64,000 nucleotides of DNA from Bacteroidetes Order II. bacterium (GCA_016788705.1 JAEUSQ010000032.1:1-64000); one strand, 5' to 3'. Counted from the first letter of the stretch, positions 1 to 64,000 are shown. The notes: a model not told the origin generated them from the sequence alone. Made by a program: numbers and translations.

Positions 1-1
1 C

Positions 2-130
2 GGAGCGGAAATCTATGCCCGTATTCAATCCTTTATCTCCACTGTCCGAAAACTCCAATTCAATCCTTTCAATGAACTCTATACCGTGCTATCTGGCGGT
101 ATCCCAGAGTATCGGGGCCCCGCAGGCTAA
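2..130 (+). CDS. C-terminal fragment, probable transposase (partial at left edge)
   Basis: An open frame enters from the left edge and ends with TAA at 128-130, giving 42 residues with no start in view. The piece contains an 'AEIYARIQSFISTVRK' stretch that resembles the C-terminal helix of IS66-like transposases (pattern 'A..YA.I.S.I.T.RK'). This is recognition by eye from a very short piece. No terminal inverted repeat is visible in the bases that follow, so the end of any element cannot be placed. It could equally be the tail of an unrelated protein. Confidence 0.4.
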   Translation, partial: GAEIYARIQSFISTVRKLQFNPFNELYTVLSGGIPEYRGPAG

Positions 131-142
131 CCAGTTACGAAT

Positions 143-664
143 TTAGATAAAACCAAGGGTCAACGCTGCTTCACGCAAATCGCCTGGATACGAAGTTCGG
201 CTCTGGAAGGTTAGGGGTTTCCCAGTAGTCGAGGGGGGAAGTTCAAACTTGGGAACATCGGGGAGTAGTGTATCCATCACGACCTCTTCTTCCAAGATGG
301 CCATGCGGGTTCCGGATGGAATACCCAAGCACAAAAACCGCTTTCCGTCTGGCTTGTCCGAAACCCCGAAATACACCACACTCGGATTAGCGACGGAGAA
401 ATCTAAGGCATTAAAATTTAACTCACACTGACCTTCCGGATTTCTGAAAATCTCGAGATGTGCCATGTCTCGAGAACGGAAAAAAATGGACAAAGCAAAA
501 AACAACACCCCAGAAGTAATGAACATCAAGAGCGATACAAAAACATGGGGTGCAATTGCCGTAACAGCAATGAGCACAACAAGCAAAACACCTCCAATCC
601 GGAGAAGGCGCATGAAATAGGCTTTTCGATTTAAATAAAAGCCAGAGGTAGCGTGATATTGCAT
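143..664 (-). CDS. hypothetical two-helix membrane protein
   Basis: I do not recognise this 173-residue protein. It has two adjacent hydrophobic segments at about residues 22-38 and 42-62, forming a hairpin, followed by a soluble C-terminal region of about 110 residues rich in Phe, Pro and acidic residues. A second Met at residue 18 (MRLLRIGG) would also make a sensible start just before the first helix. The next gene upstream on the same strand (768-1151) is also a small two-helix membrane protein, so the two may be transcribed together. No catalytic motif is visible. Confidence 0.6.
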   Translation of the reverse strand: MQYHATSGFYLNRKAYFMRLLRIGGVLLVVLIAVTAIAPHVFVSLLMFITSGVLFFALSIFFRSRDMAHLEIFRNPEGQCELNFNALDFSVANPSVVYFGVSDKPDGKRFLCLGIPSGTRMAILEEEVVMDTLLPDVPKFELPPSTTGKPLTFQSRTSYPGDLREAALTLGFI

Positions 665-767
665 GGTTATGTGGAATTCGGATACAATAGATCACAAAAA
701 TAGGGCGATCCAGCAGTGAATCCAAACCCAAAACCATGTGGATTAGCCGAAAACGTTTCTGTCTCGC

Positions 768-1151
768 TTATTGAAGGCCAGCCAGCATCGCAAGGGTTTT
801 TTCTTCGATGTGTGTAGGCTGATATACATCGTAAGTCTGGCGCATTTGGTACATCTGGGACGTGACCAAAGAAACAATCCCGATAGACATTCCTGCAAAA
901 ACTACCCCAAGAGAAGCGAAGATCTTTACCACAATTCCGGGCAAGATAATCATGCACAAAAATACGCCACCAATCACCATCAGCGCCAGATAGCGAAGAT
1001 GGGTTTTGAGGTTGGGGGCCGAAGTGGGGTATGGTTTTCGGGTTACCACTACGTTGGGTTTTGGTTTATGGGCCGCTGGATCTATCAAAAACGTGCGATA
1101 AGGAAAGTCGCTGGTTTTTTCTGGTTCGGGTGTTTGTACTGGGGTCTGCAT
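768..1151 (-). CDS. hypothetical small membrane protein
   Basis: This 127-residue protein has a polar, Pro-rich N-terminus (residues 1-45) followed by two hydrophobic segments at about 53-75 and 78-97 and a short polar tail. It resembles its downstream neighbour (143-664) in having a helical hairpin but not in detectable sequence. No known family is recognised. The ATG at 1151 is preceded by about 130 bases of apparently empty sequence before the amine oxidase gene. Confidence 0.55.
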   Translation of the reverse strand: MQTPVQTPEPEKTSDFPYRTFLIDPAAHKPKPNVVVTRKPYPTSAPNLKTHLRYLALMVIGGVFLCMIILPGIVVKIFASLGVVFAGMSIGIVSLVTSQMYQMRQTYDVYQPTHIEEKTLAMLAGLQ

Positions 1152-1284
1152 GGATTTACATCAATGGTTGGTGATGGGATGATGCCTTCAAGAAAGATAC
1201 TTTTACCCTGCACAAAGTTTATAAGCCCGTGTAAAAGATTGATATTCTTCATGTTTACGTTAATTTTGATTTGGCGATTATGTG

Positions 1285-2694
1285 TTAACCAGCGTCCATT
1301 AGTTCCCGGACAACCCGCTCTGCGGACTCTAATGCCCCCTCCATTCCGGGGCTTTCAATGGCGGTGTGCTCTCCGGCAAAGTACAATGCTCCAGTAGGTT
1401 GGGCCATCTGGCGGGCGAAGCGGGTGATTTGCCCTGGCGCAAAATGGGAATAAGCGCCCAGTGCAAACGGATTACGGGCCCACCTTTGGGTATGGACCAC
1501 TGTAAGTGCATCGCGTGTGGCGGGCCGGATCGCGCCTATGGTATTTATGATTTGTTTTGCTTGTTTTTCCGGTGGAAGTTTATCAAAGGCCAGTGCATTT
1601 TTGCCGTCCATCCAAACCACCAACATGCTAATCTGTCCTTTTTCGTTGGTAATGGGCAAAACCCGTTCGATCGCCGTGTCTGTCCACATGGCGACTGGAA
1701 AGTCATCATCGGCCCAGAATGGTTGCTCTACCTGAAGATAGACTTGGGTAATAGCGGTATAGGGTAAATGTTGGATGGCTTCTGCTTGCAAAACAGGTGG
1801 AAAAGGTTTGATGTCTAAGCCTCGCATAACCGAGAAGGGCAACGTCGAGATGACATAATCGGCCTTGACTACCAAGCCGTCTGTACAAGTGACCGATACC
1901 TTGCCCTCTGACTGTTGAATTTTCTGAACAATTTTATTCAACATAACCGAATGGTTCAATGACGCTGCAAGGGCATTGGTTAAACGGCTATTTCCCCCCT
2001 CGATCCGGTAAAATCGGTCGCCCGAATGGCGTTTCCGGCGTTCATCATCTCTCATGGCCCACAAGAGCGAAGTTTTGTGAAGGTCATTCGTATTAGGGGC
2101 CACACGCATCAATCGGAGGGCTTCTTTGGAGGCCTTTTGTTTGCGTAAAAATGCCTCTATCGAGATGTCTAAGTTGGGGTGTGGGTTGTCGAACCAGTCT
2201 CGCGGATGTTGTAGTGGGTTATGTGATCGGATGAACTTGCCCAATAAAGCGGGTGGCGGGGTTTGACGTTCTCCATCGGAAAGTTGATTGGGCTTGGCCA
2301 TAGACCAGTCTCGTAAAGCAACCCGTTGTCCGTTCACAAAAAACAACGTTCCGGGAGGTCCTGCAACGACAGGTAATTCCAATAGCGTAAGTTTAAACCG
2401 TTCAACAAGGCTCCGGAACCGGGTATAATGATCACCAATGGTCCATCCGCCACCTTCTGGTTTTCCGTTTAGCTGATTCAGTGTAAACACCTTGCCACCG
2501 ATCCGGTCTTTGCCTTCTAAAACCGTGACCGTGTATCCTGCCTCTTGCAGCAATAATGCCGCATACAGACCAGAAAGCCCGGCGCCCAGAATGACGACTT
2601 CTTTTCTTTGAGGGGTGAAGGCGGTTTGCCAGCCTGCAAAAGGTAAAATACAAACGGAAGTTGCGCCTTGTACAAGAAATTGACGACGGTTCAT
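1285..2694 (-). CDS. FAD-dependent amine oxidase, Tat-type leader
   Basis: A flavoprotein of the monoamine oxidase/phytoene desaturase superfamily, 469 residues. The N-terminus begins MNRRQF and is followed by a hydrophobic stretch, which fits a twin-arginine export signal or a membrane anchor. The dinucleotide-binding site is clear: GAGLSG at 37-42, the ribose-binding Glu at 60, then RIGG at 64-67. The second FAD-contacting motif FAGEH lies at 439-443 near the C-terminus, as in flavin amine oxidases. Length is normal for the family. The substrate cannot be read from sequence; amines, amino acids or carotenoid-like compounds are possible. It diverges from the deacetylase gene across about 200 bases. 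Confidence 0.85.
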   Translation of the reverse strand: MNRRQFLVQGATSVCILPFAGWQTAFTPQRKEVVILGAGLSGLYAALLLQEAGYTVTVLEGKDRIGGKVFTLNQLNGKPEGGGWTIGDHYTRFRSLVERFKLTLLELPVVAGPPGTLFFVNGQRVALRDWSMAKPNQLSDGERQTPPPALLGKFIRSHNPLQHPRDWFDNPHPNLDISIEAFLRKQKASKEALRLMRVAPNTNDLHKTSLLWAMRDDERRKRHSGDRFYRIEGGNSRLTNALAASLNHSVMLNKIVQKIQQSEGKVSVTCTDGLVVKADYVISTLPFSVMRGLDIKPFPPVLQAEAIQHLPYTAITQVYLQVEQPFWADDDFPVAMWTDTAIERVLPITNEKGQISMLVVWMDGKNALAFDKLPPEKQAKQIINTIGAIRPATRDALTVVHTQRWARNPFALGAYSHFAPGQITRFARQMAQPTGALYFAGEHTAIESPGMEGALESAERVVRELMDAG

Positions 2695-2897
2695 GACCTT
2701 TAGGGAATGTTAGAAGGAACAAAGGTGGTAAATGAAAGCTAAGAAATATTCAATGCAAAGCCTTTGGTAGTTTGTATAGGCAAAACCCGTACAGGGGTGG
2801 ATTTGTATAAAGAAAAAATATACGATTTCTGGTGTGGGTTTTGGGGTAACGATCACCGCTTTATAAACGTCATACCTGTAACAAGCCTCGAAAACAA

Positions 2898-3833
2898 ATG
2901 CGGAAAATAGTTTTGATCTGGCTCTTATTGGGGATTACGGGACCTTTGGTTGCCCAAAAACAACTGGTTATCACGCTGGATGATTTGCCTTTTACCCGAA
3001 CCTATGATCCGGATATAATGCGTGGCATGACCGATCGCTTGGTGCAGTGCTTGGCCGAAAATCAAGTGCCTGCCATTGGATTTGTGAATGAGAACAAATT
3101 GTACGAAAAAAGTATTTTGTTGCCGGAAAGGGTCTCCCTCCTCCAGAAATGGCTTTCGGCTGGCTTGGAACTGGGCAACCATACGTTCTCGCATGGGGAT
3201 TATAACAATATGACTACCGCTGCTTTTATCGCCGATATCCAAAAAGGAGAAACCATCTCTCGGCCACTTTCGGAAGCGTCTAACCGCCCCTATCGTTTTT
3301 TTCGTCACCCATATCTGCATCGTGGCAATACACCAGAAAAGGTGGTTGCGTTGGCTGCTTATCTGAAAAACAACGGGTACACCGAGGCGCCTGTAACGAT
3401 TGACAACGGTGAGTGGATATTTGCTCATGCGTACCACCTTCGTATGCAAGAGAAGGACTACGTAGCCATGCAAACAATCGCTACCGATTATATCCGCTAT
3501 ATGGAAGCGAAAACCCTATATTTTGAAGAGATGGGCCATAAAATGTTTGGACGTGCCATTCCACAGATCCTTCTTCTCCATGCGAATGCTTTAAACGCTG
3601 ATCATATGGACAGCCTCTTGCAGATGTTTACACGGTTGTCATACACGTTCGTGAGGCTCGAAGTGGCGTTGAAGGACACGGTCTATCTGTCGGAAGACAC
3701 CTTTTCGGGGCGTCAGGGCATTTCTTGGTTACATCGTTGGGCCAAAACGGCCAATCAGCCTGCTGCTTATTTTGCGGGTGAGCCAATGGTGCCACGTCAT
3801 ATCTTAGATTGGGCAGGCATATCTGAAGAATGA
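2898..3833 (+). CDS. exported polysaccharide deacetylase (NodB/CE4-like)
   Basis: A 311-residue protein with a signal peptide (residues 1-19, cleavage after LVA-Q). The NodB homology region carries TLDDLP at 26-31, giving the paired Asp residues, HTFSHG at 95-100, giving the two metal-binding His, and FRHPYLHRG at 135-143, the third CE4 motif. These suit a metal-dependent amidase removing acetyl groups from a glycan such as peptidoglycan, chitin or an exopolysaccharide. The C-terminal 100 residues are less typical. It is transcribed alone, divergent from the amine oxidase and convergent with the transporter gene. Confidence 0.85.
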   Translation: MRKIVLIWLLLGITGPLVAQKQLVITLDDLPFTRTYDPDIMRGMTDRLVQCLAENQVPAIGFVNENKLYEKSILLPERVSLLQKWLSAGLELGNHTFSHGDYNNMTTAAFIADIQKGETISRPLSEASNRPYRFFRHPYLHRGNTPEKVVALAAYLKNNGYTEAPVTIDNGEWIFAHAYHLRMQEKDYVAMQTIATDYIRYMEAKTLYFEEMGHKMFGRAIPQILLLHANALNADHMDSLLQMFTRLSYTFVRLEVALKDTVYLSEDTFSGRQGISWLHRWAKTANQPAAYFAGEPMVPRHILDWAGISEE

Positions 3834-3855
3834 ATTTTGTTTGGGGTATGTCTGT

Positions 3856-3880
3856 GCTTGAACTTAGAGGTCCTTCAAGC
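3856..3880. terminator. hairpin between convergent genes
   Basis: A 7-bp perfect inverted repeat (GCTTGAA / TTCAAGC) with an 11-base loop lies 22 bases after the deacetylase stop and 54 bases before the transporter stop. It lacks a proper T-run on either strand, so its role as a terminator is only suggested by position. Confidence 0.3.
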
Positions 3881-3934
3881 GGCGCTTTAGCCCTTTAAAA
3901 AGAGGTAAGACTGGCTGGGAAATAGTGCTTGTGG

Positions 3935-5233
3935 TTAGCGTTTTACGAATGGCTCTACTTGGACTTTCCGGAGCATGTAGAGGGCTGCAAACAAACCCAT
4001 TGCTTCTAAACCAAAAAGCAGGGCATAGGCTATGGTATAGCTACCAGATATGGCAAATCCCAAGTCCCGCATAATCCCTCCCACCAATATGCCAGCACCA
4101 CGAGACAAGAGCTGAACCACCGTCCAAAGAGCAAGATATATGCCGGCTTTATCATCGGTATTAAACAAAATCAACAAATTATACCCACCAATTCCATAAA
4201 GCCCAAATCCAACGCCGAATAGAAACAATACTGGATACAAAATTGAATCTATTCGCATTAAGGCAACCAACCCCATCATGCTCATCATCAAACCCATTGC
4301 CGCAAGCCCAATAGCAGTGGTATTAAGGTGGTAGTGAGGGGGCCATTTACGGGTAAGTATGGCCGTGATGGCCATGGCCAGTAAAACACCTGTTCCCCAC
4401 CATGCATTAAACCGTGTGGTCGTTCCTACATCAAGTCCAAAAACATCTCCCCCAAAAGGTTCCAGCATGGCATCCTGCATAAACGCGAAAAAGGCGGAAA
4501 TCGCAACAAAAAAGGCATAGCGCCGCGTATGCGGATCTGTCCATATGGTTTGTATTCGGAACCAGACAGGAATTTGTGGTTCCAGATTGGATTGAGCCGG
4601 ACGGGTATTGGGTTGTTCGGTACCCCACAATGCGACCAACCAAAGGAATCCGGCGATGGCCAGTACACCATAGGTCAGATTGGTAAATGCCTCAGGATGG
4701 TAGTGTGGTAAAAACTTACCCAAAATGGGCGGTGAAATGGCAAAACTGGCAATCAAAAAAGTTTCGACAATGCTAATAGCAATTCCGCGCTTGTGGTATG
4801 GAAAGGTGTCGTTCACCAATGCCAAAAAGGGTGCTCCTGAAGCCGTACTCCCAATCCCCGAAAGTAGCATCGCAAAAAACGCCACGATCCAGCCAGAGGA
4901 GTCTCCTTCGGACAGCAAAGAGACGGAGAGGGGCAAAAAACATAAACCCACAATCACCAGTAATCGGCCCATGAAAATGTAGGGCAGGCGGTATCGTTTG
5001 AAAATAGGCTTGGTGTCTGACCAATGTCCAATCCAAAGCGTCATGGGAACCAATAGATATTTAAGTGCAGAGAGCAAGGCAACAGGCCATGCCATCATTT
5101 TTAGGTCAGAAATTAAGACACGGTTCCAGATTCCAGAGGTTAGCAGGTCGGTGAGTGCCGCTCCTGTCTGGAATAAACCCAAACGGAACGCCCGCCATAA
5201 AGTTGGAGAAGAAGTTTTTGGTTGTTTATACAT
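3935..5233 (-). CDS. PucC/BCD-family MFS transporter
   Basis: A 432-residue protein with about 12 hydrophobic segments, typical of the major facilitator superfamily. The N-terminal third (LGLFQTGAALTDLLTSGIWN, then a conserved G.WSD loop and PYIFMG) matches the PucC/bacteriochlorophyll-delivery family rather than sugar or drug transporters. In phototrophs these proteins help assemble light-harvesting complexes; in non-phototrophs their substrate is unknown. No photosynthesis genes are visible in the window. It ends convergent with the deacetylase gene, and the HhH-GPD gene lies 65 bases upstream on the same strand. The family assignment is good, the function is not. Confidence 0.8.
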   Translation of the reverse strand: MYKQPKTSSPTLWRAFRLGLFQTGAALTDLLTSGIWNRVLISDLKMMAWPVALLSALKYLLVPMTLWIGHWSDTKPIFKRYRLPYIFMGRLLVIVGLCFLPLSVSLLSEGDSSGWIVAFFAMLLSGIGSTASGAPFLALVNDTFPYHKRGIAISIVETFLIASFAISPPILGKFLPHYHPEAFTNLTYGVLAIAGFLWLVALWGTEQPNTRPAQSNLEPQIPVWFRIQTIWTDPHTRRYAFFVAISAFFAFMQDAMLEPFGGDVFGLDVGTTTRFNAWWGTGVLLAMAITAILTRKWPPHYHLNTTAIGLAAMGLMMSMMGLVALMRIDSILYPVLFLFGVGFGLYGIGGYNLLILFNTDDKAGIYLALWTVVQLLSRGAGILVGGIMRDLGFAISGSYTIAYALLFGLEAMGLFAALYMLRKVQVEPFVKR

Positions 5234-5298
5234 GTAAACCGTAAGATGTCACTCAGGATGGGGGGAATCAAAAGTACAAGTATGATGAACGGCCAAAC

Positions 5299-5793
5299 TT
5301 ACGGTTTTTGAAAAGTTCTTTCACCAAAATAGTGTAAGACATATCGGAATTTCATGCACTTCTCAGTGCCAAAGCCGGGTAATTGACGAAGCCTTTTAGT
5401 AACCGTAGCCCAATCGGGTGCCTCTTGCCAGATGTTGGCGGCATCGTTTTCATATTCGGTGGCAATGATATGAGCCACCTTCTGCGTAGTCTCCGCCATT
5501 TTGTTGGAAAACCGATGGACGGTGGGGTGCATCGCAAAAATATGGTTGAAGGTGTCGGGTGCCATATAAGCGATTTTTTGCAGGTCTAAATGCCCCAGGC
5601 GTTGGTGTAACTTTAAAGGGCCAATGAAGGCCACTTCTGCCAAAATGCGCTGATCAAATAGCATACCCAATAACTTAGCATTATTGCTTTCGCGCAAAAA
5701 GGCATCTGCATCGGCATTCTTGGTTGCGGTTCCTTCGGTATGGAGACGATCCAGCATCCGACGAAGTCCGCCTTCCAACGCACGGTAGTCCAT
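5299..5793 (-). CDS. HhH-GPD-type protein (base-excision-repair-like, short form)
   Basis: A 164-residue protein matching the compact HhH-GPD family found in many bacteria as a putative DNA repair protein. The sequence 'LLGMLFDQRI..EVAFIGP' near residues 40-58 and the helix-hairpin-helix LPGFGTEK at 138-145 are the recognisable marks. In endonuclease III the catalytic Asp lies roughly 23 residues after this LPG; here only about 25 residues follow and none is Asp, so glycosylase activity is doubtful by homology. DNA binding is likely. It sits upstream of the transporter gene with 65 bases between them. Confidence 0.75.
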   Translation of the reverse strand: MDYRALEGGLRRMLDRLHTEGTATKNADADAFLRESNNAKLLGMLFDQRILAEVAFIGPLKLHQRLGHLDLQKIAYMAPDTFNHIFAMHPTVHRFSNKMAETTQKVAHIIATEYENDAANIWQEAPDWATVTKRLRQLPGFGTEKCMKFRYVLHYFGERTFQKP

Positions 5794-5901
5794 AAATAGT
5801 TGTGGTTTAAAAGCAAAAATTTTTCCAATACCCCTACGCTTTCAAGGGGTTCCGTGCTTCTCATCCATTTTACAATTGTTGCCCTTTTGTATATATAAGG
5901 C

Positions 5902-5932
5902 AAAAGCCTCATACAAGACGCATGAGGCTTTT
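5902..5932. terminator. bidirectional Rho-independent terminator
   Basis: An 11-bp perfect stem (AAAAGCCTCAT / ATGAGGCTTTT) with a 9-base loop, ending in T-runs on both strands. It lies directly downstream of the acyl-CoA synthetase gene (minus strand) and separates it from the HhH-GPD gene. Confidence 0.85.
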
Positions 5933-5947
5933 ATGCAGTGGATTTTT

Positions 5948-7834
5948 TTATACATCCTGATACATTTGGTCTATTAGGTCGGTATAACGCTGTTCAATGA
6001 TTTTTCGCTTCAATTTGAGCGTAGGCGTCATCATGCCGTTTTCCACACTAAACGGCTCTTCTATAAAGCGAAAGTCTCGAATTTTTTCATGCGAAGCGGC
6101 CTTTTTTGAGTATTCACGGAACGTTTTGGTAAACTCATCCTGAACGGCTTTGTGGGTAATCAGGCTGGAGGGTTGTGCTACCGATACGCCATTGTTCTTA
6201 GCCCAAGCGGAAAGATTTTCCATATTCGGAACCACCAAGGCCGTTAGGAATTCCCGGGCTTCGCCAATGACAATAATTTGATCTACCAATTGGTTGGTCT
6301 TAAATCGGTCTTCGATGGGGCCGGGGTATATGTTTTTGCCGCCTTTGGATACGAGCATGTGTTTGATTCGGTCGGTAATGCGCAAATACCCGTCTTCGAA
6401 CTTACCTACGTCGCCCGTATGGAACCAACCGTCGGCATCAATAACTTCACTTGTTGCTTTTTCGTTGTTCCAATAACCTTTCATAATATTAGGGCCTTTA
6501 CAGATGATCTCACCTTCTTCGGTTGTAAGGTTACTGGGATAATCTTCTCCGGTAAGCGCCCCAATAATTTTGTTATCCGAGAGCCGTTGAATAGCCACGG
6601 TAACTCCTGGGATTACATGCCCGACGGTGCCGTATCGTGGGCTGTTCATCGGGTTAATGCTCAGAACAGGTGCTGTTTCAGTGAGTCCATAGCCTTCAAT
6701 AACCGGAATGCCCGCAGCATTAAAGAAATTACCAATTGGTGCCGGAAGCGCTGCACCGCCCGAAATGGCAAACCGAACACGTCCGCCAAAACGTTGGTGT
6801 ATCTTGGAAAAGACTAATTTGGTGGCTAAGGTATATTGGGCAGCCAATATCGGATTGGGTTTTTTGCCTGCACCACGGGCATCGGCTACTTTTTGGCCCG
6901 TTGCCAACGCCCATGCGAAGATTTTCTTTTTGGTTGGCGAGCCTTCCTCCACATTTTTCATGATTACGTTGTAGGCCCGTTCAAAAACACGTGGTACCGA
7001 GATCAGGACCGTAGGATGTACTTCTGATAGGTTATTAATGACGGCCTCTACGCTTTCAGCATAGGCCACTCTTCCACCAGCGGCTAAAAGAGCATGGTAT
7101 CCTGCTGTTTGTTCAAAAGAGTGGGAGAGCGGTAAAAACGAAAGATGAAGATCTCCTTCCAGAATTTCGATTTTAGGTAAACAAGCTTCTACTTGGGAAC
7201 AAAAATTTTCGTGTGTAAGCATAACCCCTTTAGGGTTTCCGGTCGTTCCGGAAGTATAGATTAATGCAGAAATATCATTGGGGGTAAGCCCTTGCATGAT
7301 GGCCATTATTTCGTTGCTGTATTGGGGCCAAAGCGTCTTTCCCTGCGCAACTACATCGGCCCATGTCGAGACATACTCGATGGTTTTTTTAGGAACGGTC
7401 ATGGAAATAACTTCTTTTAGCTCCGGACAATCCTCAAAAACGTCTTCTGCTTTCCTTAGCTGAATACCAGTGGAAACCAGAAAGACTTTACTGCCAGAAT
7501 CTTTAAGGATGTATGCCACCTCGGAAGCTGGAAGTGTGGTATATAAAGAGACATTAATTCCGCCCAGTAGTTGTGTAGCTGCATCGGTGATGGTCCACTC
7601 CGGTCGGTTTTCCGAAAGGATGGCCACACGGTCACCTTTTCGGACGCCTTTGTGATATAAATAGGCCGCTACGGCCTCAATGTTTGCGCGCAGTTCCGGC
7701 CAGCTAATGTCTTCCCATGTTTTCTTCTGCTTGTTCTTAAAGCTCAAGGCAGGCTGAGGAGCGTTGGCATAATGCTCGGCAAGTCGGAAGAACATTTCCG
7801 GCACAGAGTTGAAGGATACGATAGCTTTTCCCAT
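5948..7834 (-). CDS. fadD: long-chain acyl-CoA synthetase (AMP-forming)
   Basis: A 628-residue ANL-superfamily enzyme that activates fatty acids to acyl-CoA through an acyl-adenylate. The P-loop-like motif YTSGTTGNPKG is at 193-203, the A5 motif EGYGLTETAP at about 377-386, and the A7 motif DGWFHTGD at about 465-472. The length and the extended N-terminus match the long-chain fatty-acid CoA ligases of the FadD/Faa type rather than acetyl-CoA synthetase. The gene stands alone, flanked by a terminator downstream. It probably feeds exogenous or turnover fatty acids into phospholipid synthesis or beta-oxidation. Confidence 0.92.
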   Translation of the reverse strand: MGKAIVSFNSVPEMFFRLAEHYANAPQPALSFKNKQKKTWEDISWPELRANIEAVAAYLYHKGVRKGDRVAILSENRPEWTITDAATQLLGGINVSLYTTLPASEVAYILKDSGSKVFLVSTGIQLRKAEDVFEDCPELKEVISMTVPKKTIEYVSTWADVVAQGKTLWPQYSNEIMAIMQGLTPNDISALIYTSGTTGNPKGVMLTHENFCSQVEACLPKIEILEGDLHLSFLPLSHSFEQTAGYHALLAAGGRVAYAESVEAVINNLSEVHPTVLISVPRVFERAYNVIMKNVEEGSPTKKKIFAWALATGQKVADARGAGKKPNPILAAQYTLATKLVFSKIHQRFGGRVRFAISGGAALPAPIGNFFNAAGIPVIEGYGLTETAPVLSINPMNSPRYGTVGHVIPGVTVAIQRLSDNKIIGALTGEDYPSNLTTEEGEIICKGPNIMKGYWNNEKATSEVIDADGWFHTGDVGKFEDGYLRITDRIKHMLVSKGGKNIYPGPIEDRFKTNQLVDQIIVIGEAREFLTALVVPNMENLSAWAKNNGVSVAQPSSLITHKAVQDEFTKTFREYSKKAASHEKIRDFRFIEEPFSVENGMMTPTLKLKRKIIEQRYTDLIDQMYQDV

Positions 7835-7976
7835 ATCTCGATTTGGTTTAGAGGCACAATTGGGTGGGTGTAAAGGCTTTCAAAGAGCCTAAGTTAAGCA
7901 TAATGGGAGGCATCTGCTTATGCTTTTTGTATAAACCGTCTTGGTCTAATGCTTTCTTAATCAAGGGGGGTAAAGA

Positions 7977-8008
7977 CAAAACTCCCTTTGGCAACAACCA
8001 AAAGGAGT
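7977..8008 (-). terminator. Rho-independent terminator after PpiC gene
   Basis: An 11-bp stem (ACTCCCTTTGG / CCAAAAGGAGT, one mismatch) with a 6-base loop. Read on the minus strand it is followed by TTTTGTCTTT, 34 bases past the stop of the PpiC lipoprotein gene. Confidence 0.75.
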
Positions 8009-8041
8009 CTGGCAAGTTTAGTACAGCAAAAAAAGCCTAAT

Positions 8042-9175
8042 TTAGTCTTTAAAGGCCATTTCCGGAACTTTCATCCGGCGCAGGATATGAAATCCATACT
8101 CGGTCTCGATCGGGGTTGCAAACACTTGTCCCTCTGGCACCTTCTTGATGACTTCATCGAATGCGGGCAAGCCACCACCCAAAAACCAAGTACCCAGTTG
8201 CCCACCTGTTTTCATGGTAATGACGTCATCGCTGCTGGTTGAAACAAGTGTTTCAAATTGGTTGGGATTTTGGCGGAGTTGTGTAACAAGTTGGTTCACC
8301 AAAGCTCGGGCCTCCTCTTTCGACCGACTTACGGTTCGGATGGTCGGGTTTGCGCCCGTTGCAGGTACGGGGGTTGCACCTTTCCAAGAAACGAGCAAAT
8401 GTGCAGCCGTTACCAACACCATTTTATCGCGCTTGAAAAAACCAATAACCCCTTTTAAATCTATAGGCCCGCCTACTTCACCGTATTTAAGTGACTCGAA
8501 GAGGGGCATAATCTCTTCGCTGTTGTTTTGGTCGAGTCGTGTAAAAGGCTTCCAATACGTCGCCTTTTTCTCGAAGTCGTTAAACTTCGTGGCGAGTGCA
8601 TCAAAGTTTGCCGCATTTAATTGTTTTTTGATTTCGGCAGCGCGTGCTTCGGCTGCCGCTTTGGAACGGGTAAACTGAGGTGTTTCAGGTGTTTTGTAAC
8701 CCAGTAGAATGGCCGTCCCACCCACAAATTTGGTGCGCAGCGAGTTCCGGCGAATAATATGAAAGCCAAAAGGCGTTTCGACCACTTTGGGATGAATCTT
8801 GCCAATACCCGTCTGACGTACCGCGAGCTCAAAATCGGGAACCATCGCACCCACAGGCCAAGAACCCAAATCCCCTTTTCTGGCAGCAGCATTTTTATCG
8901 TCCGAGTTTTTTTGGGCAAACTCCTCAAATTTGCTTGGGTCTGTTTTTAGCGCATTTAGAATGGCATTGGCGGTTTTCCGGGCCTCTTCTTTAGCGCGGG
9001 TGGCGGTTGCGCGCTCGGCCCCTTTGTATGATACCAAAATATGGCTTCCGGCAAAGTCTCCTGATTGTCGGAAATATTGGTCAGATTCATCCTGATCGGC
9101 CTTTGGGTATTTTTCCTGTTTACATCCGGAAGCTAAGCCAATCAGCAGGAACAGGGCAATAAAACGATACAACAT
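8042..9175 (-). CDS. peptidylprolyl isomerase lipoprotein with two parvulin domains
   Basis: A 377-residue protein with a lipoprotein signal peptide ending in the lipobox LASGC (Cys18), so it should be anchored in an envelope membrane facing the periplasm. Two PpiC/parvulin-like domains are visible, at about 45-155 ('A.HILVSYKGA', 'GDLG.W..G.MVP.FE', 'TPFGFHIIRR') and about 255-372 ('LLVSWKGA', 'GGQLGTWFLGGGLPAFDE', 'TEYGFHILRR'). This SurA/PrsA-like layout suggests a foldase for exported or outer-membrane proteins. The gene is followed by a terminator. Confidence 0.9.
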   Translation of the reverse strand: MLYRFIALFLLIGLASGCKQEKYPKADQDESDQYFRQSGDFAGSHILVSYKGAERATATRAKEEARKTANAILNALKTDPSKFEEFAQKNSDDKNAAARKGDLGSWPVGAMVPDFELAVRQTGIGKIHPKVVETPFGFHIIRRNSLRTKFVGGTAILLGYKTPETPQFTRSKAAAEARAAEIKKQLNAANFDALATKFNDFEKKATYWKPFTRLDQNNSEEIMPLFESLKYGEVGGPIDLKGVIGFFKRDKMVLVTAAHLLVSWKGATPVPATGANPTIRTVSRSKEEARALVNQLVTQLRQNPNQFETLVSTSSDDVITMKTGGQLGTWFLGGGLPAFDEVIKKVPEGQVFATPIETEYGFHILRRMKVPEMAFKD

Positions 9176-9223
9176 AAAATCGTCTGATTATCGTGGATAA
9201 TGTATAATCCATATAAGTTAAGG

Positions 9224-9251
9224 ATGTAACGCTATCTATCAAACATGTCAA
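9224..9251 (-). promoter_or_regulatory. possible promoter of the PpiC gene
   Basis: On the minus strand a perfect TTGACA (9251-9246) is followed after 16 bases by TTACAT (9229-9224), about 50 bases before the ATG. The -35 is good but the -10 matches TATAAT at only three of six positions, so this is tentative. Confidence 0.3.
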
Positions 9252-9270
9252 TTTTGCGAATAGGGCAAAG

Positions 9271-9302
9271 AAAAGCCCGCTCACCTAAGGGAGTGGGCTT
9301 TT
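9271..9302 (-). terminator. Rho-independent terminator at the end of the kinase/CsgG-like cluster
   Basis: The stem AAAAGCCCGCTC / GAGTGGGCTTTT has one mismatched position and an 8-base loop, and on the minus strand ends in CTTTTCTTT. It lies about 30 bases past the stop of the T9SS cargo gene and so closes the seven-gene minus-strand cluster. Confidence 0.8.
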
Positions 9303-9330
9303 ATCGTTGAAATAGAAGACGCATTATGCC

Positions 9331-10968
9331 TTAACGTACTTTTTGAACCGAACGTACAGCGTGGTAGTTCTTGGCCTCGAATACCAAAAAATAGGTTCCC
9401 GACGGCAGGTTTTGTGGTTGCCAAGTTATTTCGTGAGTACCTACAGGGTAGGAGGAGTCATTCACCAATACCTGCTCTCGTCCCAGCAAGTCTATGATCC
9501 GAATTTTTACCGATGATGCCTCGGCTAATTGCCAACTTAGGTTGGTGGTTTCGGAAAATGGATTGGGGTAATTGGGTAAGAGGGCTGTCGTTGTTGGGGC
9601 AATCGTTTTTGTTTCTTCATGGGCAGTGGCTTCCCATGCCTCGAGAAGGTTTTTTAAATCGTTTACTACCATAGCCGATGCCTCTTCTTCCAGTAGCATC
9701 GCTCCCAGCCGACGAATCAGTTCAGCCTGATGGTCTTCTGTGATGCGGGCTATTGCGCTGGTCTGTTGACTTCCAGTTATGCTTCGGCCATAATTTGCAA
9801 TAACTGGAAAAATATCATATACATCCACCACGCCGTCACGGTTTGCATCGGCCCTGAGCGCAGCAAGATCGGTACTACTTCCAGGATTGACGCTGAATTT
9901 TTCCCAGACCAAGGTGAGGGGAACGGGGGTTCCGGAAAAGGGGGTACGTTTCCCATAAACAGTATTACTCGTGAGCCGGGTGATGTCTGCCGGGCCTACT
10001 TGTCCATCGCCATCGGTATCCCCTGGCCAAATCGCCAGCCAAGTGCTGACCGAACCGGATGTCACCCAATCGGAGTTTAAGGAGATGCTCCCAACCGTTC
10101 TTCGTGCCCGCACCCTGAGTTCATATTGTGTCAGGTTGGGTAAATTATTTAGCAAAAGGGAAGGGGCAGCGACCAATTGTATCGGCCCCCATTCGGTTCC
10201 TGAACGACGGATTTGGACTTCAAAAACTACATTTCGGAACAAATCCCCTTGTTTCCAATCAGCCTTCAAAGCCTGATCTGGGTGTGTGGAATCGTTCGAG
10301 AGAATCAGGTCTTTTACCGGAAGGGGTGTGAGTACAAAAGTAGTTTGGCAAGCCTCGGCGCTAAAATCGGAGGTGGTGCCAAGTCTATACCCTTGTACCC
10401 GGTAACAATAGGTGGCTAATTCGTCTAAATCGGTATTGCTCCATACCGTTTTTTCCAATTCTTCGGCGATGGTTTGCCATCCGCCAGTAGGCGTTCGCCG
10501 TTGTACCCGGAAGCGATAGCTTTCAGCTTGGTTAACAGCCCACGCAATGGCAATGGTCACCGGATCGGTCAATGCGATGTTGGCCAAAATAGGAGTCCCT
10601 TCCACCTGTTTTCCGGTCAATGCACATGCCATATCGGAGGCAATAGACCTACCAGAGATACCTTCTGCGTACATTCTATAGCAATAATAAGCTCCCTTGG
10701 CCAAGCCTGTATCTATATGGCTATTGGTTTGTCCGGAGGGTCTTGCCGAGAGGATTTCCCAGTTTCCGAAATTCAACTGACGTTCTATCAAAAAAAAGGA
10801 AGTTCCTGTGCTTTCGGGCCGCCAGTTTAGCTGAATACCCGTTTCGCTTAAAGGCGTGACAACAAGGTTTGCAGGTGCTTTGGGTTGTGCCCAAGCCAAA
10901 CTCGTTATTCCTAAACTCCACAAGATGCCCAATACATGGAAGGAATATATTCGTTTTATGCGATTCAC
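9331..10968 (-). CDS. T9SS cargo protein with FN3 and dockerin-like repeats
   Basis: A 545-residue secreted protein. A signal peptide occupies about residues 1-27. Three fibronectin type III-like domains follow (about 30-120, 125-215 and 218-310). Next come two dockerin-like calcium-binding loops, 'GDTDGDGQVGPADI' (about 315-328) and 'DANRDGVVDVYDI' (about 376-388). The last 83 residues form a type IX secretion sorting domain beginning NYPNPF at 466-471 and including the 'SGTYFLVF' strand. It is therefore predicted to cross the outer membrane through the T9SS and be released or attached to the surface. It is the last gene of a cluster led by a Ser/Thr kinase. Confidence 0.88.
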   Translation of the reverse strand: MNRIKRIYSFHVLGILWSLGITSLAWAQPKAPANLVVTPLSETGIQLNWRPESTGTSFFLIERQLNFGNWEILSARPSGQTNSHIDTGLAKGAYYCYRMYAEGISGRSIASDMACALTGKQVEGTPILANIALTDPVTIAIAWAVNQAESYRFRVQRRTPTGGWQTIAEELEKTVWSNTDLDELATYCYRVQGYRLGTTSDFSAEACQTTFVLTPLPVKDLILSNDSTHPDQALKADWKQGDLFRNVVFEVQIRRSGTEWGPIQLVAAPSLLLNNLPNLTQYELRVRARRTVGSISLNSDWVTSGSVSTWLAIWPGDTDGDGQVGPADITRLTSNTVYGKRTPFSGTPVPLTLVWEKFSVNPGSSTDLAALRADANRDGVVDVYDIFPVIANYGRSITGSQQTSAIARITEDHQAELIRRLGAMLLEEEASAMVVNDLKNLLEAWEATAHEETKTIAPTTTALLPNYPNPFSETTNLSWQLAEASSVKIRIIDLLGREQVLVNDSSYPVGTHEITWQPQNLPSGTYFLVFEAKNYHAVRSVQKVR

Positions 10969-10996
10969 GGTCGTAAGGGTTCTTAAGGTTGAGTGG

Positions 10997-11803
10997 CTAC
11001 TTAATGATCACCCGTGCATCGGTGACTGCATAGGATCGGACAGTATTCGGACTGGTTAATAACTGTAATGTGCCTTGTTGAAATTTTATTTCGATGTCGG
11101 CAGGTGTATCAAGCGGGACATACAAGGTATCTAAAACAAAGGGCGCACGTTTTCCAGACGGAAAAGCCCAAGCCACATCCACACCATAACCCTGCCTCAC
11201 GGTCAAGGCATTTTTAAACCGGATGCGTGAAGGATCAATACCGCTTATGTTCATCTTACCCGCAATCGCTTTGATGAGGTCGGTGGTTCCGTCAATCATT
11301 AAGGCCATTTTTAATTCTCCGGAATTAGCTTTGACCGAAACGATAGAAGGCCCAAAGCCTACAATTGGCGTTGTGTTGTTTTCGGGGATAAAAACAGCTT
11401 GCAGATACACGGTATAGTTGTCGCGGGAGATGCGCTGTAACGTCTGACCGCGTGCGCGTGTTCGCCCATTCTGACTGTATTCCACCTGAAAAGTAAAGGT
11501 GGAGTCTAAAGGCAGTTGTAGGTCAAAAAAGACCTCGTCTTGTGTGGTATTGTCGGCTGTAATGGCCTCTTTTGGGCTATAATCCCGCCCACCTTTTGAA
11601 GTGACGGTCAATTTTACGGTCCAGATGGCTTGTGTTTTGGCATGTACCTCGCTTAGCAAAGAAGCGCCATCTAACATCCTTGGCGCAACAAATCCGATAC
11701 GTAGTTTGGGACGCACCATAGCGTCCTCTGCAACGGGATGGACATCACAACCAGAAGCCATAAACGCCAAAGCACACCAACCAATTAAAAAGAAATATTT
11801 CAT
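10997..11803 (-). CDS. hypothetical lipoprotein
   Basis: I do not recognise the family of this 268-residue protein. The N-terminus MKYFFLIGW... ends in the lipobox MASGC (Cys19), so it should be a lipoprotein. The remainder is rich in beta-strand-forming residues, with a likely immunoglobulin-like or FN3-like fold at about residues 45-135 and a second beta-rich part at about 140-268. It lies 28 bases upstream of the T9SS cargo gene and 31 bases downstream of the outer-membrane barrel gene on the same strand, so all three are probably cotranscribed. Confidence 0.75.
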   Translation of the reverse strand: MKYFFLIGWCALAFMASGCDVHPVAEDAMVRPKLRIGFVAPRMLDGASLLSEVHAKTQAIWTVKLTVTSKGGRDYSPKEAITADNTTQDEVFFDLQLPLDSTFTFQVEYSQNGRTRARGQTLQRISRDNYTVYLQAVFIPENNTTPIVGFGPSIVSVKANSGELKMALMIDGTTDLIKAIAGKMNISGIDPSRIRFKNALTVRQGYGVDVAWAFPSGKRAPFVLDTLYVPLDTPADIEIKFQQGTLQLLTSPNTVRSYAVTDARVIIK

Positions 11804-11834
11804 GTCATTATCCTGTAAGGTATCAGTGCCTCAT

Positions 11835-13028
11835 TCAAAACCGGATGGATGTCCGAAGGAAGATTTCAAAACCTTTGATGGTTCGTGCTTCGGATTTAGC
11901 ATTGATTCCATCCCCCTGTATATACCGTTGTCCAATGCTTATAGAGGCCCTTTTGCTGACGGAGAGGCTGATCGTAGCACCTTGCTCGAATACATTGCTC
12001 CGGCCCGAACCCGTTACCACCGCTGCTTCTTGTGTTCCCGGCGTTCGTATAAAACGTCCTACACCCGTTAGGGTAAGTCGAAGTTTGGGAATAACACTAT
12101 AGTCTAATGACGCAAGAGCGGTTAGACTATTGGGATTTTTGATATGGAAGATTTCGGTGTTTTCCTCGAAGGTCATGGTCTCGCCACGTAAAACGCCTTG
12201 TAAAGCAGCTGTAAATAATCCTTTCCGATGATTAAACATCTGGGTTACCAGTACCTGTGTCTGGAACTTTGGCCCAAGGCGTAAAGCCTTCACGTGGTCT
12301 ATGTATTCGTCGCCATACAGGGTTAAGGTAGGACTGATTTGGAAAAACGAAACGGGGGTTGTGTGGCTGTAGGCCATGGTCAAACTCGCTTCATAGCCAG
12401 GTCTTAGGGCTACATTTCGGTCCGCATTAATCAAGGCGGTCTCGTAAGAACCCCGATACAAAAATCCGACTGCGCCCCCAAACAACCCTTCTTCGGAGGT
12501 GTCTGTCACAAAAGAGAAGGTTCCGCCGGCGTTTAGCCCTTCGCCCAGCCGGTTTTCCCGTACCGATAAATCGGGTGCAATAAAATCAGTTACCACATCT
12601 TGCTGTTTATCGGTCAGTTTACTTACCCCTGTTGGAAGGCTAAAGGCGGTATTGACCACCATGCGCCGTTCTGCGTTTAGGGCATACCCCGCTTGGATTT
12701 TTAAATCGGAAAGACCACTTACGGTTGTCTGGGTGTTATCCGTCTGGTTTTGAAAGTTTACATAAGAGGAAGATAAACGCATTTCTAACCGATCTTTGAA
12801 CGGCAGATACAAGCCAATTGGTAAAACTGTCTGTGATATTTTGGTCGAGGCATCGCCTTCGGTGATCGTCCAGTTTTGGCTGAACAGTTGGATGGCCGTG
12901 CTATAGGGTGTACCCGGCGATATTTGGGCCGTTGCTTGCGGCAAGAGAAAACACCCAACAAGGACGGACATAAACAGGCCGAAAGCCAATCTTCCAGAGC
13001 TGTTTTCGCGGAGGCGGAGGCGCTTCAT
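11835..13028 (-). CDS. outer-membrane beta-barrel protein (MetA-pathway-like)
   Basis: A 397-residue protein with a signal peptide ending around residue 34 (ATAQ). The rest alternates short amphipathic strands with Gly/Thr/Asn turns and ends in an aromatic residue (SIRF), as expected for an outer-membrane barrel. The overall pattern ('LPIGLYLPFKDRLEMRLSSS', 'GLSDLKI..GY', 'FSLPTG') resembles the transporter-like barrels grouped with the phenol-degradation MetA-pathway family. Substrate is unknown. It is 9 bases downstream of a CsgG-like exported protein, which suggests the two act together in the envelope. Confidence 0.75.
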   Translation of the reverse strand: MKRLRLRENSSGRLAFGLFMSVLVGCFLLPQATAQISPGTPYSTAIQLFSQNWTITEGDASTKISQTVLPIGLYLPFKDRLEMRLSSSYVNFQNQTDNTQTTVSGLSDLKIQAGYALNAERRMVVNTAFSLPTGVSKLTDKQQDVVTDFIAPDLSVRENRLGEGLNAGGTFSFVTDTSEEGLFGGAVGFLYRGSYETALINADRNVALRPGYEASLTMAYSHTTPVSFFQISPTLTLYGDEYIDHVKALRLGPKFQTQVLVTQMFNHRKGLFTAALQGVLRGETMTFEENTEIFHIKNPNSLTALASLDYSVIPKLRLTLTGVGRFIRTPGTQEAAVVTGSGRSNVFEQGATISLSVSKRASISIGQRYIQGDGINAKSEARTIKGFEIFLRTSIRF

Positions 13029-13037
13029 AGGGTTGTG

Positions 13038-14486
13038 TTAATTCGATTTTGGCAACGGGGCAATCACTTGCACCCGAATAAAGGCTTGGTTGGCGGGGTT
13101 CAGCGTACCTGGCGGCTTGTTGGTGGCATCTCCCGTCTCGTTTACGTTAGATCCTATACCGGCATCTCCATCGGTGATACCCGCTGCACCTAATGACAAA
13201 AGGCCCAGTTGTGTGGCTGCATAACCGAAGTTAATGGCCTTGATCACCTTCTTATTTGATCCAGTTGCAGCAAGTGCTCCGCCGCCGCCGCCAGCAAACC
13301 CACCGAATCCAGCGGTTTGATTCAAGATGTCCGAGACATTGGTATATGATTGTAAAACCACTACCCTGGTCTGTTCCACAGCGTTCCGATCTCGTCCGGT
13401 GATGCCGATGTTTGCGTCGGAAAGAATCTGCCCGGCGGGATCCGATGTCCCCGCCTCGGCCATATCAAAGCCTTGCGAGAACATAAGGAAACGTTGTAAG
13501 TCATCGGCCACGATTGTCCCAACAGCATCGGCAAAAGCCATTCTACCATTTGTGTACTTGAAGCGTGTAATGCGCTGGATCTGATCGGCAATGGCAAAGG
13601 TCAACTCTTCTTGAAGGCTTCTTAAACCTGTGTTATTCTCGCTTGCACTTCGTGCAGGAAGTACATAGGAGGTGTCTTTAGGTACGTGTGTAACAATGGG
13701 TTGCACCATAAGTCGGCCATTTTCAGTTTTTACAAGACCGCTGATAATAAATTCCGCGCCAAGTATTTTTCCAACCGATGGCGGTGGAATCCGCCGATCC
13801 CCGCCATAAAAACGGCCAATATTGACTTCGGTAAGAATGGTGTTGAGGCGCGAGCGTTCTACGGTGCTAAAGGGTACATCGGTCAAACGGCCAAGCGAGG
13901 CAAAAACGGTTGTCAGAAATCCCGAAATCCCAAACCCAACCCGGCCTAAATCTGCCTCTTGGGTTTGATTCAAAAAGGGAAGAACCCCAATGGTAAACCG
14001 GCTTTCTTCACGATTGTAAAAATGTGCCAACCGATTTTCGTTTTGTCGGCTGATATTGGTTAGGTAGCGAATCGCTTGTTTGTCTATATGCTGTATCTGT
14101 GTACGTGCTGTTTGTGCTTCTTCGCTGGAAGGCTTAAGGGCCACAAATGCGAGATAGTCGTTTCTGGCTTCGGCAAAGGATTCTAAAGCCTCATAAGCAC
14201 GGGCACGTGAAATGAGAATCCGTCCGAATAGATCTGGGCTGCCTTTCGAAGTGCCTCGGGCACGCAAGTCGGTGGGGTCCGGTAAATCTGCGAGGGTTGC
14301 CGCCTGCACTAAGGCATCTAAGGCTTGTTGGGCCCTTCCCCGTTCGAGATGACCATCTGCTGTTTCCAGAAGGGAGCTGATCCGGGCCTCAACGCCTTGC
14401 GCCCAGAGGGGCATTTGAGCAAAGAGTGCCATAAAGAAGAGGGCTGCGAGCCAGCGCCAAAATGAATTAGGGTTTTTGTTGTTCAT
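13038..14486 (-). CDS. exported CsgG/FlgO-like protein with TPR-like N-terminus
   Basis: The chosen start (MNNKNPNSFWRWLAAL) gives 482 residues with a clean signal peptide ending near LWAQ. Another Met lies 15 bases upstream (14501), and a longer reading frame extends to 14609 but would prefix about 40 atypical residues. Residues about 35-130 look helical and TPR-like ('RAQQALDALVQAATLADL', 'AYEALESFAEARNDY'). Residues about 165-310 resemble the CsgG/FlgO fold ('GVLPFLN', 'VERSRLNTILTE', 'GAEFIISGLV'). A Gly-rich stretch and a hydrophobic C-terminal part follow. The start overlaps the preceding gene by 20 bases, indicating translational coupling. The exact role is unknown. Confidence 0.7.
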   Translation of the reverse strand: MNNKNPNSFWRWLAALFFMALFAQMPLWAQGVEARISSLLETADGHLERGRAQQALDALVQAATLADLPDPTDLRARGTSKGSPDLFGRILISRARAYEALESFAEARNDYLAFVALKPSSEEAQTARTQIQHIDKQAIRYLTNISRQNENRLAHFYNREESRFTIGVLPFLNQTQEADLGRVGFGISGFLTTVFASLGRLTDVPFSTVERSRLNTILTEVNIGRFYGGDRRIPPPSVGKILGAEFIISGLVKTENGRLMVQPIVTHVPKDTSYVLPARSASENNTGLRSLQEELTFAIADQIQRITRFKYTNGRMAFADAVGTIVADDLQRFLMFSQGFDMAEAGTSDPAGQILSDANIGITGRDRNAVEQTRVVVLQSYTNVSDILNQTAGFGGFAGGGGGALAATGSNKKVIKAINFGYAATQLGLLSLGAAGITDGDAGIGSNVNETGDATNKPPGTLNPANQAFIRVQVIAPLPKSN

Positions 14487-15339
14487 CTGGTTCTTCGACA
14501 TTGGATTCAAGGATGCGCACGAGGGTCTCTCGCATCTGCTGTGTCTCCAAAATCTCCCGATCCAACCAAACTGAACCACAACGCCGGGCTTTGCTTTGTT
14601 CAAACGCAATAAGCGCTTTGTCTAACTTTTGAACGGCTGTTGTGGCATCGTCCATTACAAAAGCTGCTTCGCGCTCTGCTGCTGCTTGCATAATCCATTG
14701 AAGGCCCCCTTTTTTACAAGGTAATTGTGCCGAAAATACAGGGGTAGCTTCTGGTCGTTTGAGTTTGTTGGCCACCTCAGACGCAAAAGCCTGTAAAAAA
14801 GCAGGAACCCGCTCTATGGAGAGCCTCGGGAGATTTAAATGTCGTTGTGCAAGAATCGCGCCATTTTTTACTGAAAACATCCTAACTTCTAAATGCGCAA
14901 AACTTGTTCGGTTTCGCATAAAGTATTGTCCCATAATGATATAGTCAGCCCCTTCAAAACTTAATGGGATAGATTGGCTTTCTGGACCAAAACGACTGAT
15001 CTGTGCCAATTGTAGCACCTCTTGCATCTCTACGCGGTCGCTGGTGCGGATGGTAGGATAAGCGCTCAGATAGCTCGCCAGTAATAACCGTAACCCGCTG
15101 GCATATACCAAATCTGAATCTTTCTGGAGCAAGCCAGTAAATTGGAAGGGCCATATGGCAATCCGTACCGTATCGGGAACTGCTTCTGCCGCCTGAAGGG
15201 GAGGAGTCGCCTGAAGACTATCGGGTGCTATGGGCAACACGGGAATATCTTGGGCCTGGACGAAGCCCCAAAACAAAAAACATAAAGCGCCCCACCCAAA
15301 AAAAATGCGAATGGAGCGCTTGAAGCATAACGAAGACAT
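14467..15339 (-). CDS. exported CsgG/FlgO-like protein
   Basis: With the ATG at 15339 the protein has 290 residues and a signal peptide (MSSLCFKRSIRIFF...FVQAQ). An ATG at 15363 would add eight residues. The mature part contains a CsgG-like pattern: 'RIAIWPFQFTGLL', then 'TSDRVEMQEVLQLAQISRFG' and 'GADYIIMGQYF', matching the order in its downstream neighbour. A helical C-terminal region follows (about 200-290). It lies 39 bases after the gene at 15379-16776 and overlaps the next gene. It may be a partner or divergent paralogue of the protein encoded at 13038-14486. Confidence 0.7.
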   Translation of the reverse strand: MSSLCFKRSIRIFFGWGALCFLFWGFVQAQDIPVLPIAPDSLQATPPLQAAEAVPDTVRIAIWPFQFTGLLQKDSDLVYASGLRLLLASYLSAYPTIRTSDRVEMQEVLQLAQISRFGPESQSIPLSFEGADYIIMGQYFMRNRTSFAHLEVRMFSVKNGAILAQRHLNLPRLSIERVPAFLQAFASEVANKLKRPEATPVFSAQLPCKKGGLQWIMQAAAEREAAFVMDDATTAVQKLDKALIAFEQSKARRCGSVWLDREILETQQMRETLVRILESNVEEPDEQQKP

Positions 15340-15378
15340 AGGCTTAACAATACGGAGCAACAAGCGCTTGTTGACGAA

Positions 15379-16776
15379 TCAAAGATCTGCTTTCACGTTT
15401 AATACGACATGATTAAACGAAACTTGCTGAACCTCGGTTTTATAGTTCTTGCTCAGGTTATAAAAACCCTCCCGACGGATCACGTCTGCCAGATCGCCGT
15501 CTTGTGGACGATAACGGATGTAAATTTGCGTCGTCCCGTCTGCCACAAAACGTGGGTTGTCCAAGGGATCGTTCAGCGCAAAGGTGGAGAGTTGTACCAA
15601 CATCCGGCGGAAATCTTCATAATTTAAATTACCCTTTAACTCAATCAAATGTATGGCTCCGTTTAGGGTGCGGCTGTTCCATTCCGAGATACAGGTTTGT
15701 TTGATGTGGGAGGCGAGAGCGGTTGTTAGGTTTTCGAGGGCCGAAAAAGCGGCCTCACGTTGCATCATCTTGCCTTTACCATCTCTTTTCTCGATTTGAG
15801 ACCCAAACTCATAGTTGCTGCCATCTGCCCACCGCATCGTGAGGTTGGAAATGGCCCATCCACCCCATCCCATTCCCATTCCGATTCGCTCGGCTGTCGC
15901 ATCCACATTGCCTCTGACCAAAATGTGCGCTTCGGTATTGGGCATGGTTTCGTCTATCACGGTAAAACCAGCTTCTTGCAGGGCTTTTTTAATACCCGTT
16001 AAGGCTACACGGCTCTGACTTACAACCCCTTCTATGGTTTCGGTAAGGTCTAAACGTACATAGGGCTTCTCCATGTCGAACAATACGCCACTTTGATTGA
16101 CCGATGAAAGGACACTTTTCCGATCTATCAGATTCGCAGCAGAAACCGTAACGCCCGATGAATCACGAATCATTTCTTCTATACGACTTTTACTTGCATG
16201 GCGAACTGAAAGAATGGCCTCGGCCATATCGGTATCCGAGAGAATGGTAGCAAAGCGCTCTGCCGAAAAATACTGCCCTACATAAGAACGGACGGCATTT
16301 AATTCGGCACTCCGAAGGGCATCTTCGGCACTCTCCGCCGCGCCCGACGAGGACGCCATTTGTAGGTCCCCTTGGTTCAATTGCTGACGGTTATACTCGA
16401 AACGTTTGCGGATGAGCAAAGGCGGAAATGCGGCTTCATCCATGGCCCGAAAGGGGTCTGCAAGAAGTGAAATCACAAAATTACGGTCCGCTTCCTCAAA
16501 AGAACCCGATTGGTTCATCATAAATGAAACCACATTCACAGCACCGATCAACATGTATTTTTCAGCTTTACAGGCGGGTGTCAGCGTATCATCTTTTAGC
16601 TCGGCGAGTGCTGCCCGTGTTTCCTCAAACTCGGAATAGGCGTAGTGCTGGAAGGCCATTTTGAGCGCTTGGCACTTGAACGCCTTCGGTGCAACGTTAG
16701 GGGTACTTTGAGCACCTACCAGCGAGAAAAGCCCGAAGAAAAAGAGCAAGAACACACTGAAGAGGCGGTTTTTCAT
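15379..16776 (-). CDS. exported protein of unknown function, possibly CsgG/FlgT-like
   Basis: The ATG at 16776 gives 465 residues with a signal peptide (MKNRLFSVFLLFFFGLFSLVGAQ). The open frame runs further upstream into the end of the kinase gene, but those residues do not look like a leader. The N-terminal part (about 30-110) is helical and TPR-like ('MAFQHYAYSEFEETRAALAEL'). The middle contains 'SRVALTGIKKALQEAGFTVI' and 'AHILVRGNVDA', which recall the substrate-free lobes of CsgG/FlgT/LPP20-type proteins. No catalytic motif is seen. It sits 52 bases downstream of the kinase gene and 39 bases upstream of a CsgG-like gene on the same strand. Confidence 0.65.
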   Translation of the reverse strand: MKNRLFSVFLLFFFGLFSLVGAQSTPNVAPKAFKCQALKMAFQHYAYSEFEETRAALAELKDDTLTPACKAEKYMLIGAVNVVSFMMNQSGSFEEADRNFVISLLADPFRAMDEAAFPPLLIRKRFEYNRQQLNQGDLQMASSSGAAESAEDALRSAELNAVRSYVGQYFSAERFATILSDTDMAEAILSVRHASKSRIEEMIRDSSGVTVSAANLIDRKSVLSSVNQSGVLFDMEKPYVRLDLTETIEGVVSQSRVALTGIKKALQEAGFTVIDETMPNTEAHILVRGNVDATAERIGMGMGWGGWAISNLTMRWADGSNYEFGSQIEKRDGKGKMMQREAAFSALENLTTALASHIKQTCISEWNSRTLNGAIHLIELKGNLNYEDFRRMLVQLSTFALNDPLDNPRFVADGTTQIYIRYRPQDGDLADVIRREGFYNLSKNYKTEVQQVSFNHVVLNVKADL

Positions 16777-16828
16777 TGAGGTATATGGTTTAAGGCCCGT
16801 TGCAGACAGCGACCTTTTGATGACGAAT

Positions 16829-18502
16829 TTATTGACAACTTTGGGTCCAAAATATTTTGGAAGACCTATTGCCGGTGAGGACTTCTCGGCCTGTACATAC
16901 TTTTCCGGCAAACTCGCCATTCCCGACGATACTCCACTCTACAGTTTGACCGATATAATATTCAAAAGGTTTAACCATCCCCATAGAGGGGTTGTAGCTT
17001 TTGTGGTTAATTACCGATTTGCTCGCATCATAATTTACGTTTGGGACAAAGGTCACCATTACTTTTTCAGGCGTTTGGGGAGAAGCATTTGTTTGAGGGC
17101 TTGAATGGATAGGACCTTTGGCTGGCTGTCCAGCGTTTGTGCCGGAGTCGAGGACGGGCGGGTTTGTTGGGGCAATGCGTACCAGATTACCAGGATCCAT
17201 GCGGGGTGTAGTGGCCGGGTTGCCTTGAGGTACATTCCTATGGGCAAGCAGGGCCGTATCGTTTGAGGCTTGATCTGGGCGCAATGGATTCATCGAAGTG
17301 GATTTTGGCTCCCCCGTCTGGGTATTGTTTAACTCAGACGGGGAGTTGCCAAAAAAACGGTTTGCCATCATCGCGCTGCCAAAACTGGCCCCCATTATTA
17401 GCAATCCAAGTCCAAGCCATCGGAGAATCTTTTTGCCTTGTGGGGTTTCTTTTTCTGTTAGCCTGCTGGCACCTTGATCTGGCTCCAAAGGCATCGTTAC
17501 TTCCATCGTCATGGATTCTGTTTCGGCGATAGCGGCCTGCTCAGGTAGTGCATAGGATGGGACACGATGTTGTTGAAGGGCCAACAAATCGGCTTTTAAC
17601 TCCACCGCTGTTTGGTAGCGATCCTCTAGTTCCACTTGTAGGCACTTTAGCAAAACGGCCTGCATTTCATTCGAGATATCTACAGGCAAGCCACTGTCCT
17701 TAAAAGCTGGTAGTTGCCCTAACGTCTCCCAACGTTGGATGAGTGTCCGCTGCCGTACTTGCTCGAAGTGCATACCAAAAGGGTATGTACGGGTAAGCAT
17801 CCGTACCATGAGCACTCCCATGCTCCATAAGTCGGATTGTGGGCAAAGTGCGTGACGCCCTGCAAAGTGCTCTGGCGACATATACGGCGCTGTACCAACA
17901 GCTACATTCCCCACTTCGCTCATTACAGAAACCACATCCGTTCGGGTATCTATTTCCTTGGCAATCCCAAAGTCTATCCAGATCGGATTCAGGCTGTCGT
18001 CTAACATCACATTGTCTGGTTTAATATCACAATGTAAAATAGCCCGCTGATGAGCAAACTGAAGTGCATCTACCAAGCCAAGCGCAATGTTGACCGTTTG
18101 GTCTGCGGTCAATTGGGTGTGATGCACCAAACTCGTAAGGGTTCCGCCAGACATAAGCGGTAATACACAAAATGGACGGCCAGTTGTATTGGTCTTAGTA
18201 ACGTATTCACCATGTTCTAAGACATTGATAATGTGTATGTTTCCTGCCAACCCCCTTAATGTGGACACTTCCTTTTCGAAAAGTCGAACACGACGATCGT
18301 ACTGCTCCGCATCGCCTTGGAACCGGAATAGTTTAATTACATAACGATAGGCTTCCGTAGAACTTGGGGGAGCATCAGAGGTTGGATAACAACCATAAAT
18401 ATCAGCAGTTCCGCCAGAAGCCAACCATTGCCCCACGACAAACCGACCCACACACGTCCCTGGTGATAACCTATCGGAAAGATTGAGTTGTATTGTACTC
18501 AT
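16829..18502 (-). CDS. transmembrane Ser/Thr protein kinase (PknB/Stk-like, non-RD)
   Basis: A 557-residue membrane kinase. The kinase domain (about 20-310) has a Gly-rich loop ASGGTADIYG at 28-37, the catalytic Lys57 (VIK), Glu78, the catalytic loop HCDIKPDN at 157-164, DFG at 177-179 and GTAPYMSPE at 203-211. The Arg of the usual HRD is Cys here, making it a non-RD kinase. One transmembrane helix lies at about 358-378, then a Pro/Thr/Asn-rich linker, then a small extracytoplasmic domain (about 465-557) with two Cys near the end that could form a disulfide. It heads the cluster of exported proteins downstream and may report envelope status to the cytoplasm or control their use. Confidence 0.9.
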   Translation of the reverse strand: MSTIQLNLSDRLSPGTCVGRFVVGQWLASGGTADIYGCYPTSDAPPSSTEAYRYVIKLFRFQGDAEQYDRRVRLFEKEVSTLRGLAGNIHIINVLEHGEYVTKTNTTGRPFCVLPLMSGGTLTSLVHHTQLTADQTVNIALGLVDALQFAHQRAILHCDIKPDNVMLDDSLNPIWIDFGIAKEIDTRTDVVSVMSEVGNVAVGTAPYMSPEHFAGRHALCPQSDLWSMGVLMVRMLTRTYPFGMHFEQVRQRTLIQRWETLGQLPAFKDSGLPVDISNEMQAVLLKCLQVELEDRYQTAVELKADLLALQQHRVPSYALPEQAAIAETESMTMEVTMPLEPDQGASRLTEKETPQGKKILRWLGLGLLIMGASFGSAMMANRFFGNSPSELNNTQTGEPKSTSMNPLRPDQASNDTALLAHRNVPQGNPATTPRMDPGNLVRIAPTNPPVLDSGTNAGQPAKGPIHSSPQTNASPQTPEKVMVTFVPNVNYDASKSVINHKSYNPSMGMVKPFEYYIGQTVEWSIVGNGEFAGKVCTGREVLTGNRSSKIFWTQSCQ

Positions 18503-18865
18503 TTTGACTCATGTTAAACCATCCGAGAAATGCTCTTATGCCCGAGCCTTTTTGAAGAGATCGGTCAATTAAACCCATTCAAGGGCATAGCGGTTTCCCG
18601 AAGAGACATTTGTGCTACGTAAAGATACCTGCCTGATTCTAAACGCGCCAGAATAATCGAAGTATGGTGATGGCGAATTATTAAGACAGTAAAAATTGTG
18701 CCTTTTTTAAGCCTTACCTCTTGATAATAGGTTAAAATTTCAGTAATTGTGCAGGTAAGGTATAAAATCCGCAATCTGGCCCTATAATAAACAGTGTCAT
18801 TATCGGCGCTAACGATTACCTTGTGCCGTTTCGTTTCGTCGAACTTCGATTACCCCAAAGTGTTT
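18503..18865. other. divergent intergenic region (kinase / relA)
   Basis: About 360 bases between divergent genes. It should hold the promoters of both the kinase cluster and the stringent-response gene. A 69-codon open frame on the minus strand (18565-18774) has no recognisable features and is probably not a gene. A TATAAT box for the plus strand is listed separately. Confidence 0.6.
18783..18788 (+). promoter_or_regulatory. -10 box of a possible relA promoter
   Basis: A perfect TATAAT lies about 80 bases upstream of the preferred ATG (18866). No good TTGACA is found 16-18 bases upstream. If used, transcription would start near 18795, which would leave the alternative GTG at 18794 outside the message and supports the ATG at 18866. 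Confidence 0.4.
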
Positions 18866-21139
18866 ATGCATCCTATAACATCTTGGTCTGCGACTATTCA
18901 GAAAGCCTTGGAAGAAGCGCCGCTAGACGATGTATTTTCCGAGCGGCTAGCTTCTCTTTTAGACATGTGTCGGCAACACTTACTGCGGGTAGATGCCGAT
19001 CTCATCCACCGGGCTTTTATTCTTGGCCATTGGGCACATCGCCATGATAAACGTAAGTCTGGAGAGAAGTTTTTTTTCCACCCGATTGCAGTTGCCGAAA
19101 TTGTAGCAAGTGATATCCGGGTGGATGATCTGAGTGTCGCAGCGGCTTTGCTCCATGATACGGTAGAAGACACCGCAATGTCGCTCGACATGGTTCGGGG
19201 AGAATTTGGAGAAGAGATGGCTGTGGTGATTAATGGTCTGACCAAAATAGACGAGGTTTTTGAGAAAAAAGAAATCGGACGGGCGGAAAACTGGCGCAAA
19301 CTGATTTTGTATATGGCCTCCGACATTCGCGTGATTATGGTAAAATTTGCAGACCGACTACACAATATGCGCACCATTGGAGCCAAAAAACCAGAAGCCC
19401 AACTCCGGATAGCACATGAAACGATGGATTTTTTTGTGCCGTTGGCCCACCGATTTGGTGTCTTTAAAGTCAAGAGTGAACTGGAAGACCTATGCCTGAA
19501 AGTGACCGATCGTCCGATGTACAATACCATTGCCCGTGGCTTAGAGGAAAAAAAGGAGGAGCGGGATCAATATATTGCCCAGTTCATGGAGCCTATTAAA
19601 AATGAATTGACAGATGCTGGTTTTAGCTTCGATATAAAGGGTCGGTCAAAAAGTATTTTTTCCATCTATAACAAGATGACCCGGCAGGGAAAATCATTGG
19701 AAGACATCTACGACTTGTATGCCATTCGTATCATTATGCACCGAGGGGCCTCTAAGGGGAAAGAAGATTGTTGGCGGGCGTATTCACTAATTACAGATCA
19801 ATACAAGCCGTTACCAGACCGTTTTCGGGATTTTATCTCCATGCCCAAGTCTAATGGTTACCAGAGTTTACATACTACGGTATTGGGGCCAAAGGGTAAG
19901 CGCGTGGAAATCCAGATCCGATCTAAAGAAATGGATGAAATTGCTGAGCGTGGTGTAGCTGCTCACTGGAAATACAAAGAAGGTAGCGGTACTTCTCAGA
20001 ATGCATCGGAAAGTTTATATGCTTGGGTACGAGATGCTTTTGTTTCGCAGGAAGCCTCCGAAAATGCTTCTGAATTTGTTAAAGATTTCCGGCTTAATTT
20101 CTATACAGAAGAAATACATGTTCTTACCCCCAAGGGGGATGTGATAACCCTGCCGAAAGATGCAACTCCGGTGGACTTTGCCTTTCAGGTTCATACGGAA
20201 GTGGGGCTGCATTGCGTAGGGGCTAAGGTGAATGGGAAAATGGTCCCGCTGCCAACCAAACTTAAAAATGGGGATGAAGTGGAAGTCCTAACTTCCAAAC
20301 GCCAAACGCCGAACTCAGACTGGATCAAGTTTGTTGTGACCCAAAAAGCGAAGTCTCAAGTTAGGGCATGGATCAATGAGCGCAAACGGAAAGCCATTGA
20401 GAAGGGGAAGGAACTACTCACTAAAAAACTGAAGAAGTTTAAGCCGGAGTTGACAGAAGCCCAGTTCGAAAAATATGTCCGACAGTTTAAATATAATAAA
20501 TCCTATGACTTATACCACGACATTGGTGCAGAATTATTAGATCCGGACGAGTTCATCCGCTTTGTTCAACAGCGTGTCGATCAAGGGCATGAAAAGGAGC
20601 CCCCGACCGTAGAAACCTTTCTGGTGGATAATAAGCAGTTTGAGAGCTTCTTAGGAGCCGCACAGTCAAATGGTCATGGCGCTCTACGGATTAATGGGGA
20701 GGAAGTGGCCGAGAACCTGATCATCCAGTATGCAAGCTGCTGTAATCCTATTCCCGGTGATGAGGTCTTTGGGCTAACCAGTTCTGGGCGTGGGATTCGT
20801 ATTCATCGTACCAATTGCAAAAATGCCAAAGACTTACTTTTGAACCATTCGGACAGAATTTTAGAGGCAGAATGGAGTAAGAATGCAGCCGTTACGTTTG
20901 TAACAGGAATTAAAGTGATTGGTACCGATCGGCTGGGGATGTTCAATGATATCTCAACAGTCATTTCAAAGTCGCTCAAGTTAAATATTCGTTCTATTCT
21001 GGTAAATAGCGATCAGGGCCACGGATATTTTGAGGGCACCATTGTCGTTGATGTACATGACATCAGTGAATTGCACACGTTAATTCAGCGCCTCTATACG
21101 GTAGAAGGCGTTCAGGCAGTGTACCGATACGAGGGTTAA
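18866..21139 (+). CDS. relA: bifunctional (p)ppGpp synthetase/hydrolase (RelA/SpoT homologue)
   Basis: From the ATG at 18866 the protein has 757 residues, the usual length for a long RSH enzyme. A GTG 72 bases upstream is possible but adds an atypical leader. The HD hydrolase domain keeps FHP at 71-73 and HDTVEDT at 97-103, so pppGpp hydrolysis is likely. The synthetase domain shows 'GRSKSIFSIYNKM' and 'YDLYAIRII'. A TGS domain (HVLTPKGDVITLPKDATPVDF), a conserved-Cys region (YASCCNPIPGDEV) and a C-terminal ACT domain follow. It is the single visible stringent-response gene. Its TAA overlaps the stop of the convergent TldD-like gene in the four bases TTAA. Confidence 0.95.
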   Translation: MHPITSWSATIQKALEEAPLDDVFSERLASLLDMCRQHLLRVDADLIHRAFILGHWAHRHDKRKSGEKFFFHPIAVAEIVASDIRVDDLSVAAALLHDTVEDTAMSLDMVRGEFGEEMAVVINGLTKIDEVFEKKEIGRAENWRKLILYMASDIRVIMVKFADRLHNMRTIGAKKPEAQLRIAHETMDFFVPLAHRFGVFKVKSELEDLCLKVTDRPMYNTIARGLEEKKEERDQYIAQFMEPIKNELTDAGFSFDIKGRSKSIFSIYNKMTRQGKSLEDIYDLYAIRIIMHRGASKGKEDCWRAYSLITDQYKPLPDRFRDFISMPKSNGYQSLHTTVLGPKGKRVEIQIRSKEMDEIAERGVAAHWKYKEGSGTSQNASESLYAWVRDAFVSQEASENASEFVKDFRLNFYTEEIHVLTPKGDVITLPKDATPVDFAFQVHTEVGLHCVGAKVNGKMVPLPTKLKNGDEVEVLTSKRQTPNSDWIKFVVTQKAKSQVRAWINERKRKAIEKGKELLTKKLKKFKPELTEAQFEKYVRQFKYNKSYDLYHDIGAELLDPDEFIRFVQQRVDQGHEKEPPTVETFLVDNKQFESFLGAAQSNGHGALRINGEEVAENLIIQYASCCNPIPGDEVFGLTSSGRGIRIHRTNCKNAKDLLLNHSDRILEAEWSKNAAVTFVTGIKVIGTDRLGMFNDISTVISKSLKLNIRSILVNSDQGHGYFEGTIVVDVHDISELHTLIQRLYTVEGVQAVYRYEG

Positions 21140-22347
21140 GGCCCTACCCACAAAGAGGAAAACCTAACCGATGGTTGTCCCACCGAGATTGGAACAATCT
21201 GTTCTTTTTTTTCGCAATGGCCGCGCCCGGTTTCTAACTTAAAATCATTCCCCAATGCTTCGATGGCCCTCAGCATCTTGTGGGGAGGCCCTCCAACCCA
21301 AAAACCAGCAAGAGGAGTCGTGAGTTTTCCATCTTGTATCTTAAATCCTGTCTTTACAAATACCTGAACCATACGGCGTTTCGGGTTAAAGACCGCTGTA
21401 CCTGCAGTTTGTACGTAAATGCCTTCTCTAATACCCATCAATAGGTCTCTTGGGGCATTGTCTCCCGGAAGCAAACACAAATTACTCATCCTTGGCATAG
21501 GAGGGTGCAGGAAAGAGCTTCGCCGAGCACGCGCCATGCCGAGGCGTTTTGTTTGAAATGCCGTTTTTCGATCGGTGAGCAGGCCTTCAAAGCATCCACT
21601 ACGGATCAAAAAAACCGGATTTGTCTGGCTACCCTCGTCATCAAAGGGTAAAAATACCCTAGCTCCTTCCAAAGTAGGGTGGTCTATAACGTTCACCGTC
21701 TCAGGAGCAATTTTCCGGCCATCAGGGTCTCCCAAAAACGGGTATTGTTGCCAAACATCGGCTTCTGAGGGATGTCCGATGGCTTCGTGAAGCCAAATAC
21801 CGTTCCATCCAGACGACATGACGACCGGCATTTCGCCTCTTGCTGGTACCTCCGCAGTTGTCTGATGGAGGGCATTGGTTAGTGCTGCCTGTACAAGGTG
21901 ATCTACCGAAGGTTCAAAAAAAGTATCTTGGCTGCTGCTACCGTTGGTGGCGTGGCCAGTGCATAGGGCATTGTGAACCCGACAATTAAGCGTAAGCCTA
22001 AGCTCATTAAAGGTATGGAAATAATGGCCACGAAAACCTTCGGGGGTCTTAAGATCAATCTCGCGGCTTCTGGAGAGATGCTCTATTTTGAGGCTTCGGA
22101 CTTGTGGGGAGGCAAAATAGGCGGTTTCTGCAATCACATTCAGGAACGGAACCAGTTCTGGCGAGGGTGCTGGAAATGGATCAAAGGGAGGGTTTTGGGG
22201 CAATATCGCAGACGTAACCAAAAAATCATTTTGAAACCTACGGATTGCCGTCCCGCGATGGATTACTTGCGAAGTCTGAAGGTGATTCTGATGCCAAACG
22301 TGCTGCAAGTAGGTCGTTTTTTCGTGAAAGACCTCTTCATTGCCCAT
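21136..22347 (-). CDS. tldD: TldD/PmbA-family metalloprotease
   Basis: A 403-residue protein. The zinc motif HEAIGH is at 187-192, followed by the family's 'SEAD' segment, and the C-terminal half has 'RMSNLCLLPGDN..R.LLMGIREGIYV', typical of TldD. It is shorter than the usual 450-480 residues, mostly at the N-terminus. TldD works with PmbA/TldE to cleave peptides, for example in microcin maturation, but no pmbA gene is in view. It follows rodA with a 2-base gap and is probably cotranscribed with the rod-shape genes. Its stop overlaps that of relA. Confidence 0.85.
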   Translation of the reverse strand: MGNEEVFHEKTTYLQHVWHQNHLQTSQVIHRGTAIRRFQNDFLVTSAILPQNPPFDPFPAPSPELVPFLNVIAETAYFASPQVRSLKIEHLSRSREIDLKTPEGFRGHYFHTFNELRLTLNCRVHNALCTGHATNGSSSQDTFFEPSVDHLVQAALTNALHQTTAEVPARGEMPVVMSSGWNGIWLHEAIGHPSEADVWQQYPFLGDPDGRKIAPETVNVIDHPTLEGARVFLPFDDEGSQTNPVFLIRSGCFEGLLTDRKTAFQTKRLGMARARRSSFLHPPMPRMSNLCLLPGDNAPRDLLMGIREGIYVQTAGTAVFNPKRRMVQVFVKTGFKIQDGKLTTPLAGFWVGGPPHKMLRAIEALGNDFKLETGRGHCEKKEQIVPISVGQPSVRFSSLWVGP

Positions 22348-22349
22348 CG

Positions 22350-23606
22350 TTAGTAACCATGCGCCGGAAACTCGTGTGCCCGCATTTGAAAGTTCATTGC
22401 AATTGCCAAAAGGGCAGTATTTGCCATAAGCGCAGATCCTCCGTATGAAATAAAGGGAAGCGGGATACCAATTACAGGCATAGATCCCACGGTCATCCCA
22501 ATATTAATCAAGATATGAGTGAGGAAAATGCCGACTGTGGAAACGAAAAAATATTGCGCAAAAGGGTGATTGATCCGTGAAGTGGTTCGGATAAGTCGCA
22601 CCAGTAAAATCGCAAAAAGTACTAAAACCAAAAAAGAGCCTAAAAATCCAAATTCTTCGCCAATAACGGTATAAACAAAGTCGGTGGACTGCTCTGGCAC
22701 ATTCCCCATTTGGGTTTGGAGACCTTGCATCCAACCCTTGCCCATAAATCCCCCCGAACCAATTGCTGCCTTTGATTGCAACGTTTGATACCCGGTGGTT
22801 AGGGCATATTCTTCGGGATTACCCAGCGCCTTGATACGGGCTACTTGGTGTGGAAGCAATAATTTATACAACACCTGAAAACTCCCCCAAGTCCCAAATC
22901 CGGCAGCGCCTCCTAGTGCAATCAACTTCCAGTCGCGTGTGGTAAAAAACAAAGCCACCACCACAATACCAGAAAACACCAAGGCGGCTGGTTCGTAGAT
23001 AATGGTCAGATAGCCTGCAATCGCAGGAGTGATCATAAGAGAGACCCAGTGTAGGGGCATCCCGCTCCAAAAAAGAACCATCGGAACCAATGAAAGAAAA
23101 ACCAGTCCTGTTCCAGTGTCATTTTGTACAAAAATCAAGATGGCTGCTGGGAGAATCAATAATCCAATACCCGTAGCAGCACTTTTAATATCCCAAGTAT
23201 TGGATTTGGCACGGCTCATTACCCACCCCAAAGCGAGGGCTGTAGCCACTTTGGCAAACTCTGATGTCTGGAGTCCAAAACCGCCAATCATGATCCAAGA
23301 ATGGGCACCATTAATTTCTTTTCCAATAAATCGGGCTGCAATCACCAATAGGATCATAAATGTATAGATGCCCATTGCAGCGCTCATGAAAAACCGAACG
23401 GGTAAACTCATGACCACGACCATCATCACCATGCAAACAAAGAAAAAGCCGAGTTGCTTACCAAAGTTCTGGCGCATCTGAGGGTCAATAATCTCGGCAC
23501 TAGGACCATTGGTTGCGCTATAGATCGCCGCTAATCCGATAAAGATCAAACAAAACCAAACAAACAGAATGGCATAATCAAGATTTTCCCAAAGTGAACG
23601 ACGCAT
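22350..23606 (-). CDS. rodA: rod-shape SEDS peptidoglycan polymerase RodA
   Basis: A 418-residue integral membrane protein of the FtsW/RodA/SpoVE family with about ten transmembrane segments. Family marks include 'NGAHSWIMIGGFGLQTSEFAK' split around residues 97-118, 'FVQNDTGTGLVF' in the middle (the SEDS Asp region), and the C-terminal 'MPVIGIPLPFISYGGSALMA'. RodA polymerises glycan strands during cell elongation with PBP2, whose gene is 30 bases upstream. The pair with PBP2 identifies it as RodA rather than FtsW. Confidence 0.95.
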   Translation of the reverse strand: MRRSLWENLDYAILFVWFCLIFIGLAAIYSATNGPSAEIIDPQMRQNFGKQLGFFFVCMVMMVVVMSLPVRFFMSAAMGIYTFMILLVIAARFIGKEINGAHSWIMIGGFGLQTSEFAKVATALALGWVMSRAKSNTWDIKSAATGIGLLILPAAILIFVQNDTGTGLVFLSLVPMVLFWSGMPLHWVSLMITPAIAGYLTIIYEPAALVFSGIVVVALFFTTRDWKLIALGGAAGFGTWGSFQVLYKLLLPHQVARIKALGNPEEYALTTGYQTLQSKAAIGSGGFMGKGWMQGLQTQMGNVPEQSTDFVYTVIGEEFGFLGSFLVLVLFAILLVRLIRTTSRINHPFAQYFFVSTVGIFLTHILINIGMTVGSMPVIGIPLPFISYGGSALMANTALLAIAMNFQMRAHEFPAHGY

Positions 23607-23636
23607 ATCAGGTAGCTGTGTAGGATAAAAAGAGGT

Positions 23637-25685
23637 CTATCTTCTGTTGGGGGCAGTATTTCCGGTTCCGGTGGGCAATGTTGCAGGCGTTTGGTTCCGG
23701 GTATCAGGTTTTGGAGGAATAGGTTGTTGCTGTGTTCCGGGCGCTGGTGGTTTGGGGAGGGTGCTAGGGGTAGTGGTAGGTGTTTTTTGTCCGGCCTTGG
23801 TTGTGGAGCCCACCGCAGGGGTTTTGCTCGCTTCTTTAACGCGCCTAACCGCTGTGAGAACCGTATCTACCCCCTTGGTCCAATCTACTTTTCTTTCGAA
23901 GCCCTGACTACTTACCCCAGAGACTGAGTTGACCAGTCCTTGACGACTCATCTTGCCCGTCACATACAGTTCCATAACCAGACTGGCCATTGGCGCAGCA
24001 GCCGTGGCGCCAAACCCAGCATTTTCGATCAATACTGCAACGGCAATTTTAGGATCTTCGAGGGGGGCAAACCCAATAAAGACAGAGTGGTCTTTCCGTC
24101 CTCGTCCTGGCGCTTGGGCTGTTCCCGTTTTACCACCCACTTTTACTTTGGGGTCCCAGACCACATTTCGGGTATGTTCCATGGCAGAACGACGCATTCC
24201 TTCTTGTACGGCAGCAAAGAACTCTGGCTTAATCGGCATCTTTTTAGGGGGAGTTATCGTTGGATAAATCTTTTTACCCGCAGGATTCACCATATACCGA
24301 ACCAAGTGAGGCATGTGTTTTGTACCCCCATTGGCTACGGTTGCCACATAGTTCGCCAACTGAAGAGGGGAAACCGTGAGGCCTTGCCCAATTCCTAAAA
24401 TAACTAAATTACTGGTTTTCCACCGATTTCGTCCGCCGTATATTTTATCATAATATGAAGAGTCCGGGATGATCCCTTTGGAGCGTTCAATAATGTCCAC
24501 ATCCGGTTTAACCCCAAATCCGAATTCATGGGCCCAATTGGTCCATCGGGCAAAATTCAACCGGGTCATGAGGGTATAATAAAAAGTATTACAGGAGTTT
24601 CGGATGGCATTTCGTACATCCATCCCACCATGCACTCCCATGCATTTGTGGGTTCCCCATCCTCCATTACAATAGATTTTGGACGTTTCGGTAATGGCTC
24701 CGTCCTGAAGGGCAATCAGCGACATAAATGGTTTGAATGTGGAGCCAGGCGGCTGTACACTCAAAGTGGCTCGGTTATACAAGGGCTTGCTTGGGTCTCG
24801 GTTCAGGCCAATCCAAACATCACGATCTACCGCGCCAGATAGTAGGGCGGGATTATAGTCGGGGCCGCTGGCAAGTGCCAGAATTTCACCCGTTTTGGGA
24901 TCTATGGCAACCAATCCACCGCGTTTATTCCGTAACATTTTCTCTGCGAGAGCTTGCAAGCGTCCATCTATGGAGAGGTGAAACGTATAGCCACTAATAG
25001 GGTCTTTGTCTTCTTTCCCGTCTCGATAAGAACTGACGACTTGACCGTGTGCATTTTTCATTACAAGCCTAAGCCCTGGTTCTCCGCGCATCTGGGTCTC
25101 GTAGAATCGTTCGATGCCCGATTGCCCGATCACGTCTCCACGACGATATCCCTCCATTTTCTTGAGGTCGAGTTGTGCCTTGGAAATCTCTTTGATGTAC
25201 CCCAGAATGTGGGCTGCTCGCGGAGAATTGTACCGCCTTTTTTGCTCCACAACAAAATCTACACCCGGAAACTCATAGTTCATCTCTTCAATTTTGGTAA
25301 CAATAGAGAAAGGTACTTCTTTAAAAACTGCATATGGGCGTAGTGGCGTGTATTCGCGTGCTTCTTTTTCCTTGGCCAATAGCTCTTGTTCTGTTTTTCC
25401 TAACAACTCTGCTAAAACCTTTGCTTTTTCTTTTTTGAAAAAACGTGGCGTTATTTGCATGGTGTATGTAGGCTCGTTGTTTGCGATCAACGTCCCATTC
25501 CGGTCGTAAACAAGTCCACGGGCAGCATGTCTTACTTCTTCCTGAATACTGCTTTGTCGGGTCTTTCCAGAATAAACATCGGAGTCAACAATCTGAAGTT
25601 TGACCAACCGCATGGCCAAAAGACCAATTACCAGCAGAATGGTGGTGGTTAGGAGGTTTAAACGAATTCGTGTATTTTCCTGCAT
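23637..25685 (-). CDS. mrdA: penicillin-binding protein 2 (elongation transpeptidase)
   Basis: A 682-residue class B PBP with one N-terminal transmembrane helix (about 11-30), a PBP dimerisation domain (about 50-215) and a transpeptidase domain. The catalytic triad motifs are complete: STFK at 315-318, SCN at 364-366 and KTG at 519-521. The last 60 residues are a Pro/Thr/Lys-rich disordered tail that is unusual in standard PBP2 and could vary in length. It acts in the periplasm with RodA in the elongasome. The gene lies between an unknown membrane protein upstream and rodA downstream. Confidence 0.95.
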   Translation of the reverse strand: MQENTRIRLNLLTTTILLVIGLLAMRLVKLQIVDSDVYSGKTRQSSIQEEVRHAARGLVYDRNGTLIANNEPTYTMQITPRFFKKEKAKVLAELLGKTEQELLAKEKEAREYTPLRPYAVFKEVPFSIVTKIEEMNYEFPGVDFVVEQKRRYNSPRAAHILGYIKEISKAQLDLKKMEGYRRGDVIGQSGIERFYETQMRGEPGLRLVMKNAHGQVVSSYRDGKEDKDPISGYTFHLSIDGRLQALAEKMLRNKRGGLVAIDPKTGEILALASGPDYNPALLSGAVDRDVWIGLNRDPSKPLYNRATLSVQPPGSTFKPFMSLIALQDGAITETSKIYCNGGWGTHKCMGVHGGMDVRNAIRNSCNTFYYTLMTRLNFARWTNWAHEFGFGVKPDVDIIERSKGIIPDSSYYDKIYGGRNRWKTSNLVILGIGQGLTVSPLQLANYVATVANGGTKHMPHLVRYMVNPAGKKIYPTITPPKKMPIKPEFFAAVQEGMRRSAMEHTRNVVWDPKVKVGGKTGTAQAPGRGRKDHSVFIGFAPLEDPKIAVAVLIENAGFGATAAAPMASLVMELYVTGKMSRQGLVNSVSGVSSQGFERKVDWTKGVDTVLTAVRRVKEASKTPAVGSTTKAGQKTPTTTPSTLPKPPAPGTQQQPIPPKPDTRNQTPATLPTGTGNTAPNRR

Positions 25686-25741
25686 GGACGTTTAAGATGA
25701 AATCTTGAAACACATTAATAGACTTGTTTCTGAAACAGTAA

Positions 25742-26410
25742 TCATCGGTCTAAGACCCCCAATCCCCAGAGGCCATAGATGCTAAAGCAAACCAGATAAA
25801 CAGAGAGTACCAACGACTCACCACCTGTGAGAATATGGGTTTCATTTTGCACCAATGCCGATCCAGCCATGAGCATCATCAACGAAATAGCAATGCTAAG
25901 GGTGGTTGTTGTAACAATGCTTCTGCCCAGGGTATTGGGAAGGGGCATTAACCAAACCGCAGCCAACACCGCTGCCGCAGTAATTAAGGTCAACCCAAAT
26001 AAACTGCCAAACCCAAAGCCAGACTCTTTCCCCAATAAAAAAATGAAAGACTGGATAATAGTTAAAAAAGTGCCAAACATGAGTAATAAATATCCAAAAA
26101 AAACACGAATACTTTCTATTCCTGCATCCGAAACGGGCTTGCTTTCTTCTTCTATTTTGGGTTCCGGTGCTGTCGGAAGGTACTGCTGCCAACCATCGTG
26201 TGAATCTGTATTTTGGGGATTGATATTGATGTTCACCACAGGGTTTTGAATATTTCCTCTTTCGGGATGCAATTCACGTGTAGGCATTCCGGAGGAGTCT
26301 ATCTGAACGCCGGGTAGTTCGTACGATTTACCACTCCGGGCATTTCCCCCCGAAAAAGACGGCATCTCTACCGAAGGATTTTCACCATGTAAATTGTTTC
26401 CTATGCCCAT
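25742..26410 (-). CDS. hypothetical four-helix membrane protein in the mreD position
   Basis: The ATG at 26410 gives 222 residues; the frame remains open to 26542, but that extra leader looks unlike a signal. The first 100 residues are polar, Asn/Pro-rich and probably disordered. Four hydrophobic segments follow at about 105-125, 130-150, 157-180 and 190-215. In many genomes mreC and mreD precede mrdA; this protein does not resemble MreC and lacks the five-helix layout of MreD. A structural role in the elongasome is possible from position only. Confidence 0.55.
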   Translation of the reverse strand: MGIGNNLHGENPSVEMPSFSGGNARSGKSYELPGVQIDSSGMPTRELHPERGNIQNPVVNININPQNTDSHDGWQQYLPTAPEPKIEEESKPVSDAGIESIRVFFGYLLLMFGTFLTIIQSFIFLLGKESGFGFGSLFGLTLITAAAVLAAVWLMPLPNTLGRSIVTTTTLSIAISLMMLMAGSALVQNETHILTGGESLVLSVYLVCFSIYGLWGLGVLDR

Positions 26411-26548
26411 TTGATTAAAAACAATAGCGGAATGTTTCCGGATAAGAAAAACTTGAAACCCTATCGGGAAGGTGACTCCCAATACCCAAGATTTTGTAAA
26501 AAGATCCCACTGGAATGTAGGGTTTCTATGACCAAATTTCAATCGAAA

Positions 26549-28111
26549 TTATAGACGATTGAAAGCCCCTGGTCGCACGGTAAAAACTTGTTTTTGTATT
26601 CCTATTGATACTTCTATACGATACCCATCCAACGCCTGCCCGATCCCTGTATGATGATATTGGTATAAGCCGGGAGATAAGCGTTTTTGTTTTTGTAGTT
26701 GGATAACTTCGTTGTTGCCTTTAAGCAGAATCTCTACGACTGCAGCCTGATGGAGCATAAGCCGAAAAGTACATTGTGTTGGCACATGGGAGGTGCAGGC
26801 TTCAACGAGAACCCCCTGTTCTGGAATAGCCGATGCCACAGACCGGGCTGCAAGGCCGATGGTTCTTGTCAAAGGAGCGTGCCCGCTTCCGCTGCTTGTT
26901 TCTTGGCTTAGCTCCCAAACAAATATGCCACCGAGCCCTTTTTGCTTGGCCCATTGGGTTTTAATGAATAAGGCTTTGGGTGTTTCCAAACTGATCCAAA
27001 TTTTTTTAGAACGATGGTATAAAAATGCCGCTTTTGCGGAGTCATCCCAATACAGCAATGCTTCCCGATAAGATGGAGTCTCGCCCCAGAGGTCTGCATA
27101 CGGTACTTCGCCACCGGGAACCAAAGGGCCGTGATAGGTCTGGAATAACCCTGGCAGCGGATCTTTTTTCCCTGCTTTGACGCCAGTATAACCTACGCCG
27201 AAATAGGGAATGCCCAAGGAAAGTTTTTCCGGAGGCATTCCCGCTTTTATCCAGGCCGCAACCGACATTTCTTGGATGTTATAGCCGCTTCCATGTTCAT
27301 CCGCTACATTACCTGCAAAGGGGGCCAGGTGTCCGGTATGTGGGTTCCAAGGTTGTGGCATGTGGTATAAATAGGCCATAACATTCACCCAATCCACAAT
27401 CTTGGCCAATGCAGGAACATCATAATGCTGCAAAAAATATGAAGTTGCAGGCCCATCAAAGGTTAGAAGATAACGTTCTCTTCGCTTGCTTCCTGCCTCA
27501 TCCAATTTATCACGCAGTGTCTGCATAAACAAAACAAAAGCCGCCTTCTCTCCGGCTCCTGGAAACTCCCAGTCCACATCCAATCCATCAAAAAGCCCCG
27601 ACATACTACCATCTCCCATTGGATTGGTAAAGAGCTGCATGAGGGTGTTAATGAATACCTCCCGATGGATCGGATGTTGAGAAATTTGTACAAAGCGCTC
27701 GTGCAAGGCAGCACAAGAACCAGTTGCCTGATCATAGGAACAAGCCCCTCCTAACGAGAGCAAAATTCGGAGGTGGGGGTGTTTTCGCTTCAAATAAACC
27801 AACTGACGTAGTACTCCCCGCCGATCAATACGGGAGGTGTCTCGTGGAATAAGGGACCGACTGAACAACGCATGTTGTATTACGTCGGTGTTTGCCCAAA
27901 CGGCTTCGTAGTAACCATCGCCATTTACGTCTTTTGGGACAACAAAGGCATAAAAAAGATGTGTTAGTTGGTCTGCTGGTATATCGGCAGGTTCAAATTG
28001 TCGCGAATACAGCGCTTCCGGCGAATAAAACCCAGCGATCCGAAATGGGGTTTGGGCCAGCGATATACTGGCCAAGCCTAAAAACAGGAAAATAAGAAGG
28101 TATTTGTGCAT
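26549..28111 (-). CDS. exported glycoside hydrolase family 18 protein
   Basis: A 520-residue protein with a signal peptide (1-19). The GH18 barrel signature is intact: SLGG at 119-122 and DGLDVDWE at 175-182, with the catalytic Glu182 and the Asp residues that assist the substrate N-acetyl group. 'VMAYLYH' and 'SLGIPYFGVGY' fit later barrel strands. After about residue 410 comes a beta-rich C-terminal domain of about 100 residues. It probably cleaves beta-1,4 bonds in chitin or an N-acetylglucosamine polymer, perhaps peptidoglycan. Six bases separate its stop from the extended frame of the downstream gene. Confidence 0.9.
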   Translation of the reverse strand: MHKYLLIFLFLGLASISLAQTPFRIAGFYSPEALYSRQFEPADIPADQLTHLFYAFVVPKDVNGDGYYEAVWANTDVIQHALFSRSLIPRDTSRIDRRGVLRQLVYLKRKHPHLRILLSLGGACSYDQATGSCAALHERFVQISQHPIHREVFINTLMQLFTNPMGDGSMSGLFDGLDVDWEFPGAGEKAAFVLFMQTLRDKLDEAGSKRRERYLLTFDGPATSYFLQHYDVPALAKIVDWVNVMAYLYHMPQPWNPHTGHLAPFAGNVADEHGSGYNIQEMSVAAWIKAGMPPEKLSLGIPYFGVGYTGVKAGKKDPLPGLFQTYHGPLVPGGEVPYADLWGETPSYREALLYWDDSAKAAFLYHRSKKIWISLETPKALFIKTQWAKQKGLGGIFVWELSQETSSGSGHAPLTRTIGLAARSVASAIPEQGVLVEACTSHVPTQCTFRLMLHQAAVVEILLKGNNEVIQLQKQKRLSPGLYQYHHTGIGQALDGYRIEVSIGIQKQVFTVRPGAFNRL

Positions 28112-28209
28112 AAAGTTGTTCGTAAATTCTATTAATATTTCAGCACAAGATATATGCCAAGCAAGTTATTTTCGTTGTGAAATGACGCAACAACCTTAGC
28201 TGAACGCCC

Positions 28210-28983
28210 ATGTATAGACCCGTCTGGTATCTTCTATCTCTAATCGCTCTACTCGGTTTTACCCCACGGTCACTATTGGCCCAAGAAGTAACGCCCGCAG
28301 GTCTTCCTGTTGAGGTACAAGAATTGTATTACGTAATTACCCCGAAAGCAAAGTGGTATCTGGACCGGGACTCTACTGCCGCAAAGGGAACGTTACGATT
28401 CCGAGAAACGGTCTGGGTGATTAATCGTACATCAGGTTGGGACTATATTCGCAGGGCCGACAACTCTTATGCCTATGTAAGGTCAAGATCGCTCTCCAAT
28501 ATTTGGCTACAAGCCCAAAAAACAAAAGGGCGGTTGAATGTATTTGCAGGAAGCCGTCTAATAAAATCTTTTCCGGCAGATTTTGGGCATAATACTCAAG
28601 ATACCATGAAAGTACAACGTGGCACCCTAACAGATAAAAAACATTGGGTAACACCAGAAGGTACCTTTTATATTGCACAATTCAACCCCCAAAGTGAATA
28701 CTACAAAGCGATGATCCTTAGTTACCCCACGCCTCAGGATGCTGAACGAGGGTTAGAAAAAAAGATGATCACACCCGCACAACACCGGGCCATTCTGGAA
28801 GCACACGCCAACTTTCGATTGCCACCCATGAACACGGCACTCGGAGGATTGATTGAGATTCATGGAAAAGGTTCTGGAAGGCGCATGAATTGGACACAGG
28901 GTTGCATTGCTCTACGAGATATTTATATGGATGAATTATGGACACTGGTGCCGCTGGGGGCTCCTGTAGTGGTGGAGCGTTAA
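28210..28983 (+). CDS. L,D-transpeptidase (YkuD) with SH3-like domain
   Basis: A 257-residue exported protein with a signal peptide of about 24 residues. Residues about 38-95 look like a bacterial SH3 domain ('WYLDRDSTAAKGTLRFRETVWVIN' region and 'YAYVRSRSLSN'). The YkuD catalytic domain follows, with His218 in IHGKG and the nucleophile Cys232 in TQGCIAL (229-235). It is predicted to form 3-3 crosslinks in peptidoglycan or attach proteins to it. The gene diverges from the GH18 gene, so the two may serve wall remodelling together. The ATG at 28210 sets the signal peptide correctly. Confidence 0.9.
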   Translation: MYRPVWYLLSLIALLGFTPRSLLAQEVTPAGLPVEVQELYYVITPKAKWYLDRDSTAAKGTLRFRETVWVINRTSGWDYIRRADNSYAYVRSRSLSNIWLQAQKTKGRLNVFAGSRLIKSFPADFGHNTQDTMKVQRGTLTDKKHWVTPEGTFYIAQFNPQSEYYKAMILSYPTPQDAERGLEKKMITPAQHRAILEAHANFRLPPMNTALGGLIEIHGKGSGRRMNWTQGCIALRDIYMDELWTLVPLGAPVVVER

Positions 28984-29141
28984 GAATGCGCAACTTTTAG
29001 GGCCCTTAAGCCGTACTTTTTTGTCAGAATATTTGTACTTTGTAAATCATTTAGTCATATAGCTTCATCAGCAACCCGAACCGCACCCTGCTCCCGAATC
29101 CGCTAAAGCTATCCTGCTAACCTTATGAACTTGCGCTGGAA

Positions 29142-29642
29142 ATGGAATTAATATTGCCCATCGGACTTCTCTTACTGGGATTGTTTTTAATCTGGTTAGA
29201 AATCTGGATTGTACCTGGCCTTAATGTGGTAGGGGTTGGAGGCTTGCTCTCGCTTGCGTTTGGCCTTTTCCTCATCTTTACGGGTTTTGGCCTTTTTAGT
29301 GGTATTACGGCGCTTGGTCTAACGGCAACAGCAAGTTTTAGTTTGTTCTATATTGCACAAAAAAATGGTGCATGGGATAAGTTTATTCTGCAAACCACTT
29401 TGCTTTCGGGCGAAGAACTGGCAAAACTGGAAGGCGGAGAACGCGGGCATTATCTTGGAAAGTCAGGAACCGTCTTAACGCCATTGCGCCCTACAGGTAT
29501 TATTGAGGTGGAGGGCGAACGCATGGAAGTTGTAACCGAAGGTGGGTTTATCTCTTCAGGAAGCAAAGTGCGCATTGTAGCGATGGATCGGCAGAAATTT
29601 TTTGTTCGGTTGGATGAAGGAAATGAGACATCAAGTACTTAA
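29142..29642 (+). CDS. NfeD-like membrane protein
   Basis: A 166-residue protein with three or four hydrophobic segments in the first 95 residues ('LPIGLLLLGLFLIWLEIWIVPG', then Gly-rich helices) and a C-terminal OB-fold domain at about 108-158 ('GKSGTVLTPLRPTGIIEVEGERMEV...GFISSGSKVRIV'). This is the short NfeD type. NfeD proteins usually work with an SPFH/stomatin-family partner in membrane microdomains; no such gene is seen next to it. A 43-residue open frame follows 11 bases downstream. Confidence 0.88.
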   Translation: MELILPIGLLLLGLFLIWLEIWIVPGLNVVGVGGLLSLAFGLFLIFTGFGLFSGITALGLTATASFSLFYIAQKNGAWDKFILQTTLLSGEELAKLEGGERGHYLGKSGTVLTPLRPTGIIEVEGERMEVVTEGGFISSGSKVRIVAMDRQKFFVRLDEGNETSST

Positions 29643-29653
29643 TTTTTAAGACT

Positions 29654-29785
29654 ATGGAATGGATTTTTTCAGTATGGAACAGCCTGTATGATGTTTTAAA
29701 CAACGTTGTTTCGTGGTTGTTACCCATTTCGGTCGGAGCTGTCGCTATCCGGCTTGTGTGGAAGGCACGAGACAATGGGTTTTAA
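29654..29785 (+). CDS. small hydrophobic peptide (43 residues)
   Basis: A short open frame starting ATG 11 bases after the NfeD-like gene: MEWIFSVWNSLYDVLNNVV, then one hydrophobic helix (SWLLPISVGAVAIRLV) and a basic end. Nothing in it matches a known family. Support comes from its place behind nfeD, a plausible single transmembrane helix, and a stop codon overlapping that of the convergent gene in TTAA, an arrangement seen twice more in this window. It could still be a chance open frame. Confidence 0.45.
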   Translation: MEWIFSVWNSLYDVLNNVVSWLLPISVGAVAIRLVWKARDNGF

Positions 29786-31164
29786 CCACCTGTTCCTGTA
29801 AACCCTTCATTGTGAGCGATTGGGTGCAAGATACGCAAAACCCGCATTGCAGGATTTGACACAGCCTCGGCGGGTGGTTTGTCTGGGGCAAAAAGCGAAT
29901 CTAAAGACATCTCTATACTAACCTCGAAATCTGTTATTGGGGTCGTTTGTCTTACGTTCCTAAAGCGTAGTGTTTGCTCCTCCGCTTTTTCTAAAATATG
30001 AAAATAAAGCAGCGGTAAGCGTACACCCAGTTGGCCAAATAAGCGTTTTAATGCTTCCCCGATTGCCCAAGATACTTGCCCAAACATGCCTTCTGGCACT
30101 TTTAGATACAGTGCAATTTCATTAGGGCTTATCTGGCGAATTTGATACTGCTGAATGGCCGTAGATCCGCCTGTAATGACTTTTCGTAGGGTATCCGGAA
30201 AAACAGGGACCCAGTCATCTACAATTTCAGATCTTAGATAGAACACATCAGACCAGCGTCCTCCCACATGCTCTATGGCCATATGATGGGATCCGCACGC
30301 ACAGGCCATACGGCGTTCCACAAGAATGTCGTCCAATTTATAACGCAACAGTGGCTGCGTCCTCCGACTTAGGGAGGTGATAACCGGAAAGAAGCGCTTG
30401 CGATCGGTTTCCAAATAATCATGCTCTACCAAAAACAGGTCTTCGTTTAGGTGTAGGGTGCCAAATGGGCAACTGTGGCCCAGAAAACCTTCGTTGGTCC
30501 AATATATATTCTGGACGGCCACTCCGAATTGTCGGGATAACCACTCCCGTTCCTCTTCGGTCAAAACTTCTGCGGTAGAAAAGATACGGTCCGTAGAAAG
30601 GCGAAGCCGGCCTTGTATCACCTCTGTTGCTAGTGCCCGCAAAACAGCAGGAGGGGCAATCAAAATAGTTGGATTTGATGCCCGCAAGAGCAGTTTCAAA
30701 GACTCTGTAGGTCCATTCCAAGCGAGTGCTAGGGTTTCTATATAACGATTGTTGAAAGGGGTTAGCAACGCTGATATTCCGGGAACAAAGCAAGCTATCC
30801 GAACATGTCCTTTGGGCAATGCAGGTATTAGCACCTCAAACAGGGAGAAGGCTTCCGTGATGAGTTCTTCTTCGGATTGAATCCAGATTCGTTTTCGCCC
30901 GGCTGTCCCATCCGATACCGAAAGTCTTGCTTGTCGAAAATATCCGTGGGTCTGAGGTTGTGCTCCGTCTAGTTTCAAAATTTTCCTCGCATGGGCATAG
31001 GTAAGGCCCAGGGCGTTCCCCTTGTCAAAGTTGTGCTCAAAAGCGTCGGGTGTTTGTACAGGAAACGCGGCCTGTGGTGCTACGTCTTCTGTGTTTAGGT
31101 CTTGATAGGCGGGGACCTGCCGTTTGATGACCTCGGCGACCTTTTCCAAGGCCATTCGCTGCAT
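29782..31164 (-). CDS. CoF-synthetase-like adenylate-forming enzyme
   Basis: From the ATG at 31164 the protein has 460 residues; the frame is open to 31251 but the extra residues form an odd Lys/Arg-rich lead. It resembles the phenylacetate-CoA ligase/F390-synthetase-related branch of the ANL superfamily. The nucleotide-binding segment reads 'VSDGTAGRKRIW', where relatives have S.GT.G. Later motifs include 'IYWTNEGFLGHSCPFGTLHLNED' and 'LLRYKLDDIL'. Members of this group adenylate carboxylic acids, and the physiological substrate is usually unknown. It is convergent with the nfeD region. Confidence 0.75.
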   Translation of the reverse strand: MQRMALEKVAEVIKRQVPAYQDLNTEDVAPQAAFPVQTPDAFEHNFDKGNALGLTYAHARKILKLDGAQPQTHGYFRQARLSVSDGTAGRKRIWIQSEEELITEAFSLFEVLIPALPKGHVRIACFVPGISALLTPFNNRYIETLALAWNGPTESLKLLLRASNPTILIAPPAVLRALATEVIQGRLRLSTDRIFSTAEVLTEEEREWLSRQFGVAVQNIYWTNEGFLGHSCPFGTLHLNEDLFLVEHDYLETDRKRFFPVITSLSRRTQPLLRYKLDDILVERRMACACGSHHMAIEHVGGRWSDVFYLRSEIVDDWVPVFPDTLRKVITGGSTAIQQYQIRQISPNEIALYLKVPEGMFGQVSWAIGEALKRLFGQLGVRLPLLYFHILEKAEEQTLRFRNVRQTTPITDFEVSIEMSLDSLFAPDKPPAEAVSNPAMRVLRILHPIAHNEGFTGTGG

Positions 31165-31571
31165 GGCACCTATTCGTTGTGCGTTCGTCTTCCTATGACG
31201 CTTTATTTTTATCTGTATGAAAAGATAAATAAATAAAAAAAACGTCTTCATGCTATAGTTGTTAAATCAATAAAATTAAGGTGGTAAAGGTCCAAATTGT
31301 ACCACTATTTTTATTATTACCTAAGCCCGCTTTATGCTCTTTGCACAGCGCAGCCTTAACCCTTTGCCCGGAAGTTTGACAGTCCAGTACTTGTCCCTGT
31401 ACATAAAGTGTGCCTAAATCATAATCGTCTATCCCTTAAATACGATAAGTTGTTGGATATTGCATTTTTACAGTATTTAAGTATATTCAATTACCTACTA
31501 CATCAAGACCTGATATCGTGGCGAAAAGACAACGAACGGAATTGCTTTTTTCCAGATAAACCCAAAAAACT
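31165..31571. other. divergent intergenic region with one promoter candidate
   Basis: About 400 bases between the adenylate-forming enzyme and the coiled-coil/OmpA pair. Apart from the promoter candidate at 31376-31405 I see no gene, terminator or RNA. Confidence 0.5.
31376..31405 (+). promoter_or_regulatory. sigma70-like promoter for the coiled-coil/OmpA pair
   Basis: A perfect TTGACA (31376-31381), an 18-base spacer and TACATA (31400-31405), about 165 bases before the ATG at 31572. The -10 matches TATAAT at four of six positions. Confidence 0.4.
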
Positions 31572-32078
31572 ATGCATCCGGAAGAACATTTACAGGAAGC
31601 TTCGTCTCGAAATGGGATATCGCCCCAGCATGACGAGTTAGGAAAAATCAGAGATATTCTTTTTGGGGCACAATCAAATGAGTTCTCTCAGCGAATTTTG
31701 GATCTGGAGCAACAATTATTGCGTGAGACCACCCAGATCCGCCAGGTGATGGATGAACGGCTTCAGGGGCTTGAGACAAGTTTTCGTCAGGAAATGGCCC
31801 AATTGCGTATGGCGCTCTCGGCAGAAACGAATGCCCGTGGTGAAGCCCTTATCCTCATGGAACGAAACTTTCGGGAGTCTATGGAGGAGATGCAGTCCAC
31901 GATGGATGATACCTTCACCCTCCATGGGCACAAACTAACAACAGAAACCCAGCAACGTACACAAGCGGTTGAAGGTCTTGCGGAACGTCTTACGCAAATG
32001 CAGGCAGACAAAACGGATCGTAAGGTACTTTCGTTACTGCTAAACCAAATGGCAGAAGCCCTCTCGCCGTCGAATTAA
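31572..32078 (+). CDS. coiled-coil protein upstream of OmpA-like gene
   Basis: A 168-residue cytoplasmic protein with no signal peptide. The segment 'LGKIRDILFGAQSNEFSQRILDLEQQLL' at about 23-50 is followed by a long heptad-rich coiled coil through about residue 150. The 'RDILFG' segment resembles 'RWLLMG' near the N-terminus of the downstream OmpA-like protein, so the two may share an interaction element. The downstream gene begins 7 bases after its stop, so they form an operon. No enzymatic motif is present, and a structural or regulatory partner role is the best inference. Confidence 0.7.
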   Translation: MHPEEHLQEASSRNGISPQHDELGKIRDILFGAQSNEFSQRILDLEQQLLRETTQIRQVMDERLQGLETSFRQEMAQLRMALSAETNARGEALILMERNFRESMEEMQSTMDDTFTLHGHKLTTETQQRTQAVEGLAERLTQMQADKTDRKVLSLLLNQMAEALSPSN

Positions 32079-32084
32079 TCCTGC

Positions 32085-33887
32085 ATGGCTTTCTTTTTTC
32101 GTAAAAAACTTACGCCTTCAGAAGTCGAGCAGAAGGCAGCTCTTCCATTCAACGATTCCCCCAGCGAATTGGAGTCGTTGCGCTGGTTGCTTATGGGCAA
32201 AGAGCGTGCAGAACTCCGAAAATTGGAGGAACGAGTAACGGAATTTGAACACCGAGGGATTACGTCGGACCAAGTGGGTGACTTGTTGCCTGATAGTATC
32301 GTAAAGCGAGCACAGACAGATGATCGGTTGGTTAGGAGTCTTACGCCTGTGGTGGAAGAAGCAATCCGAGAATCTATTTCGCAAAACCGGTTTCGGATCG
32401 CAGATATCTTATTCCCTTCTATGGGGCCAGCCATCCGCAAGTCTATTGCTCAGGCATTACGGGCATTGGGAGAAACCAATCGGCCTGAACACGAGCAATA
32501 CCGTAGCTTCTTTTCGATTAAAGGGCTAAAATGGCGTTGGGAGGCCTTCCGACAGGGCAGGAGTTTTGACGAGGTGTTGCTGGCAAAAATATTGCTGTAT
32601 CGAGTAGAGCATCTTTTCCTGATTCATCACGAAAGTGGCCTTTTGCTTCAGGAAGTACGGGCCAGCAATGTACCAGCCATGGAAGCGGACATGTTTTCTG
32701 GGATGCTGACTGCATTGCGAGATTTTGCCAAAGACTCCTTGGGACGAAAAGAAGGCCTTAGTACGTTGGAATACGAGGGGTTTACGATTGTGATGGAAGA
32801 TGGCCCCAAAGCCTTTATTGCCGCAGTAGTGAAAGGACATCCGCCTGAGAGCCTGCGTACCTTGTTTCAGGAAGCTCTAGAGAATGTACACTTCGAGCAA
32901 CAATTGGCGTTCCGTTCATTTAATGGAGATACTGCGGTCTTTGAGCCGTCCAAACAGTATTTAGAGACGTGTCTGGATGCCTCTTATCGTTCGACGCGCC
33001 AAAGTGTTAGTCCAGCTAAATTGGAGTTGGCACTAAAGTGGGGTGCCTGTCTCCTGCTCGTATCTGCAATCGCCTATTTGATTGCCTACGATACCACTCG
33101 CTGGAATCGCTTTATCCTCGAAATGCGCCGAACACCCGGATATATGATTACTGAGGCCGAGAAAGATTGGTTTAGTGCCTCTGGTTTGGGGCGCTATCGG
33201 CTACGAGGGATTAAGGACCCGTTGGCAGCAGATGTGGCCGCCAAAAACATGACGGGTCTTGGACTGAACCCGGATCGGCTGGATGTTGATTGGACGCCTT
33301 TCACCTCGTTAGAAAAACCAATCTTATTACGGCGGTTGGAGAAACGCCTCAATCCACCTATACGGCTTAAACTCCGGCTTACAGATGACTTGGTATTACA
33401 ACCAATTGGTGTTGCCAATGCAATGTGGGTGAATCAAGCCCAAGTCATCCTTCCGGCTTTTGATGGCGTAAATGGTTTGGATACGCAGTACATCTCTTCG
33501 CCCGAACAGTATTTGTATCAGTATATGCTGCCCGAGCTATCAAAGGGTGGGGTGTTTTTTGATTGGGGAAAGTCGTTGTTGAGTCCCTTTATGCTGGGTG
33601 CAACGGCTGCCAAAATCAAAGAAATCTTTCATGTTGCAGAAGAAAATAACTTGCCTTATCCAACCATCGTCCTCGAAGGAAGAACAGATGGCCCACACTC
33701 CGTTACCAACCAACTGCTAAGCGTGCAGCGGGCTGAGTCCGTCAAGAAAATATTGGTTGAACAATACCAAATCCCGGCAATTAGGCTGTCCACCATCGGA
33801 TATGGTTCTTCCCGTCCGGTAAAGCCCTTTTACTCGGGCCAGGATACCGATCAGGCCAACCGAAGTGTTACAATCGCCGTTCGATAA
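32085..33887 (+). CDS. inner-membrane OmpA-family protein with longin/roadblock-like cytoplasmic domain
   Basis: A 600-residue protein with unusual topology. Residues 1-310 are cytoplasmic and include 'LFLIHHESGLLLQEV' (177-191), 'ADMFSGMLTALRDFAKDSLG' (201-220) and 'YEGFTIVMEDGPKAFIAAVVKG' (230-251), a pattern reminiscent of roadblock/longin GTPase-partner domains. One transmembrane helix lies at about 317-335. The C-terminal 100 residues are an OmpA/MotB peptidoglycan-binding domain ('LEGRTDGPHS', 'LLSVQRAESVKKILVEQ', 'RLSTIGYGSSRP'). It could link the cell wall to a cytoplasmic GTPase or to the coiled-coil protein encoded just upstream. The OmpA part is certain; the rest is inferred. Confidence 0.8.
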   Translation: MAFFFRKKLTPSEVEQKAALPFNDSPSELESLRWLLMGKERAELRKLEERVTEFEHRGITSDQVGDLLPDSIVKRAQTDDRLVRSLTPVVEEAIRESISQNRFRIADILFPSMGPAIRKSIAQALRALGETNRPEHEQYRSFFSIKGLKWRWEAFRQGRSFDEVLLAKILLYRVEHLFLIHHESGLLLQEVRASNVPAMEADMFSGMLTALRDFAKDSLGRKEGLSTLEYEGFTIVMEDGPKAFIAAVVKGHPPESLRTLFQEALENVHFEQQLAFRSFNGDTAVFEPSKQYLETCLDASYRSTRQSVSPAKLELALKWGACLLLVSAIAYLIAYDTTRWNRFILEMRRTPGYMITEAEKDWFSASGLGRYRLRGIKDPLAADVAAKNMTGLGLNPDRLDVDWTPFTSLEKPILLRRLEKRLNPPIRLKLRLTDDLVLQPIGVANAMWVNQAQVILPAFDGVNGLDTQYISSPEQYLYQYMLPELSKGGVFFDWGKSLLSPFMLGATAAKIKEIFHVAEENNLPYPTIVLEGRTDGPHSVTNQLLSVQRAESVKKILVEQYQIPAIRLSTIGYGSSRPVKPFYSGQDTDQANRSVTIAVR

Positions 33888-33903
33888 ACCACTTGGGCCT
33901 GGC

Positions 33904-34398
33904 TTATGACTTTGGTTTCTCGGAGTCCCTTTGGCGTCCGAGAAAATCATTTCGCATTTGCTCCAGAATTTTCCCAAATTCCCATTGTGCCAACAGGTAG
34001 TGGGCAAATCTCTGGGCGCCGAAGGTATTAATCAGGTGTCTATGCAGAGACTGTCGGGCCAATTCCTGTTTTTCTTCGAACCTGCTGAGTTCCAAAGCAA
34101 GTTTCTCTATTAGCTTCAGGTCATCTTTTTTTTCAATAAGCGTAGTCAAGACATCATATTGCTGCTTTTTGACGCGGTCCAAACGTATGACTGCAATCTG
34201 ATATGCTTCGTAATAGTCTAAGAATTGTTCCAGTTCTCGTTCGTTCAAGCCCATTTTGTCTTTAAAGTGGGCAATTTGGCGTTCGGCCACTTGTTTGGAA
34301 AAGGTGGCTGCAGGTGTTTGCGCAGGGGTGAACTTTGGTGATAATAGGCAGAATATCCCCCAAAAAAGCCAAAATTTGGAGATTGAAATGATACGCAT
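33904..34398 (-). CDS. exported CpxP/Spy-like protein
   Basis: A 164-residue protein with a signal peptide ending near residue 27 (PAQT). The mature part is almost wholly helical and highly charged ('FKDKMGLNERELEQFLDYYEAYQ', 'LALELSRFEEKQELARQSLHRHL'), in the style of small periplasmic Spy/CpxP chaperone-like proteins common behind ECF sigma loci in Bacteroidota. It lies 12 bases downstream of the repeat-rich membrane protein gene and probably shares its transcript with the sigma factor. Its ligand is unknown. Confidence 0.65.
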   Translation of the reverse strand: MRIISISKFWLFWGIFCLLSPKFTPAQTPAATFSKQVAERQIAHFKDKMGLNERELEQFLDYYEAYQIAVIRLDRVKKQQYDVLTTLIEKKDDLKLIEKLALELSRFEEKQELARQSLHRHLINTFGAQRFAHYLLAQWEFGKILEQMRNDFLGRQRDSEKPKS

Positions 34399-34410
34399 AA
34401 AAAAAGGCGG

Positions 34411-35775
34411 TTATTGAGTGGCATTAGGCGCATTAAGGCCTGATTTTCGTTTTTCATCCTGCTTTACCGGAAGAGTATCTGGCTTTTCGAGTGCTTTAGG
34501 TGACACATTGGGCGCACGTTCCGGTATAGGTTGTTCATACCGAACTCCGTTTGCATCACGCTTGGGCTGTGAGGCAGGTGCATGAATGGGAGGCTTGTCG
34601 GAAGACGGAGGAACGGTTGGGGCTTCTGGTTTCCAGAACCACACGAAGCCGAGTAATAATCCGAAACAAGCAGCTGTTGCCCATTGAACGGGTGGGCGGC
34701 TCATTAATCTGACAATCGAATTATTGGAAATGTGGTCTAACTTTCGTGCATGAATACGGGCTTTGACCCGATCCGCGAAGTCTTCAAAAAATAGCTCTTG
34801 TCCCACGGGCAGCGATAAATCGTTGTACGAGGCGAGTAATTCCTGAAAACGATCTGGCGTATCTACTAAACGCTCAACCGTGGTTGGATCCACCAACTCT
34901 TCGGTCTCAAGATGCGAAACTTCCGAAATGGTTTGCAAAACCTGGGTAGAAAAGGTATTAAAATAGGCTTCTGCACTGCCGGGTATGTGGGGATGTGTGG
35001 CGGTCATGAGTGTACGGTCGAGCCATGCCGGAACAACGGTAAGGGCATCATCCTCAATTCGTTGCCAGACGCGCTTATTGAAGCGTTCAAAATAGACGGT
35101 ATCCGCACTTTCAAGGCTTGGCGTTGCCTCAAGGGCTTGCTGCATCCATTCAGAAATAGGCGCATCAGCATCAGCATCAGCATCTGCATCTGCCAGTTTG
35201 ACCCGCACACGGTCTGCAAAAGACGTAAAATAGGCTTGTTCATGTAAGGGCATCGTCTCATCCCGAAATGACAAGGCTTCCTGTAGCCATTCGGGCACCG
35301 ACTCGAACTCGCTAATGGCCCTTCCAAGGGTATCCATCAATTCCTGTACATAGCTTTCCTGTCGTTCTGGCGGTACTTTTCGTTCCATCAGGTCTAAGGC
35401 ATCATGCACCCACGAGGGGACGCCAGAAGTTTCAATCGCTTCCACTTGATGCTTGACCCTTTCAAGTAAGGTGCGGAAATAGGAAGTGGCGCCGTTTGGA
35501 ATCTCGGCGGGGAGGGGCATCGAGAGCCGCATAGCCAGTGCATGAGGCAACCGACGATGGGTAAACTCGGCTTCACGCCTCCGTATTCGATCGTTCACCG
35601 AATCGGAGAAGTTTTGAAAATAATCCACCGGAACCCCCGCCTCGGTCACTTCCAAGGCGCCTTGATATTCATCAAGGGGGGATACGAGCCACTGGGGCAA
35701 ATGTTGGCGGCTATGCGCGCGGACGAACCGACTGGCCCGACCTGCTTCCGGAACGTTAGGTTTGTGCAAACTCAT
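34411..35775 (-). CDS. putative anti-sigma-like membrane protein with seven YF..F..RV...I repeats
   Basis: A 454-residue protein with one transmembrane helix at about 364-381, so residues 1-360 are cytoplasmic and the Pro/Lys-rich end periplasmic. The cytoplasmic part carries seven copies of a 'YF..F..RV...I' motif, starting at residues 52, 99, 142, 182, 228, 271 and 329. Several are preceded by 'P.WL..AL', giving a unit of about 45 residues. Bacteroidota ECF partners usually have one such motif. A Asp-Ala run at 196-205 comes from a DNA hexamer repeat. The gene overlaps the sigma factor gene by 20 bases, so it probably binds and restrains that sigma factor. No zinc-finger anti-sigma motif is visible. 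Confidence 0.75.
   Translation of the reverse strand: MSLHKPNVPEAGRASRFVRAHSRQHLPQWLVSPLDEYQGALEVTEAGVPVDYFQNFSDSVNDRIRRREAEFTHRRLPHALAMRLSMPLPAEIPNGATSYFRTLLERVKHQVEAIETSGVPSWVHDALDLMERKVPPERQESYVQELMDTLGRAISEFESVPEWLQEALSFRDETMPLHEQAYFTSFADRVRVKLADADADADADAPISEWMQQALEATPSLESADTVYFERFNKRVWQRIEDDALTVVPAWLDRTLMTATHPHIPGSAEAYFNTFSTQVLQTISEVSHLETEELVDPTTVERLVDTPDRFQELLASYNDLSLPVGQELFFEDFADRVKARIHARKLDHISNNSIVRLMSRPPVQWATAACFGLLLGFVWFWKPEAPTVPPSSDKPPIHAPASQPKRDANGVRYEQPIPERAPNVSPKALEKPDTLPVKQDEKRKSGLNAPNATQ
35162..35191. repeat. in-frame hexanucleotide repeat (five units)
   Basis: Three GCATCA units followed by two GCATCT units, coding (on the minus strand) for the alternating Asp-Ala run in the repeat-rich membrane protein. 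Gain or loss of a unit would keep the frame and change the linker length by two residues. Confidence 0.85.
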
Positions 35776-36346
35776 CTTTGAGTGCCTGCTCTAGTTTCTT
35801 GATGGCGTGATGATAATTCGCCTTCAAGGTCCCGGTACTCTTTCCAAGCATGACGCTAATCTCTTCATATTTGAGACCATCGTAATACCGCATACAAAAA
35901 ACAACCCGTTGCTGTGGGGGTAGGGCCTGAATGGCTTGCTCGACAGCGGAAATCCGCTCATCATTCAACATATTCCGATCAGACTGCATATCGGGATCTT
36001 CGAAGGGTTGTACCAGTGTTTCGAGGCTGACAAACCGCTTCATTTTGCTCCGCCGGAGATGGCCCAAAGCGGCATTAACGCTAACGCGATATAGCCAAGT
36101 AAAGAAATTGGCATCTTCGCGGAAGCTGTCGAGCTTCTGCCACATGGTCACAAAGGTTTCCTGAGCCACATCATCGGCATCTTCGTGCGAACCTACAATC
36201 CGGCGAACCGTCCAATAGATACGTTCTTGATAGCGACGGACCAATTGGTCGAATGCCAAGTCCCGGTCTCCTTGTTTAAATCGGCGGACCAACTCCAGAT
36301 CGCTTGGCCCTTGTCGTGAAGGTAGTTGTTTAATGTTGTCGAGCAT
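35756..36346 (-). CDS. ECF-type RNA polymerase sigma factor
   Basis: With the ATG at 36346 the protein has 196 residues, normal for ECF sigma factors; the frame extends to 36454 but without a sigma-like sequence. Region 2 contains 'AFDQLVRRYQERIYWTVRRIVGSHEDADDVAQETFVTMW', in which 'DADDVAQETF' is the region 2.2 signature. Region 4 contains 'LPPQQRVVFCMRYYDGLKYEEISVMLGKSTGTLKANYHHAIKKL', the DNA-binding helix-turn-helix. It overlaps the downstream repeat-rich membrane protein gene by 20 bases, the classical arrangement of a sigma factor and its membrane regulator. The signal is probably sensed in the envelope. Confidence 0.93.
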   Translation of the reverse strand: MLDNIKQLPSRQGPSDLELVRRFKQGDRDLAFDQLVRRYQERIYWTVRRIVGSHEDADDVAQETFVTMWQKLDSFREDANFFTWLYRVSVNAALGHLRRSKMKRFVSLETLVQPFEDPDMQSDRNMLNDERISAVEQAIQALPPQQRVVFCMRYYDGLKYEEISVMLGKSTGTLKANYHHAIKKLEQALKDEFAQT

Positions 36347-36454
36347 AGTTCGGCCTAACATTGGGTGAGCAGTGGTGGTGAGGCCTGCATGGTTGCGGCC
36401 AGCTTCCCGTTTTAAGGCAAGGGATGCTTCTTGTGTGTAAGTTTGGAGGAACAC

Positions 36455-36906
36455 ACAGGCTTGAAGGTACTAAACCAAACGACAGGCCGCAACAGGCTGC
36501 GAACGGCCTGCTCCTGAATCCTGTCATAAATTTGGTTCCATGTTCAAAAGAACATGCCCTCAAAATTTACTCGGTTGAACAAATTCATCCGAGGTTGCTC
36601 AGAAAGATGTGGTAGTGGGTGTGGTTATCTTTCAGACGGAGCACCTTAAAGAAAGGTTTAATTTGGAAGTTTTTTTTAATCAACCCCGTTTTATGATATG
36701 CGAAATCCCCTTATGGGGTTAATAATCGCGGTATATAGGAGCCTTTAAGTACAAACGATTTTTTGCTTCTTCTTTGTGCCTCCAGTAAGGTTTGTAAAAC
36801 ATGCAGGTGGGTAAATTTCTGCCATTTTTAATGTTGAATATTTAGTGAATCATTTTTACAAGGTCTCTAATCCTTATTATCGCCAGTGTATTCGGTCTAA
36901 GCGGGG
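36455..36906. other. intergenic region between tamB and sigma factor genes
   Basis: Both flanking genes are on the minus strand, so this region should contain the end of the tamB transcript and the promoter of the sigma operon. The only structure I see is a small hairpin at 36704-36720 (CCCC TTAT GGGG core), which lacks a T-run. No gene is supported here. Confidence 0.5.
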
Positions 36907-39900
36907 TTAATAAGCATATTCGAGCAAGACATATAACCCCAAGGTGCGGTCCTGTAGGTCGTCGGTACTCGGAAATTGTTGTATTCTCAAGAGGGCCCAT
37001 TTTTGTGCTTGGTATTCTAATAAAAATCCGGATCCCCCCGTTCCACCGAGAATTTTAGAGTCTAAAGCGATGAAGAACCGACGGGAGATGTACTTGCCAA
37101 TTTTGAGGGAGGGTTCTCCGTTAGCGGAGGTTAATTCGACGACATCTGCCAGACCACTTTCTTGTACACGCTGAGACAAGAGGGATTCAACCAAATTGTA
37201 GCCGTAGGTGGAGAGTAGATCCCCTACAATCCCATTGTCCAATGAAAAAGCCGATTGTGCAGGTCTTCCAAAAGCCAGATAACTGAGAATCTCTGTATCC
37301 TCCATTGGTGGATTAGAAGAAAACCGGAAATTGGTATTATTTACATCTCCACTGATTTCCATGGAAATGGCCTGATCGTCTCCCCATCCGCCTGCTCCCG
37401 CTTTATATGTTGCGCTGATATTCAGTACCGGATTGAGCATATCGCCATTGAAAAGAATGTCACCAGCGGTAAGGTCAAACCGTCGCCCAAATTCTACGCG
37501 GCTTCTTCCCGGAACGGCTTTCAGGCGTCCTACGACCACTTCGGGGCTTCGATATGGTTTTCGGAACTCTAAATCTCCAGTCATTTCGATATCCATCCGA
37601 GGATTATATCGGCTCCTGAGCCAAGAATTCCCATTTGAACGAACCCTCAGTTTCACGTCGGTCGCATCATAAAAGGTGACGGTAGAAGTATCCGCAATAT
37701 TGGCCTGCTTTCCAAAACGTGCCTCTACCTCACGTAAATCTTCCTCTGAAAGTTGGATGGTTTCTCGTGCAGACTGCATGAGTTCTGCGTTGAGTTGGAC
37801 ATCACATTCATTTAAGACCACATCCCCATCCAAAACGGGTCTTGTTGTAGTCCCCTTTAGGCTCGCTTTTCCGGTTCCTGTAACACGAAAAGTATTATCA
37901 CGGATCATCTGGAAACCATCTGCTTCGAGTGCCAGATCTAAATAGCCGAGGTTGAGTTTAGACAGCGAAATGGTACCTGTTCCTTTCAGTCCTCCTTTGC
38001 CCGTCCGGACAGACAGATTTTGGACTTGTGCTACATCGCCTCCGAAAACAAGATCGGCCTCGGCCTCGTTGTATTGAATTCCCAAAAAAGGCAGATAAAA
38101 CTGGGTATTCCGAACCGAAAGGGCGCCTCTGAAGTCGGGAGTATCGAACGTCCCACCAATGGTCATGTCACCTGATACGCGGCCTTTTATATCGCGCATA
38201 AACGATTCATCCATAAAGGGATTGGCCCAATCCAGATTAAAGCGCTCTGTTTTTAACCTCAGGTCAACGGGTCCTACGAGCGGCTTGGAGAGTTGTCCGA
38301 GGTTGAAAGGTAAAAACCCGGAAAGTGACAAGTTTTGGCCTTCGATATGGCTTAACCCCAAATTTAGGCTGAGGCGTCGGTCTTTATAAATAAGTTGTCC
38401 AATGGCCCCCCCTACAGGCTTCCCAGAAGAAGTAATCCGTTCTAGGCCCAAGTCTCCATGCATCAAGGGAGCGTCTAAGGTTCCGCTTATTTCCAGTTTC
38501 CCGCTAAGTACACCACCCAATGCAGGGAATTTGAGTATATTAGCAATGGCTGCTACATCTACTCGCTCTACAACGGCATTTAAGACTCCCGTCCCGTCTC
38601 TTGCGAGCCCACCTTTGGCTGCAATTCGCTGGTCGTCGGCGATTAATAAAAAGTCGTTGAAGAAAAGTCGTTCTTGGTTCCAGAAAATTTGGGTTGGCCG
38701 TTCTATTTGCCATCTTTTTCCTCCCAATTCCATGCGAATGGTTTCCAAGTCGAGTTGTTGGCCATGTGGGAGGAGTGTAAAGGCGCCATTTCCATTGCCC
38801 GATAATCGTTCGTCGAGTTTGAATTTTCCACCAAAAGTGACCACACTGTCTCTTAACCCTGCTTCGAGAGTTGCACCTTCCAGTACATAGCCCGGTACCG
38901 ATATATTTTCCAGTTCGGCACGTGTTTGGAAGATAGGAACGCCAGATTCGTACTCGACGGTTGCCCTTCCACGTGCTTTTCCGATATGAAGATCATCATA
39001 AGATAGAATGGTAAGCCCATCATCCACCGTATCAAATCGAATGCGCCAAGCATTTATCTGCCCCCGAATACTGCCTCGAATCTGGCCTCTTCCGGTTAGT
39101 TGGGCGGCGGCCAAGCCAGAAAGAGGTGCCAAGGTCTTAATGTATCCTGAAAATTGCATGTCCGACTCCGTTCCCATCAGGTTGTCATAAACAGCAAGCG
39201 GGCCTTGTCCTGAAAATGTACCCAAATTGCTGTGTACCAGCAAGGAGTCCAACTGGAGGGTGCCGTCGAGATATTGGAAGTTTCCCCATGCGGAGGACAG
39301 CAGCAGGGTGTCCCAATGGCTGTTCTTCAACGAGATCAATCCTTGTAGCTGCATGGTCTCGGCGGTAATCCCTCGTCCTGCTAGGTCTAAATCTACGTTT
39401 ATTCGGGTTTCTACCGTATCCGGAAGATTGAGCCACTTGGCCAGTGAAATATTTACTAAGTTACCTTTAACCTGATAGAAAGGCTCATTTTCTTTTAGGC
39501 CTCCTGTGCCAGCCAAGGTAATCCCCCCACTGTCAGGATTAATTTGTAAGCGATAATCGAGTTGTTGCGTGTTTCCTTTTAGCTCCAGAAATCCAGAACG
39601 TACCGTTTCGCAGTTAAAGCGACTTTCTTCCAACCGAAGCAAGAGTTGCCCTGCAAAATTTTGTTCATCAGAAGCCGTGAACTGCCCTTCCGTGATGGCG
39701 CCATTCAGGTGTGACTGTAGGTTTGCTTGTCCGGTAATGGCTGCAAGGTTTACCGCCGAGAAGCGGCCTTCTTCAACCTGTGCCATAAGCGGTTGCGAAA
39801 ACGGTTGTGCGCGTCCTTTAAGTATGGCATTGCCAAACGCCGAACGGAAATCTACGTCGTAACGCAAAAGATTTTGCACCAAGGTAATATTCCCGCGTAA

Positions 39901-42036
39901 GCCTTCTATTTGATAAGCCCGAAACTGCGAAGGTCCCAACGTAAATGCAGATGAAATCGTCATCGTTTTTGGAGTGGTTCCCGTTACATTAGCCGTAAAT
40001 CGTCCGTTCAGATGTGTATCCAAAGATTGATCTAAAACAAAGTCGTCGAGGTTTAGGTTTGTAAAGGCGCCTTCAGAAATCGTAAAAACAGGTACCCGAT
40101 CAAAAGGTTTTCCAATTCCGGCAAGCGATAGGTGGCTTTCTCCAATGGTAGCATTGGTTTGGTACCGTAGAGTACCATTTGATAAAGAGGCAGTCAGGTT
40201 TCCTGACCGTATGTTGTATATGTCAAAACGGGAAGGCTGTACTTCGGCCTGTATGGTAAGACGCAGATCGTTGGTATCACCTCCGGTTCCTTGTAAGGAA
40301 AAGCGTGTATTGATGTCTCCTGGGGGAATCTCATTCCCGATAAATTCTCTTACGTTGAGATGCCGGATACTGCCATTTTTGATGTAGTACTCTAACTGCT
40401 CGCCCAATACGATCCCACCTTGCGCCGCAATAAATCCAGAACCGACCTCCGAAGAAAAATCAAACTTCCCCGTGCCTTTATCATAAGAAAAGCCTATTTG
40501 TGTCTGTCTAATGGGTAACTGGTACGGAGAATAGTGAAATTCTGTAGGCATTAGTTTTAGTTGGCCGGATAAGGTGGCCAAGTCTGGGTCAATTCCTTGA
40601 CCACGTAATTCAAACTGGCCACCAAAGGTGCCATAATTGAAAGCAGGATTTAGGTACGCTGGGGTAAATTGCGTTACCCTACCAGACAGGTCATATACAG
40701 GGAGGACATCAAAAGGTCTTGCTGTGCCATTTATATCCAACGCAGCATCTCCTATACCACCTTGGAGTTGGAAGGCCATTTTCCCATCATGGGCGCTTCC
40801 TTTTAGGTTGATTTTGCGAAGCATATATTGCTGCCAACGACCGCCATCCTCTAAAGTGAGCGCATATGCTCCATTTAATGCCTGCAAAGATGATCCAGAC
40901 AATTGTGCCTGTATGCGTCCGGTCAGATTCGAGGCATAAGATGCTTGTGCGGTGAGATAGGCCAAATTGAGTTGACCAATCTCGCCCGTCAAGGCGATTT
41001 GGGCGGGTGTTCGGAAATCAGTTACTGCAACCAAGTCCCATGTGCCTGCTCGTTTGAACTGGCCTTGGGTTTCTGCACGCCATGTGCCATTTGGTGCCGA
41101 AACCCGAATATCACTCTCAAGGATCTCTTCGGGGTCTAAGAATGGAGCAAACGGAGCAATTTCTTTAAAAGCAAACGGTGCGGCTTTTAACTGAAAATTG
41201 GAGAAATTATGACCGTCCTTGCGTGGTAGGGCCACATATCCTTCGGCAGATACTTTTGAAAAGGCAGAAGAAAGTTTGAAAGACCGTATATGAGCAGAAG
41301 ACTCGGTAATTTTGCCAGAGAACTGCATTTCGAGGTCGTCTTTTCGGCTCGGCAGACGAGAAGTTAGCTGGAGGTCTTGTACATCTCCCGTAAGTCCGGG
41401 CGCTTTGTAAATCAGGTTACGGGCCTCGAACCTCAGCCCTTGATATGTTGCCGTTCGTTCAACTTCGGGTTGCTCATGAGGTGGTTTTGTAGAAAGGGGA
41501 TTGGTTAAGACCACCAATTTTCCATTACCATCTAAGATGCGTAAGTGATCCACGAGAATGGTTTGTTGAGAGGAGGCACCTGTTTCTGGTTGCGATTTTA
41601 ACAGGCCCAAGAGGTTCCAAGTGCTATCGGCAAGTTGTCGTCCAACAAGTTCTGGCCGCAGAACCTGTAAGTCGGTAATGTGCAAGGTTCCACCTAAAAT
41701 ATCCAAAGGCGTATAGGCAGCCCGGACCTCCTTGATCCGAACAATTGCCTCGCCTTTTTGCCAAATAACCAGATTGGTCGCCCGGATGTTGCGCCAGTAT
41801 GAACCATCCACATGCCCGATCTCTAACGTGCCATTCAACTGTTCATTTAGTTGGGCCACCACAAAACGACGAAACTGATCACTTCCCCAGCGGGTTTGTA
41901 GGGTTCCCCACGTACTGGCCAGGAACCAGAATAGGATCAGTACAAATAATAGCGGACGCCACAATAGCCAACGGAGCCAGCGTGTGCGCTTCTTAGGAGG
42001 AGGAGTCGGGTTTTGAGCTGGTTCAACAAGTTCCAT
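36907..42036 (-). CDS. tamB: TamB-like translocation/assembly module protein (DUF490)
   Basis: A 1709-residue protein with an N-terminal transmembrane anchor (about 27-46) and a very long region of repeating short beta-strands with Gly/Asp turns, as in the beta-taco groove of TamB and related AsmA-like lipid transport proteins. The C-terminal 200 residues carry the DUF490 signature ('DILFNGDMLNPVLNISATYKA', 'MEDTEILSYLAFGRPAQ', 'FIALDSKILGG'). It bridges inner and outer membranes and takes part in outer-membrane protein insertion or phospholipid transport. Length is above the E. coli protein (1259) but common in Bacteroidota. No TamA/BamA gene adjoins it. A terminator separates it from dnaN. 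Confidence 0.93.
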   Translation of the reverse strand: MELVEPAQNPTPPPKKRTRWLRWLLWRPLLFVLILFWFLASTWGTLQTRWGSDQFRRFVVAQLNEQLNGTLEIGHVDGSYWRNIRATNLVIWQKGEAIVRIKEVRAAYTPLDILGGTLHITDLQVLRPELVGRQLADSTWNLLGLLKSQPETGASSQQTILVDHLRILDGNGKLVVLTNPLSTKPPHEQPEVERTATYQGLRFEARNLIYKAPGLTGDVQDLQLTSRLPSRKDDLEMQFSGKITESSAHIRSFKLSSAFSKVSAEGYVALPRKDGHNFSNFQLKAAPFAFKEIAPFAPFLDPEEILESDIRVSAPNGTWRAETQGQFKRAGTWDLVAVTDFRTPAQIALTGEIGQLNLAYLTAQASYASNLTGRIQAQLSGSSLQALNGAYALTLEDGGRWQQYMLRKINLKGSAHDGKMAFQLQGGIGDAALDINGTARPFDVLPVYDLSGRVTQFTPAYLNPAFNYGTFGGQFELRGQGIDPDLATLSGQLKLMPTEFHYSPYQLPIRQTQIGFSYDKGTGKFDFSSEVGSGFIAAQGGIVLGEQLEYYIKNGSIRHLNVREFIGNEIPPGDINTRFSLQGTGGDTNDLRLTIQAEVQPSRFDIYNIRSGNLTASLSNGTLRYQTNATIGESHLSLAGIGKPFDRVPVFTISEGAFTNLNLDDFVLDQSLDTHLNGRFTANVTGTTPKTMTISSAFTLGPSQFRAYQIEGLRGNITLVQNLLRYDVDFRSAFGNAILKGRAQPFSQPLMAQVEEGRFSAVNLAAITGQANLQSHLNGAITEGQFTASDEQNFAGQLLLRLEESRFNCETVRSGFLELKGNTQQLDYRLQINPDSGGITLAGTGGLKENEPFYQVKGNLVNISLAKWLNLPDTVETRINVDLDLAGRGITAETMQLQGLISLKNSHWDTLLLSSAWGNFQYLDGTLQLDSLLVHSNLGTFSGQGPLAVYDNLMGTESDMQFSGYIKTLAPLSGLAAAQLTGRGQIRGSIRGQINAWRIRFDTVDDGLTILSYDDLHIGKARGRATVEYESGVPIFQTRAELENISVPGYVLEGATLEAGLRDSVVTFGGKFKLDERLSGNGNGAFTLLPHGQQLDLETIRMELGGKRWQIERPTQIFWNQERLFFNDFLLIADDQRIAAKGGLARDGTGVLNAVVERVDVAAIANILKFPALGGVLSGKLEISGTLDAPLMHGDLGLERITSSGKPVGGAIGQLIYKDRRLSLNLGLSHIEGQNLSLSGFLPFNLGQLSKPLVGPVDLRLKTERFNLDWANPFMDESFMRDIKGRVSGDMTIGGTFDTPDFRGALSVRNTQFYLPFLGIQYNEAEADLVFGGDVAQVQNLSVRTGKGGLKGTGTISLSKLNLGYLDLALEADGFQMIRDNTFRVTGTGKASLKGTTTRPVLDGDVVLNECDVQLNAELMQSARETIQLSEEDLREVEARFGKQANIADTSTVTFYDATDVKLRVRSNGNSWLRSRYNPRMDIEMTGDLEFRKPYRSPEVVVGRLKAVPGRSRVEFGRRFDLTAGDILFNGDMLNPVLNISATYKAGAGGWGDDQAISMEISGDVNNTNFRFSSNPPMEDTEILSYLAFGRPAQSAFSLDNGIVGDLLSTYGYNLVESLLSQRVQESGLADVVELTSANGEPSLKIGKYISRRFFIALDSKILGGTGGSGFLLEYQAQKWALLRIQQFPSTDDLQDRTLGLYVLLEYAY

Positions 42037-42133
42037 GGCACTAAAGAAGGAGGTGAGTTGCCAAATATACGGATATTTTATCGTTCATCCCCACCCACCC
42101 TTCCGGATACAAAAACGAAAGGGCAACAAAACC

Positions 42134-42167
42134 AAAAACGGGATGTGTCGGATCTGACAACATCCCG
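42134..42167 (-). terminator. Rho-independent terminator after dnaN
   Basis: An 8-bp perfect stem (CGGGATGT / ACATCCCG, 42139-42167) extended by an inner GTC/GAC pair, followed on the minus strand by TTTTTGGTTTTG. It lies 27 bases past the dnaN stop. Confidence 0.85.
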
Positions 42168-42193
42168 CAATGAATCAGTACTTTCCAAGGAAA

Positions 42194-43324
42194 TTAGGTG
42201 TAACTCGTTAACATTACAGGCATGATCAGCATCATCAACTCCTCGTTTTCATGTTGATCGGAAGGGTGAACAATCCCTGCGCGGTTGGGGGAGCTGAAGT
42301 TCATGATCACCTCGGCGGTATCCACATTATTCAGCATTTCGACCAAGTAAACAGAATTGAATCCAATTTCCATCGGCTCGTCGTTGTATTCACAAAGAAT
42401 GCGTTCTTTTGCTTCGGAAGCTCGTTCAATGTCTTCTGCAGAGATTAGCACTTCATCTGGTGTAATGGTAAGCCGGATTTGATGGGTCAGGGAGGATGAA
42501 TAGAGCCCTACGCGCTTAACGGCAGCCAATAAGGCGGCACGGCTAATTAATAGTTGCTTTGTATTGTCTTTCGGAATGACGGCTTCGTAATTTGGATAAC
42601 GCTCTTCGATTACACGTGTCACCAAGCGTACATCCTCAAAATCAAAAGCAATAAAGCCTTCAGATACATAAATGGTACAGGGACCGTCTGTAGCGATCTT
42701 TCCTACCAGATTTAAGGCCTTTTCCGGGACAATAAAAGAGATTGGATCGCTGTTTTTTAATTCATACTGTCGGTTTCTGACCAGACGATGACCATCTGTG
42801 GCAACTGCCTCACTATATTCTGCCCCAATTTTAAAGAAAACCCCCATCATGGCAGGACGGAGTGCATCTTTACTTACGGCAAAACTGGTTTTTTGGAAGG
42901 TTCTTCGCAAGATACCACCATCTGTTTGCAGGGCGGTACTTTCTGCAAGCTGGGGCTGGCTGGGGTAATCGGCTCCATCATAGCCCACCATTTTATATTG
43001 CCCCTGATCGGTCTTGAGTTCTACATGGTAATCCTCGGAGCTGCTGAAGGTTACTGGGAGGTCTGGTAGTGCCCGTAGGGTCTCGATAAGCCGTTTGGCC
43101 GGCACAGCGATTCGCTCTATGGCCTCAGAACCTTCGGCATCGAACTGGATTTCCAGATTCTGGCTGATGGAAATTTCCAGATCGGTGGCACTTAGGATCA
43201 GACGACCACCGTCTTTCTCTAATAAAATACACTCCAGAATGGGCATAGTGCTTTTTCCGGGAACAGCGCCTGCCACCATATTGAGGGCGCGTAAAAGTTC
43301 ACTGCTCGAAAGGGTAAAACGCAT
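42194..43324 (-). CDS. dnaN: DNA polymerase III beta sliding clamp
   Basis: A 376-residue protein of normal length with the three repeated clamp domains. The N-terminus MRFTLSSSELLRALNMVAGAVPGKSTMPILECILLE splits into the usual beta-clamp opening (quoted here only for residues 1-20 and 21-36 as a block of that family). Later marks are 'GKIATDGPCTIYVSEGFIAFDF' and the C-terminal 'MLIMPVMLTSY', equal to the 'MPMRL' end of classical clamps. It confers processivity on the replicative polymerase. It follows dnaA with a 57-base gap, the ancestral dnaA-dnaN order. Confidence 0.95.
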   Translation of the reverse strand: MRFTLSSSELLRALNMVAGAVPGKSTMPILECILLEKDGGRLILSATDLEISISQNLEIQFDAEGSEAIERIAVPAKRLIETLRALPDLPVTFSSSEDYHVELKTDQGQYKMVGYDGADYPSQPQLAESTALQTDGGILRRTFQKTSFAVSKDALRPAMMGVFFKIGAEYSEAVATDGHRLVRNRQYELKNSDPISFIVPEKALNLVGKIATDGPCTIYVSEGFIAFDFEDVRLVTRVIEERYPNYEAVIPKDNTKQLLISRAALLAAVKRVGLYSSSLTHQIRLTITPDEVLISAEDIERASEAKERILCEYNDEPMEIGFNSVYLVEMLNNVDTAEVIMNFSSPNRAGIVHPSDQHENEELMMLIMPVMLTSYT

Positions 43325-43381
43325 AGAAGGTTGTATATGGTTCGTATAATGGATCTTTTCTTAAAAGGATTGCCAAAACGG

Positions 43382-44935
43382 CTATGAACGACTTTGGATC
43401 TTGATCTTGTGCTGGATGTCTCGGATGGTATCCGCAAACTTTGGATCCGTCTCCATGTAGCCTTCCACACTCTGGATACCATGTATCACCGTAGAATGAT
43501 CCCGGCCACCAAAATGCAGGCCAATGGTTTTTAATGAATGCTTGGTAAACTGCTTTGCAAAGTACATCGCTACTTGTCTGGCTTGCACAACTTCCTGTTT
43601 ACGGGTTTTCGCACGTACCTGATCTTCTGGAATCTGAAAATAGTGGCATACAATCTGTAATATTTCTTCGATACTCAAACTTACCTTCACTTCTTTGATC
43701 AGGTCCTTGAGCACCTCTTTGGCAAAGGACAAATCAATTTCCTCCCGCCGGAGGGTGGAGTGGGCCAGCAAACGAATCAAGGCTCCTTCCAATTCCCGTA
43801 TATTCGAGGTGATGTTATGGGCAATGAATTCAATGATGTCATAAGAAATCTGAATACCATCATCCTCGGCTTTACGTTGTAAAATTGCGATCCGGGTTTC
43901 CAAATCCGGCGGTTGCACATCAGCCGTAAGCCCCCACTGGAACCGAGACAACAAACGCTCTTCAATGCCCACAATGTCTTTTGGCGGACGATCTGCCGAA
44001 AGGATGATCTGTTTACCCGCCTGGTGTAGAGCATTAAAGATATGGAAGAACTCTTCTTGGGTCTTTTCTTTTTTTCCAAAAAACTGAATGTCGTCCACAA
44101 TCAACAAATCTATCTGCCGATAAAAAAGTGAAAACTCCGAAACCCTGTTGTATTGGATGGATTGTACGAATTCATTTGTAAAACGCTCAGAAGAAATATA
44201 AAGGATAGATTCAATTTTTTGGTGCTGCTTGGCGTAGTTTCCAATGGCTTGGATAAGGTGTGTCTTTCCAAGACCTACGCCCCCATAGACCAAGAATGGA
44301 TTAAAACTGGTCTCGCTTGGCCGTTCTGCAATTGCCCAAGCCGCACTTCTTGCCAAACGGTTACAATCTCCCTCAATAAACCGATCGAAGGTGTAATTGC
44401 TATTTAATTGGCTGTCAACCTTAGGGCTTCGTATTCCAGGGATGACGAATGGACTGGAAAGATTGGGCGGCGGATTAACGGGATGTGGTGTCTGTGGTGT
44501 AGCGCCTCCTCCTGTTCCTGGTTGGGGTGGTGTACCACTTTGCTGTAAGTTGGCTTGTTGCTGCAAGCCATGTGGGTAAGGGCGTTGGTGATGTACGGGA
44601 GGGTTCATTGCCCGTCCAGAAGGATTGGCCGGAAGCCGAATGTGACGACTCTTTTCTTCAGGGCGGTCGCGCTCCATTAAAATATCGTAGATCAGGCGAG
44701 AAGAGGGGCCCATTACTTTGCTGACGGTCTTGCGCAATAAAGAGGCATAGTGCTCTTCCAGCCATTCATAGTAAAAACGACTTGGGACCTGAATGGTCAG
44801 CGTTCGGTCATTAGGAGTTTCTTCCAAGCGTAACGGCTTAATAGGCTCGAACCATGTCTTATAGCTCCGCTTGTCCACATTATCCCGGATAATTGTAAGA
44901 CATTCTTGCCAAATATGATGAGCAGCGTCCAGCAT
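43382..44935 (-). CDS. dnaA: chromosomal replication initiator DnaA
   Basis: The ATG at 44935 gives 517 residues beginning MLDAAHHIWQECLTIIRDNV, the normal domain I start; the frame extends to 44995 with an untypical lead. Domain I ends near residue 90 and a Pro/Gln-rich linker follows (about 100-180). Domain III has Walker A GGVGLGKTHL, Walker B 'LLIVDDIQFF' and the sensor 'LSRFQWGL'. Domain IV ends with the DnaA-box-binding helix 'GLHFGGRDHSTVIHGI'. It initiates replication at oriC. No cluster of DnaA boxes is visible in the flanking intergenic regions, so the origin is probably elsewhere. Confidence 0.97.
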   Translation of the reverse strand: MLDAAHHIWQECLTIIRDNVDKRSYKTWFEPIKPLRLEETPNDRTLTIQVPSRFYYEWLEEHYASLLRKTVSKVMGPSSRLIYDILMERDRPEEKSRHIRLPANPSGRAMNPPVHHQRPYPHGLQQQANLQQSGTPPQPGTGGGATPQTPHPVNPPPNLSSPFVIPGIRSPKVDSQLNSNYTFDRFIEGDCNRLARSAAWAIAERPSETSFNPFLVYGGVGLGKTHLIQAIGNYAKQHQKIESILYISSERFTNEFVQSIQYNRVSEFSLFYRQIDLLIVDDIQFFGKKEKTQEEFFHIFNALHQAGKQIILSADRPPKDIVGIEERLLSRFQWGLTADVQPPDLETRIAILQRKAEDDGIQISYDIIEFIAHNITSNIRELEGALIRLLAHSTLRREEIDLSFAKEVLKDLIKEVKVSLSIEEILQIVCHYFQIPEDQVRAKTRKQEVVQARQVAMYFAKQFTKHSLKTIGLHFGGRDHSTVIHGIQSVEGYMETDPKFADTIRDIQHKIKIQSRS

Positions 44936-45387
44936 GGTGTATTTTAAGGAGGTATCAAAGCCGAGAGGCAGAAACTTATTGGGAGCGATTGGCACGAGGA
45001 GGGCTTACCAATCGGTGTAAGAAGTTAGCATATTGAGGAAAAAAAACCATCGGGTTAACCGAATGTTTTTAAGTCGAGATTCGTTTTTCATAATTGGCAG
45101 GATGTTACTCTCCGCTTTAGGGGGGCATTGCTTGCCATGAGTCTATTAAAGATAAATGCAAATAAATATTTATAAAAGACTTATGATTCTTTTTATGGTT
45201 CACTTGTTCCCAAAATACATCATCAGGCTTAATGATCAAGAAGGAATGATGATGAAAAGTTGAATTTAACAATGATAATGCCTTCTGCCCCCCCTTCTGA
45301 ACTTTGCTATCCACTTCAAGAATTCTTATCTTAGTCGTTCTGGTATAAAATACAAAACACGCTCTTTGGACTAAAACTGTTTTTACC
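44936..45387. other. divergent intergenic region dnaA / yceD
   Basis: About 450 bases, AT-rich around 45140-45260. It should contain promoters for both directions; an extended -10-like TGGTATAAA at 45341-45349 could serve yceD. I looked for an origin here: no repeated TTATCCACA-type boxes were found, only isolated near-matches such as TTGTCCACA inside dnaA itself (44871-44879). No gene is supported. Confidence 0.5.
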
Positions 45388-45912
45388 GTGTCTTTGAAGG
45401 TTCTTAAGCCACATGGTTTAGTTTTGCGAATTGCTTCTTTGAAGGAAGGCTTACACGAGTTTTCTGATACATTCCCAGCCGAAGCTTTAGAGTTAGCCGG
45501 GGATGACTTTTCAGACTTGTCCCTTTCCTTGAAATTAGACTTAAAAGTTGGCCAAGCGCTGGTTTCGTTTCAGGTTACGGGCATTGCACACCTCATCTGC
45601 GACCGAACCTTACAAGCGTTCGATCAAACGGTATCTGGAGCGTTTCAGGTCTTGTATTCTGATAAGGCGGTAACCATGCCTGAACATGAACGTGGGGAAG
45701 ATTTGTGGCCGTTCCCACACAGTACCTTAGTGTTAAGCCTGACAGAGCCTGTACGCGACACACTTTTATTGGCGCTACCCATTCGAAGAGTTGCTCCTAA
45801 TGCCGAAGAACAAGACATTCAACTCTCGTTCGGTGGGCCGAATGACGAAGATGAACCATCAGACCTGCGCTGGGCAGCACTCCGGGGTCTGAATCTTTCT
45901 ACTGATAATTAA
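45388..45912 (+). CDS. yceD: YceD/DUF177 family protein
   Basis: A 174-residue protein read from a GTG codon at 45388, as no ATG is placed suitably. It has the usual features of the DUF177 family: an N-terminal beta-rich part ('GLHEFSDTFPAE'), a central 'CDRTLQAFDQTVSGAFQVLY', and acidic stretches. In E. coli and plants this family is needed for 23S rRNA accumulation. Its gene is almost always placed directly before rpmF, as here (24-base gap), which supports the call more strongly than the sequence alone. Confidence 0.85.
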   Translation: MSLKVLKPHGLVLRIASLKEGLHEFSDTFPAEALELAGDDFSDLSLSLKLDLKVGQALVSFQVTGIAHLICDRTLQAFDQTVSGAFQVLYSDKAVTMPEHERGEDLWPFPHSTLVLSLTEPVRDTLLLALPIRRVAPNAEEQDIQLSFGGPNDEDEPSDLRWAALRGLNLSTDN

Positions 45913-45936
45913 TTTAACGTTTTAACTCTTACAGCC

Positions 45937-46125
45937 ATGGCAAACCCACGACGTAAACACTCCAAAGCCCGTACGGCGCTCCGCCGTTCGCAATATAAGG
46001 CGCAAAACATCCCGCAACTCACCACCTGTTCGAACTGTGGTGAGCCTAAAGAATACCACCGCGCCTGTTCTAAGTGCGGACATTACCGTGGTCGTGCCGT
46101 AATCGAAGGCCAAGACGCACTCTAA
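45937..46125 (+). CDS. rpmF: 50S ribosomal protein L32
   Basis: A 62-residue basic protein starting MANPRRKHSKARTALRRS. It carries the zinc ribbon typical of the zinc-binding L32 form: CSNCGEPK near residue 31-38 and CSKCGHYRG near 44-52, giving four Cys. It lies in the conserved yceD-rpmF-plsX-fabH order, which links ribosome production to fatty-acid synthesis. A terminator follows 40 bases after the stop. Confidence 0.97.
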   Translation: MANPRRKHSKARTALRRSQYKAQNIPQLTTCSNCGEPKEYHRACSKCGHYRGRAVIEGQDAL

Positions 46126-46424
46126 AGGTAATCTGCACGTTTTGCAAAATTCATTCGGCTTTCAGGTCACGTTTAGTAATTTCAACGTGGCCTTTTCTTG
46201 TTTGTAAAATGGCCGGACATTGGGTGACTGTTTGTTTCGTCCTGAAGGCTGCTGGGCAAGTGTTCGTTTTTGACCGTAAGAAATACTTGGGTACGGGTTT
46301 TAGAAGACGTTGCTTGCAATGGGCAAATTCGCCGGAACGTGGTGCACAATCCACCTTTTTTGCAGTATGCTCATATGATTTGTACCCTAATTCTTATTCA
46401 CCATAATACCATCTAACAATCGGT
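46126..46424. other. rpmF-plsX spacer
   Basis: About 300 bases between rpmF and plsX holding a strong terminator (46165-46196) and, after it, about 230 bases where I recognise nothing. Open frames here overlap rpmF out of frame and are not credible. Because the terminator closes the rpmF transcript, plsX probably has its own promoter in this stretch. Confidence 0.5.
46165..46196 (+). terminator. Rho-independent terminator after rpmF
   Basis: A 9-bp stem (GGTCACGTT / AACGTGGCC, one G-T pair) with a 10-base loop, followed by TTTTCTTGTTTGT. It lies 40 bases downstream of the rpmF stop. Confidence 0.85.
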
Positions 46425-47435
46425 ATGGCCATACGAATCGCACTTGATGCAATGGGAGGCGACTATGCTCCCGAAAAAGCCGTCCTTGGCGCCGTGAATG
46501 CGCGACGTCAATTGGGTAATAAAGTAGAAATACTATTGGTGGGCCAGCAGGCAGCGTTAGAAAAAGCGCTGGAAGCTGCGGGCTATGATGGTGGTGGTCT
46601 TCATCTCATAGACGCACCGGAAGTCATCGAAATGGGCGAATCTCCTGCGGTGGCTGTTAAAACCAAGCCCCGCTCATCCATCCATATTGGTGCAGGATTG
46701 CAAAAAGCGGGCAAGGCAGATGTCTTTATTAGTGCAGGGAATACGGGTGCAGTCTTGGGTGCTTCGTTATTCATATTGGGACGGTTGCCCGGTGTGATGC
46801 GCCCTTCCGTAATGGGTTATTACCCCACCACACAAGGATGGTGTATCATTGTGGATGCGGGGACGAATGTAGATTGTAAGCCTGAGCATCTAGTACAGTT
46901 TGCACAGATGGGTGCTGTTTTTGTACAAAAAATTATGAAAGTAGAAGCCCCGTCGGTGGGCCTGATGAACATTGGCGAAGAACCTGGGAAAGGAAACGAG
47001 CTGGTGAAAGCTGCATACGAAATGCTCAAGACGCAAAAAGGTATTCGGTTTTTGGGGAATATTGAAGGGCGCGACCTTCTGCATCATGCAGCAGATGTGG
47101 TGGTTACCGATGGATTCGTGGGAAATGTGATGCTCAAACTGGGTGAAGGCATTGCCACAGCCATCCGTGAAATGGCCGAGGCCGAAATGATCGCTCGTAA
47201 CCTTCCTGAAGAAGAACAACGACATATTGACCAAGTGGTTCGGGGCGCCATTCGCCGTTTTGATTACCAAGAAGTAGGCGGTGCGCCTTTATTGGGCGTA
47301 AATGGGAACGTCCTCATTATGCACGGGTCTTCAAAAGAGATGGCGTTTGAACAGATCATCTATCGCGGTGTGGAGTTGGCCGAGTCCAAACTTCCGCAAG
47401 CCATCGCCGAAGCCTTTGCAGCTTCACCGGTTTGA
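46425..47435 (+). CDS. plsX: phosphate acyltransferase PlsX
   Basis: A 336-residue enzyme of normal length that converts acyl-ACP to acyl-phosphate, the donor for PlsY in phospholipid synthesis. The N-terminus RIALDAMGGDYAPEKAV, the 'VSAGNTGAVLGASLFILGR'-like core (ISAGNTGAVLGAS) and 'NIGEEPGKGNELVKAAY' are family hallmarks, as is 'VTDGFVGNVMLKLGEG'. It is cytoplasmic or peripheral to the membrane. fabH follows with a 35-base gap. Confidence 0.97.
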   Translation: MAIRIALDAMGGDYAPEKAVLGAVNARRQLGNKVEILLVGQQAALEKALEAAGYDGGGLHLIDAPEVIEMGESPAVAVKTKPRSSIHIGAGLQKAGKADVFISAGNTGAVLGASLFILGRLPGVMRPSVMGYYPTTQGWCIIVDAGTNVDCKPEHLVQFAQMGAVFVQKIMKVEAPSVGLMNIGEEPGKGNELVKAAYEMLKTQKGIRFLGNIEGRDLLHHAADVVVTDGFVGNVMLKLGEGIATAIREMAEAEMIARNLPEEEQRHIDQVVRGAIRRFDYQEVGGAPLLGVNGNVLIMHGSSKEMAFEQIIYRGVELAESKLPQAIAEAFAASPV

Positions 47436-47470
47436 ATCATCTAAAAATAACGATATAATCAAAACCTTGT

Positions 47471-48463
47471 ATGATACGTGCTGCCATAACTGCCGTTGGC
47501 CATTATGTGCCCGAAGAAATTTTAACCAATGCCGAATTGGAAAAAATGGTGGATACCAACGACGAATGGATCCGTTCCAGAACGGGCATTCGTGAACGGC
47601 GCATTTTGCGCGACCCCGAAAAAGCCACCTCTTTCATGGCCGCCGAGTGTGCCAAAGAGATTCTCCAAAATCGGGGGATTGATGCAGAAGAGGTGGATGC
47701 TATTATTGTGGCGACGGTAACGCCAGACATGTTTTTTCCGCCAACGGCCAGTTTGGTACAGAAAGAGATTGGCGCCACCAAGGCTTGGGGGTTTGATCTT
47801 TCTGCAGCTTGTAGCGGCTTTTTGTTTGCCCTCACCACCGGAGCGGGGTTGGTGGAAAGTGGTCGCTATAAAAAAGTAATGGTGATTGGCGCAGACCACA
47901 TGAGCCGGATTGTGGACTATACCGACCGCTCTACTTGTATTCTTTTTGGTGACGCGGCAGCGGGTGTGTTATTGGAGGCCGATACCGATGGAAATGGTCT
48001 TATGGATACAGTTCACCGTACCGATGGCAATAACTGGGAGTACTTATGTATGCTGGGTGGGGGTTCCCTCCATCCACCTAGCGTCCAAACTATCGAGAAC
48101 CGCTGGCATTACATTCGTCAAGAGGGGCAGCCAGTTTTTAAACTAGCTGTAAAGGGGATGGCAGATGCCGCCGCCGAGATCATGGAACGCAATAACCTGA
48201 GTGGTGAGGATGTTTCATGGCTGGTTCCGCATCAGGCAAACCTACGCATTATTGATGCTACCGCGCGCCGTATGGGTCTTTCTATTGAAAAGGTGATGCT
48301 CAACATCGAACGGTATGGGAATACGACAGCGGCCACCATTCCGCTGTGCCTCTATGAATGGCAGCCTCGGTTGCGGAAAGGCGAAAACCTGGTCTTGGCG
48401 GCCTTCGGTGGCGGGTTTACATGGGGCGCCAGTTATTTAAAATGGGCCTATGACCCTGAGTAA
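47471..48463 (+). CDS. fabH: 3-oxoacyl-ACP synthase III (FabH)
   Basis: A 330-residue KAS III enzyme that condenses acetyl-CoA (or a branched primer) with malonyl-ACP to start fatty-acid synthesis. The catalytic triad is complete: Cys114 in SAACSGF, His254 in VPHQANLRI and Asn284 in GNTTAAT. The N-terminus 'AAITAVGHYVPEEILTN' and 'WIRSRTGIRERR' are typical. It is the last gene of the conserved yceD-rpmF-plsX-fabH group. Confidence 0.97.
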   Translation: MIRAAITAVGHYVPEEILTNAELEKMVDTNDEWIRSRTGIRERRILRDPEKATSFMAAECAKEILQNRGIDAEEVDAIIVATVTPDMFFPPTASLVQKEIGATKAWGFDLSAACSGFLFALTTGAGLVESGRYKKVMVIGADHMSRIVDYTDRSTCILFGDAAAGVLLEADTDGNGLMDTVHRTDGNNWEYLCMLGGGSLHPPSVQTIENRWHYIRQEGQPVFKLAVKGMADAAAEIMERNNLSGEDVSWLVPHQANLRIIDATARRMGLSIEKVMLNIERYGNTTAATIPLCLYEWQPRLRKGENLVLAAFGGGFTWGASYLKWAYDPE

Positions 48464-48513
48464 CGTGACTTTGGAGTTCATGGATATTCCTCCCACGCTT
48501 CTTGGAAAAGTGG

Positions 48514-49146
48514 ATGGAAAAACTTGATCTGACCAAACAATACAAATCTTATTACTCGGCCAAGCCCATGCCAGAACTGGTGAACATTGGGCCTGCCCGA
48601 TATGTTGTCATCGAGGGCAAGGGCGATCCATCCGGAGAAGCCTTTGCCACCGACTTAGAGGCCCTTTTTCCGGTTGCATACGCCATTAAGTTCTATTTTA
48701 ACGTGTTGGGCCAAGATTTTATTGTGCCTAAACTGGAAGGTCAATGGTGGTTCGATATGGAAAAATTTGGTATGCCAGACCTTGCCTCGGCCCCTGCAAA
48801 AGTTCCCCGAAGCGAGTGGTCGTATCGTCTGCTCCTCCGAATGCCCCATTATGTGACAGAAAGCGGGGTAGAAAAAGCCATAGAAGAGGTGGTTTCCAAA
48901 AAGAAAAAACTCCACGCGGCAAACGTCCGGTTTTATGAAATGACAGAAGGACCATCCGTTCAGATACTACACTTAGGTGCCTTTGCCGACGAGCCTGCAT
49001 CGCTGCAAAAATTGCATCAGTTTATGGAAGAAAACAACTTTACCCATAATGGGTTGCACCACGAAATCTACCTCTCGGACTTCCGGAAAACGCCTGAACA
49101 TCGGTTGAAAACCATCCTGCGTGAGCCTATTAAACTGCTTGTGTGA
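48514..49146 (+). CDS. GyrI-like small-molecule-binding domain protein
   Basis: A 210-residue protein from the ATG at 48514 (an ATG at 48502 would add four residues). It is a stand-alone GyrI-like/SOUL-type ligand-binding fold: 'MPELVNIGPARYVVIEGKGDPSGEAF' as the first strand and helix, 'WWFDMEKFG', 'WSYRLLLRMPHYV' and the C-terminal 'HEIYLSDFRKTPEHRLKTILREP'. It lacks the helix-turn-helix of MerR/AraC regulators with this domain. Such proteins bind hydrophobic or cationic small molecules. It follows fabH after about 50 bases and may be cotranscribed. Confidence 0.8.
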   Translation: MEKLDLTKQYKSYYSAKPMPELVNIGPARYVVIEGKGDPSGEAFATDLEALFPVAYAIKFYFNVLGQDFIVPKLEGQWWFDMEKFGMPDLASAPAKVPRSEWSYRLLLRMPHYVTESGVEKAIEEVVSKKKKLHAANVRFYEMTEGPSVQILHLGAFADEPASLQKLHQFMEENNFTHNGLHHEIYLSDFRKTPEHRLKTILREPIKLLV

Positions 49147-49210
49147 TGATCTTGTTCATCCTTAACGATGCCAGTGATAACGTTTGAAAAATACCTAACA
49201 GGTGTGAAAA

Positions 49211-50140
49211 ATGAAATCTGATGCGCTTATCCGATGGCTTTTGGATGGGGATGTGGCCATTCAATTTCAGGTCATGCGTGATTTGAAGCACCAGTGGGTG
49301 CCCGAACTCCAAGAACGTATTCATAGCGAAGGCTGGGGAAAATCTTTTTTGGAGAAAAGAACATCTAGTGGGCATTGGGGACAGTCTTATTACCAACCCA
49401 AGTGGATTTCCACACACTACACTTTGCTCGACCTCAAAAACCTGGGCATTACTCCAGACACCCCCGAAATTCAAGAAACCATCCGACTCGTATTACAGAC
49501 TGAAAAGGGCAAGGATGGGGGGATTTTGCCCATTGGTACTACTCAAAAAAGTGATGTTTGCGTAAACGGGATGTTCTTAAATATTGCTTCCTATTTTGGA
49601 GCAGAGGCATCTGACTTGGCTTCTATGGTGGATTTTTTGCTCTCCGAGAAAGTGGGTGATGGTGGTTTTAATTGCCACTCTAACCGCAAAGGGTGCGTAC
49701 ACAGTTCATTACATTCTACCCTTTCGGTTTTGGAAGGGATTGCCGAATATGAACGGAATGGATATGGTTATCGCCTTCCGGAATTACAAGCGGCGGCAGG
49801 CAGTTCGCAGGAATTTCTATTAATGCACCGTTTGTACAAATCGGACAAAACAGGGGTCGTTATTGATCCTAAAATGACGATGCTTTCTTTTCCAAGTCGC
49901 TGGAAATACGATATTTTACGCGCCTTAGATTATTTTCAGCAAGTGGGATTACCCTACGATCCACGCATGGAAGATGCATTACGGTTACTACTGAGCAAAC
50001 GTAAGCCGGAGGGTTGGTGGAAGTTGCAGACCAAACACCTCGGACAAGTTCATTTCGAGATGGAAAAACCCAGACAACCAAGCCGATGGAATACGCTCCG
50101 GGCATTAAGGGTGCTTAAGTGCTATCCTTTACCAAGTTAA
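49211..50140 (+). CDS. squalene-cyclase/prenyltransferase-repeat-like protein
   Basis: A 309-residue cytoplasmic protein with the alpha/alpha-toroid repeat style of squalene cyclases and prenyltransferases: 'SSGHWGQSYYQPKWISTHYTLLDL', 'KDGGILPIG', 'GDGGFNCHSNRKGCVHSSLHST' and 'PEGWWKLQ'. It is about half the size of a real squalene-hopene cyclase and the DxDD protonation motif is absent, so cyclase activity is unlikely. Function is unknown. Its stop overlaps that of the convergent neuB gene in TTAA. Confidence 0.65.
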   Translation: MKSDALIRWLLDGDVAIQFQVMRDLKHQWVPELQERIHSEGWGKSFLEKRTSSGHWGQSYYQPKWISTHYTLLDLKNLGITPDTPEIQETIRLVLQTEKGKDGGILPIGTTQKSDVCVNGMFLNIASYFGAEASDLASMVDFLLSEKVGDGGFNCHSNRKGCVHSSLHSTLSVLEGIAEYERNGYGYRLPELQAAAGSSQEFLLMHRLYKSDKTGVVIDPKMTMLSFPSRWKYDILRALDYFQQVGLPYDPRMEDALRLLLSKRKPEGWWKLQTKHLGQVHFEMEKPRQPSRWNTLRALRVLKCYPLPS

Positions 50141-51201
50141 ATCCTGCCGTTTAAAGGTGTGTTCTGGAGCATGTGTGGATAAATTACTTCGTTGGCGGGA
50201 ATATCTTGTGCGGCCATTCTGCCTATTACCTCGTGAAGGTCGCGCCACTTAAAGCCATCACCAGGGCTTAGGAGGTGCAGATCTTCTGCCACAAGACGTG
50301 TTCCAGCAGGGATTTTTCGTAGTGAAGCAATGGAGCGTTCCAATTTGGTGCGGGTTGCCGTTACAACCGGATCTAAAGACATTTTTTCCTCTCCCAGCGC
50401 CCGTTCCAGATTGCGAATGTCGCGCAAGACCCGTCTCAGGCCATCCGGCTCCAATGATCCCCAATGATCTGATCCTTTCATGGTTCTGTCTAAGGTAATG
50501 TGCTTTTCGATCATTTGCGCGCCAAGTGCTACTGCTGCAACAGGAGCCATGATTCCAATAGAATGGTCAGAATAGCCAATGGTGTGTGACGGATATTCTT
50601 TTTGTAACCACGTAATGGTGCGTAGATTGATGTTTGGGTATTCGGCAGGGTATTGGGATAGGCAATGCAAAATAGAAATTTGGTTGTGGTGACGGGTAAT
50701 AACCGCCAATGCCTCGGCTAATGCCCGCTGATCGGCCATTCCTGTAGAGAGGATAATTGGAATCTGTGTCTCGGCCAATGCTTCCAACAACGGCAGATTG
50801 GTCAGGTCTCGCGAGGCCACTTTGAGGCGATCTGGCACAAATAACCGAAACATCGAAAGGCATCCACGCGCACACAATGTCTCTATGAAGTCCAGCCCCT
50901 TGGCTTTTGCATACTGGAACAACTCGGCATGTTGTTCGTCATCCAGTTCCAGTTTAGCACGGTGTTCGCCATACGTTGCTCCAAATGCGTGGGCACTTTG
51001 ATAAGGGCGGGCCATCTGAGAAGCGCTCAATTCTTCGTTTAGGTCGCGTTTGGTGAATTTGATGGCATTGGCGCCGCCTAATGGGGTATCGAACAACGGA
51101 TCAAAAACCCGCATGGCCGCTACATCAATCAATTGGCGTGCAATTTCCATAGAGCCGTTATGATTTTGTCCGGCTTCACAAATAAAATAGGTTTCCATCA
51201 T
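50137..51201 (-). CDS. neuB: N-acetylneuraminate synthase family enzyme (NeuB-like)
   Basis: From the ATG at 51201 the protein has 354 residues, the usual size; the frame is open further upstream inside the neighbouring gene. It condenses phosphoenolpyruvate with an N-acylated hexose to form a nonulosonic acid. Signatures: 'FICEAGQNHNGSMEIARQLID', 'FIETLCARGCLSMF..FVPDRLKVASRDLTN', 'IILSTGMA' and 'GYSDHSIG', then a C-terminal antifreeze-like SAF domain ('RSIASLRKIPAGTRLVAEDL'). The start overlaps the stop of the cytidylyltransferase gene as ATGA, implying coupled translation. The exact sugar (sialic, legionaminic or pseudaminic acid) cannot be read. Confidence 0.9.
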   Translation of the reverse strand: MMETYFICEAGQNHNGSMEIARQLIDVAAMRVFDPLFDTPLGGANAIKFTKRDLNEELSASQMARPYQSAHAFGATYGEHRAKLELDDEQHAELFQYAKAKGLDFIETLCARGCLSMFRLFVPDRLKVASRDLTNLPLLEALAETQIPIILSTGMADQRALAEALAVITRHHNQISILHCLSQYPAEYPNINLRTITWLQKEYPSHTIGYSDHSIGIMAPVAAVALGAQMIEKHITLDRTMKGSDHWGSLEPDGLRRVLRDIRNLERALGEEKMSLDPVVTATRTKLERSIASLRKIPAGTRLVAEDLHLLSPGDGFKWRDLHEVIGRMAAQDIPANEVIYPHMLQNTPLNGRI

Positions 51202-51977
51202 TTGGGTTGTTTGGATCGTTCCAGCCACATACGGTTTCTGAGTTCGGTTTCTTGTAGCAGTTGCTGTTTTAGGCTGGGCCAGTCTAAGTGTTCGTTTGGT
51301 GTGTTTATTTGCCGCCACAAGGTCTGGCTAATTTCAAAATCTTGTAAGGTATCCACCGTCATTCGAATGTCTTCGACTCCTTCCATGCTTATATCGGCGT
51401 CTAACCACCTGACGTCGAATAGGTCCGGATGCTCGTATAAGAATTTGGTGACGTGCTGCCTGTCGTCGGGTGGAATTGGCATTGTGGATGCTTTTGTTAA
51501 GGCTGCCAAGGTGACGTATTCCGTAAAAACCCCGTAATGTGTTTGCATGGCCGGAGTCCCAGAAACCCGGTGGCTCATATAATCGTGGTTGCTACACTTG
51601 CTTGCATCCAAAAGTTCTTTTGCAAAGTCGGTAATCAAAAAAGGATTGTCGGCACAAATACGCAAGCACGCCGAGAGGCCATTTGCTTCCATCGCCCCAA
51701 TAAACCGATCCAGTACGTCTTCTTCTGATCCCCTAAAAACAAGTGCGCCCTCTGCTATGGCACGTTCTGTCACTATATCATCAGTGGAGGCTGTGGATGT
51801 TGCTACGAGTAAGGGCATCGCTGGAAACGCCGCGCCAAATCGCCGGATGAGCATTTGTAGGATAGAAACAGGGCCATCAAATGGTTTTAGGACTTTCCCC
51901 CTTAACCGTACCGAACCCATGCGTGCTTGTATGACAAGACCAGTTGTGTGCGTATGGTGGGCAGGCATGGGCGGCAT
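51198..51977 (-). CDS. SpsF/NeuA-like cytidylyltransferase
   Basis: A 259-residue nucleotidyltransferase. The N-terminal binding motif 'LVIQARMGSVRLRGKVLKPF' is that of SpsF-type CMP-sugar synthetases, and 'TASTDDIVTERAIAEGALVFRGSEEDVLDRF' and 'ICADNPFLITDF' are also typical. Residues 1-11 (MPPMPAHHTHT) look non-conserved, so the start could be slightly later. It probably charges the product of the adjacent NeuB-like enzyme with CMP for surface glycan assembly. The next gene (neuB) starts within its stop codon. Confidence 0.85.
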   Translation of the reverse strand: MPPMPAHHTHTTGLVIQARMGSVRLRGKVLKPFDGPVSILQMLIRRFGAAFPAMPLLVATSTASTDDIVTERAIAEGALVFRGSEEDVLDRFIGAMEANGLSACLRICADNPFLITDFAKELLDASKCSNHDYMSHRVSGTPAMQTHYGVFTEYVTLAALTKASTMPIPPDDRQHVTKFLYEHPDLFDVRWLDADISMEGVEDIRMTVDTLQDFEISQTLWRQINTPNEHLDWPSLKQQLLQETELRNRMWLERSKQPK

Positions 51978-52010
51978 ATTATTATTGGTGTATGAACTTT
52001 TGTGGAGGGG

Positions 52011-53012
52011 TTAATTTAGATACTCAATGACGGTATGGTCGCCGATATTGGCGCTGAATGCACGCTGTTTAATCACAGCCGAATGTCCGATAAAAGACCG
52101 GTCCATAACCACATTTGCGACTTCGGCATTCGAGAAAATAATGGAATCTTTTACAACCGATCCGTTAACTTCTGCGCCCGACTCGATGGACGTATAAGGC
52201 CCGATAACAGAGTTGCGCACGGTAACACCCGGACCTACGTAAACAGGCTCGATCACCGTCGTGTTGATGAGGTCACCCAAAAGTTGATTGCCCTCCCGAT
52301 CCAAGATGAACTGCGTGGTTTCTGCAAGTGCAGGTAAGGTACCACAATCCAGCCAATCGGTTACGGAAGCGGTTTCCAATGCCGCGCCTGCTTTCATCAT
52401 CATATCTAAGGCATCGGTCACTTCATATTCTCCACGGGTTCCCACTAGTTTATGTTCCATCATATAGGCAATGGTGTCACGGAACTGGGCGCCATTTTTA
52501 ATATAATAGATTCCGATCAGGGCCTCTTTAAATCGGTCATGACTGGGTTTCTCGATCAATTCGGTCACCCTTCCTGCTGCATCACGTGCAACAACTCCAA
52601 ACCGTCTGGGGTCTTCCACTTGTTTTACATAAGCCACAATATCGGCCTCGGTATTGAGTGGGTCATGCGTATAGAACAGGGTATCAGCAAAAATAACGAT
52701 CAACTCACCGTCTAAGTGTTCTGCCGCACAATACACGGCATGAGCAGTGCCTAATGCTTCTTTTTGGAAACCAAATGCTGCGCCAATGCCCATTTTGGTA
52801 CACATTTCGGTAAGTTTTTCCTGTACTTCGGCGGGGAAATCGCCCAATACAAAGACGACATCAGTAATTTTTTCGGGGACTAAGTCCACAAAAGTTCGCA
52901 CAATACGTTCAACAATGGTAATACCGAGCACCGGAAGAAGGGGTTTGGGCGTAACATGTGTGTGGGGGCGGAGGCGTGTTCCACGACCAGCCATTGGAAT
53001 GATGAGTTTCAT
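52011..53012 (-). CDS. sugar-phosphate nucleotidyltransferase
   Basis: A 333-residue enzyme of the glucose-1-phosphate thymidylyl/uridylyltransferase family: 'MKLIIPMAGRGTRLRPHTHVTPKPLLPV' gives the nucleotide-binding loop, with 'VIFADTLFY' and 'ELIEKPSHDRFKEALIGIYYI' further on. The C-terminal third contains hexapeptide-like strands ('VYVGPGVTVRNSVIGPYTSIESGAEV', 'VVKDSIIFSNAEV') forming a left-handed beta-helix. It makes an NDP-sugar precursor for the surface polysaccharide built by the neighbouring enzymes. Which sugar is unclear. Confidence 0.88.
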   Translation of the reverse strand: MKLIIPMAGRGTRLRPHTHVTPKPLLPVLGITIVERIVRTFVDLVPEKITDVVFVLGDFPAEVQEKLTEMCTKMGIGAAFGFQKEALGTAHAVYCAAEHLDGELIVIFADTLFYTHDPLNTEADIVAYVKQVEDPRRFGVVARDAAGRVTELIEKPSHDRFKEALIGIYYIKNGAQFRDTIAYMMEHKLVGTRGEYEVTDALDMMMKAGAALETASVTDWLDCGTLPALAETTQFILDREGNQLLGDLINTTVIEPVYVGPGVTVRNSVIGPYTSIESGAEVNGSVVKDSIIFSNAEVANVVMDRSFIGHSAVIKQRAFSANIGDHTVIEYLN

Positions 53013-53038
53013 ATAGAGTAGGATGGATCAACGGTTGG

Positions 53039-54148
53039 TTACGAATGCAGAAAAGCCAAAATCGCTTCACAGACTCGTTTTTGAATATCTTCCGTGATTT
53101 CTGGCCAGATTGGGAGGCTAATTACTTGTGTGGTTAATACATCACTTAAGGGGTTGGGGGGATATTGGTCTTTGTAGATCGGGAGGCGATCTTGTGGGAT
53201 CGGGTAATAAATCATGCTGCCAATACCCAATTCTGCAAGGTGCTTCTGTAATAAATTCCGGTCGCCCTGTAAAATTCGGATGGTATATTGATGAAAAACA
53301 TGACCTTCTATCACCTCTGGAGGAAGAATCTTTGGATGTTGTAGGAGTTGGTTATAACGAATGGCGGCGTTCAAACGCCCCGTGTTCTGTGCGTCTATAT
53401 GGGGTAGTTTTACCCGTAACAGGGCCGCTTGTAGCGTGTCTAAGCGGGAGTTATACCCCAGTATCTCGTTATGGTATTTTTTTACCGCTCCGTGAACGCG
53501 AAGCATTCGGGCCATTTTGGCGGTCGCGTCGTCGTTGGTCACAATCAAGCCGCCGTCTCCAAAACCGCCTAAGTTTTTAGAAGGGAAAAACGAGTATGCA
53601 CCAACGTCTCCTATAGTACCCGTCTGTTGTCCTTTAAAACGTGCCCCAAACGATTGGGCGCAATCCTCGACCACTCTCAGACGGTGTTCTCGGGCAATAG
53701 CGGTAATATGGTCCATCCGACAAGGACGGCCATAAAGATGAACTGGCAGGATGGCCTTGGTTTTGGGGGTAATGGCGGCCTCTATTTTGAGCGGATCAAT
53801 ATTAAAAGTTGTTTCGTCAATATCCACAAAAACAGGCTTTGCTCCTATAGCCGAGATGCTTTCAGCCGTCGCAAAGAAGGTGAATGGGGTTGTAATAACT
53901 TCATCGCCAGGCCCAATACCCAGCGAACGAAGACCAATCACAAGGGCATCTGTGCCAGAATTTACGGCTATGGCATGTTTTACCGCTAAATACTGGGCTA
54001 CTTCTTCCTCGAACAGTTTGACATCTGGTCCCATGATGAATTGGCCGGACTTTAGTACGCGCTGAATGGCTTCGTTTAGTTGTGGCCAAAGCCGCTCGAT
54101 TTCCGGAGAAAGATCTAATACGGGGATTAGGGAAGATTTTGTGTTCAT
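53039..54148 (-). CDS. DegT/DnrJ/EryC1/StrS-family PLP aminotransferase (WbpE-like)
   Basis: A 369-residue sugar aminotransferase. The internal aldimine Lys191 sits in 'YSFFPSKNLGGFGDGG', the PLP-phosphate-binding Ser is in 'VNSGTDAL', and 'EDCAQSFGARF' is a family signature. Together with the oxidoreductase and acetyltransferase genes beside it, it fits the 3-amino step (WbpE/WlbC) that makes UDP-2-acetamido-3-amino sugars used in O-antigen. The three genes are separated by 15 and 26 bases. Confidence 0.9.
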   Translation of the reverse strand: MNTKSSLIPVLDLSPEIERLWPQLNEAIQRVLKSGQFIMGPDVKLFEEEVAQYLAVKHAIAVNSGTDALVIGLRSLGIGPGDEVITTPFTFFATAESISAIGAKPVFVDIDETTFNIDPLKIEAAITPKTKAILPVHLYGRPCRMDHITAIAREHRLRVVEDCAQSFGARFKGQQTGTIGDVGAYSFFPSKNLGGFGDGGLIVTNDDATAKMARMLRVHGAVKKYHNEILGYNSRLDTLQAALLRVKLPHIDAQNTGRLNAAIRYNQLLQHPKILPPEVIEGHVFHQYTIRILQGDRNLLQKHLAELGIGSMIYYPIPQDRLPIYKDQYPPNPLSDVLTTQVISLPIWPEITEDIQKRVCEAILAFLHS

Positions 54149-54174
54149 GGGTAGTTAGGTTTGGTTTACGATAT

Positions 54175-54762
54175 TTAGGAGACACGTTGCACAGCACCCT
54201 CTTGCCATACATAACAGTGTCCGATACTATCGGTAAATTCGGTATTATGGCTAAAATCCATAATGTCGCCATAGGCACTCATCCAACCAATTTGTTGGGC
54301 GGGAACACCCGCCACCATCGCATAGGCCGGAACGTCTTTGGTAACGACCGCCCCAGCAGCCACAAAGGCGCATTCGTGCAGGGTAATACCACAAACAATG
54401 GTCGCATTTGCGCCAATACTGGCCCCGCGCTTAACGTGAGTGGTTGCATAATCCGCCGACGTATTTCTTGGAAATTCCGAGCGGGGTGTCCGTACATTGG
54501 TGAAAACCATGCTGGGACCGCAGAAGACAAAGTCCTCTAAAATAACTCCCTCATACACCGAGACATTGTTTTGTATTTTGCATCCATGACCAATTTTTAC
54601 CCCTTTTCCCACCATCACATTTTGCCCCAAAGTGCAGTTTTCCCCAATCTCTGCTTCCGATAAAATATGGCTAAAATGCCAGATACGTGTTCCATTACCT
54701 ACTTTTGCCCCATCCTCCACGATAGCAGTAGGATGGACAAAAGGTGACTTAAGATGATCCAT
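54175..54762 (-). CDS. hexapeptide-repeat sugar N-acetyltransferase (WbpD-like)
   Basis: A 195-residue left-handed beta-helix acyltransferase. Imperfect hexapeptide repeats fill most of the chain ('HPTAIVEDGAKVGNGTRIWHFSH', 'IGENCTLGQNVMVGKGVKIGHGCKIQNNVSVYEGVILED', 'SIGANATIVCGITLHECAFVAAGAVVTKDVP'). 'FTNVRTPRSEFPRN' matches the WbpD/WlbB branch. It likely acetylates the 3-amino group made by the neighbouring aminotransferase, using acetyl-CoA. Confidence 0.88.
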   Translation of the reverse strand: MDHLKSPFVHPTAIVEDGAKVGNGTRIWHFSHILSEAEIGENCTLGQNVMVGKGVKIGHGCKIQNNVSVYEGVILEDFVFCGPSMVFTNVRTPRSEFPRNTSADYATTHVKRGASIGANATIVCGITLHECAFVAAGAVVTKDVPAYAMVAGVPAQQIGWMSAYGDIMDFSHNTEFTDSIGHCYVWQEGAVQRVS

Positions 54763-54777
54763 GTGTAAAAGACGGTT

Positions 54778-55770
54778 TTATGGGTGGACGGAAACGGGAA
54801 TCCCATTTTGTTGGAGCGAATATTGGGCTGCATGTAAGACTTTTAGCACCCGCAGGCCGCTGTCACCATCCGTAAGAGGTGGTTTCCGGTCTCCTACCCG
54901 ATCTATGAAGTGGCGAAGCTCCTCTAACAAAGGTTCTTTGGGCAAAAGCGTCACCGAGCGTCCAATACCTTGGCGTGGAATCGGTACGTTATCCACCCAG
55001 TCTGCCCCTTTATCAAACAAGGTGAGTTTTTGATCCCACGGGGCTTGGTCGTCAAAAACAACCATTTTTTGCGAGCCAACCACCACTAATTTTTGTTCTT
55101 TATACGGATGTAGCCACGATACAAAAATATGGGCTTGGATACCGTTATCAAATCGCAAATTCGTTGTGGTAATATCAGCCACACCTGGCGTCAAATAGGC
55201 CCCGCCAGTTGCAACGACTTCCGTGGGCATCTGCTGGATCAGCCGCAGGAGAATGGCAAGGTCATGGGGTGCAAAACTCCATAAGATGTTTTCTTCGCGC
55301 CGGAATTTCCCCAAATTCAACCGATTGGAATAGATGTATTGTAAATCTCCCAATATGCCTTCGTCTATCCACTGCCGGAGTTGGGTAATGGCCGGATGAT
55401 ATTCGAGGAGATGTCCTACCATCAATACCCGGTTGGTCTCTTGCGCGGCTGTGACCATCCTTTGTCCTTCATCCAAGGTTAATGCAAGCGGTTTTTCCAC
55501 AAAAACATCTTTTCCAGCAGCCATTGCCCTTAATGCAAGTCTGGCATGGTGTATGGCGGGTGTTCCGATGGCCACAGCAATGGCTTTGTCATCTTCCCAA
55601 ATCTCTTGTTCGTGCTGATAAAACAAGGTGTTAGGGTATAATATCTTGGCTTCGTTGCGCATGGCTTCATCGGGCTCATAGATACCACGCAAAACTTCCA
55701 AGGAAGCCAAATTGCGCACAATATTACGGCCCCAATAGCCATGCCCTAAAGCCACGACGTTCGGTCTCAT
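54778..55770 (-). CDS. Gfo/Idh/MocA-family sugar dehydrogenase (WbpB-like)
   Basis: The ATG at 55770 gives 330 residues; a GTG nine bases upstream is also possible. The NAD-binding Rossmann motif 'VVALGHGYWGRNIVRNLAS' is at the start, 'VFVEKPLALT' supplies the conserved EKP, and 'HLLEYHPAI' and 'ILWSFAPHDLAILL' carry the catalytic His region of WlbA/WbpB. It should oxidise the 3-hydroxyl of a UDP-GlcNAc uronate, after which the neighbouring aminotransferase and acetyltransferase act. It is the first gene of the six-gene operon. Confidence 0.88.
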   Translation of the reverse strand: MRPNVVALGHGYWGRNIVRNLASLEVLRGIYEPDEAMRNEAKILYPNTLFYQHEQEIWEDDKAIAVAIGTPAIHHARLALRAMAAGKDVFVEKPLALTLDEGQRMVTAAQETNRVLMVGHLLEYHPAITQLRQWIDEGILGDLQYIYSNRLNLGKFRREENILWSFAPHDLAILLRLIQQMPTEVVATGGAYLTPGVADITTTNLRFDNGIQAHIFVSWLHPYKEQKLVVVGSQKMVVFDDQAPWDQKLTLFDKGADWVDNVPIPRQGIGRSVTLLPKEPLLEELRHFIDRVGDRKPPLTDGDSGLRVLKVLHAAQYSLQQNGIPVSVHP

Positions 55771-55920
55771 TATATACACTCCTTTATTGGATTTTAACCC
55801 CGAATGGGTTTTTGCTGATAAAAATACTTAGCTGATACCAAATTGTTGGGGTGTAAAGGCTTTTTCACAATCCAAGACCTTTGTCATCTCGTGAAATATT
55901 CGTCAGACACAGATAAAAAA

Positions 55921-55965
55921 TTGTGTGTTGTAACACGCTCTTTGTATATTGTGTGTCGTAACACG
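55921..55965 (+). promoter_or_regulatory. twin operator and promoter of yceI
   Basis: Two 17-base direct repeats differing at one base (TTGTGTG[T/C]TGTAACACG pattern) lie at 55921-55937 and 55949-55965, 28 bases apart centre to centre. Each has an inner inverted repeat (GTGTT GT AACAC in the first copy). A promoter runs through them: TTGTGT at 55921-55926, an 18-base spacer and TATATT at 55945-55950. The repeats therefore cover the -35 and the -10/start region, as expected for a dimeric repressor such as a TetR- or MarR-type protein. The regulator gene is not identified. Confidence 0.6.
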
Positions 55966-55997
55966 TAATATTTATCTTTAACAAACAGGAGACCATC

Positions 55998-56531
55998 ATG
56001 GCAACTATATGGACCATAGACCCCACTCATTCCGAAATTGGGTTCCGGGTAAAACACCTCATGATTTCAACGGTAAAAGGCCAATTTCGTCGTTTTTCCG
56101 CGACGGCCACCACCGAGGGCGATGCCTGGGAAAATGCAAGCCTTCAGTTCGAGGCCGAGGTGGATAGCATTGAGACGGGTGTTGAGCAACGCGACGGCCA
56201 CTTGAAAAGTGAAGATTTCTTCCATGCATCTGCATTTCCTACCCTCCGTTTTGTCTCCACCGCATTCCATGCCAAAAGTGAAGACACCTACGAAATGACC
56301 GGCAACCTTACCATCCGTGATGTGACCCTGCCCCTGACCCTCAAGGCAACTTATGGTGGAACCATGACGGATTTTTATGGTCAGACAAAAGCAGGCTTCG
56401 AGGTTTCTGGCAATATCAGTCGGAAAGCGTTCGATCTAAAATGGGATGCTGTAACCGAAGCGGGCGGGATTGTGGTGTCCGACGACGTAAAACTGGTCTT
56501 GGACGTCCAAATGACGAAACAAGTCGCTTGA
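55998..56531 (+). CDS. yceI: YceI family protein
   Basis: A 177-residue lipocalin-like protein: 'TWTIDPTHSEIGFRVKHLMISTVKGQF' (residues 3-30 region), 'FRHLKSEDFFHASAFPTLRF'-type block (HLKSEDFFHASAFPTLRFVS) and 'GNLTIRDVTLPL' are typical. It has no signal peptide, unlike E. coli YceI, so it is probably cytoplasmic. Family members bind polyisoprenoids or other hydrophobic compounds and often respond to pH, acid or oxidative stress. A clear ribosome site (AGGAG, 8 bases before ATG) and the twin operator upstream suggest strong regulated expression. A terminator follows immediately. Confidence 0.92.
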   Translation: MATIWTIDPTHSEIGFRVKHLMISTVKGQFRRFSATATTEGDAWENASLQFEAEVDSIETGVEQRDGHLKSEDFFHASAFPTLRFVSTAFHAKSEDTYEMTGNLTIRDVTLPLTLKATYGGTMTDFYGQTKAGFEVSGNISRKAFDLKWDAVTEAGGIVVSDDVKLVLDVQMTKQVA

Positions 56532-56556
56532 TAAATCATGACATGTTTTGAATGGA

Positions 56557-56583
56557 GGCTGTTTCACAAGAAATGGCCTTTTT
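56557..56583 (+). terminator. Rho-independent terminator after yceI
   Basis: A 9-bp stem GGCTGTTTC / GAAATGGCC (two wobble pairs) with an ACAA loop followed by TTTTTCTGTT, 26 bases after the yceI stop. Confidence 0.75.
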
Positions 56584-56996
56584 CTGTTAGAATAAACTTG
56601 TTCATCGCCCTGAGTGGATAATCGGTCGAAGTAAAACATGGGTTCATCTAAAGGTGACGGTATATCCATGTAATTTTTTCGGATATTGCGACCATTAGCC
56701 AACGCCGACGGGAAACACCACTACTCTCACCACCCCTTCCCGACGATGTTGCGCCCCCGATACCTTGTCGCACCACCACCGCGAAAATCGCATCACCGCC
56801 TTGGCCACATGATTGGTACAGGGCTTTTTTTTGTGATGAGATCGAGGTATTTTGATCTTGAAAAAATGGTTGTATGCCTTTTGGTGTGCTTCGTTTTCCT
56901 TCATATTTTACATCCCGCCCTCTACTAAGACTTGTATCTTCTCTCACTTCGTACCAAATGGTGCGCATTCTTACAGATTCACTACCCCAAGAACTT
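56584..56996. other. long valS leader region
   Basis: About 410 bases between the yceI terminator and the valS ATG. It holds a second hairpin with a T8 run (56798-56832) and a 20-codon open frame at 56866-56928 with four Val codons near its start (MVVCLLVCFVF). Together these could form a regulatory leader for valS. Nothing else is recognised. Confidence 0.4.
56798..56832 (+). terminator. hairpin with T8 run in the valS leader (possible attenuator)
   Basis: The stem GCCTTG / CAGGGC (one G-T pair) encloses an inner CCA/TGG pair and is followed by eight T residues. It cannot belong to yceI, which already has its own terminator 215 bases upstream. It lies 165 bases before the valS ATG. Confidence 0.6.
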
Positions 56997-59621
56997 ATGT
57001 CCGCCTATAATCCAAAAGAAATTGAACAAAAATGGTATTCGTATTGGGAGTCAAACGGCTATTTCGATACCGACCTACACTCCGGCAAACCGCCTCATGT
57101 GATCATGATGCCGCCACCGAATGTTACGGGGAAACTCCACATGGGTCATGCCTTGCAGGATACTGTTCAAGATGTGTTGACGCGGATGCGGCGGATGCAG
57201 GGCTTTGATGCCCTTTGGATGCCCGGAATGGACCATGCAGGGATTGCCACCCAAAACGTAGTGGAACGGGAACTAAAGGCCAATGAAGGCAAAAGCCGCC
57301 ATGACTTGGGCCGAGAAGCCTTTGTGGATCGGGTCTGGGCGTGGAAAGAAGAATATGGCGGGATTATCCTCAAACAAAAACGCCTGTTGGGGGATTCTTG
57401 CGACTGGAAACGCGAGCGGTTTACCCTTGATGAGGGCTATGTTCATGCCGTTCAGACGGTTTTTGTGAAGCTCTATGAAGCAGGTTTGTTGTACCGAGGC
57501 GAGTATATCGTAAATTGGTGTCCTTCCGATCTGACCGCGCTCTCGGACGAGGAGGTGGACAATAAAGAGGTGGACTCTAACTTGTGGTATGTACGGTATG
57601 TATTAGAAACCGGCGAGACGTTGGTTATTGCTACACAACGCCCAGAAACCATTTTTGGCGATATGGCGATTGCTGTCCATCCAGAAGACGAGCGTTACCA
57701 ACATCTCGTGGGCAAAAAAGCACGGGTTCCGCTCACAGACCGCTGGATTCCTATTATTGCAGACGATTACGTAAAGATCGAATTTGGTTCGGGTGCGCTC
57801 AAAATCACCCCTAATCACGACAAAAACGACTTTGAGGTGGCCAAGCGGCATGGCCTTGCTTTTCGAGAAACCCTAAATCCAGATGCAACCCTCAACGAAA
57901 ACACGCCCTATCCGGGAATGGATCGTTTTGTGGCCCGCGAACAGGTGGCTAAGGACTTGGAGGCTGCCGGATTACTCGAAAAAACGGAGGCTTACAAGAC
58001 CATGATTCCGGTTTCGAGCCGTTCCAAAGCTGTTGTGGAGCCACGGGTCTCGTTGCAATGGTTCGTAAAAATGGAACCCTTGGCCGATGCCGCCTTACAA
58101 GCATGGCGTGCCGGAAAAATTCGGTTTTATCCCAAACGCTGGGAAAATGACTTCGAGCGTTGGATGACGGGTATTCGCGACTGGACCATTAGCCGGCAAC
58201 TCTGGTGGGGCCACCGGATTCCGGCGTGGTACTGGACAGACGAACACGGAAACCGAGACGAAGCGCGTGGCTTTTTGGTCTCGGTGGAACAGCCGGAACC
58301 CAGCATGGTGCAAGACGAAGACGTATTGGATACGTGGTTTTCTTCGTGGCTCTGGCCTTTTGCTACGCTTGGCTGGCCTGCGGAAACGCCGGAGCTAAAG
58401 CATTATTATCCGGGAGCGGTCTTGGTTTCTGGATACGATATTCTCTTCTTCTGGATTAGTCGGATGGTGATGGGCGGCTTGTTCTGCATGGACGATGTGC
58501 CCTACCGCGACATCTTTATTACGGGTATTATTCGCGATAAACACGGACGAAAAATGTCCAAATCTGCCGGAAATGGTATTGATCCGATGGATTTGATAGA
58601 TCAGTACGGAGCCGATGCCGTGCGCTACTCGCTGACGGTACTGTGTGCGCAAGGCCAAGACATCAAGCTCGATCCGCTTAAAATGGAGATGGGTCGGAAC
58701 TTTGCCAATAAAATCTGGAATGCTTTTAATGTGTTCGGACGGTTTATCGAACCTAGAAAGGACTATCGTGGCATCACGAAAACGGATTTATCGTTGGCAG
58801 ACCGTTGGATGCTCCATCGCATTGCGGAAACCATCGAAGCCGTTGATGCCGATATGACGCAATACCGACTCAACGAGGCGCTGCTGAAGATTTATGACTT
58901 GTTCTGGGGCGACTTCTGCGACTGGTACTTGGAACTGATTAAGCCGCCTTATGGACAAACGATGCCCGAAGCCGATGTGGCGTTGGCCATCGAGATTTAT
59001 GAACGACTACTCCGGTTATTGCATCCGTTTATGCCCTTCATTACCGAAGACCTATGGTGGAGACTGCGCCCACGCGACGAAGGAGAAGCCTTGATTATGG
59101 CTACTTGGCCAAAAGCAGAACCAGCAGACAAGACACCGGAGGCCGCCAGACACTTTGGCCTGATACAGCAGATGATTTCCGGCATCCGCAATATCAAAGC
59201 CAAAATGGGTATTCCACCCGGAAAAACGGTACTGGCCGTGGTGTCTGTTGCGAACAACGACGAAAACTTATTGGCAACCCTTCAGGCGCAAAATGCTTAT
59301 TTCCGACAATTGGCGAAGGTGGAAAACCTGACGGCGGGGATGGGACTTGTCAAGCCGCCCGCAAGTGCTGCGGTGGTCGTAGAAGGGCATCAGGTATTTG
59401 TACCACTTGCGGATCTGATAGATTTGGAGGCAGAGCGCGCCCGTCTTTCCAAGGAAATTGTACAAAAAGAAGGTTTCCTCAAGTCGGTTCGGGGTAAGTT
59501 AGGGAATGCGGGATTTGTGGATCGTGCCCCAGCCGAGGTCGTGGAACGGGAGCGTCAAAAAGAGCGCGATGCTACCCTGGAGTTGGAAAAACTAAGGGAA
59601 AATCTGACAGGATTGGCCTAA
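56997..59621 (+). CDS. valS: valyl-tRNA synthetase
   Basis: The ATG at 56997 gives 874 residues beginning MSAYNPKEIEQKWYSYWESN, the standard ValS start; the frame is open further upstream but unconserved. Class I signatures are complete: HMGH at 48-51 in 'PPPNVTGKLHMGHAL' and KMSKS in 'HGRKMSKSAGNGIDPMD'. The editing (CP1) domain includes 'TQRPETIFGD'. A C-terminal coiled coil (about 805-874, 'LIDLEAERARLSKEIVQKEG') binds tRNA. The gene has its own terminator 25 bases downstream. Confidence 0.97.
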   Translation: MSAYNPKEIEQKWYSYWESNGYFDTDLHSGKPPHVIMMPPPNVTGKLHMGHALQDTVQDVLTRMRRMQGFDALWMPGMDHAGIATQNVVERELKANEGKSRHDLGREAFVDRVWAWKEEYGGIILKQKRLLGDSCDWKRERFTLDEGYVHAVQTVFVKLYEAGLLYRGEYIVNWCPSDLTALSDEEVDNKEVDSNLWYVRYVLETGETLVIATQRPETIFGDMAIAVHPEDERYQHLVGKKARVPLTDRWIPIIADDYVKIEFGSGALKITPNHDKNDFEVAKRHGLAFRETLNPDATLNENTPYPGMDRFVAREQVAKDLEAAGLLEKTEAYKTMIPVSSRSKAVVEPRVSLQWFVKMEPLADAALQAWRAGKIRFYPKRWENDFERWMTGIRDWTISRQLWWGHRIPAWYWTDEHGNRDEARGFLVSVEQPEPSMVQDEDVLDTWFSSWLWPFATLGWPAETPELKHYYPGAVLVSGYDILFFWISRMVMGGLFCMDDVPYRDIFITGIIRDKHGRKMSKSAGNGIDPMDLIDQYGADAVRYSLTVLCAQGQDIKLDPLKMEMGRNFANKIWNAFNVFGRFIEPRKDYRGITKTDLSLADRWMLHRIAETIEAVDADMTQYRLNEALLKIYDLFWGDFCDWYLELIKPPYGQTMPEADVALAIEIYERLLRLLHPFMPFITEDLWWRLRPRDEGEALIMATWPKAEPADKTPEAARHFGLIQQMISGIRNIKAKMGIPPGKTVLAVVSVANNDENLLATLQAQNAYFRQLAKVENLTAGMGLVKPPASAAVVVEGHQVFVPLADLIDLEAERARLSKEIVQKEGFLKSVRGKLGNAGFVDRAPAEVVERERQKERDATLELEKLRENLTGLA

Positions 59622-59645
59622 GACACGGCCAAGGCTGATGTTTAT

Positions 59646-59677
59646 AACGCCGCTATCTTTTGGTAGGGGCGTTTTTT
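59646..59677 (+). terminator. Rho-independent terminator after valS
   Basis: The stem AACGCC / GGCGTT extended by CTA/TAG, followed by TTTTTT. It lies 25 bases after the valS stop. Confidence 0.85.
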
Positions 59678-59770
59678 ATGCAGTATTGGGCCTATAGGCT
59701 AAAATATCTGCTGGATAATCAAGGGCCGCTAAAGCTATAAAGTGCTCAGGAAGTGGATGCTGGCCATTTT

Positions 59771-59823
59771 AAAAACCATCCTCCGTACATTGTGTGCAAA
59801 GTGATCGCTGCCATGCACGGAGG
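59771..59823 (-). terminator. terminator-like hairpin after the phosphohexomutase gene
   Basis: A 7-bp stem CCTCCGT / ACGGAGG (59780-59823) with a 30-base loop that itself contains a smaller complementary pair, followed on the minus strand by TGGTTTTTAAAA. It lies about 20 bases past the phosphohexomutase stop. The long loop makes it less typical. Confidence 0.5.
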
Positions 59824-59841
59824 GTATTTTTGGAAGTAATC

Positions 59842-61239
59842 TCAGAGGGCATCCACAATGGCTACCCCAGCCGCAACCATCTCGTCGGCCAATTCAGGAG
59901 AAGTGGCTTCTGAATAAACGCGTAGAACAGGCTCTGTACCAGACCCACGATACATCAGCCATCCATCTTCCGTGAAGACCTTCACGCCGTCTAAGTCCGC
60001 AATGGCCGAGATCGGCTTTCCATTCACCTCTTTCACTGCTCCCGAGGCCAAATGCACCAATGCGGCATCTTTCTTGTAGGTATGCAGGTCGTTCCGGCTG
60101 TGGTAATGCGGCCCAAATTGTACAAAAAGTTCTGCAACCAACTCCGAGAGTTTTTTACCACGCTTCACCATCATTTCGGCCACCAGTAACCCAATAAACA
60201 CGCCGTCACGCTCTGGAATGTGCCCCTTGACAGCCATTCCACCCGATTCCTCGCCGCCCACCAATACGTCCCCAGAGACAATCATCTCCCCAATATACTT
60301 AAAGCCAATTTTGGTGGTATGCACAGTAAGTCCATAGGTAGCCCCGATTTTATCCAGCATGGTGGTGGTGGAAAACGTCTTGACAATGTCCCCTCGGAGA
60401 CCGCGCTCCTCATAAAGGTATTTTGCAAGCAGGCACAATATCTTGTGAGAATCCACAAAACGGCCTTGTTCGTCATACAAACCAATCCGATCCGCATCAC
60501 CATCCGTCGCCAAGCCCAAATCGGCCTTTTCATGCAAGATCGCCGCCGAAAGTCCGGTCAGGTTTTTCTCGATAGGTTCTGGGGCTTGGCCAAGAAATCC
60601 AGGGTTTTCTTCATGCCGCAGTTCCGTAACACCGCCACCCAAGAGGGCAGATACCGTGCCACGACCTGCGCCAAACATGGCATCATAAATGATTCTTAGC
60701 CCAGATGCCTGAATGGCCGGAATATCTAACACCGTCCGAACATGGTCTAAATACGCCGACTGCAAATCTGCCTCTTGAATCAAGCCTCCCTCCATCAGGC
60801 CATGCATCGGACGCAGGGGTAAAGCAGAAAGCTGGGTTAATTCGTGCTCTACAGCCTCAATTTGTGCGGGTGTAGCTGGGCCGCCAAAGTCTGCTTTTAG
60901 CTTGTAGCCGCTGTATTCAGGTGGATTATGGCTGGCGGTAACAACAACACCCAAGTTGAAATGGTTCTTTAAAACAGCCAAACTAACCGCCGGCGTGGAC
61001 GTGAAACCATTGCCCATAAGCACTTTGCAACCCATAGAGGCCAATACCCGTGCCACATGTAGCTGAAAATGGCGGCCATGGAAACGGCAATCATGTCCGA
61101 TTACAACTTTCGGGCGATCGCCATATGTTTTGATAAGCCATTGACCCGTAGCTTGGGCTACTCTGGCTACATTGTCGAAGGTGAAATCAGCGGCGATAAT
61201 GGCCCGCCAACCATCGGTTCCAAATTTGATGTCTGACAT
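59842..61239 (-). CDS. phosphoglucomutase/phosphomannomutase family enzyme
   Basis: The ATG at 61239 gives 465 residues starting MSDIKFGTDGWRAIIAADFT, the standard alpha-D-phosphohexomutase start. The phosphoserine loop TASHNP is at 101-106 (Ser103), the metal loop 'DGDADRIG' near 242-249, and the sugar-binding 'GGEESGGMAVKGHIPERDG' further on. It interconverts hexose 1- and 6-phosphates, probably supplying glucose-1-phosphate for nucleotide-sugar synthesis beside galE and the surface-sugar operon. The exact hexose cannot be fixed from sequence. Confidence 0.93.
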   Translation of the reverse strand: MSDIKFGTDGWRAIIAADFTFDNVARVAQATGQWLIKTYGDRPKVVIGHDCRFHGRHFQLHVARVLASMGCKVLMGNGFTSTPAVSLAVLKNHFNLGVVVTASHNPPEYSGYKLKADFGGPATPAQIEAVEHELTQLSALPLRPMHGLMEGGLIQEADLQSAYLDHVRTVLDIPAIQASGLRIIYDAMFGAGRGTVSALLGGGVTELRHEENPGFLGQAPEPIEKNLTGLSAAILHEKADLGLATDGDADRIGLYDEQGRFVDSHKILCLLAKYLYEERGLRGDIVKTFSTTTMLDKIGATYGLTVHTTKIGFKYIGEMIVSGDVLVGGEESGGMAVKGHIPERDGVFIGLLVAEMMVKRGKKLSELVAELFVQFGPHYHSRNDLHTYKKDAALVHLASGAVKEVNGKPISAIADLDGVKVFTEDGWLMYRGSGTEPVLRVYSEATSPELADEMVAAGVAIVDAL

Positions 61240-61488
61240 AGACTGAAAGGGTGAGTTCGTGAAAAGGCCGGAGTTTCGGCACAATATTAAAAATTAAAGA
61301 TACGGATCATCCCATGCAGCATTCCACCAATACAGACGATGTCCGAAAAATTTTATCTTTCGTCAGGAACCAATACGTGCTGATGAAAAGCCCTCAATGC
61401 GTCTTGGATCAGCAAATAATCCGTCTATGCACAATTTTAATACACAGTCTTTCTGTAAAAGATGTAATTTATTGTTGCGCATGTTTAT

Positions 61489-61501
61489 GAACAAGTTGTT
61501 C
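61489..61501. promoter_or_regulatory. perfect palindrome upstream of galE
   Basis: GAACAA-G-TTGTTC, a 6-1-6 perfect inverted repeat 24 bases before the galE ATG. It could be an operator, or a chance palindrome. Confidence 0.3.
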
Positions 61502-61524
61502 TTCAGCATTTCTGGTTCGTTTTT

Positions 61525-62532
61525 ATGAATATTCTGGTAACCGGCGGTGCCGGATTTATCGGTTCTCACACCTGTGTAGCCTTGGTGGAATCAGGTTGGA
61601 AGCCCATCATCGTGGATAATTTCTCCAATGCAGATCGTGGTGTTTTGCAAGGGTTGAACCGTATTTTTGGGAAAACGCCCGTTTGTTACGAAGCCGATTG
61701 TAACAATTTGGAGCGAATGGTGCATATCCTACAAAAGGAAGAAATTGACGGGGTTATCCATTTTGCTGCTTATAAAGCGGTTGGAGAATCGGTAGTAGAA
61801 CCCATTAAGTACTATGAAAACAACATCGGATCGCTGCTTACGGTGCTAAAAGCCATGCAAGAAACCGACGTTACCAAGTTGGTGTTTTCGTCTTCTTGTA
61901 CGGTCTATGGCCAACCAGATGTGGTTCCGGTGACAGAGGATACGCCTCGGAAACCAGCCGAATCGCCTTATGGCAACACCAAAGCCATCTGTGAGGATGT
62001 GTTGCGAGACGCGGTGCATTCGGGTGTATCTTTACAAGCGGTTGCTTTGCGCTATTTTAATCCGATTGGGGCACATCCCTCTGCGGAAATTGGTGAATTG
62101 CCGGTTGGTGTTCCAGCAAACTTAATCCCTTATGTCACCCAAAGCGCCGCCGGCCTACGGCCACCTGTCACAATCTTTGGCTCCGATTATAACACACCAG
62201 ACGGAACTTGCATCCGAGATTATATCCATGTCATGGATTTGGCGGAGGCCCATGTGAAGGCATTGGCTTTTTTACAAAACCAACCCAGTTCCATCTATGA
62301 AACGGTGAATGTGGGCACCGGTAAAGGAAGTTCAGTCTTGGAGGTTTTAGAAACGTTCCGTAACACCGTTACACCCGCCTTGCAATTTGTTCGGGGTTCC
62401 CGCAGAGCCGGAGATGTAGAGGCCACTTTTGCATCCGTCGAGAAAGCGGAAACCTGCCTTGGCTGGAGCGCCAAACGGTCCCTCGAAGAAGCCTTGCAAG
62501 ACGCTTGGCGGTGGCAATTGCGGCTCTCTTAA
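61525..62532 (+). CDS. galE: UDP-glucose 4-epimerase
   Basis: A 335-residue short-chain dehydrogenase-fold enzyme. The NAD motif GGAGFIG is at 7-13, the active-site Ser124 lies in SSSC and the Tyr-x3-Lys motif is Y149GNTK153. 'RYFNPIGAHPSAEIGE' and 'TPDGTCIRDYIHVMDLAEAH' are signatures of GalE. It converts UDP-glucose and UDP-galactose and so supplies galactose donors for the surface polysaccharide genes that follow. The gene diverges from the phosphohexomutase gene. Confidence 0.95.
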   Translation: MNILVTGGAGFIGSHTCVALVESGWKPIIVDNFSNADRGVLQGLNRIFGKTPVCYEADCNNLERMVHILQKEEIDGVIHFAAYKAVGESVVEPIKYYENNIGSLLTVLKAMQETDVTKLVFSSSCTVYGQPDVVPVTEDTPRKPAESPYGNTKAICEDVLRDAVHSGVSLQAVALRYFNPIGAHPSAEIGELPVGVPANLIPYVTQSAAGLRPPVTIFGSDYNTPDGTCIRDYIHVMDLAEAHVKALAFLQNQPSSIYETVNVGTGKGSSVLEVLETFRNTVTPALQFVRGSRRAGDVEATFASVEKAETCLGWSAKRSLEEALQDAWRWQLRLS

Positions 62533-62600
62533 TCCACTTTCTTTGTTTCTCCAGAAAAGTTTATGGCTTTTAAACAGCAATTTAACTTTTCTTTAATGTA

Positions 62601-62647
62601 TTTTGTATTATTATTGAGTAAATTAAATACTCAATAATAATACAAAA
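62601..62647. repeat. perfect 20-7-20 inverted repeat
   Basis: Two 20-base arms that are exact reverse complements (62601-62620 and 62628-62647) flank the 7-base centre AATTAAA. The arms are AT-rich and begin TTTTGTATTATTATTGAGTA. It lies 68 bases after galE and about 100 bases before the regulator gene. No T-run follows on the plus strand, so it is not a standard terminator. It could be a protein-binding site, a strong RNA hairpin or a recombination site. Confidence 0.9.
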
Positions 62648-62713
62648 GGCAACTCAACTCCAATCTTATTGGATGCCCTTCAACCCCGAATGCAAGTATT
62701 TTCCTACTTGTTA

Positions 62714-62728
62714 ACGGCGAAGCCGTGA
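62714..62728 (+). promoter_or_regulatory. small GC hairpin before the winged-helix gene
   Basis: ACGGC-GAA-GCCGT, a perfect five-base-pair stem with a GAA loop that ends about 20 bases upstream of the ATG at 62747. It may influence translation; evidence is positional only. Confidence 0.3.
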
Positions 62729-62746
62729 AAAACGGAGCCTTCTCGC

Positions 62747-63280
62747 ATGATGGACGTACTGATCTCCTCCAAAACAAGAATCAAACTTCTACTCAAACTC
62801 TTCCTCAATAAACACGTTGAGGCGCACTTAAGAGGATTGGAGCAAGAGTTTGGGGAATCTAGTAATGCCATTCGCGTAGAACTAAACCGTTTGGAGCAAG
62901 CAGAATTACTTACTGCAGCGACCAAAGGGAATAAAAAGTTTTACCGTGCGAATGAAAGCCACCCCCTCTTCAAAGATATCCACAACCTGCTACTAAAACA
63001 TACAGGCATAGATCAGGTGGTAGAGCAAGTGATTGACCGATTAGGTGATGTGGAGCAAGTCTATCTGAGTGGACGTTTGGTGCGGGGGTTAGAAAGCAAG
63101 GTTATTGATCTGATTTTTGTTGGTTCTGTAGATGTGTCATACCTCATTGGACTCATCACCAAAACCGAAGAGGCCATAAATCGCAAAATTCGGTATTTGG
63201 TTTATAGTCCCGACGAATTTCAGACCAACCCCTTTTCAGAAGATGACATTAAACCGTTGCTCATATGGCAAAAGGCGTAG
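62747..63280 (+). CDS. winged-helix regulator with nucleotidyltransferase-like C-terminus
   Basis: A 177-residue protein. Residues about 8-72 form an ArsR-like winged helix ('LKLFLNKHVEAHLRGLEQEFG', 'NAIRVELNRLEQAELLTA', 'KKFYRANESHPLFKDI'). Residues about 95-170 look like a degenerate nucleotidyltransferase fold ('VEQVYLSGRLVRGLESKVIDLIFVGSVD'). Proteins of this type are found immediately upstream of UpxY-type antiterminators at capsule and O-antigen loci in Bacteroidota. The downstream gene overlaps it by 16 bases. A GGLESKVIDL region replaces the usual catalytic GS motif, so enzyme activity is doubtful. Confidence 0.75.
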   Translation: MMDVLISSKTRIKLLLKLFLNKHVEAHLRGLEQEFGESSNAIRVELNRLEQAELLTAATKGNKKFYRANESHPLFKDIHNLLLKHTGIDQVVEQVIDRLGDVEQVYLSGRLVRGLESKVIDLIFVGSVDVSYLIGLITKTEEAINRKIRYLVYSPDEFQTNPFSEDDIKPLLIWQKA

Positions 63281-63786
63281 CGGCAGTTGATAAAGAGATT
63301 CCTAAATGGTTTGCGGTGCGAACCCGATTCAAATGGGAAAAAAAAGTGGTGGAAAACTTGCAAAATGCAGCTATAGAGGTCTATTTGCCCCTTTACGAAA
63401 AAGTCAAGCGCTACGAAAAAGTCATCAAGCGAACCACTTTACCCCTCATCCCCAATTATCTGTTTGTTAAAATTATAAAGGATGAGTACGTAACAGTCTT
63501 TAAGCAAGAAGGGGTAATGGGATTTCTGCACAATCATGGCAGCCTCAACGCCATCCCCGAACAAGAAATTGAAATCCTACGCCGCTTCAACGGAGAGTGG
63601 GAAGACTTAGAGGTGGTGGAAGGCAAGTGGGATAAAGGAACACCCGTCAAAATCGTGTCTGGACCTTTGGCTGGCTACGAAGGCAAAGTGGTAGAAGAGC
63701 AAGGGAAAAATAAAGTGGTCATTTTTATGCAAAGCCTTAATCACTCAATTATAATATCCATCAACAAAAAACACATCTGCAACTGA
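63265..63786 (+). CDS. UpxY-type NusG-like transcription antiterminator
   Basis: A 173-residue NusG paralogue. The N-terminal NGN domain shows 'WFAVRTRFKWEKKVVENLQN', 'EVYLPLYEKVKRYEKVIKRT' and 'PLIPNYLFVKI'; a KOW motif follows at about 128-150 ('GTPVKIVSGPLAGYEGKVVE'). In Bacteroides such UpxY proteins bind RNA polymerase on the leader of their own polysaccharide operon and prevent early termination. The start lies inside the regulator gene (16-base overlap), and AT-rich DNA with a glycan-type gene follows, so it probably controls the locus that begins at the right edge. Confidence 0.9.
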   Translation: MAKGVAAVDKEIPKWFAVRTRFKWEKKVVENLQNAAIEVYLPLYEKVKRYEKVIKRTTLPLIPNYLFVKIIKDEYVTVFKQEGVMGFLHNHGSLNAIPEQEIEILRRFNGEWEDLEVVEGKWDKGTPVKIVSGPLAGYEGKVVEEQGKNKVVIFMQSLNHSIIISINKKHICN

Positions 63787-63949
63787 ATGAATTTAGATTA
63801 AAAATTATTTATTCGAATTAATAGATTCATTAGTTTGTATGTCTTATAAGAATTACTACTATAAAATTGTATTCAAAAAAATATGATGCCAATAATATAC
63901 AGTGTGTATTTTAATATATTGAACAAGCATGTACTAAAATATAAATAAA
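63787..63949. other. AT-rich leader of a polysaccharide locus
   Basis: About 160 bases of strongly AT-rich sequence between the UpxY gene and the next ATG. No gene or clear hairpin. It is the natural place for the leader on which an UpxY-type antiterminator would act. Confidence 0.5.
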
Positions 63950-64000
63950 ATGAATAACATAAGGATAATTGCTCGTTTAGATATTAAAGGCCCTAATTTA
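63950..64000 (+). CDS. HisF-like protein, N-terminal fragment (cut by right edge)
   Basis: Seventeen codons from the ATG at 63950: MNNIRIIARLDIKGPNL. This matches the start of HisF-like cyclase subunits found in O-antigen and legionaminic-type loci ('RIIARLDIKGPNLIKG'), which differ from histidine-pathway HisF. In those loci the HisF/HisH pair supplies ammonia for an N-acetyl sugar amidotransferase. The assignment rests on 17 residues only. Confidence 0.55.
   Translation, partial: MNNIRIIARLDIKGPNL

Follow-up and report, generated by a model that had tools for sequence, protein, structure and literature searches.

On the minus strand of the window, by which we mean the whole stretch of 64,000 nucleotides analysed here, seven open reading frames follow one another from position 18502 down to 9331 and encode, in this order, a kinase, exported proteins of 465, 290 and 482 aa, an outer-membrane barrel, a lipoprotein and a T9SS cargo with FN3 domains (Table 1). 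The intergenic gaps, taken in the same order, are 52, 39, -20, 9, 31 and 28, in agreement with the earlier note, which had described seven co-directed minus-strand genes with gaps of 9-52 and one overlap. A relA/spoT gene lies divergently on the 5' side of the kinase gene (18794, plus strand). The leaders and the terminator found only at the far end also stand as first described: type-I signals can be read from the sequence of the 465-, 290- and 482-aa proteins and of the barrel, and the sole terminator of the unit is a hairpin at its far end (~9301-9274), beyond which a separate PPIase gene follows.

Table 1. Coordinates of the seven genes and of the terminator in the window
Feature	Position	Strand	Remarks
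Transmembrane Ser/Thr kinase, 557 aa	16829..18502	-	Pfam Pkinase 1.9e-32; kinase domain ~52-298
465-aa exported protein	15379..16776	-	Helical N-terminal half, alpha/beta C-terminal half; genus-only
290-aa exported protein	14467..15339	-	TolB-N/CsgG/LpoB-type domain ~55-165 and C-terminal helices
482-aa exported protein	13038..14486	-	Weak TPR, CsgG/TolB-N domain and a further region
397-aa outer-membrane beta-barrel-type protein	11835..13028	-	Counterpart of the cassette barrel
268-aa lipoprotein	10997..11803	-	Lipobox ASGC in the sequence; no Pfam/NCBIfam family
T9SS type A cargo	9331..10968	-	FN3 domains, weak dockerin-like region, C-terminal sorting domain
Intrinsic terminator hairpin with U tail	9274..9301	-	Folding -20 kcal/mol, z -3.0; closes the unit

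Two congeners, one of them Bacteroidetes bacterium UBA2364 (Bacteroidota Order II in the NCBI taxonomy), keep relA/spoT, the seven genes and the PPIase gene in the same order, with protein identities of 70-97%. In a three-species comparison the NG86 dN/dS of the unit genes is 0.045-0.12, with dS saturated; for the 482-aa gene (dN 0.10) the ratio is not computable. The seven genes are thus one conserved unit, as had been proposed at first reading, and are under strong purifying selection, far beyond chance. The unit holds no curlin, glycosyltransferase or polymer gene and no curli, Pel or flagellar gene. HMM searches for Tss, PP2C and FHA gave no match in positions 1-26000 of the window, nor was any FHA match found on the contig that carries the unit (C32). 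Elsewhere in the window, positions 32085-33887 encode a protein of 600 aa whose C-terminus is OmpA-like and which has a single hydrophobic segment at its centre; the gene directly before it encodes a 168-aa coiled-coil-like protein.

Predicted proteins of the unit

The kinase has a single, borderline transmembrane segment (~363-383, below the 1.6 threshold), and its C-terminal tail, predicted to be exported, is conserved in the congeners. Its active site reads HCD (non-RD) in all three congeners and HRD in all kinases of the cassette described below; the catalytic K, D and N and the DFG residues are retained. PADLOC kinase matches (PD-T4-6 and mad6) were dropped as evidence for a defence function, being generic kinase-domain matches. 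The genome as a whole (G000, 4.3 Mb) has 17 Pkinase matches, 16 of them above the cut-off (C18, C50, C57, C32 and others), and 11 FHA matches.

Neither the 465- and 290-aa proteins nor the barrel and the lipoprotein belong to a Pfam or NCBIfam family. A Pfam CsgG match was found on the 482-aa protein only, besides one weak TPR match; it lies below the cut-off (E 0.0011, 18.8 bits against 20.8) and is partial, residues 161-252 covering positions 7-98 of a profile of 210. The 290- and 482-aa proteins carry type-I-like signal peptides without a lipobox. The CsgG curli channel is therefore not matched, by score or by lipoprotein signal. The 465-aa protein was found in 3 of 296 sampled genomes of the phylum, all of one genus, and at one other locus among 84,980 species, in a search that may omit records of its own genome; no relative was found in viral contigs. 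The 290-aa protein is likewise confined to the genus.

The AlphaFold (AF2) models were of low quality, with pLDDT 40 (465-aa protein) and 46, because only the rows of the window and of one other locus (L017) were used and the alignments were shallow, and no periplasmic fold was predicted with confidence for proteins of the unit. Foldseek matched the poor 290-aa model best to the CadC periplasmic domain, TolB, PelC, GNA1162, LpoB and CsgG, with TM-scores (about 0.2) that are low and prove nothing alone, in line with the profile result given below. With the 465-aa model Foldseek returned incoherent matches only. A search for relatives of solved structure found none for the barrel, the 482-aa or the 465-aa protein, and the cassette families gave TPR-only matches. 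Of the CsgG-like nature that the earlier note had seen in the exported proteins, what stands is an apparent TolB-N/LpoB/PelC-type domain with added helices, and not CsgG itself. Compared with CsgG, PelC, LpoB, FlgO and TolB-N proteins, the likeness lies in the weak CsgG match of the 482-aa protein and the Foldseek matches of the 290-aa protein, whereas the versions in the unit are fused to TPR-like helices, score below the Pfam cut-offs and lack a lipobox.

The barrel matches neither PorP/SprF nor another known barrel family in Pfam/NCBIfam; seven cassette-type barrel members gave only DUF6850 and Phenol_MetA_deg, one each. Among the loci examined, an HMM of the lipoprotein matched those of the three congeners only. 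The last protein has the features of a T9SS type A cargo (Por_Secre_tail 5e-10, fn3 5e-8), its sorting domain scoring above the cut-off (TIGR04183, 33.7 bits against 23), and its secretion is plausible since the sortase PorU is encoded in the genome (1031 bits).

A kinase/envelope cassette in the order and its link to T6SS loci

A profile of the 482-aa protein built from three congeners was searched against 114 genomes of the order. The five best matches outside the genus (G353, G039, G020, G006 and G339) lie without exception in loci where TPR/CsgG protein, barrel and T9SS cargo are encoded together, three of the five also having a kinase within the stretch read; two weaker matches, to TPR only, were also found in the order. 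The barrel profile, also of three sequences, gave nine matches in the order beyond its own orthologues, six of them in cassettes and three adjoining T9SS cargo genes on fragmentary contigs; in all nine cases the preceding gene belongs to a cassette or encodes a T9SS cargo. Two independent searches thus land in the same cassette, whose usual order is kinase, CsgG/TPR protein (CSG), TPR/CsgG protein (TPRC), T9SS cargo and barrel, the last two adjoining in nearly all complete cassettes.

With a related protein of the same genome (contig C18) as query, CSG was detected in 48 of the 114 genomes, strongly in 31. The earlier note held that homologues lying mostly apart from each other and from the kinase would speak against a unit; they occur together, since a kinase lies directly upstream of CSG on the same strand in 30 of 32 fetched loci (of the other two, L098 starts too close to tell, and the 9 kb read of L096 contain no kinase). 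The cassette was seen in two settings. In the first, TssC, an FHA-SLT protein and PP2C precede the kinase, in several cases together with the series TagH-like FHA protein, TssJ, K, L and M. In the second, the order is FHA, kinase, CSG, TPRC, a very long T9SS protein and barrel, and the stretches read contain no Tss gene. A Tss gene was present within the stretch read in 15 of the 32 loci.

The genome of the window has a locus of the first setting on contig C18, with VipB/TssC, FHA+SLT, PP2C, kinase, CsgG protein, TPR protein, barrel, FHA, TssJ, TssK, DotU/TssL and IcmF/TssM, the genes past TssM being unrelated; TssK occurs on this contig only. The FHA protein of the T6SS locus matches TagH/VI_FHA at 4.7e-21, below the cut-off of that family. 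Across the order TssK and strong CSG are found together in 20 genomes, TssK only in 4, CSG only in 11 and neither in 79 (Fisher 6e-11, uncorrected for phylogeny). The C18 locus (L023, G000:C18:20000-38000), with TssC, J, K, L and M, a kinase, PP2C and two FHA proteins, is of T6SSi type; the host belongs to the Bacteroidota, for which the type on record is T6SSiii with TssNQOPR.

In T6SS loci a fusion of FHA, one transmembrane segment and an SLT lytic transglycosylase is encoded between TssC and PP2C (L023:1575-4766, L101:13871-15628 and L108:4915-6693), the SLT domain being assigned by Pfam for L023 and L101 and by a family HMM for L108. In such a protein the phospho-reader and the enzyme that cuts the wall would lie on opposite sides of the membrane. 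The fusion is a candidate for a phospho-controlled wall-opening enzyme in T6SS assembly. Cassette T9SS cargos range from ~550 to ~2,500 aa (L102:12190-17094, L094:12334-19197, L113:11363-18949), and that of L102 is a string of HYDIN/ASH-type Ig repeats. Related genes are not confined to the order (they are present in f26, f29 and f41), and some have a kinase beside them. Outside the order, the loci L200-L207 have TPRC and barrel and mostly also T9SS cargo genes, and the stretches read from the f41 genomes (L203, L204, L205 and L207) showed no kinase.

In the open-access papers searched we found no name for the cassette, nothing on CsgG together with kinase, PEGA or FlgO, and nothing on T6SS in these taxa beyond the paper on the Bacteroidota T6SSiii. 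That no named system was known for this composition still holds for these papers, but the composition is not unique to the unit, since the cassette is widespread in the order.

Relationship of the unit to the cassette

For profile-profile comparison with hhalign, the cassette families were rebuilt without any window-type sequence. The 482-aa protein then matched the TPR435 (TPRC) family at E 4.8e-15 and the CsgG373 (CSG) family at 5.8e-12, and the barrel matched the cassette barrel family at 3e-13; against the smaller alignment A10 the value for the 482-aa protein was weaker, 2e-11. For the 290-aa protein the E-value was 3e-6 against CsgG373 (0.0003 for the domain alone, 0.002 with the smaller alignment A9) and 1.2e-5 against TPRC, while cross-controls (barrel against CSG, 482-aa protein against barrel) gave 0.08-0.3. 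Homology to the cassette is, on these profiles, well supported for the 482-aa CsgG-domain protein and the barrel and moderately so for the 290-aa protein. For the 465-aa protein the comparison is suggestive only: its N-terminus (36-131) aligns with the TPR region of CsgG373 at E 0.003-0.04, the alignment ending in similar LL..(D/E)P...PP.L.....Y/F..R residues, and among 321 reading frames it was the best non-member against CSG, at E 0.06; the possible likeness lies in its helical N-terminal half.

In gene order, KIN-[465+290]-[482]-BAR of the unit corresponds to KIN-CSG-TPRC-(T9)-BAR of the cassette; a barrel before the T9SS cargo, as in the unit, also occurs in L018 and L202. Besides a T9SS cargo and a cassette-family barrel, the unit has a CsgG/TPR pair 3' of the kinase on the same strand. 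Where the cassette has its first CsgG/TPR protein, the unit has the 465- and 290-aa proteins; if the 465-aa link is true, these two would substitute for CSG, and the whole unit would be collinear with the cassette. They may represent a split of the first CsgG/TPR protein. Kinase, CsgG-domain protein, barrel and T9SS cargo, in collinear order, are thus common to both, whereas the unit differs in the two proteins replacing the first CsgG/TPR protein, in its additional lipoprotein, in a non-RD kinase with no FHA or PP2C neighbour and in its very divergent sequence.

The weak point is the kinase itself. The 28 cassette kinases form one clade in the tree (97), while the kinase of the unit, whose branch measures 5 changes per site, neither joins this clade nor is rejected from it (AU p 0.64); with so long a branch its descent from cassette kinases is not demonstrable. 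The unit is best read as a strongly diverged, stand-alone and T6SS-free relative of a widespread and apparently undescribed kinase/envelope cassette.

Discussion

We propose, with a probability of about 0.5, that the unit performs trans-envelope Ser/Thr-kinase signalling, as a diverged, T6SS-independent relative of the cassette working like the T6SS threonine-phosphorylation pathway. In Pseudomonas and Serratia, exported partners (TagQRST, or RtkS binding to its periplasmic domain) switch PpkA, which phosphorylates Fha and is opposed by PppA (PMC6082577). The T6SS-linked cassette follows the same logic, with kinase and PP2C beside FHA and with exported and outer-membrane partners directly 3' of the kinase. 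What the unit shares with this pathway is a transmembrane Ser/Thr kinase with a predicted exported tail (the transmembrane segment being borderline) beside periplasmic and outer-membrane proteins; it is the related cassette, not the unit, that adjoins FHA, PP2C and TssC/J/K/L/M genes. The unit lies outside any T6SS cluster, lacks FHA, PP2C and Tss neighbours, and its putative sensors are CsgG/TolB-N and TPR proteins, a barrel and a T9SS protein instead of TagQRST or RtkS. The membrane complex TssNQOPR of the Bacteroidota T6SSiii is a further case of envelope proteins tied to a T6SS (PMC10781749). The T6SS encoded in this genome, with TssJ, L and M, is of T6SSi type, and the unit stands outside its locus.

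Beyond homology, every mechanistic step is one that we infer. The T9SS protein and the barrel would reside on or in the outer membrane, and the CsgG/TolB-N and TPR proteins would carry information on the condition of the surface or outer membrane through the periplasm. Contact of these relay proteins with the exported tail may switch the cytoplasmic kinase domain, which would phosphorylate FHA-bound or other targets encoded elsewhere. The logic would be that of PpkA with its TagQRST or RtkS input, though sensor and output would differ. Since the related cassette often sits inside T6SS loci, the unit is probably a sensor that links the cell surface to an intracellular phosphorylation signal. 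The AU p of 0.64 for the kinase, the E of 0.003-0.06 for the 465-aa link and the contig free of FHA count against our reading, as do the first 26 kb of the window, free of PP2C and Tss matches, and the low confidence of the predicted periplasmic folds.

In the export or surface-attachment apparatus put forward in the earlier note, CsgG/PelC-like proteins and the barrel would together form a channel or collar for the export or anchoring of the T9SS cargo or of a surface polymer, its assembly being regulated by the kinase. Although the fold matched by the poor 290-aa model is common to CsgG, PelC and LpoB, and the genes for barrel and T9SS cargo adjoin in almost every complete cassette, we consider this explanation unlikely: the CsgG match covers only part of the domain and stays below the cut-off, no glycosyltransferase, curlin or polymer gene is present in the unit, and the 290- and 482-aa proteins lack the lipobox, unlike CsgG and PelC, which are lipoproteins. 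We found nothing that demonstrates such an apparatus.

A unit specific to the genus, newly put together from common parts (kinase, TPR, T9SS cargo) and functionally unconnected with the T6SS-linked cassette, would account for the restriction of the 465-aa protein and the lipoprotein to the genus, for a kinase neither joining nor rejected from the cassette clade, and for T9SS sorting domains being numerous in the genome; it is nevertheless improbable, as independent matches link two rare families (482-aa protein and barrel) to the cassette, with the order collinear. Equally hard to credit, if not more so, is a second input to the cell's own T6SS, in which the kinase would phosphorylate in trans the FHA proteins of the C18 locus, as this locus, although it has TagH-like FHA, FHA-SLT, PP2C and TssC, J, K, L and M, already has a kinase of its own, and with 17 kinase-domain and 11 FHA matches in the genome other partners are as likely.

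Returning to trans-envelope signalling, we tentatively suggest, at odds somewhat below even, that unit and cassette represent an undescribed class of phospho-signalling systems, in which TolB-N/CsgG-TPR proteins would read a surface T9SS protein and a barrel and switch a Ser/Thr kinase, one branch being wired to T6SS assembly and the unit being a T6SS-free branch with an output of its own.

How surface or outer-membrane information reaches cytoplasmic kinases is poorly known in Bacteroidota-type cells. In a single gene order the cassette brings together a kinase, CsgG/TolB-N proteins, an outer-membrane barrel, T9SS surface proteins and, where it lies in a T6SS locus, an FHA-transglycosylase bound to the membrane. 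This makes it a concrete candidate, open to testing, for what triggers the T6SS in this lineage, and the unit, with much the same sensor parts but without a T6SS, offers a natural comparison.
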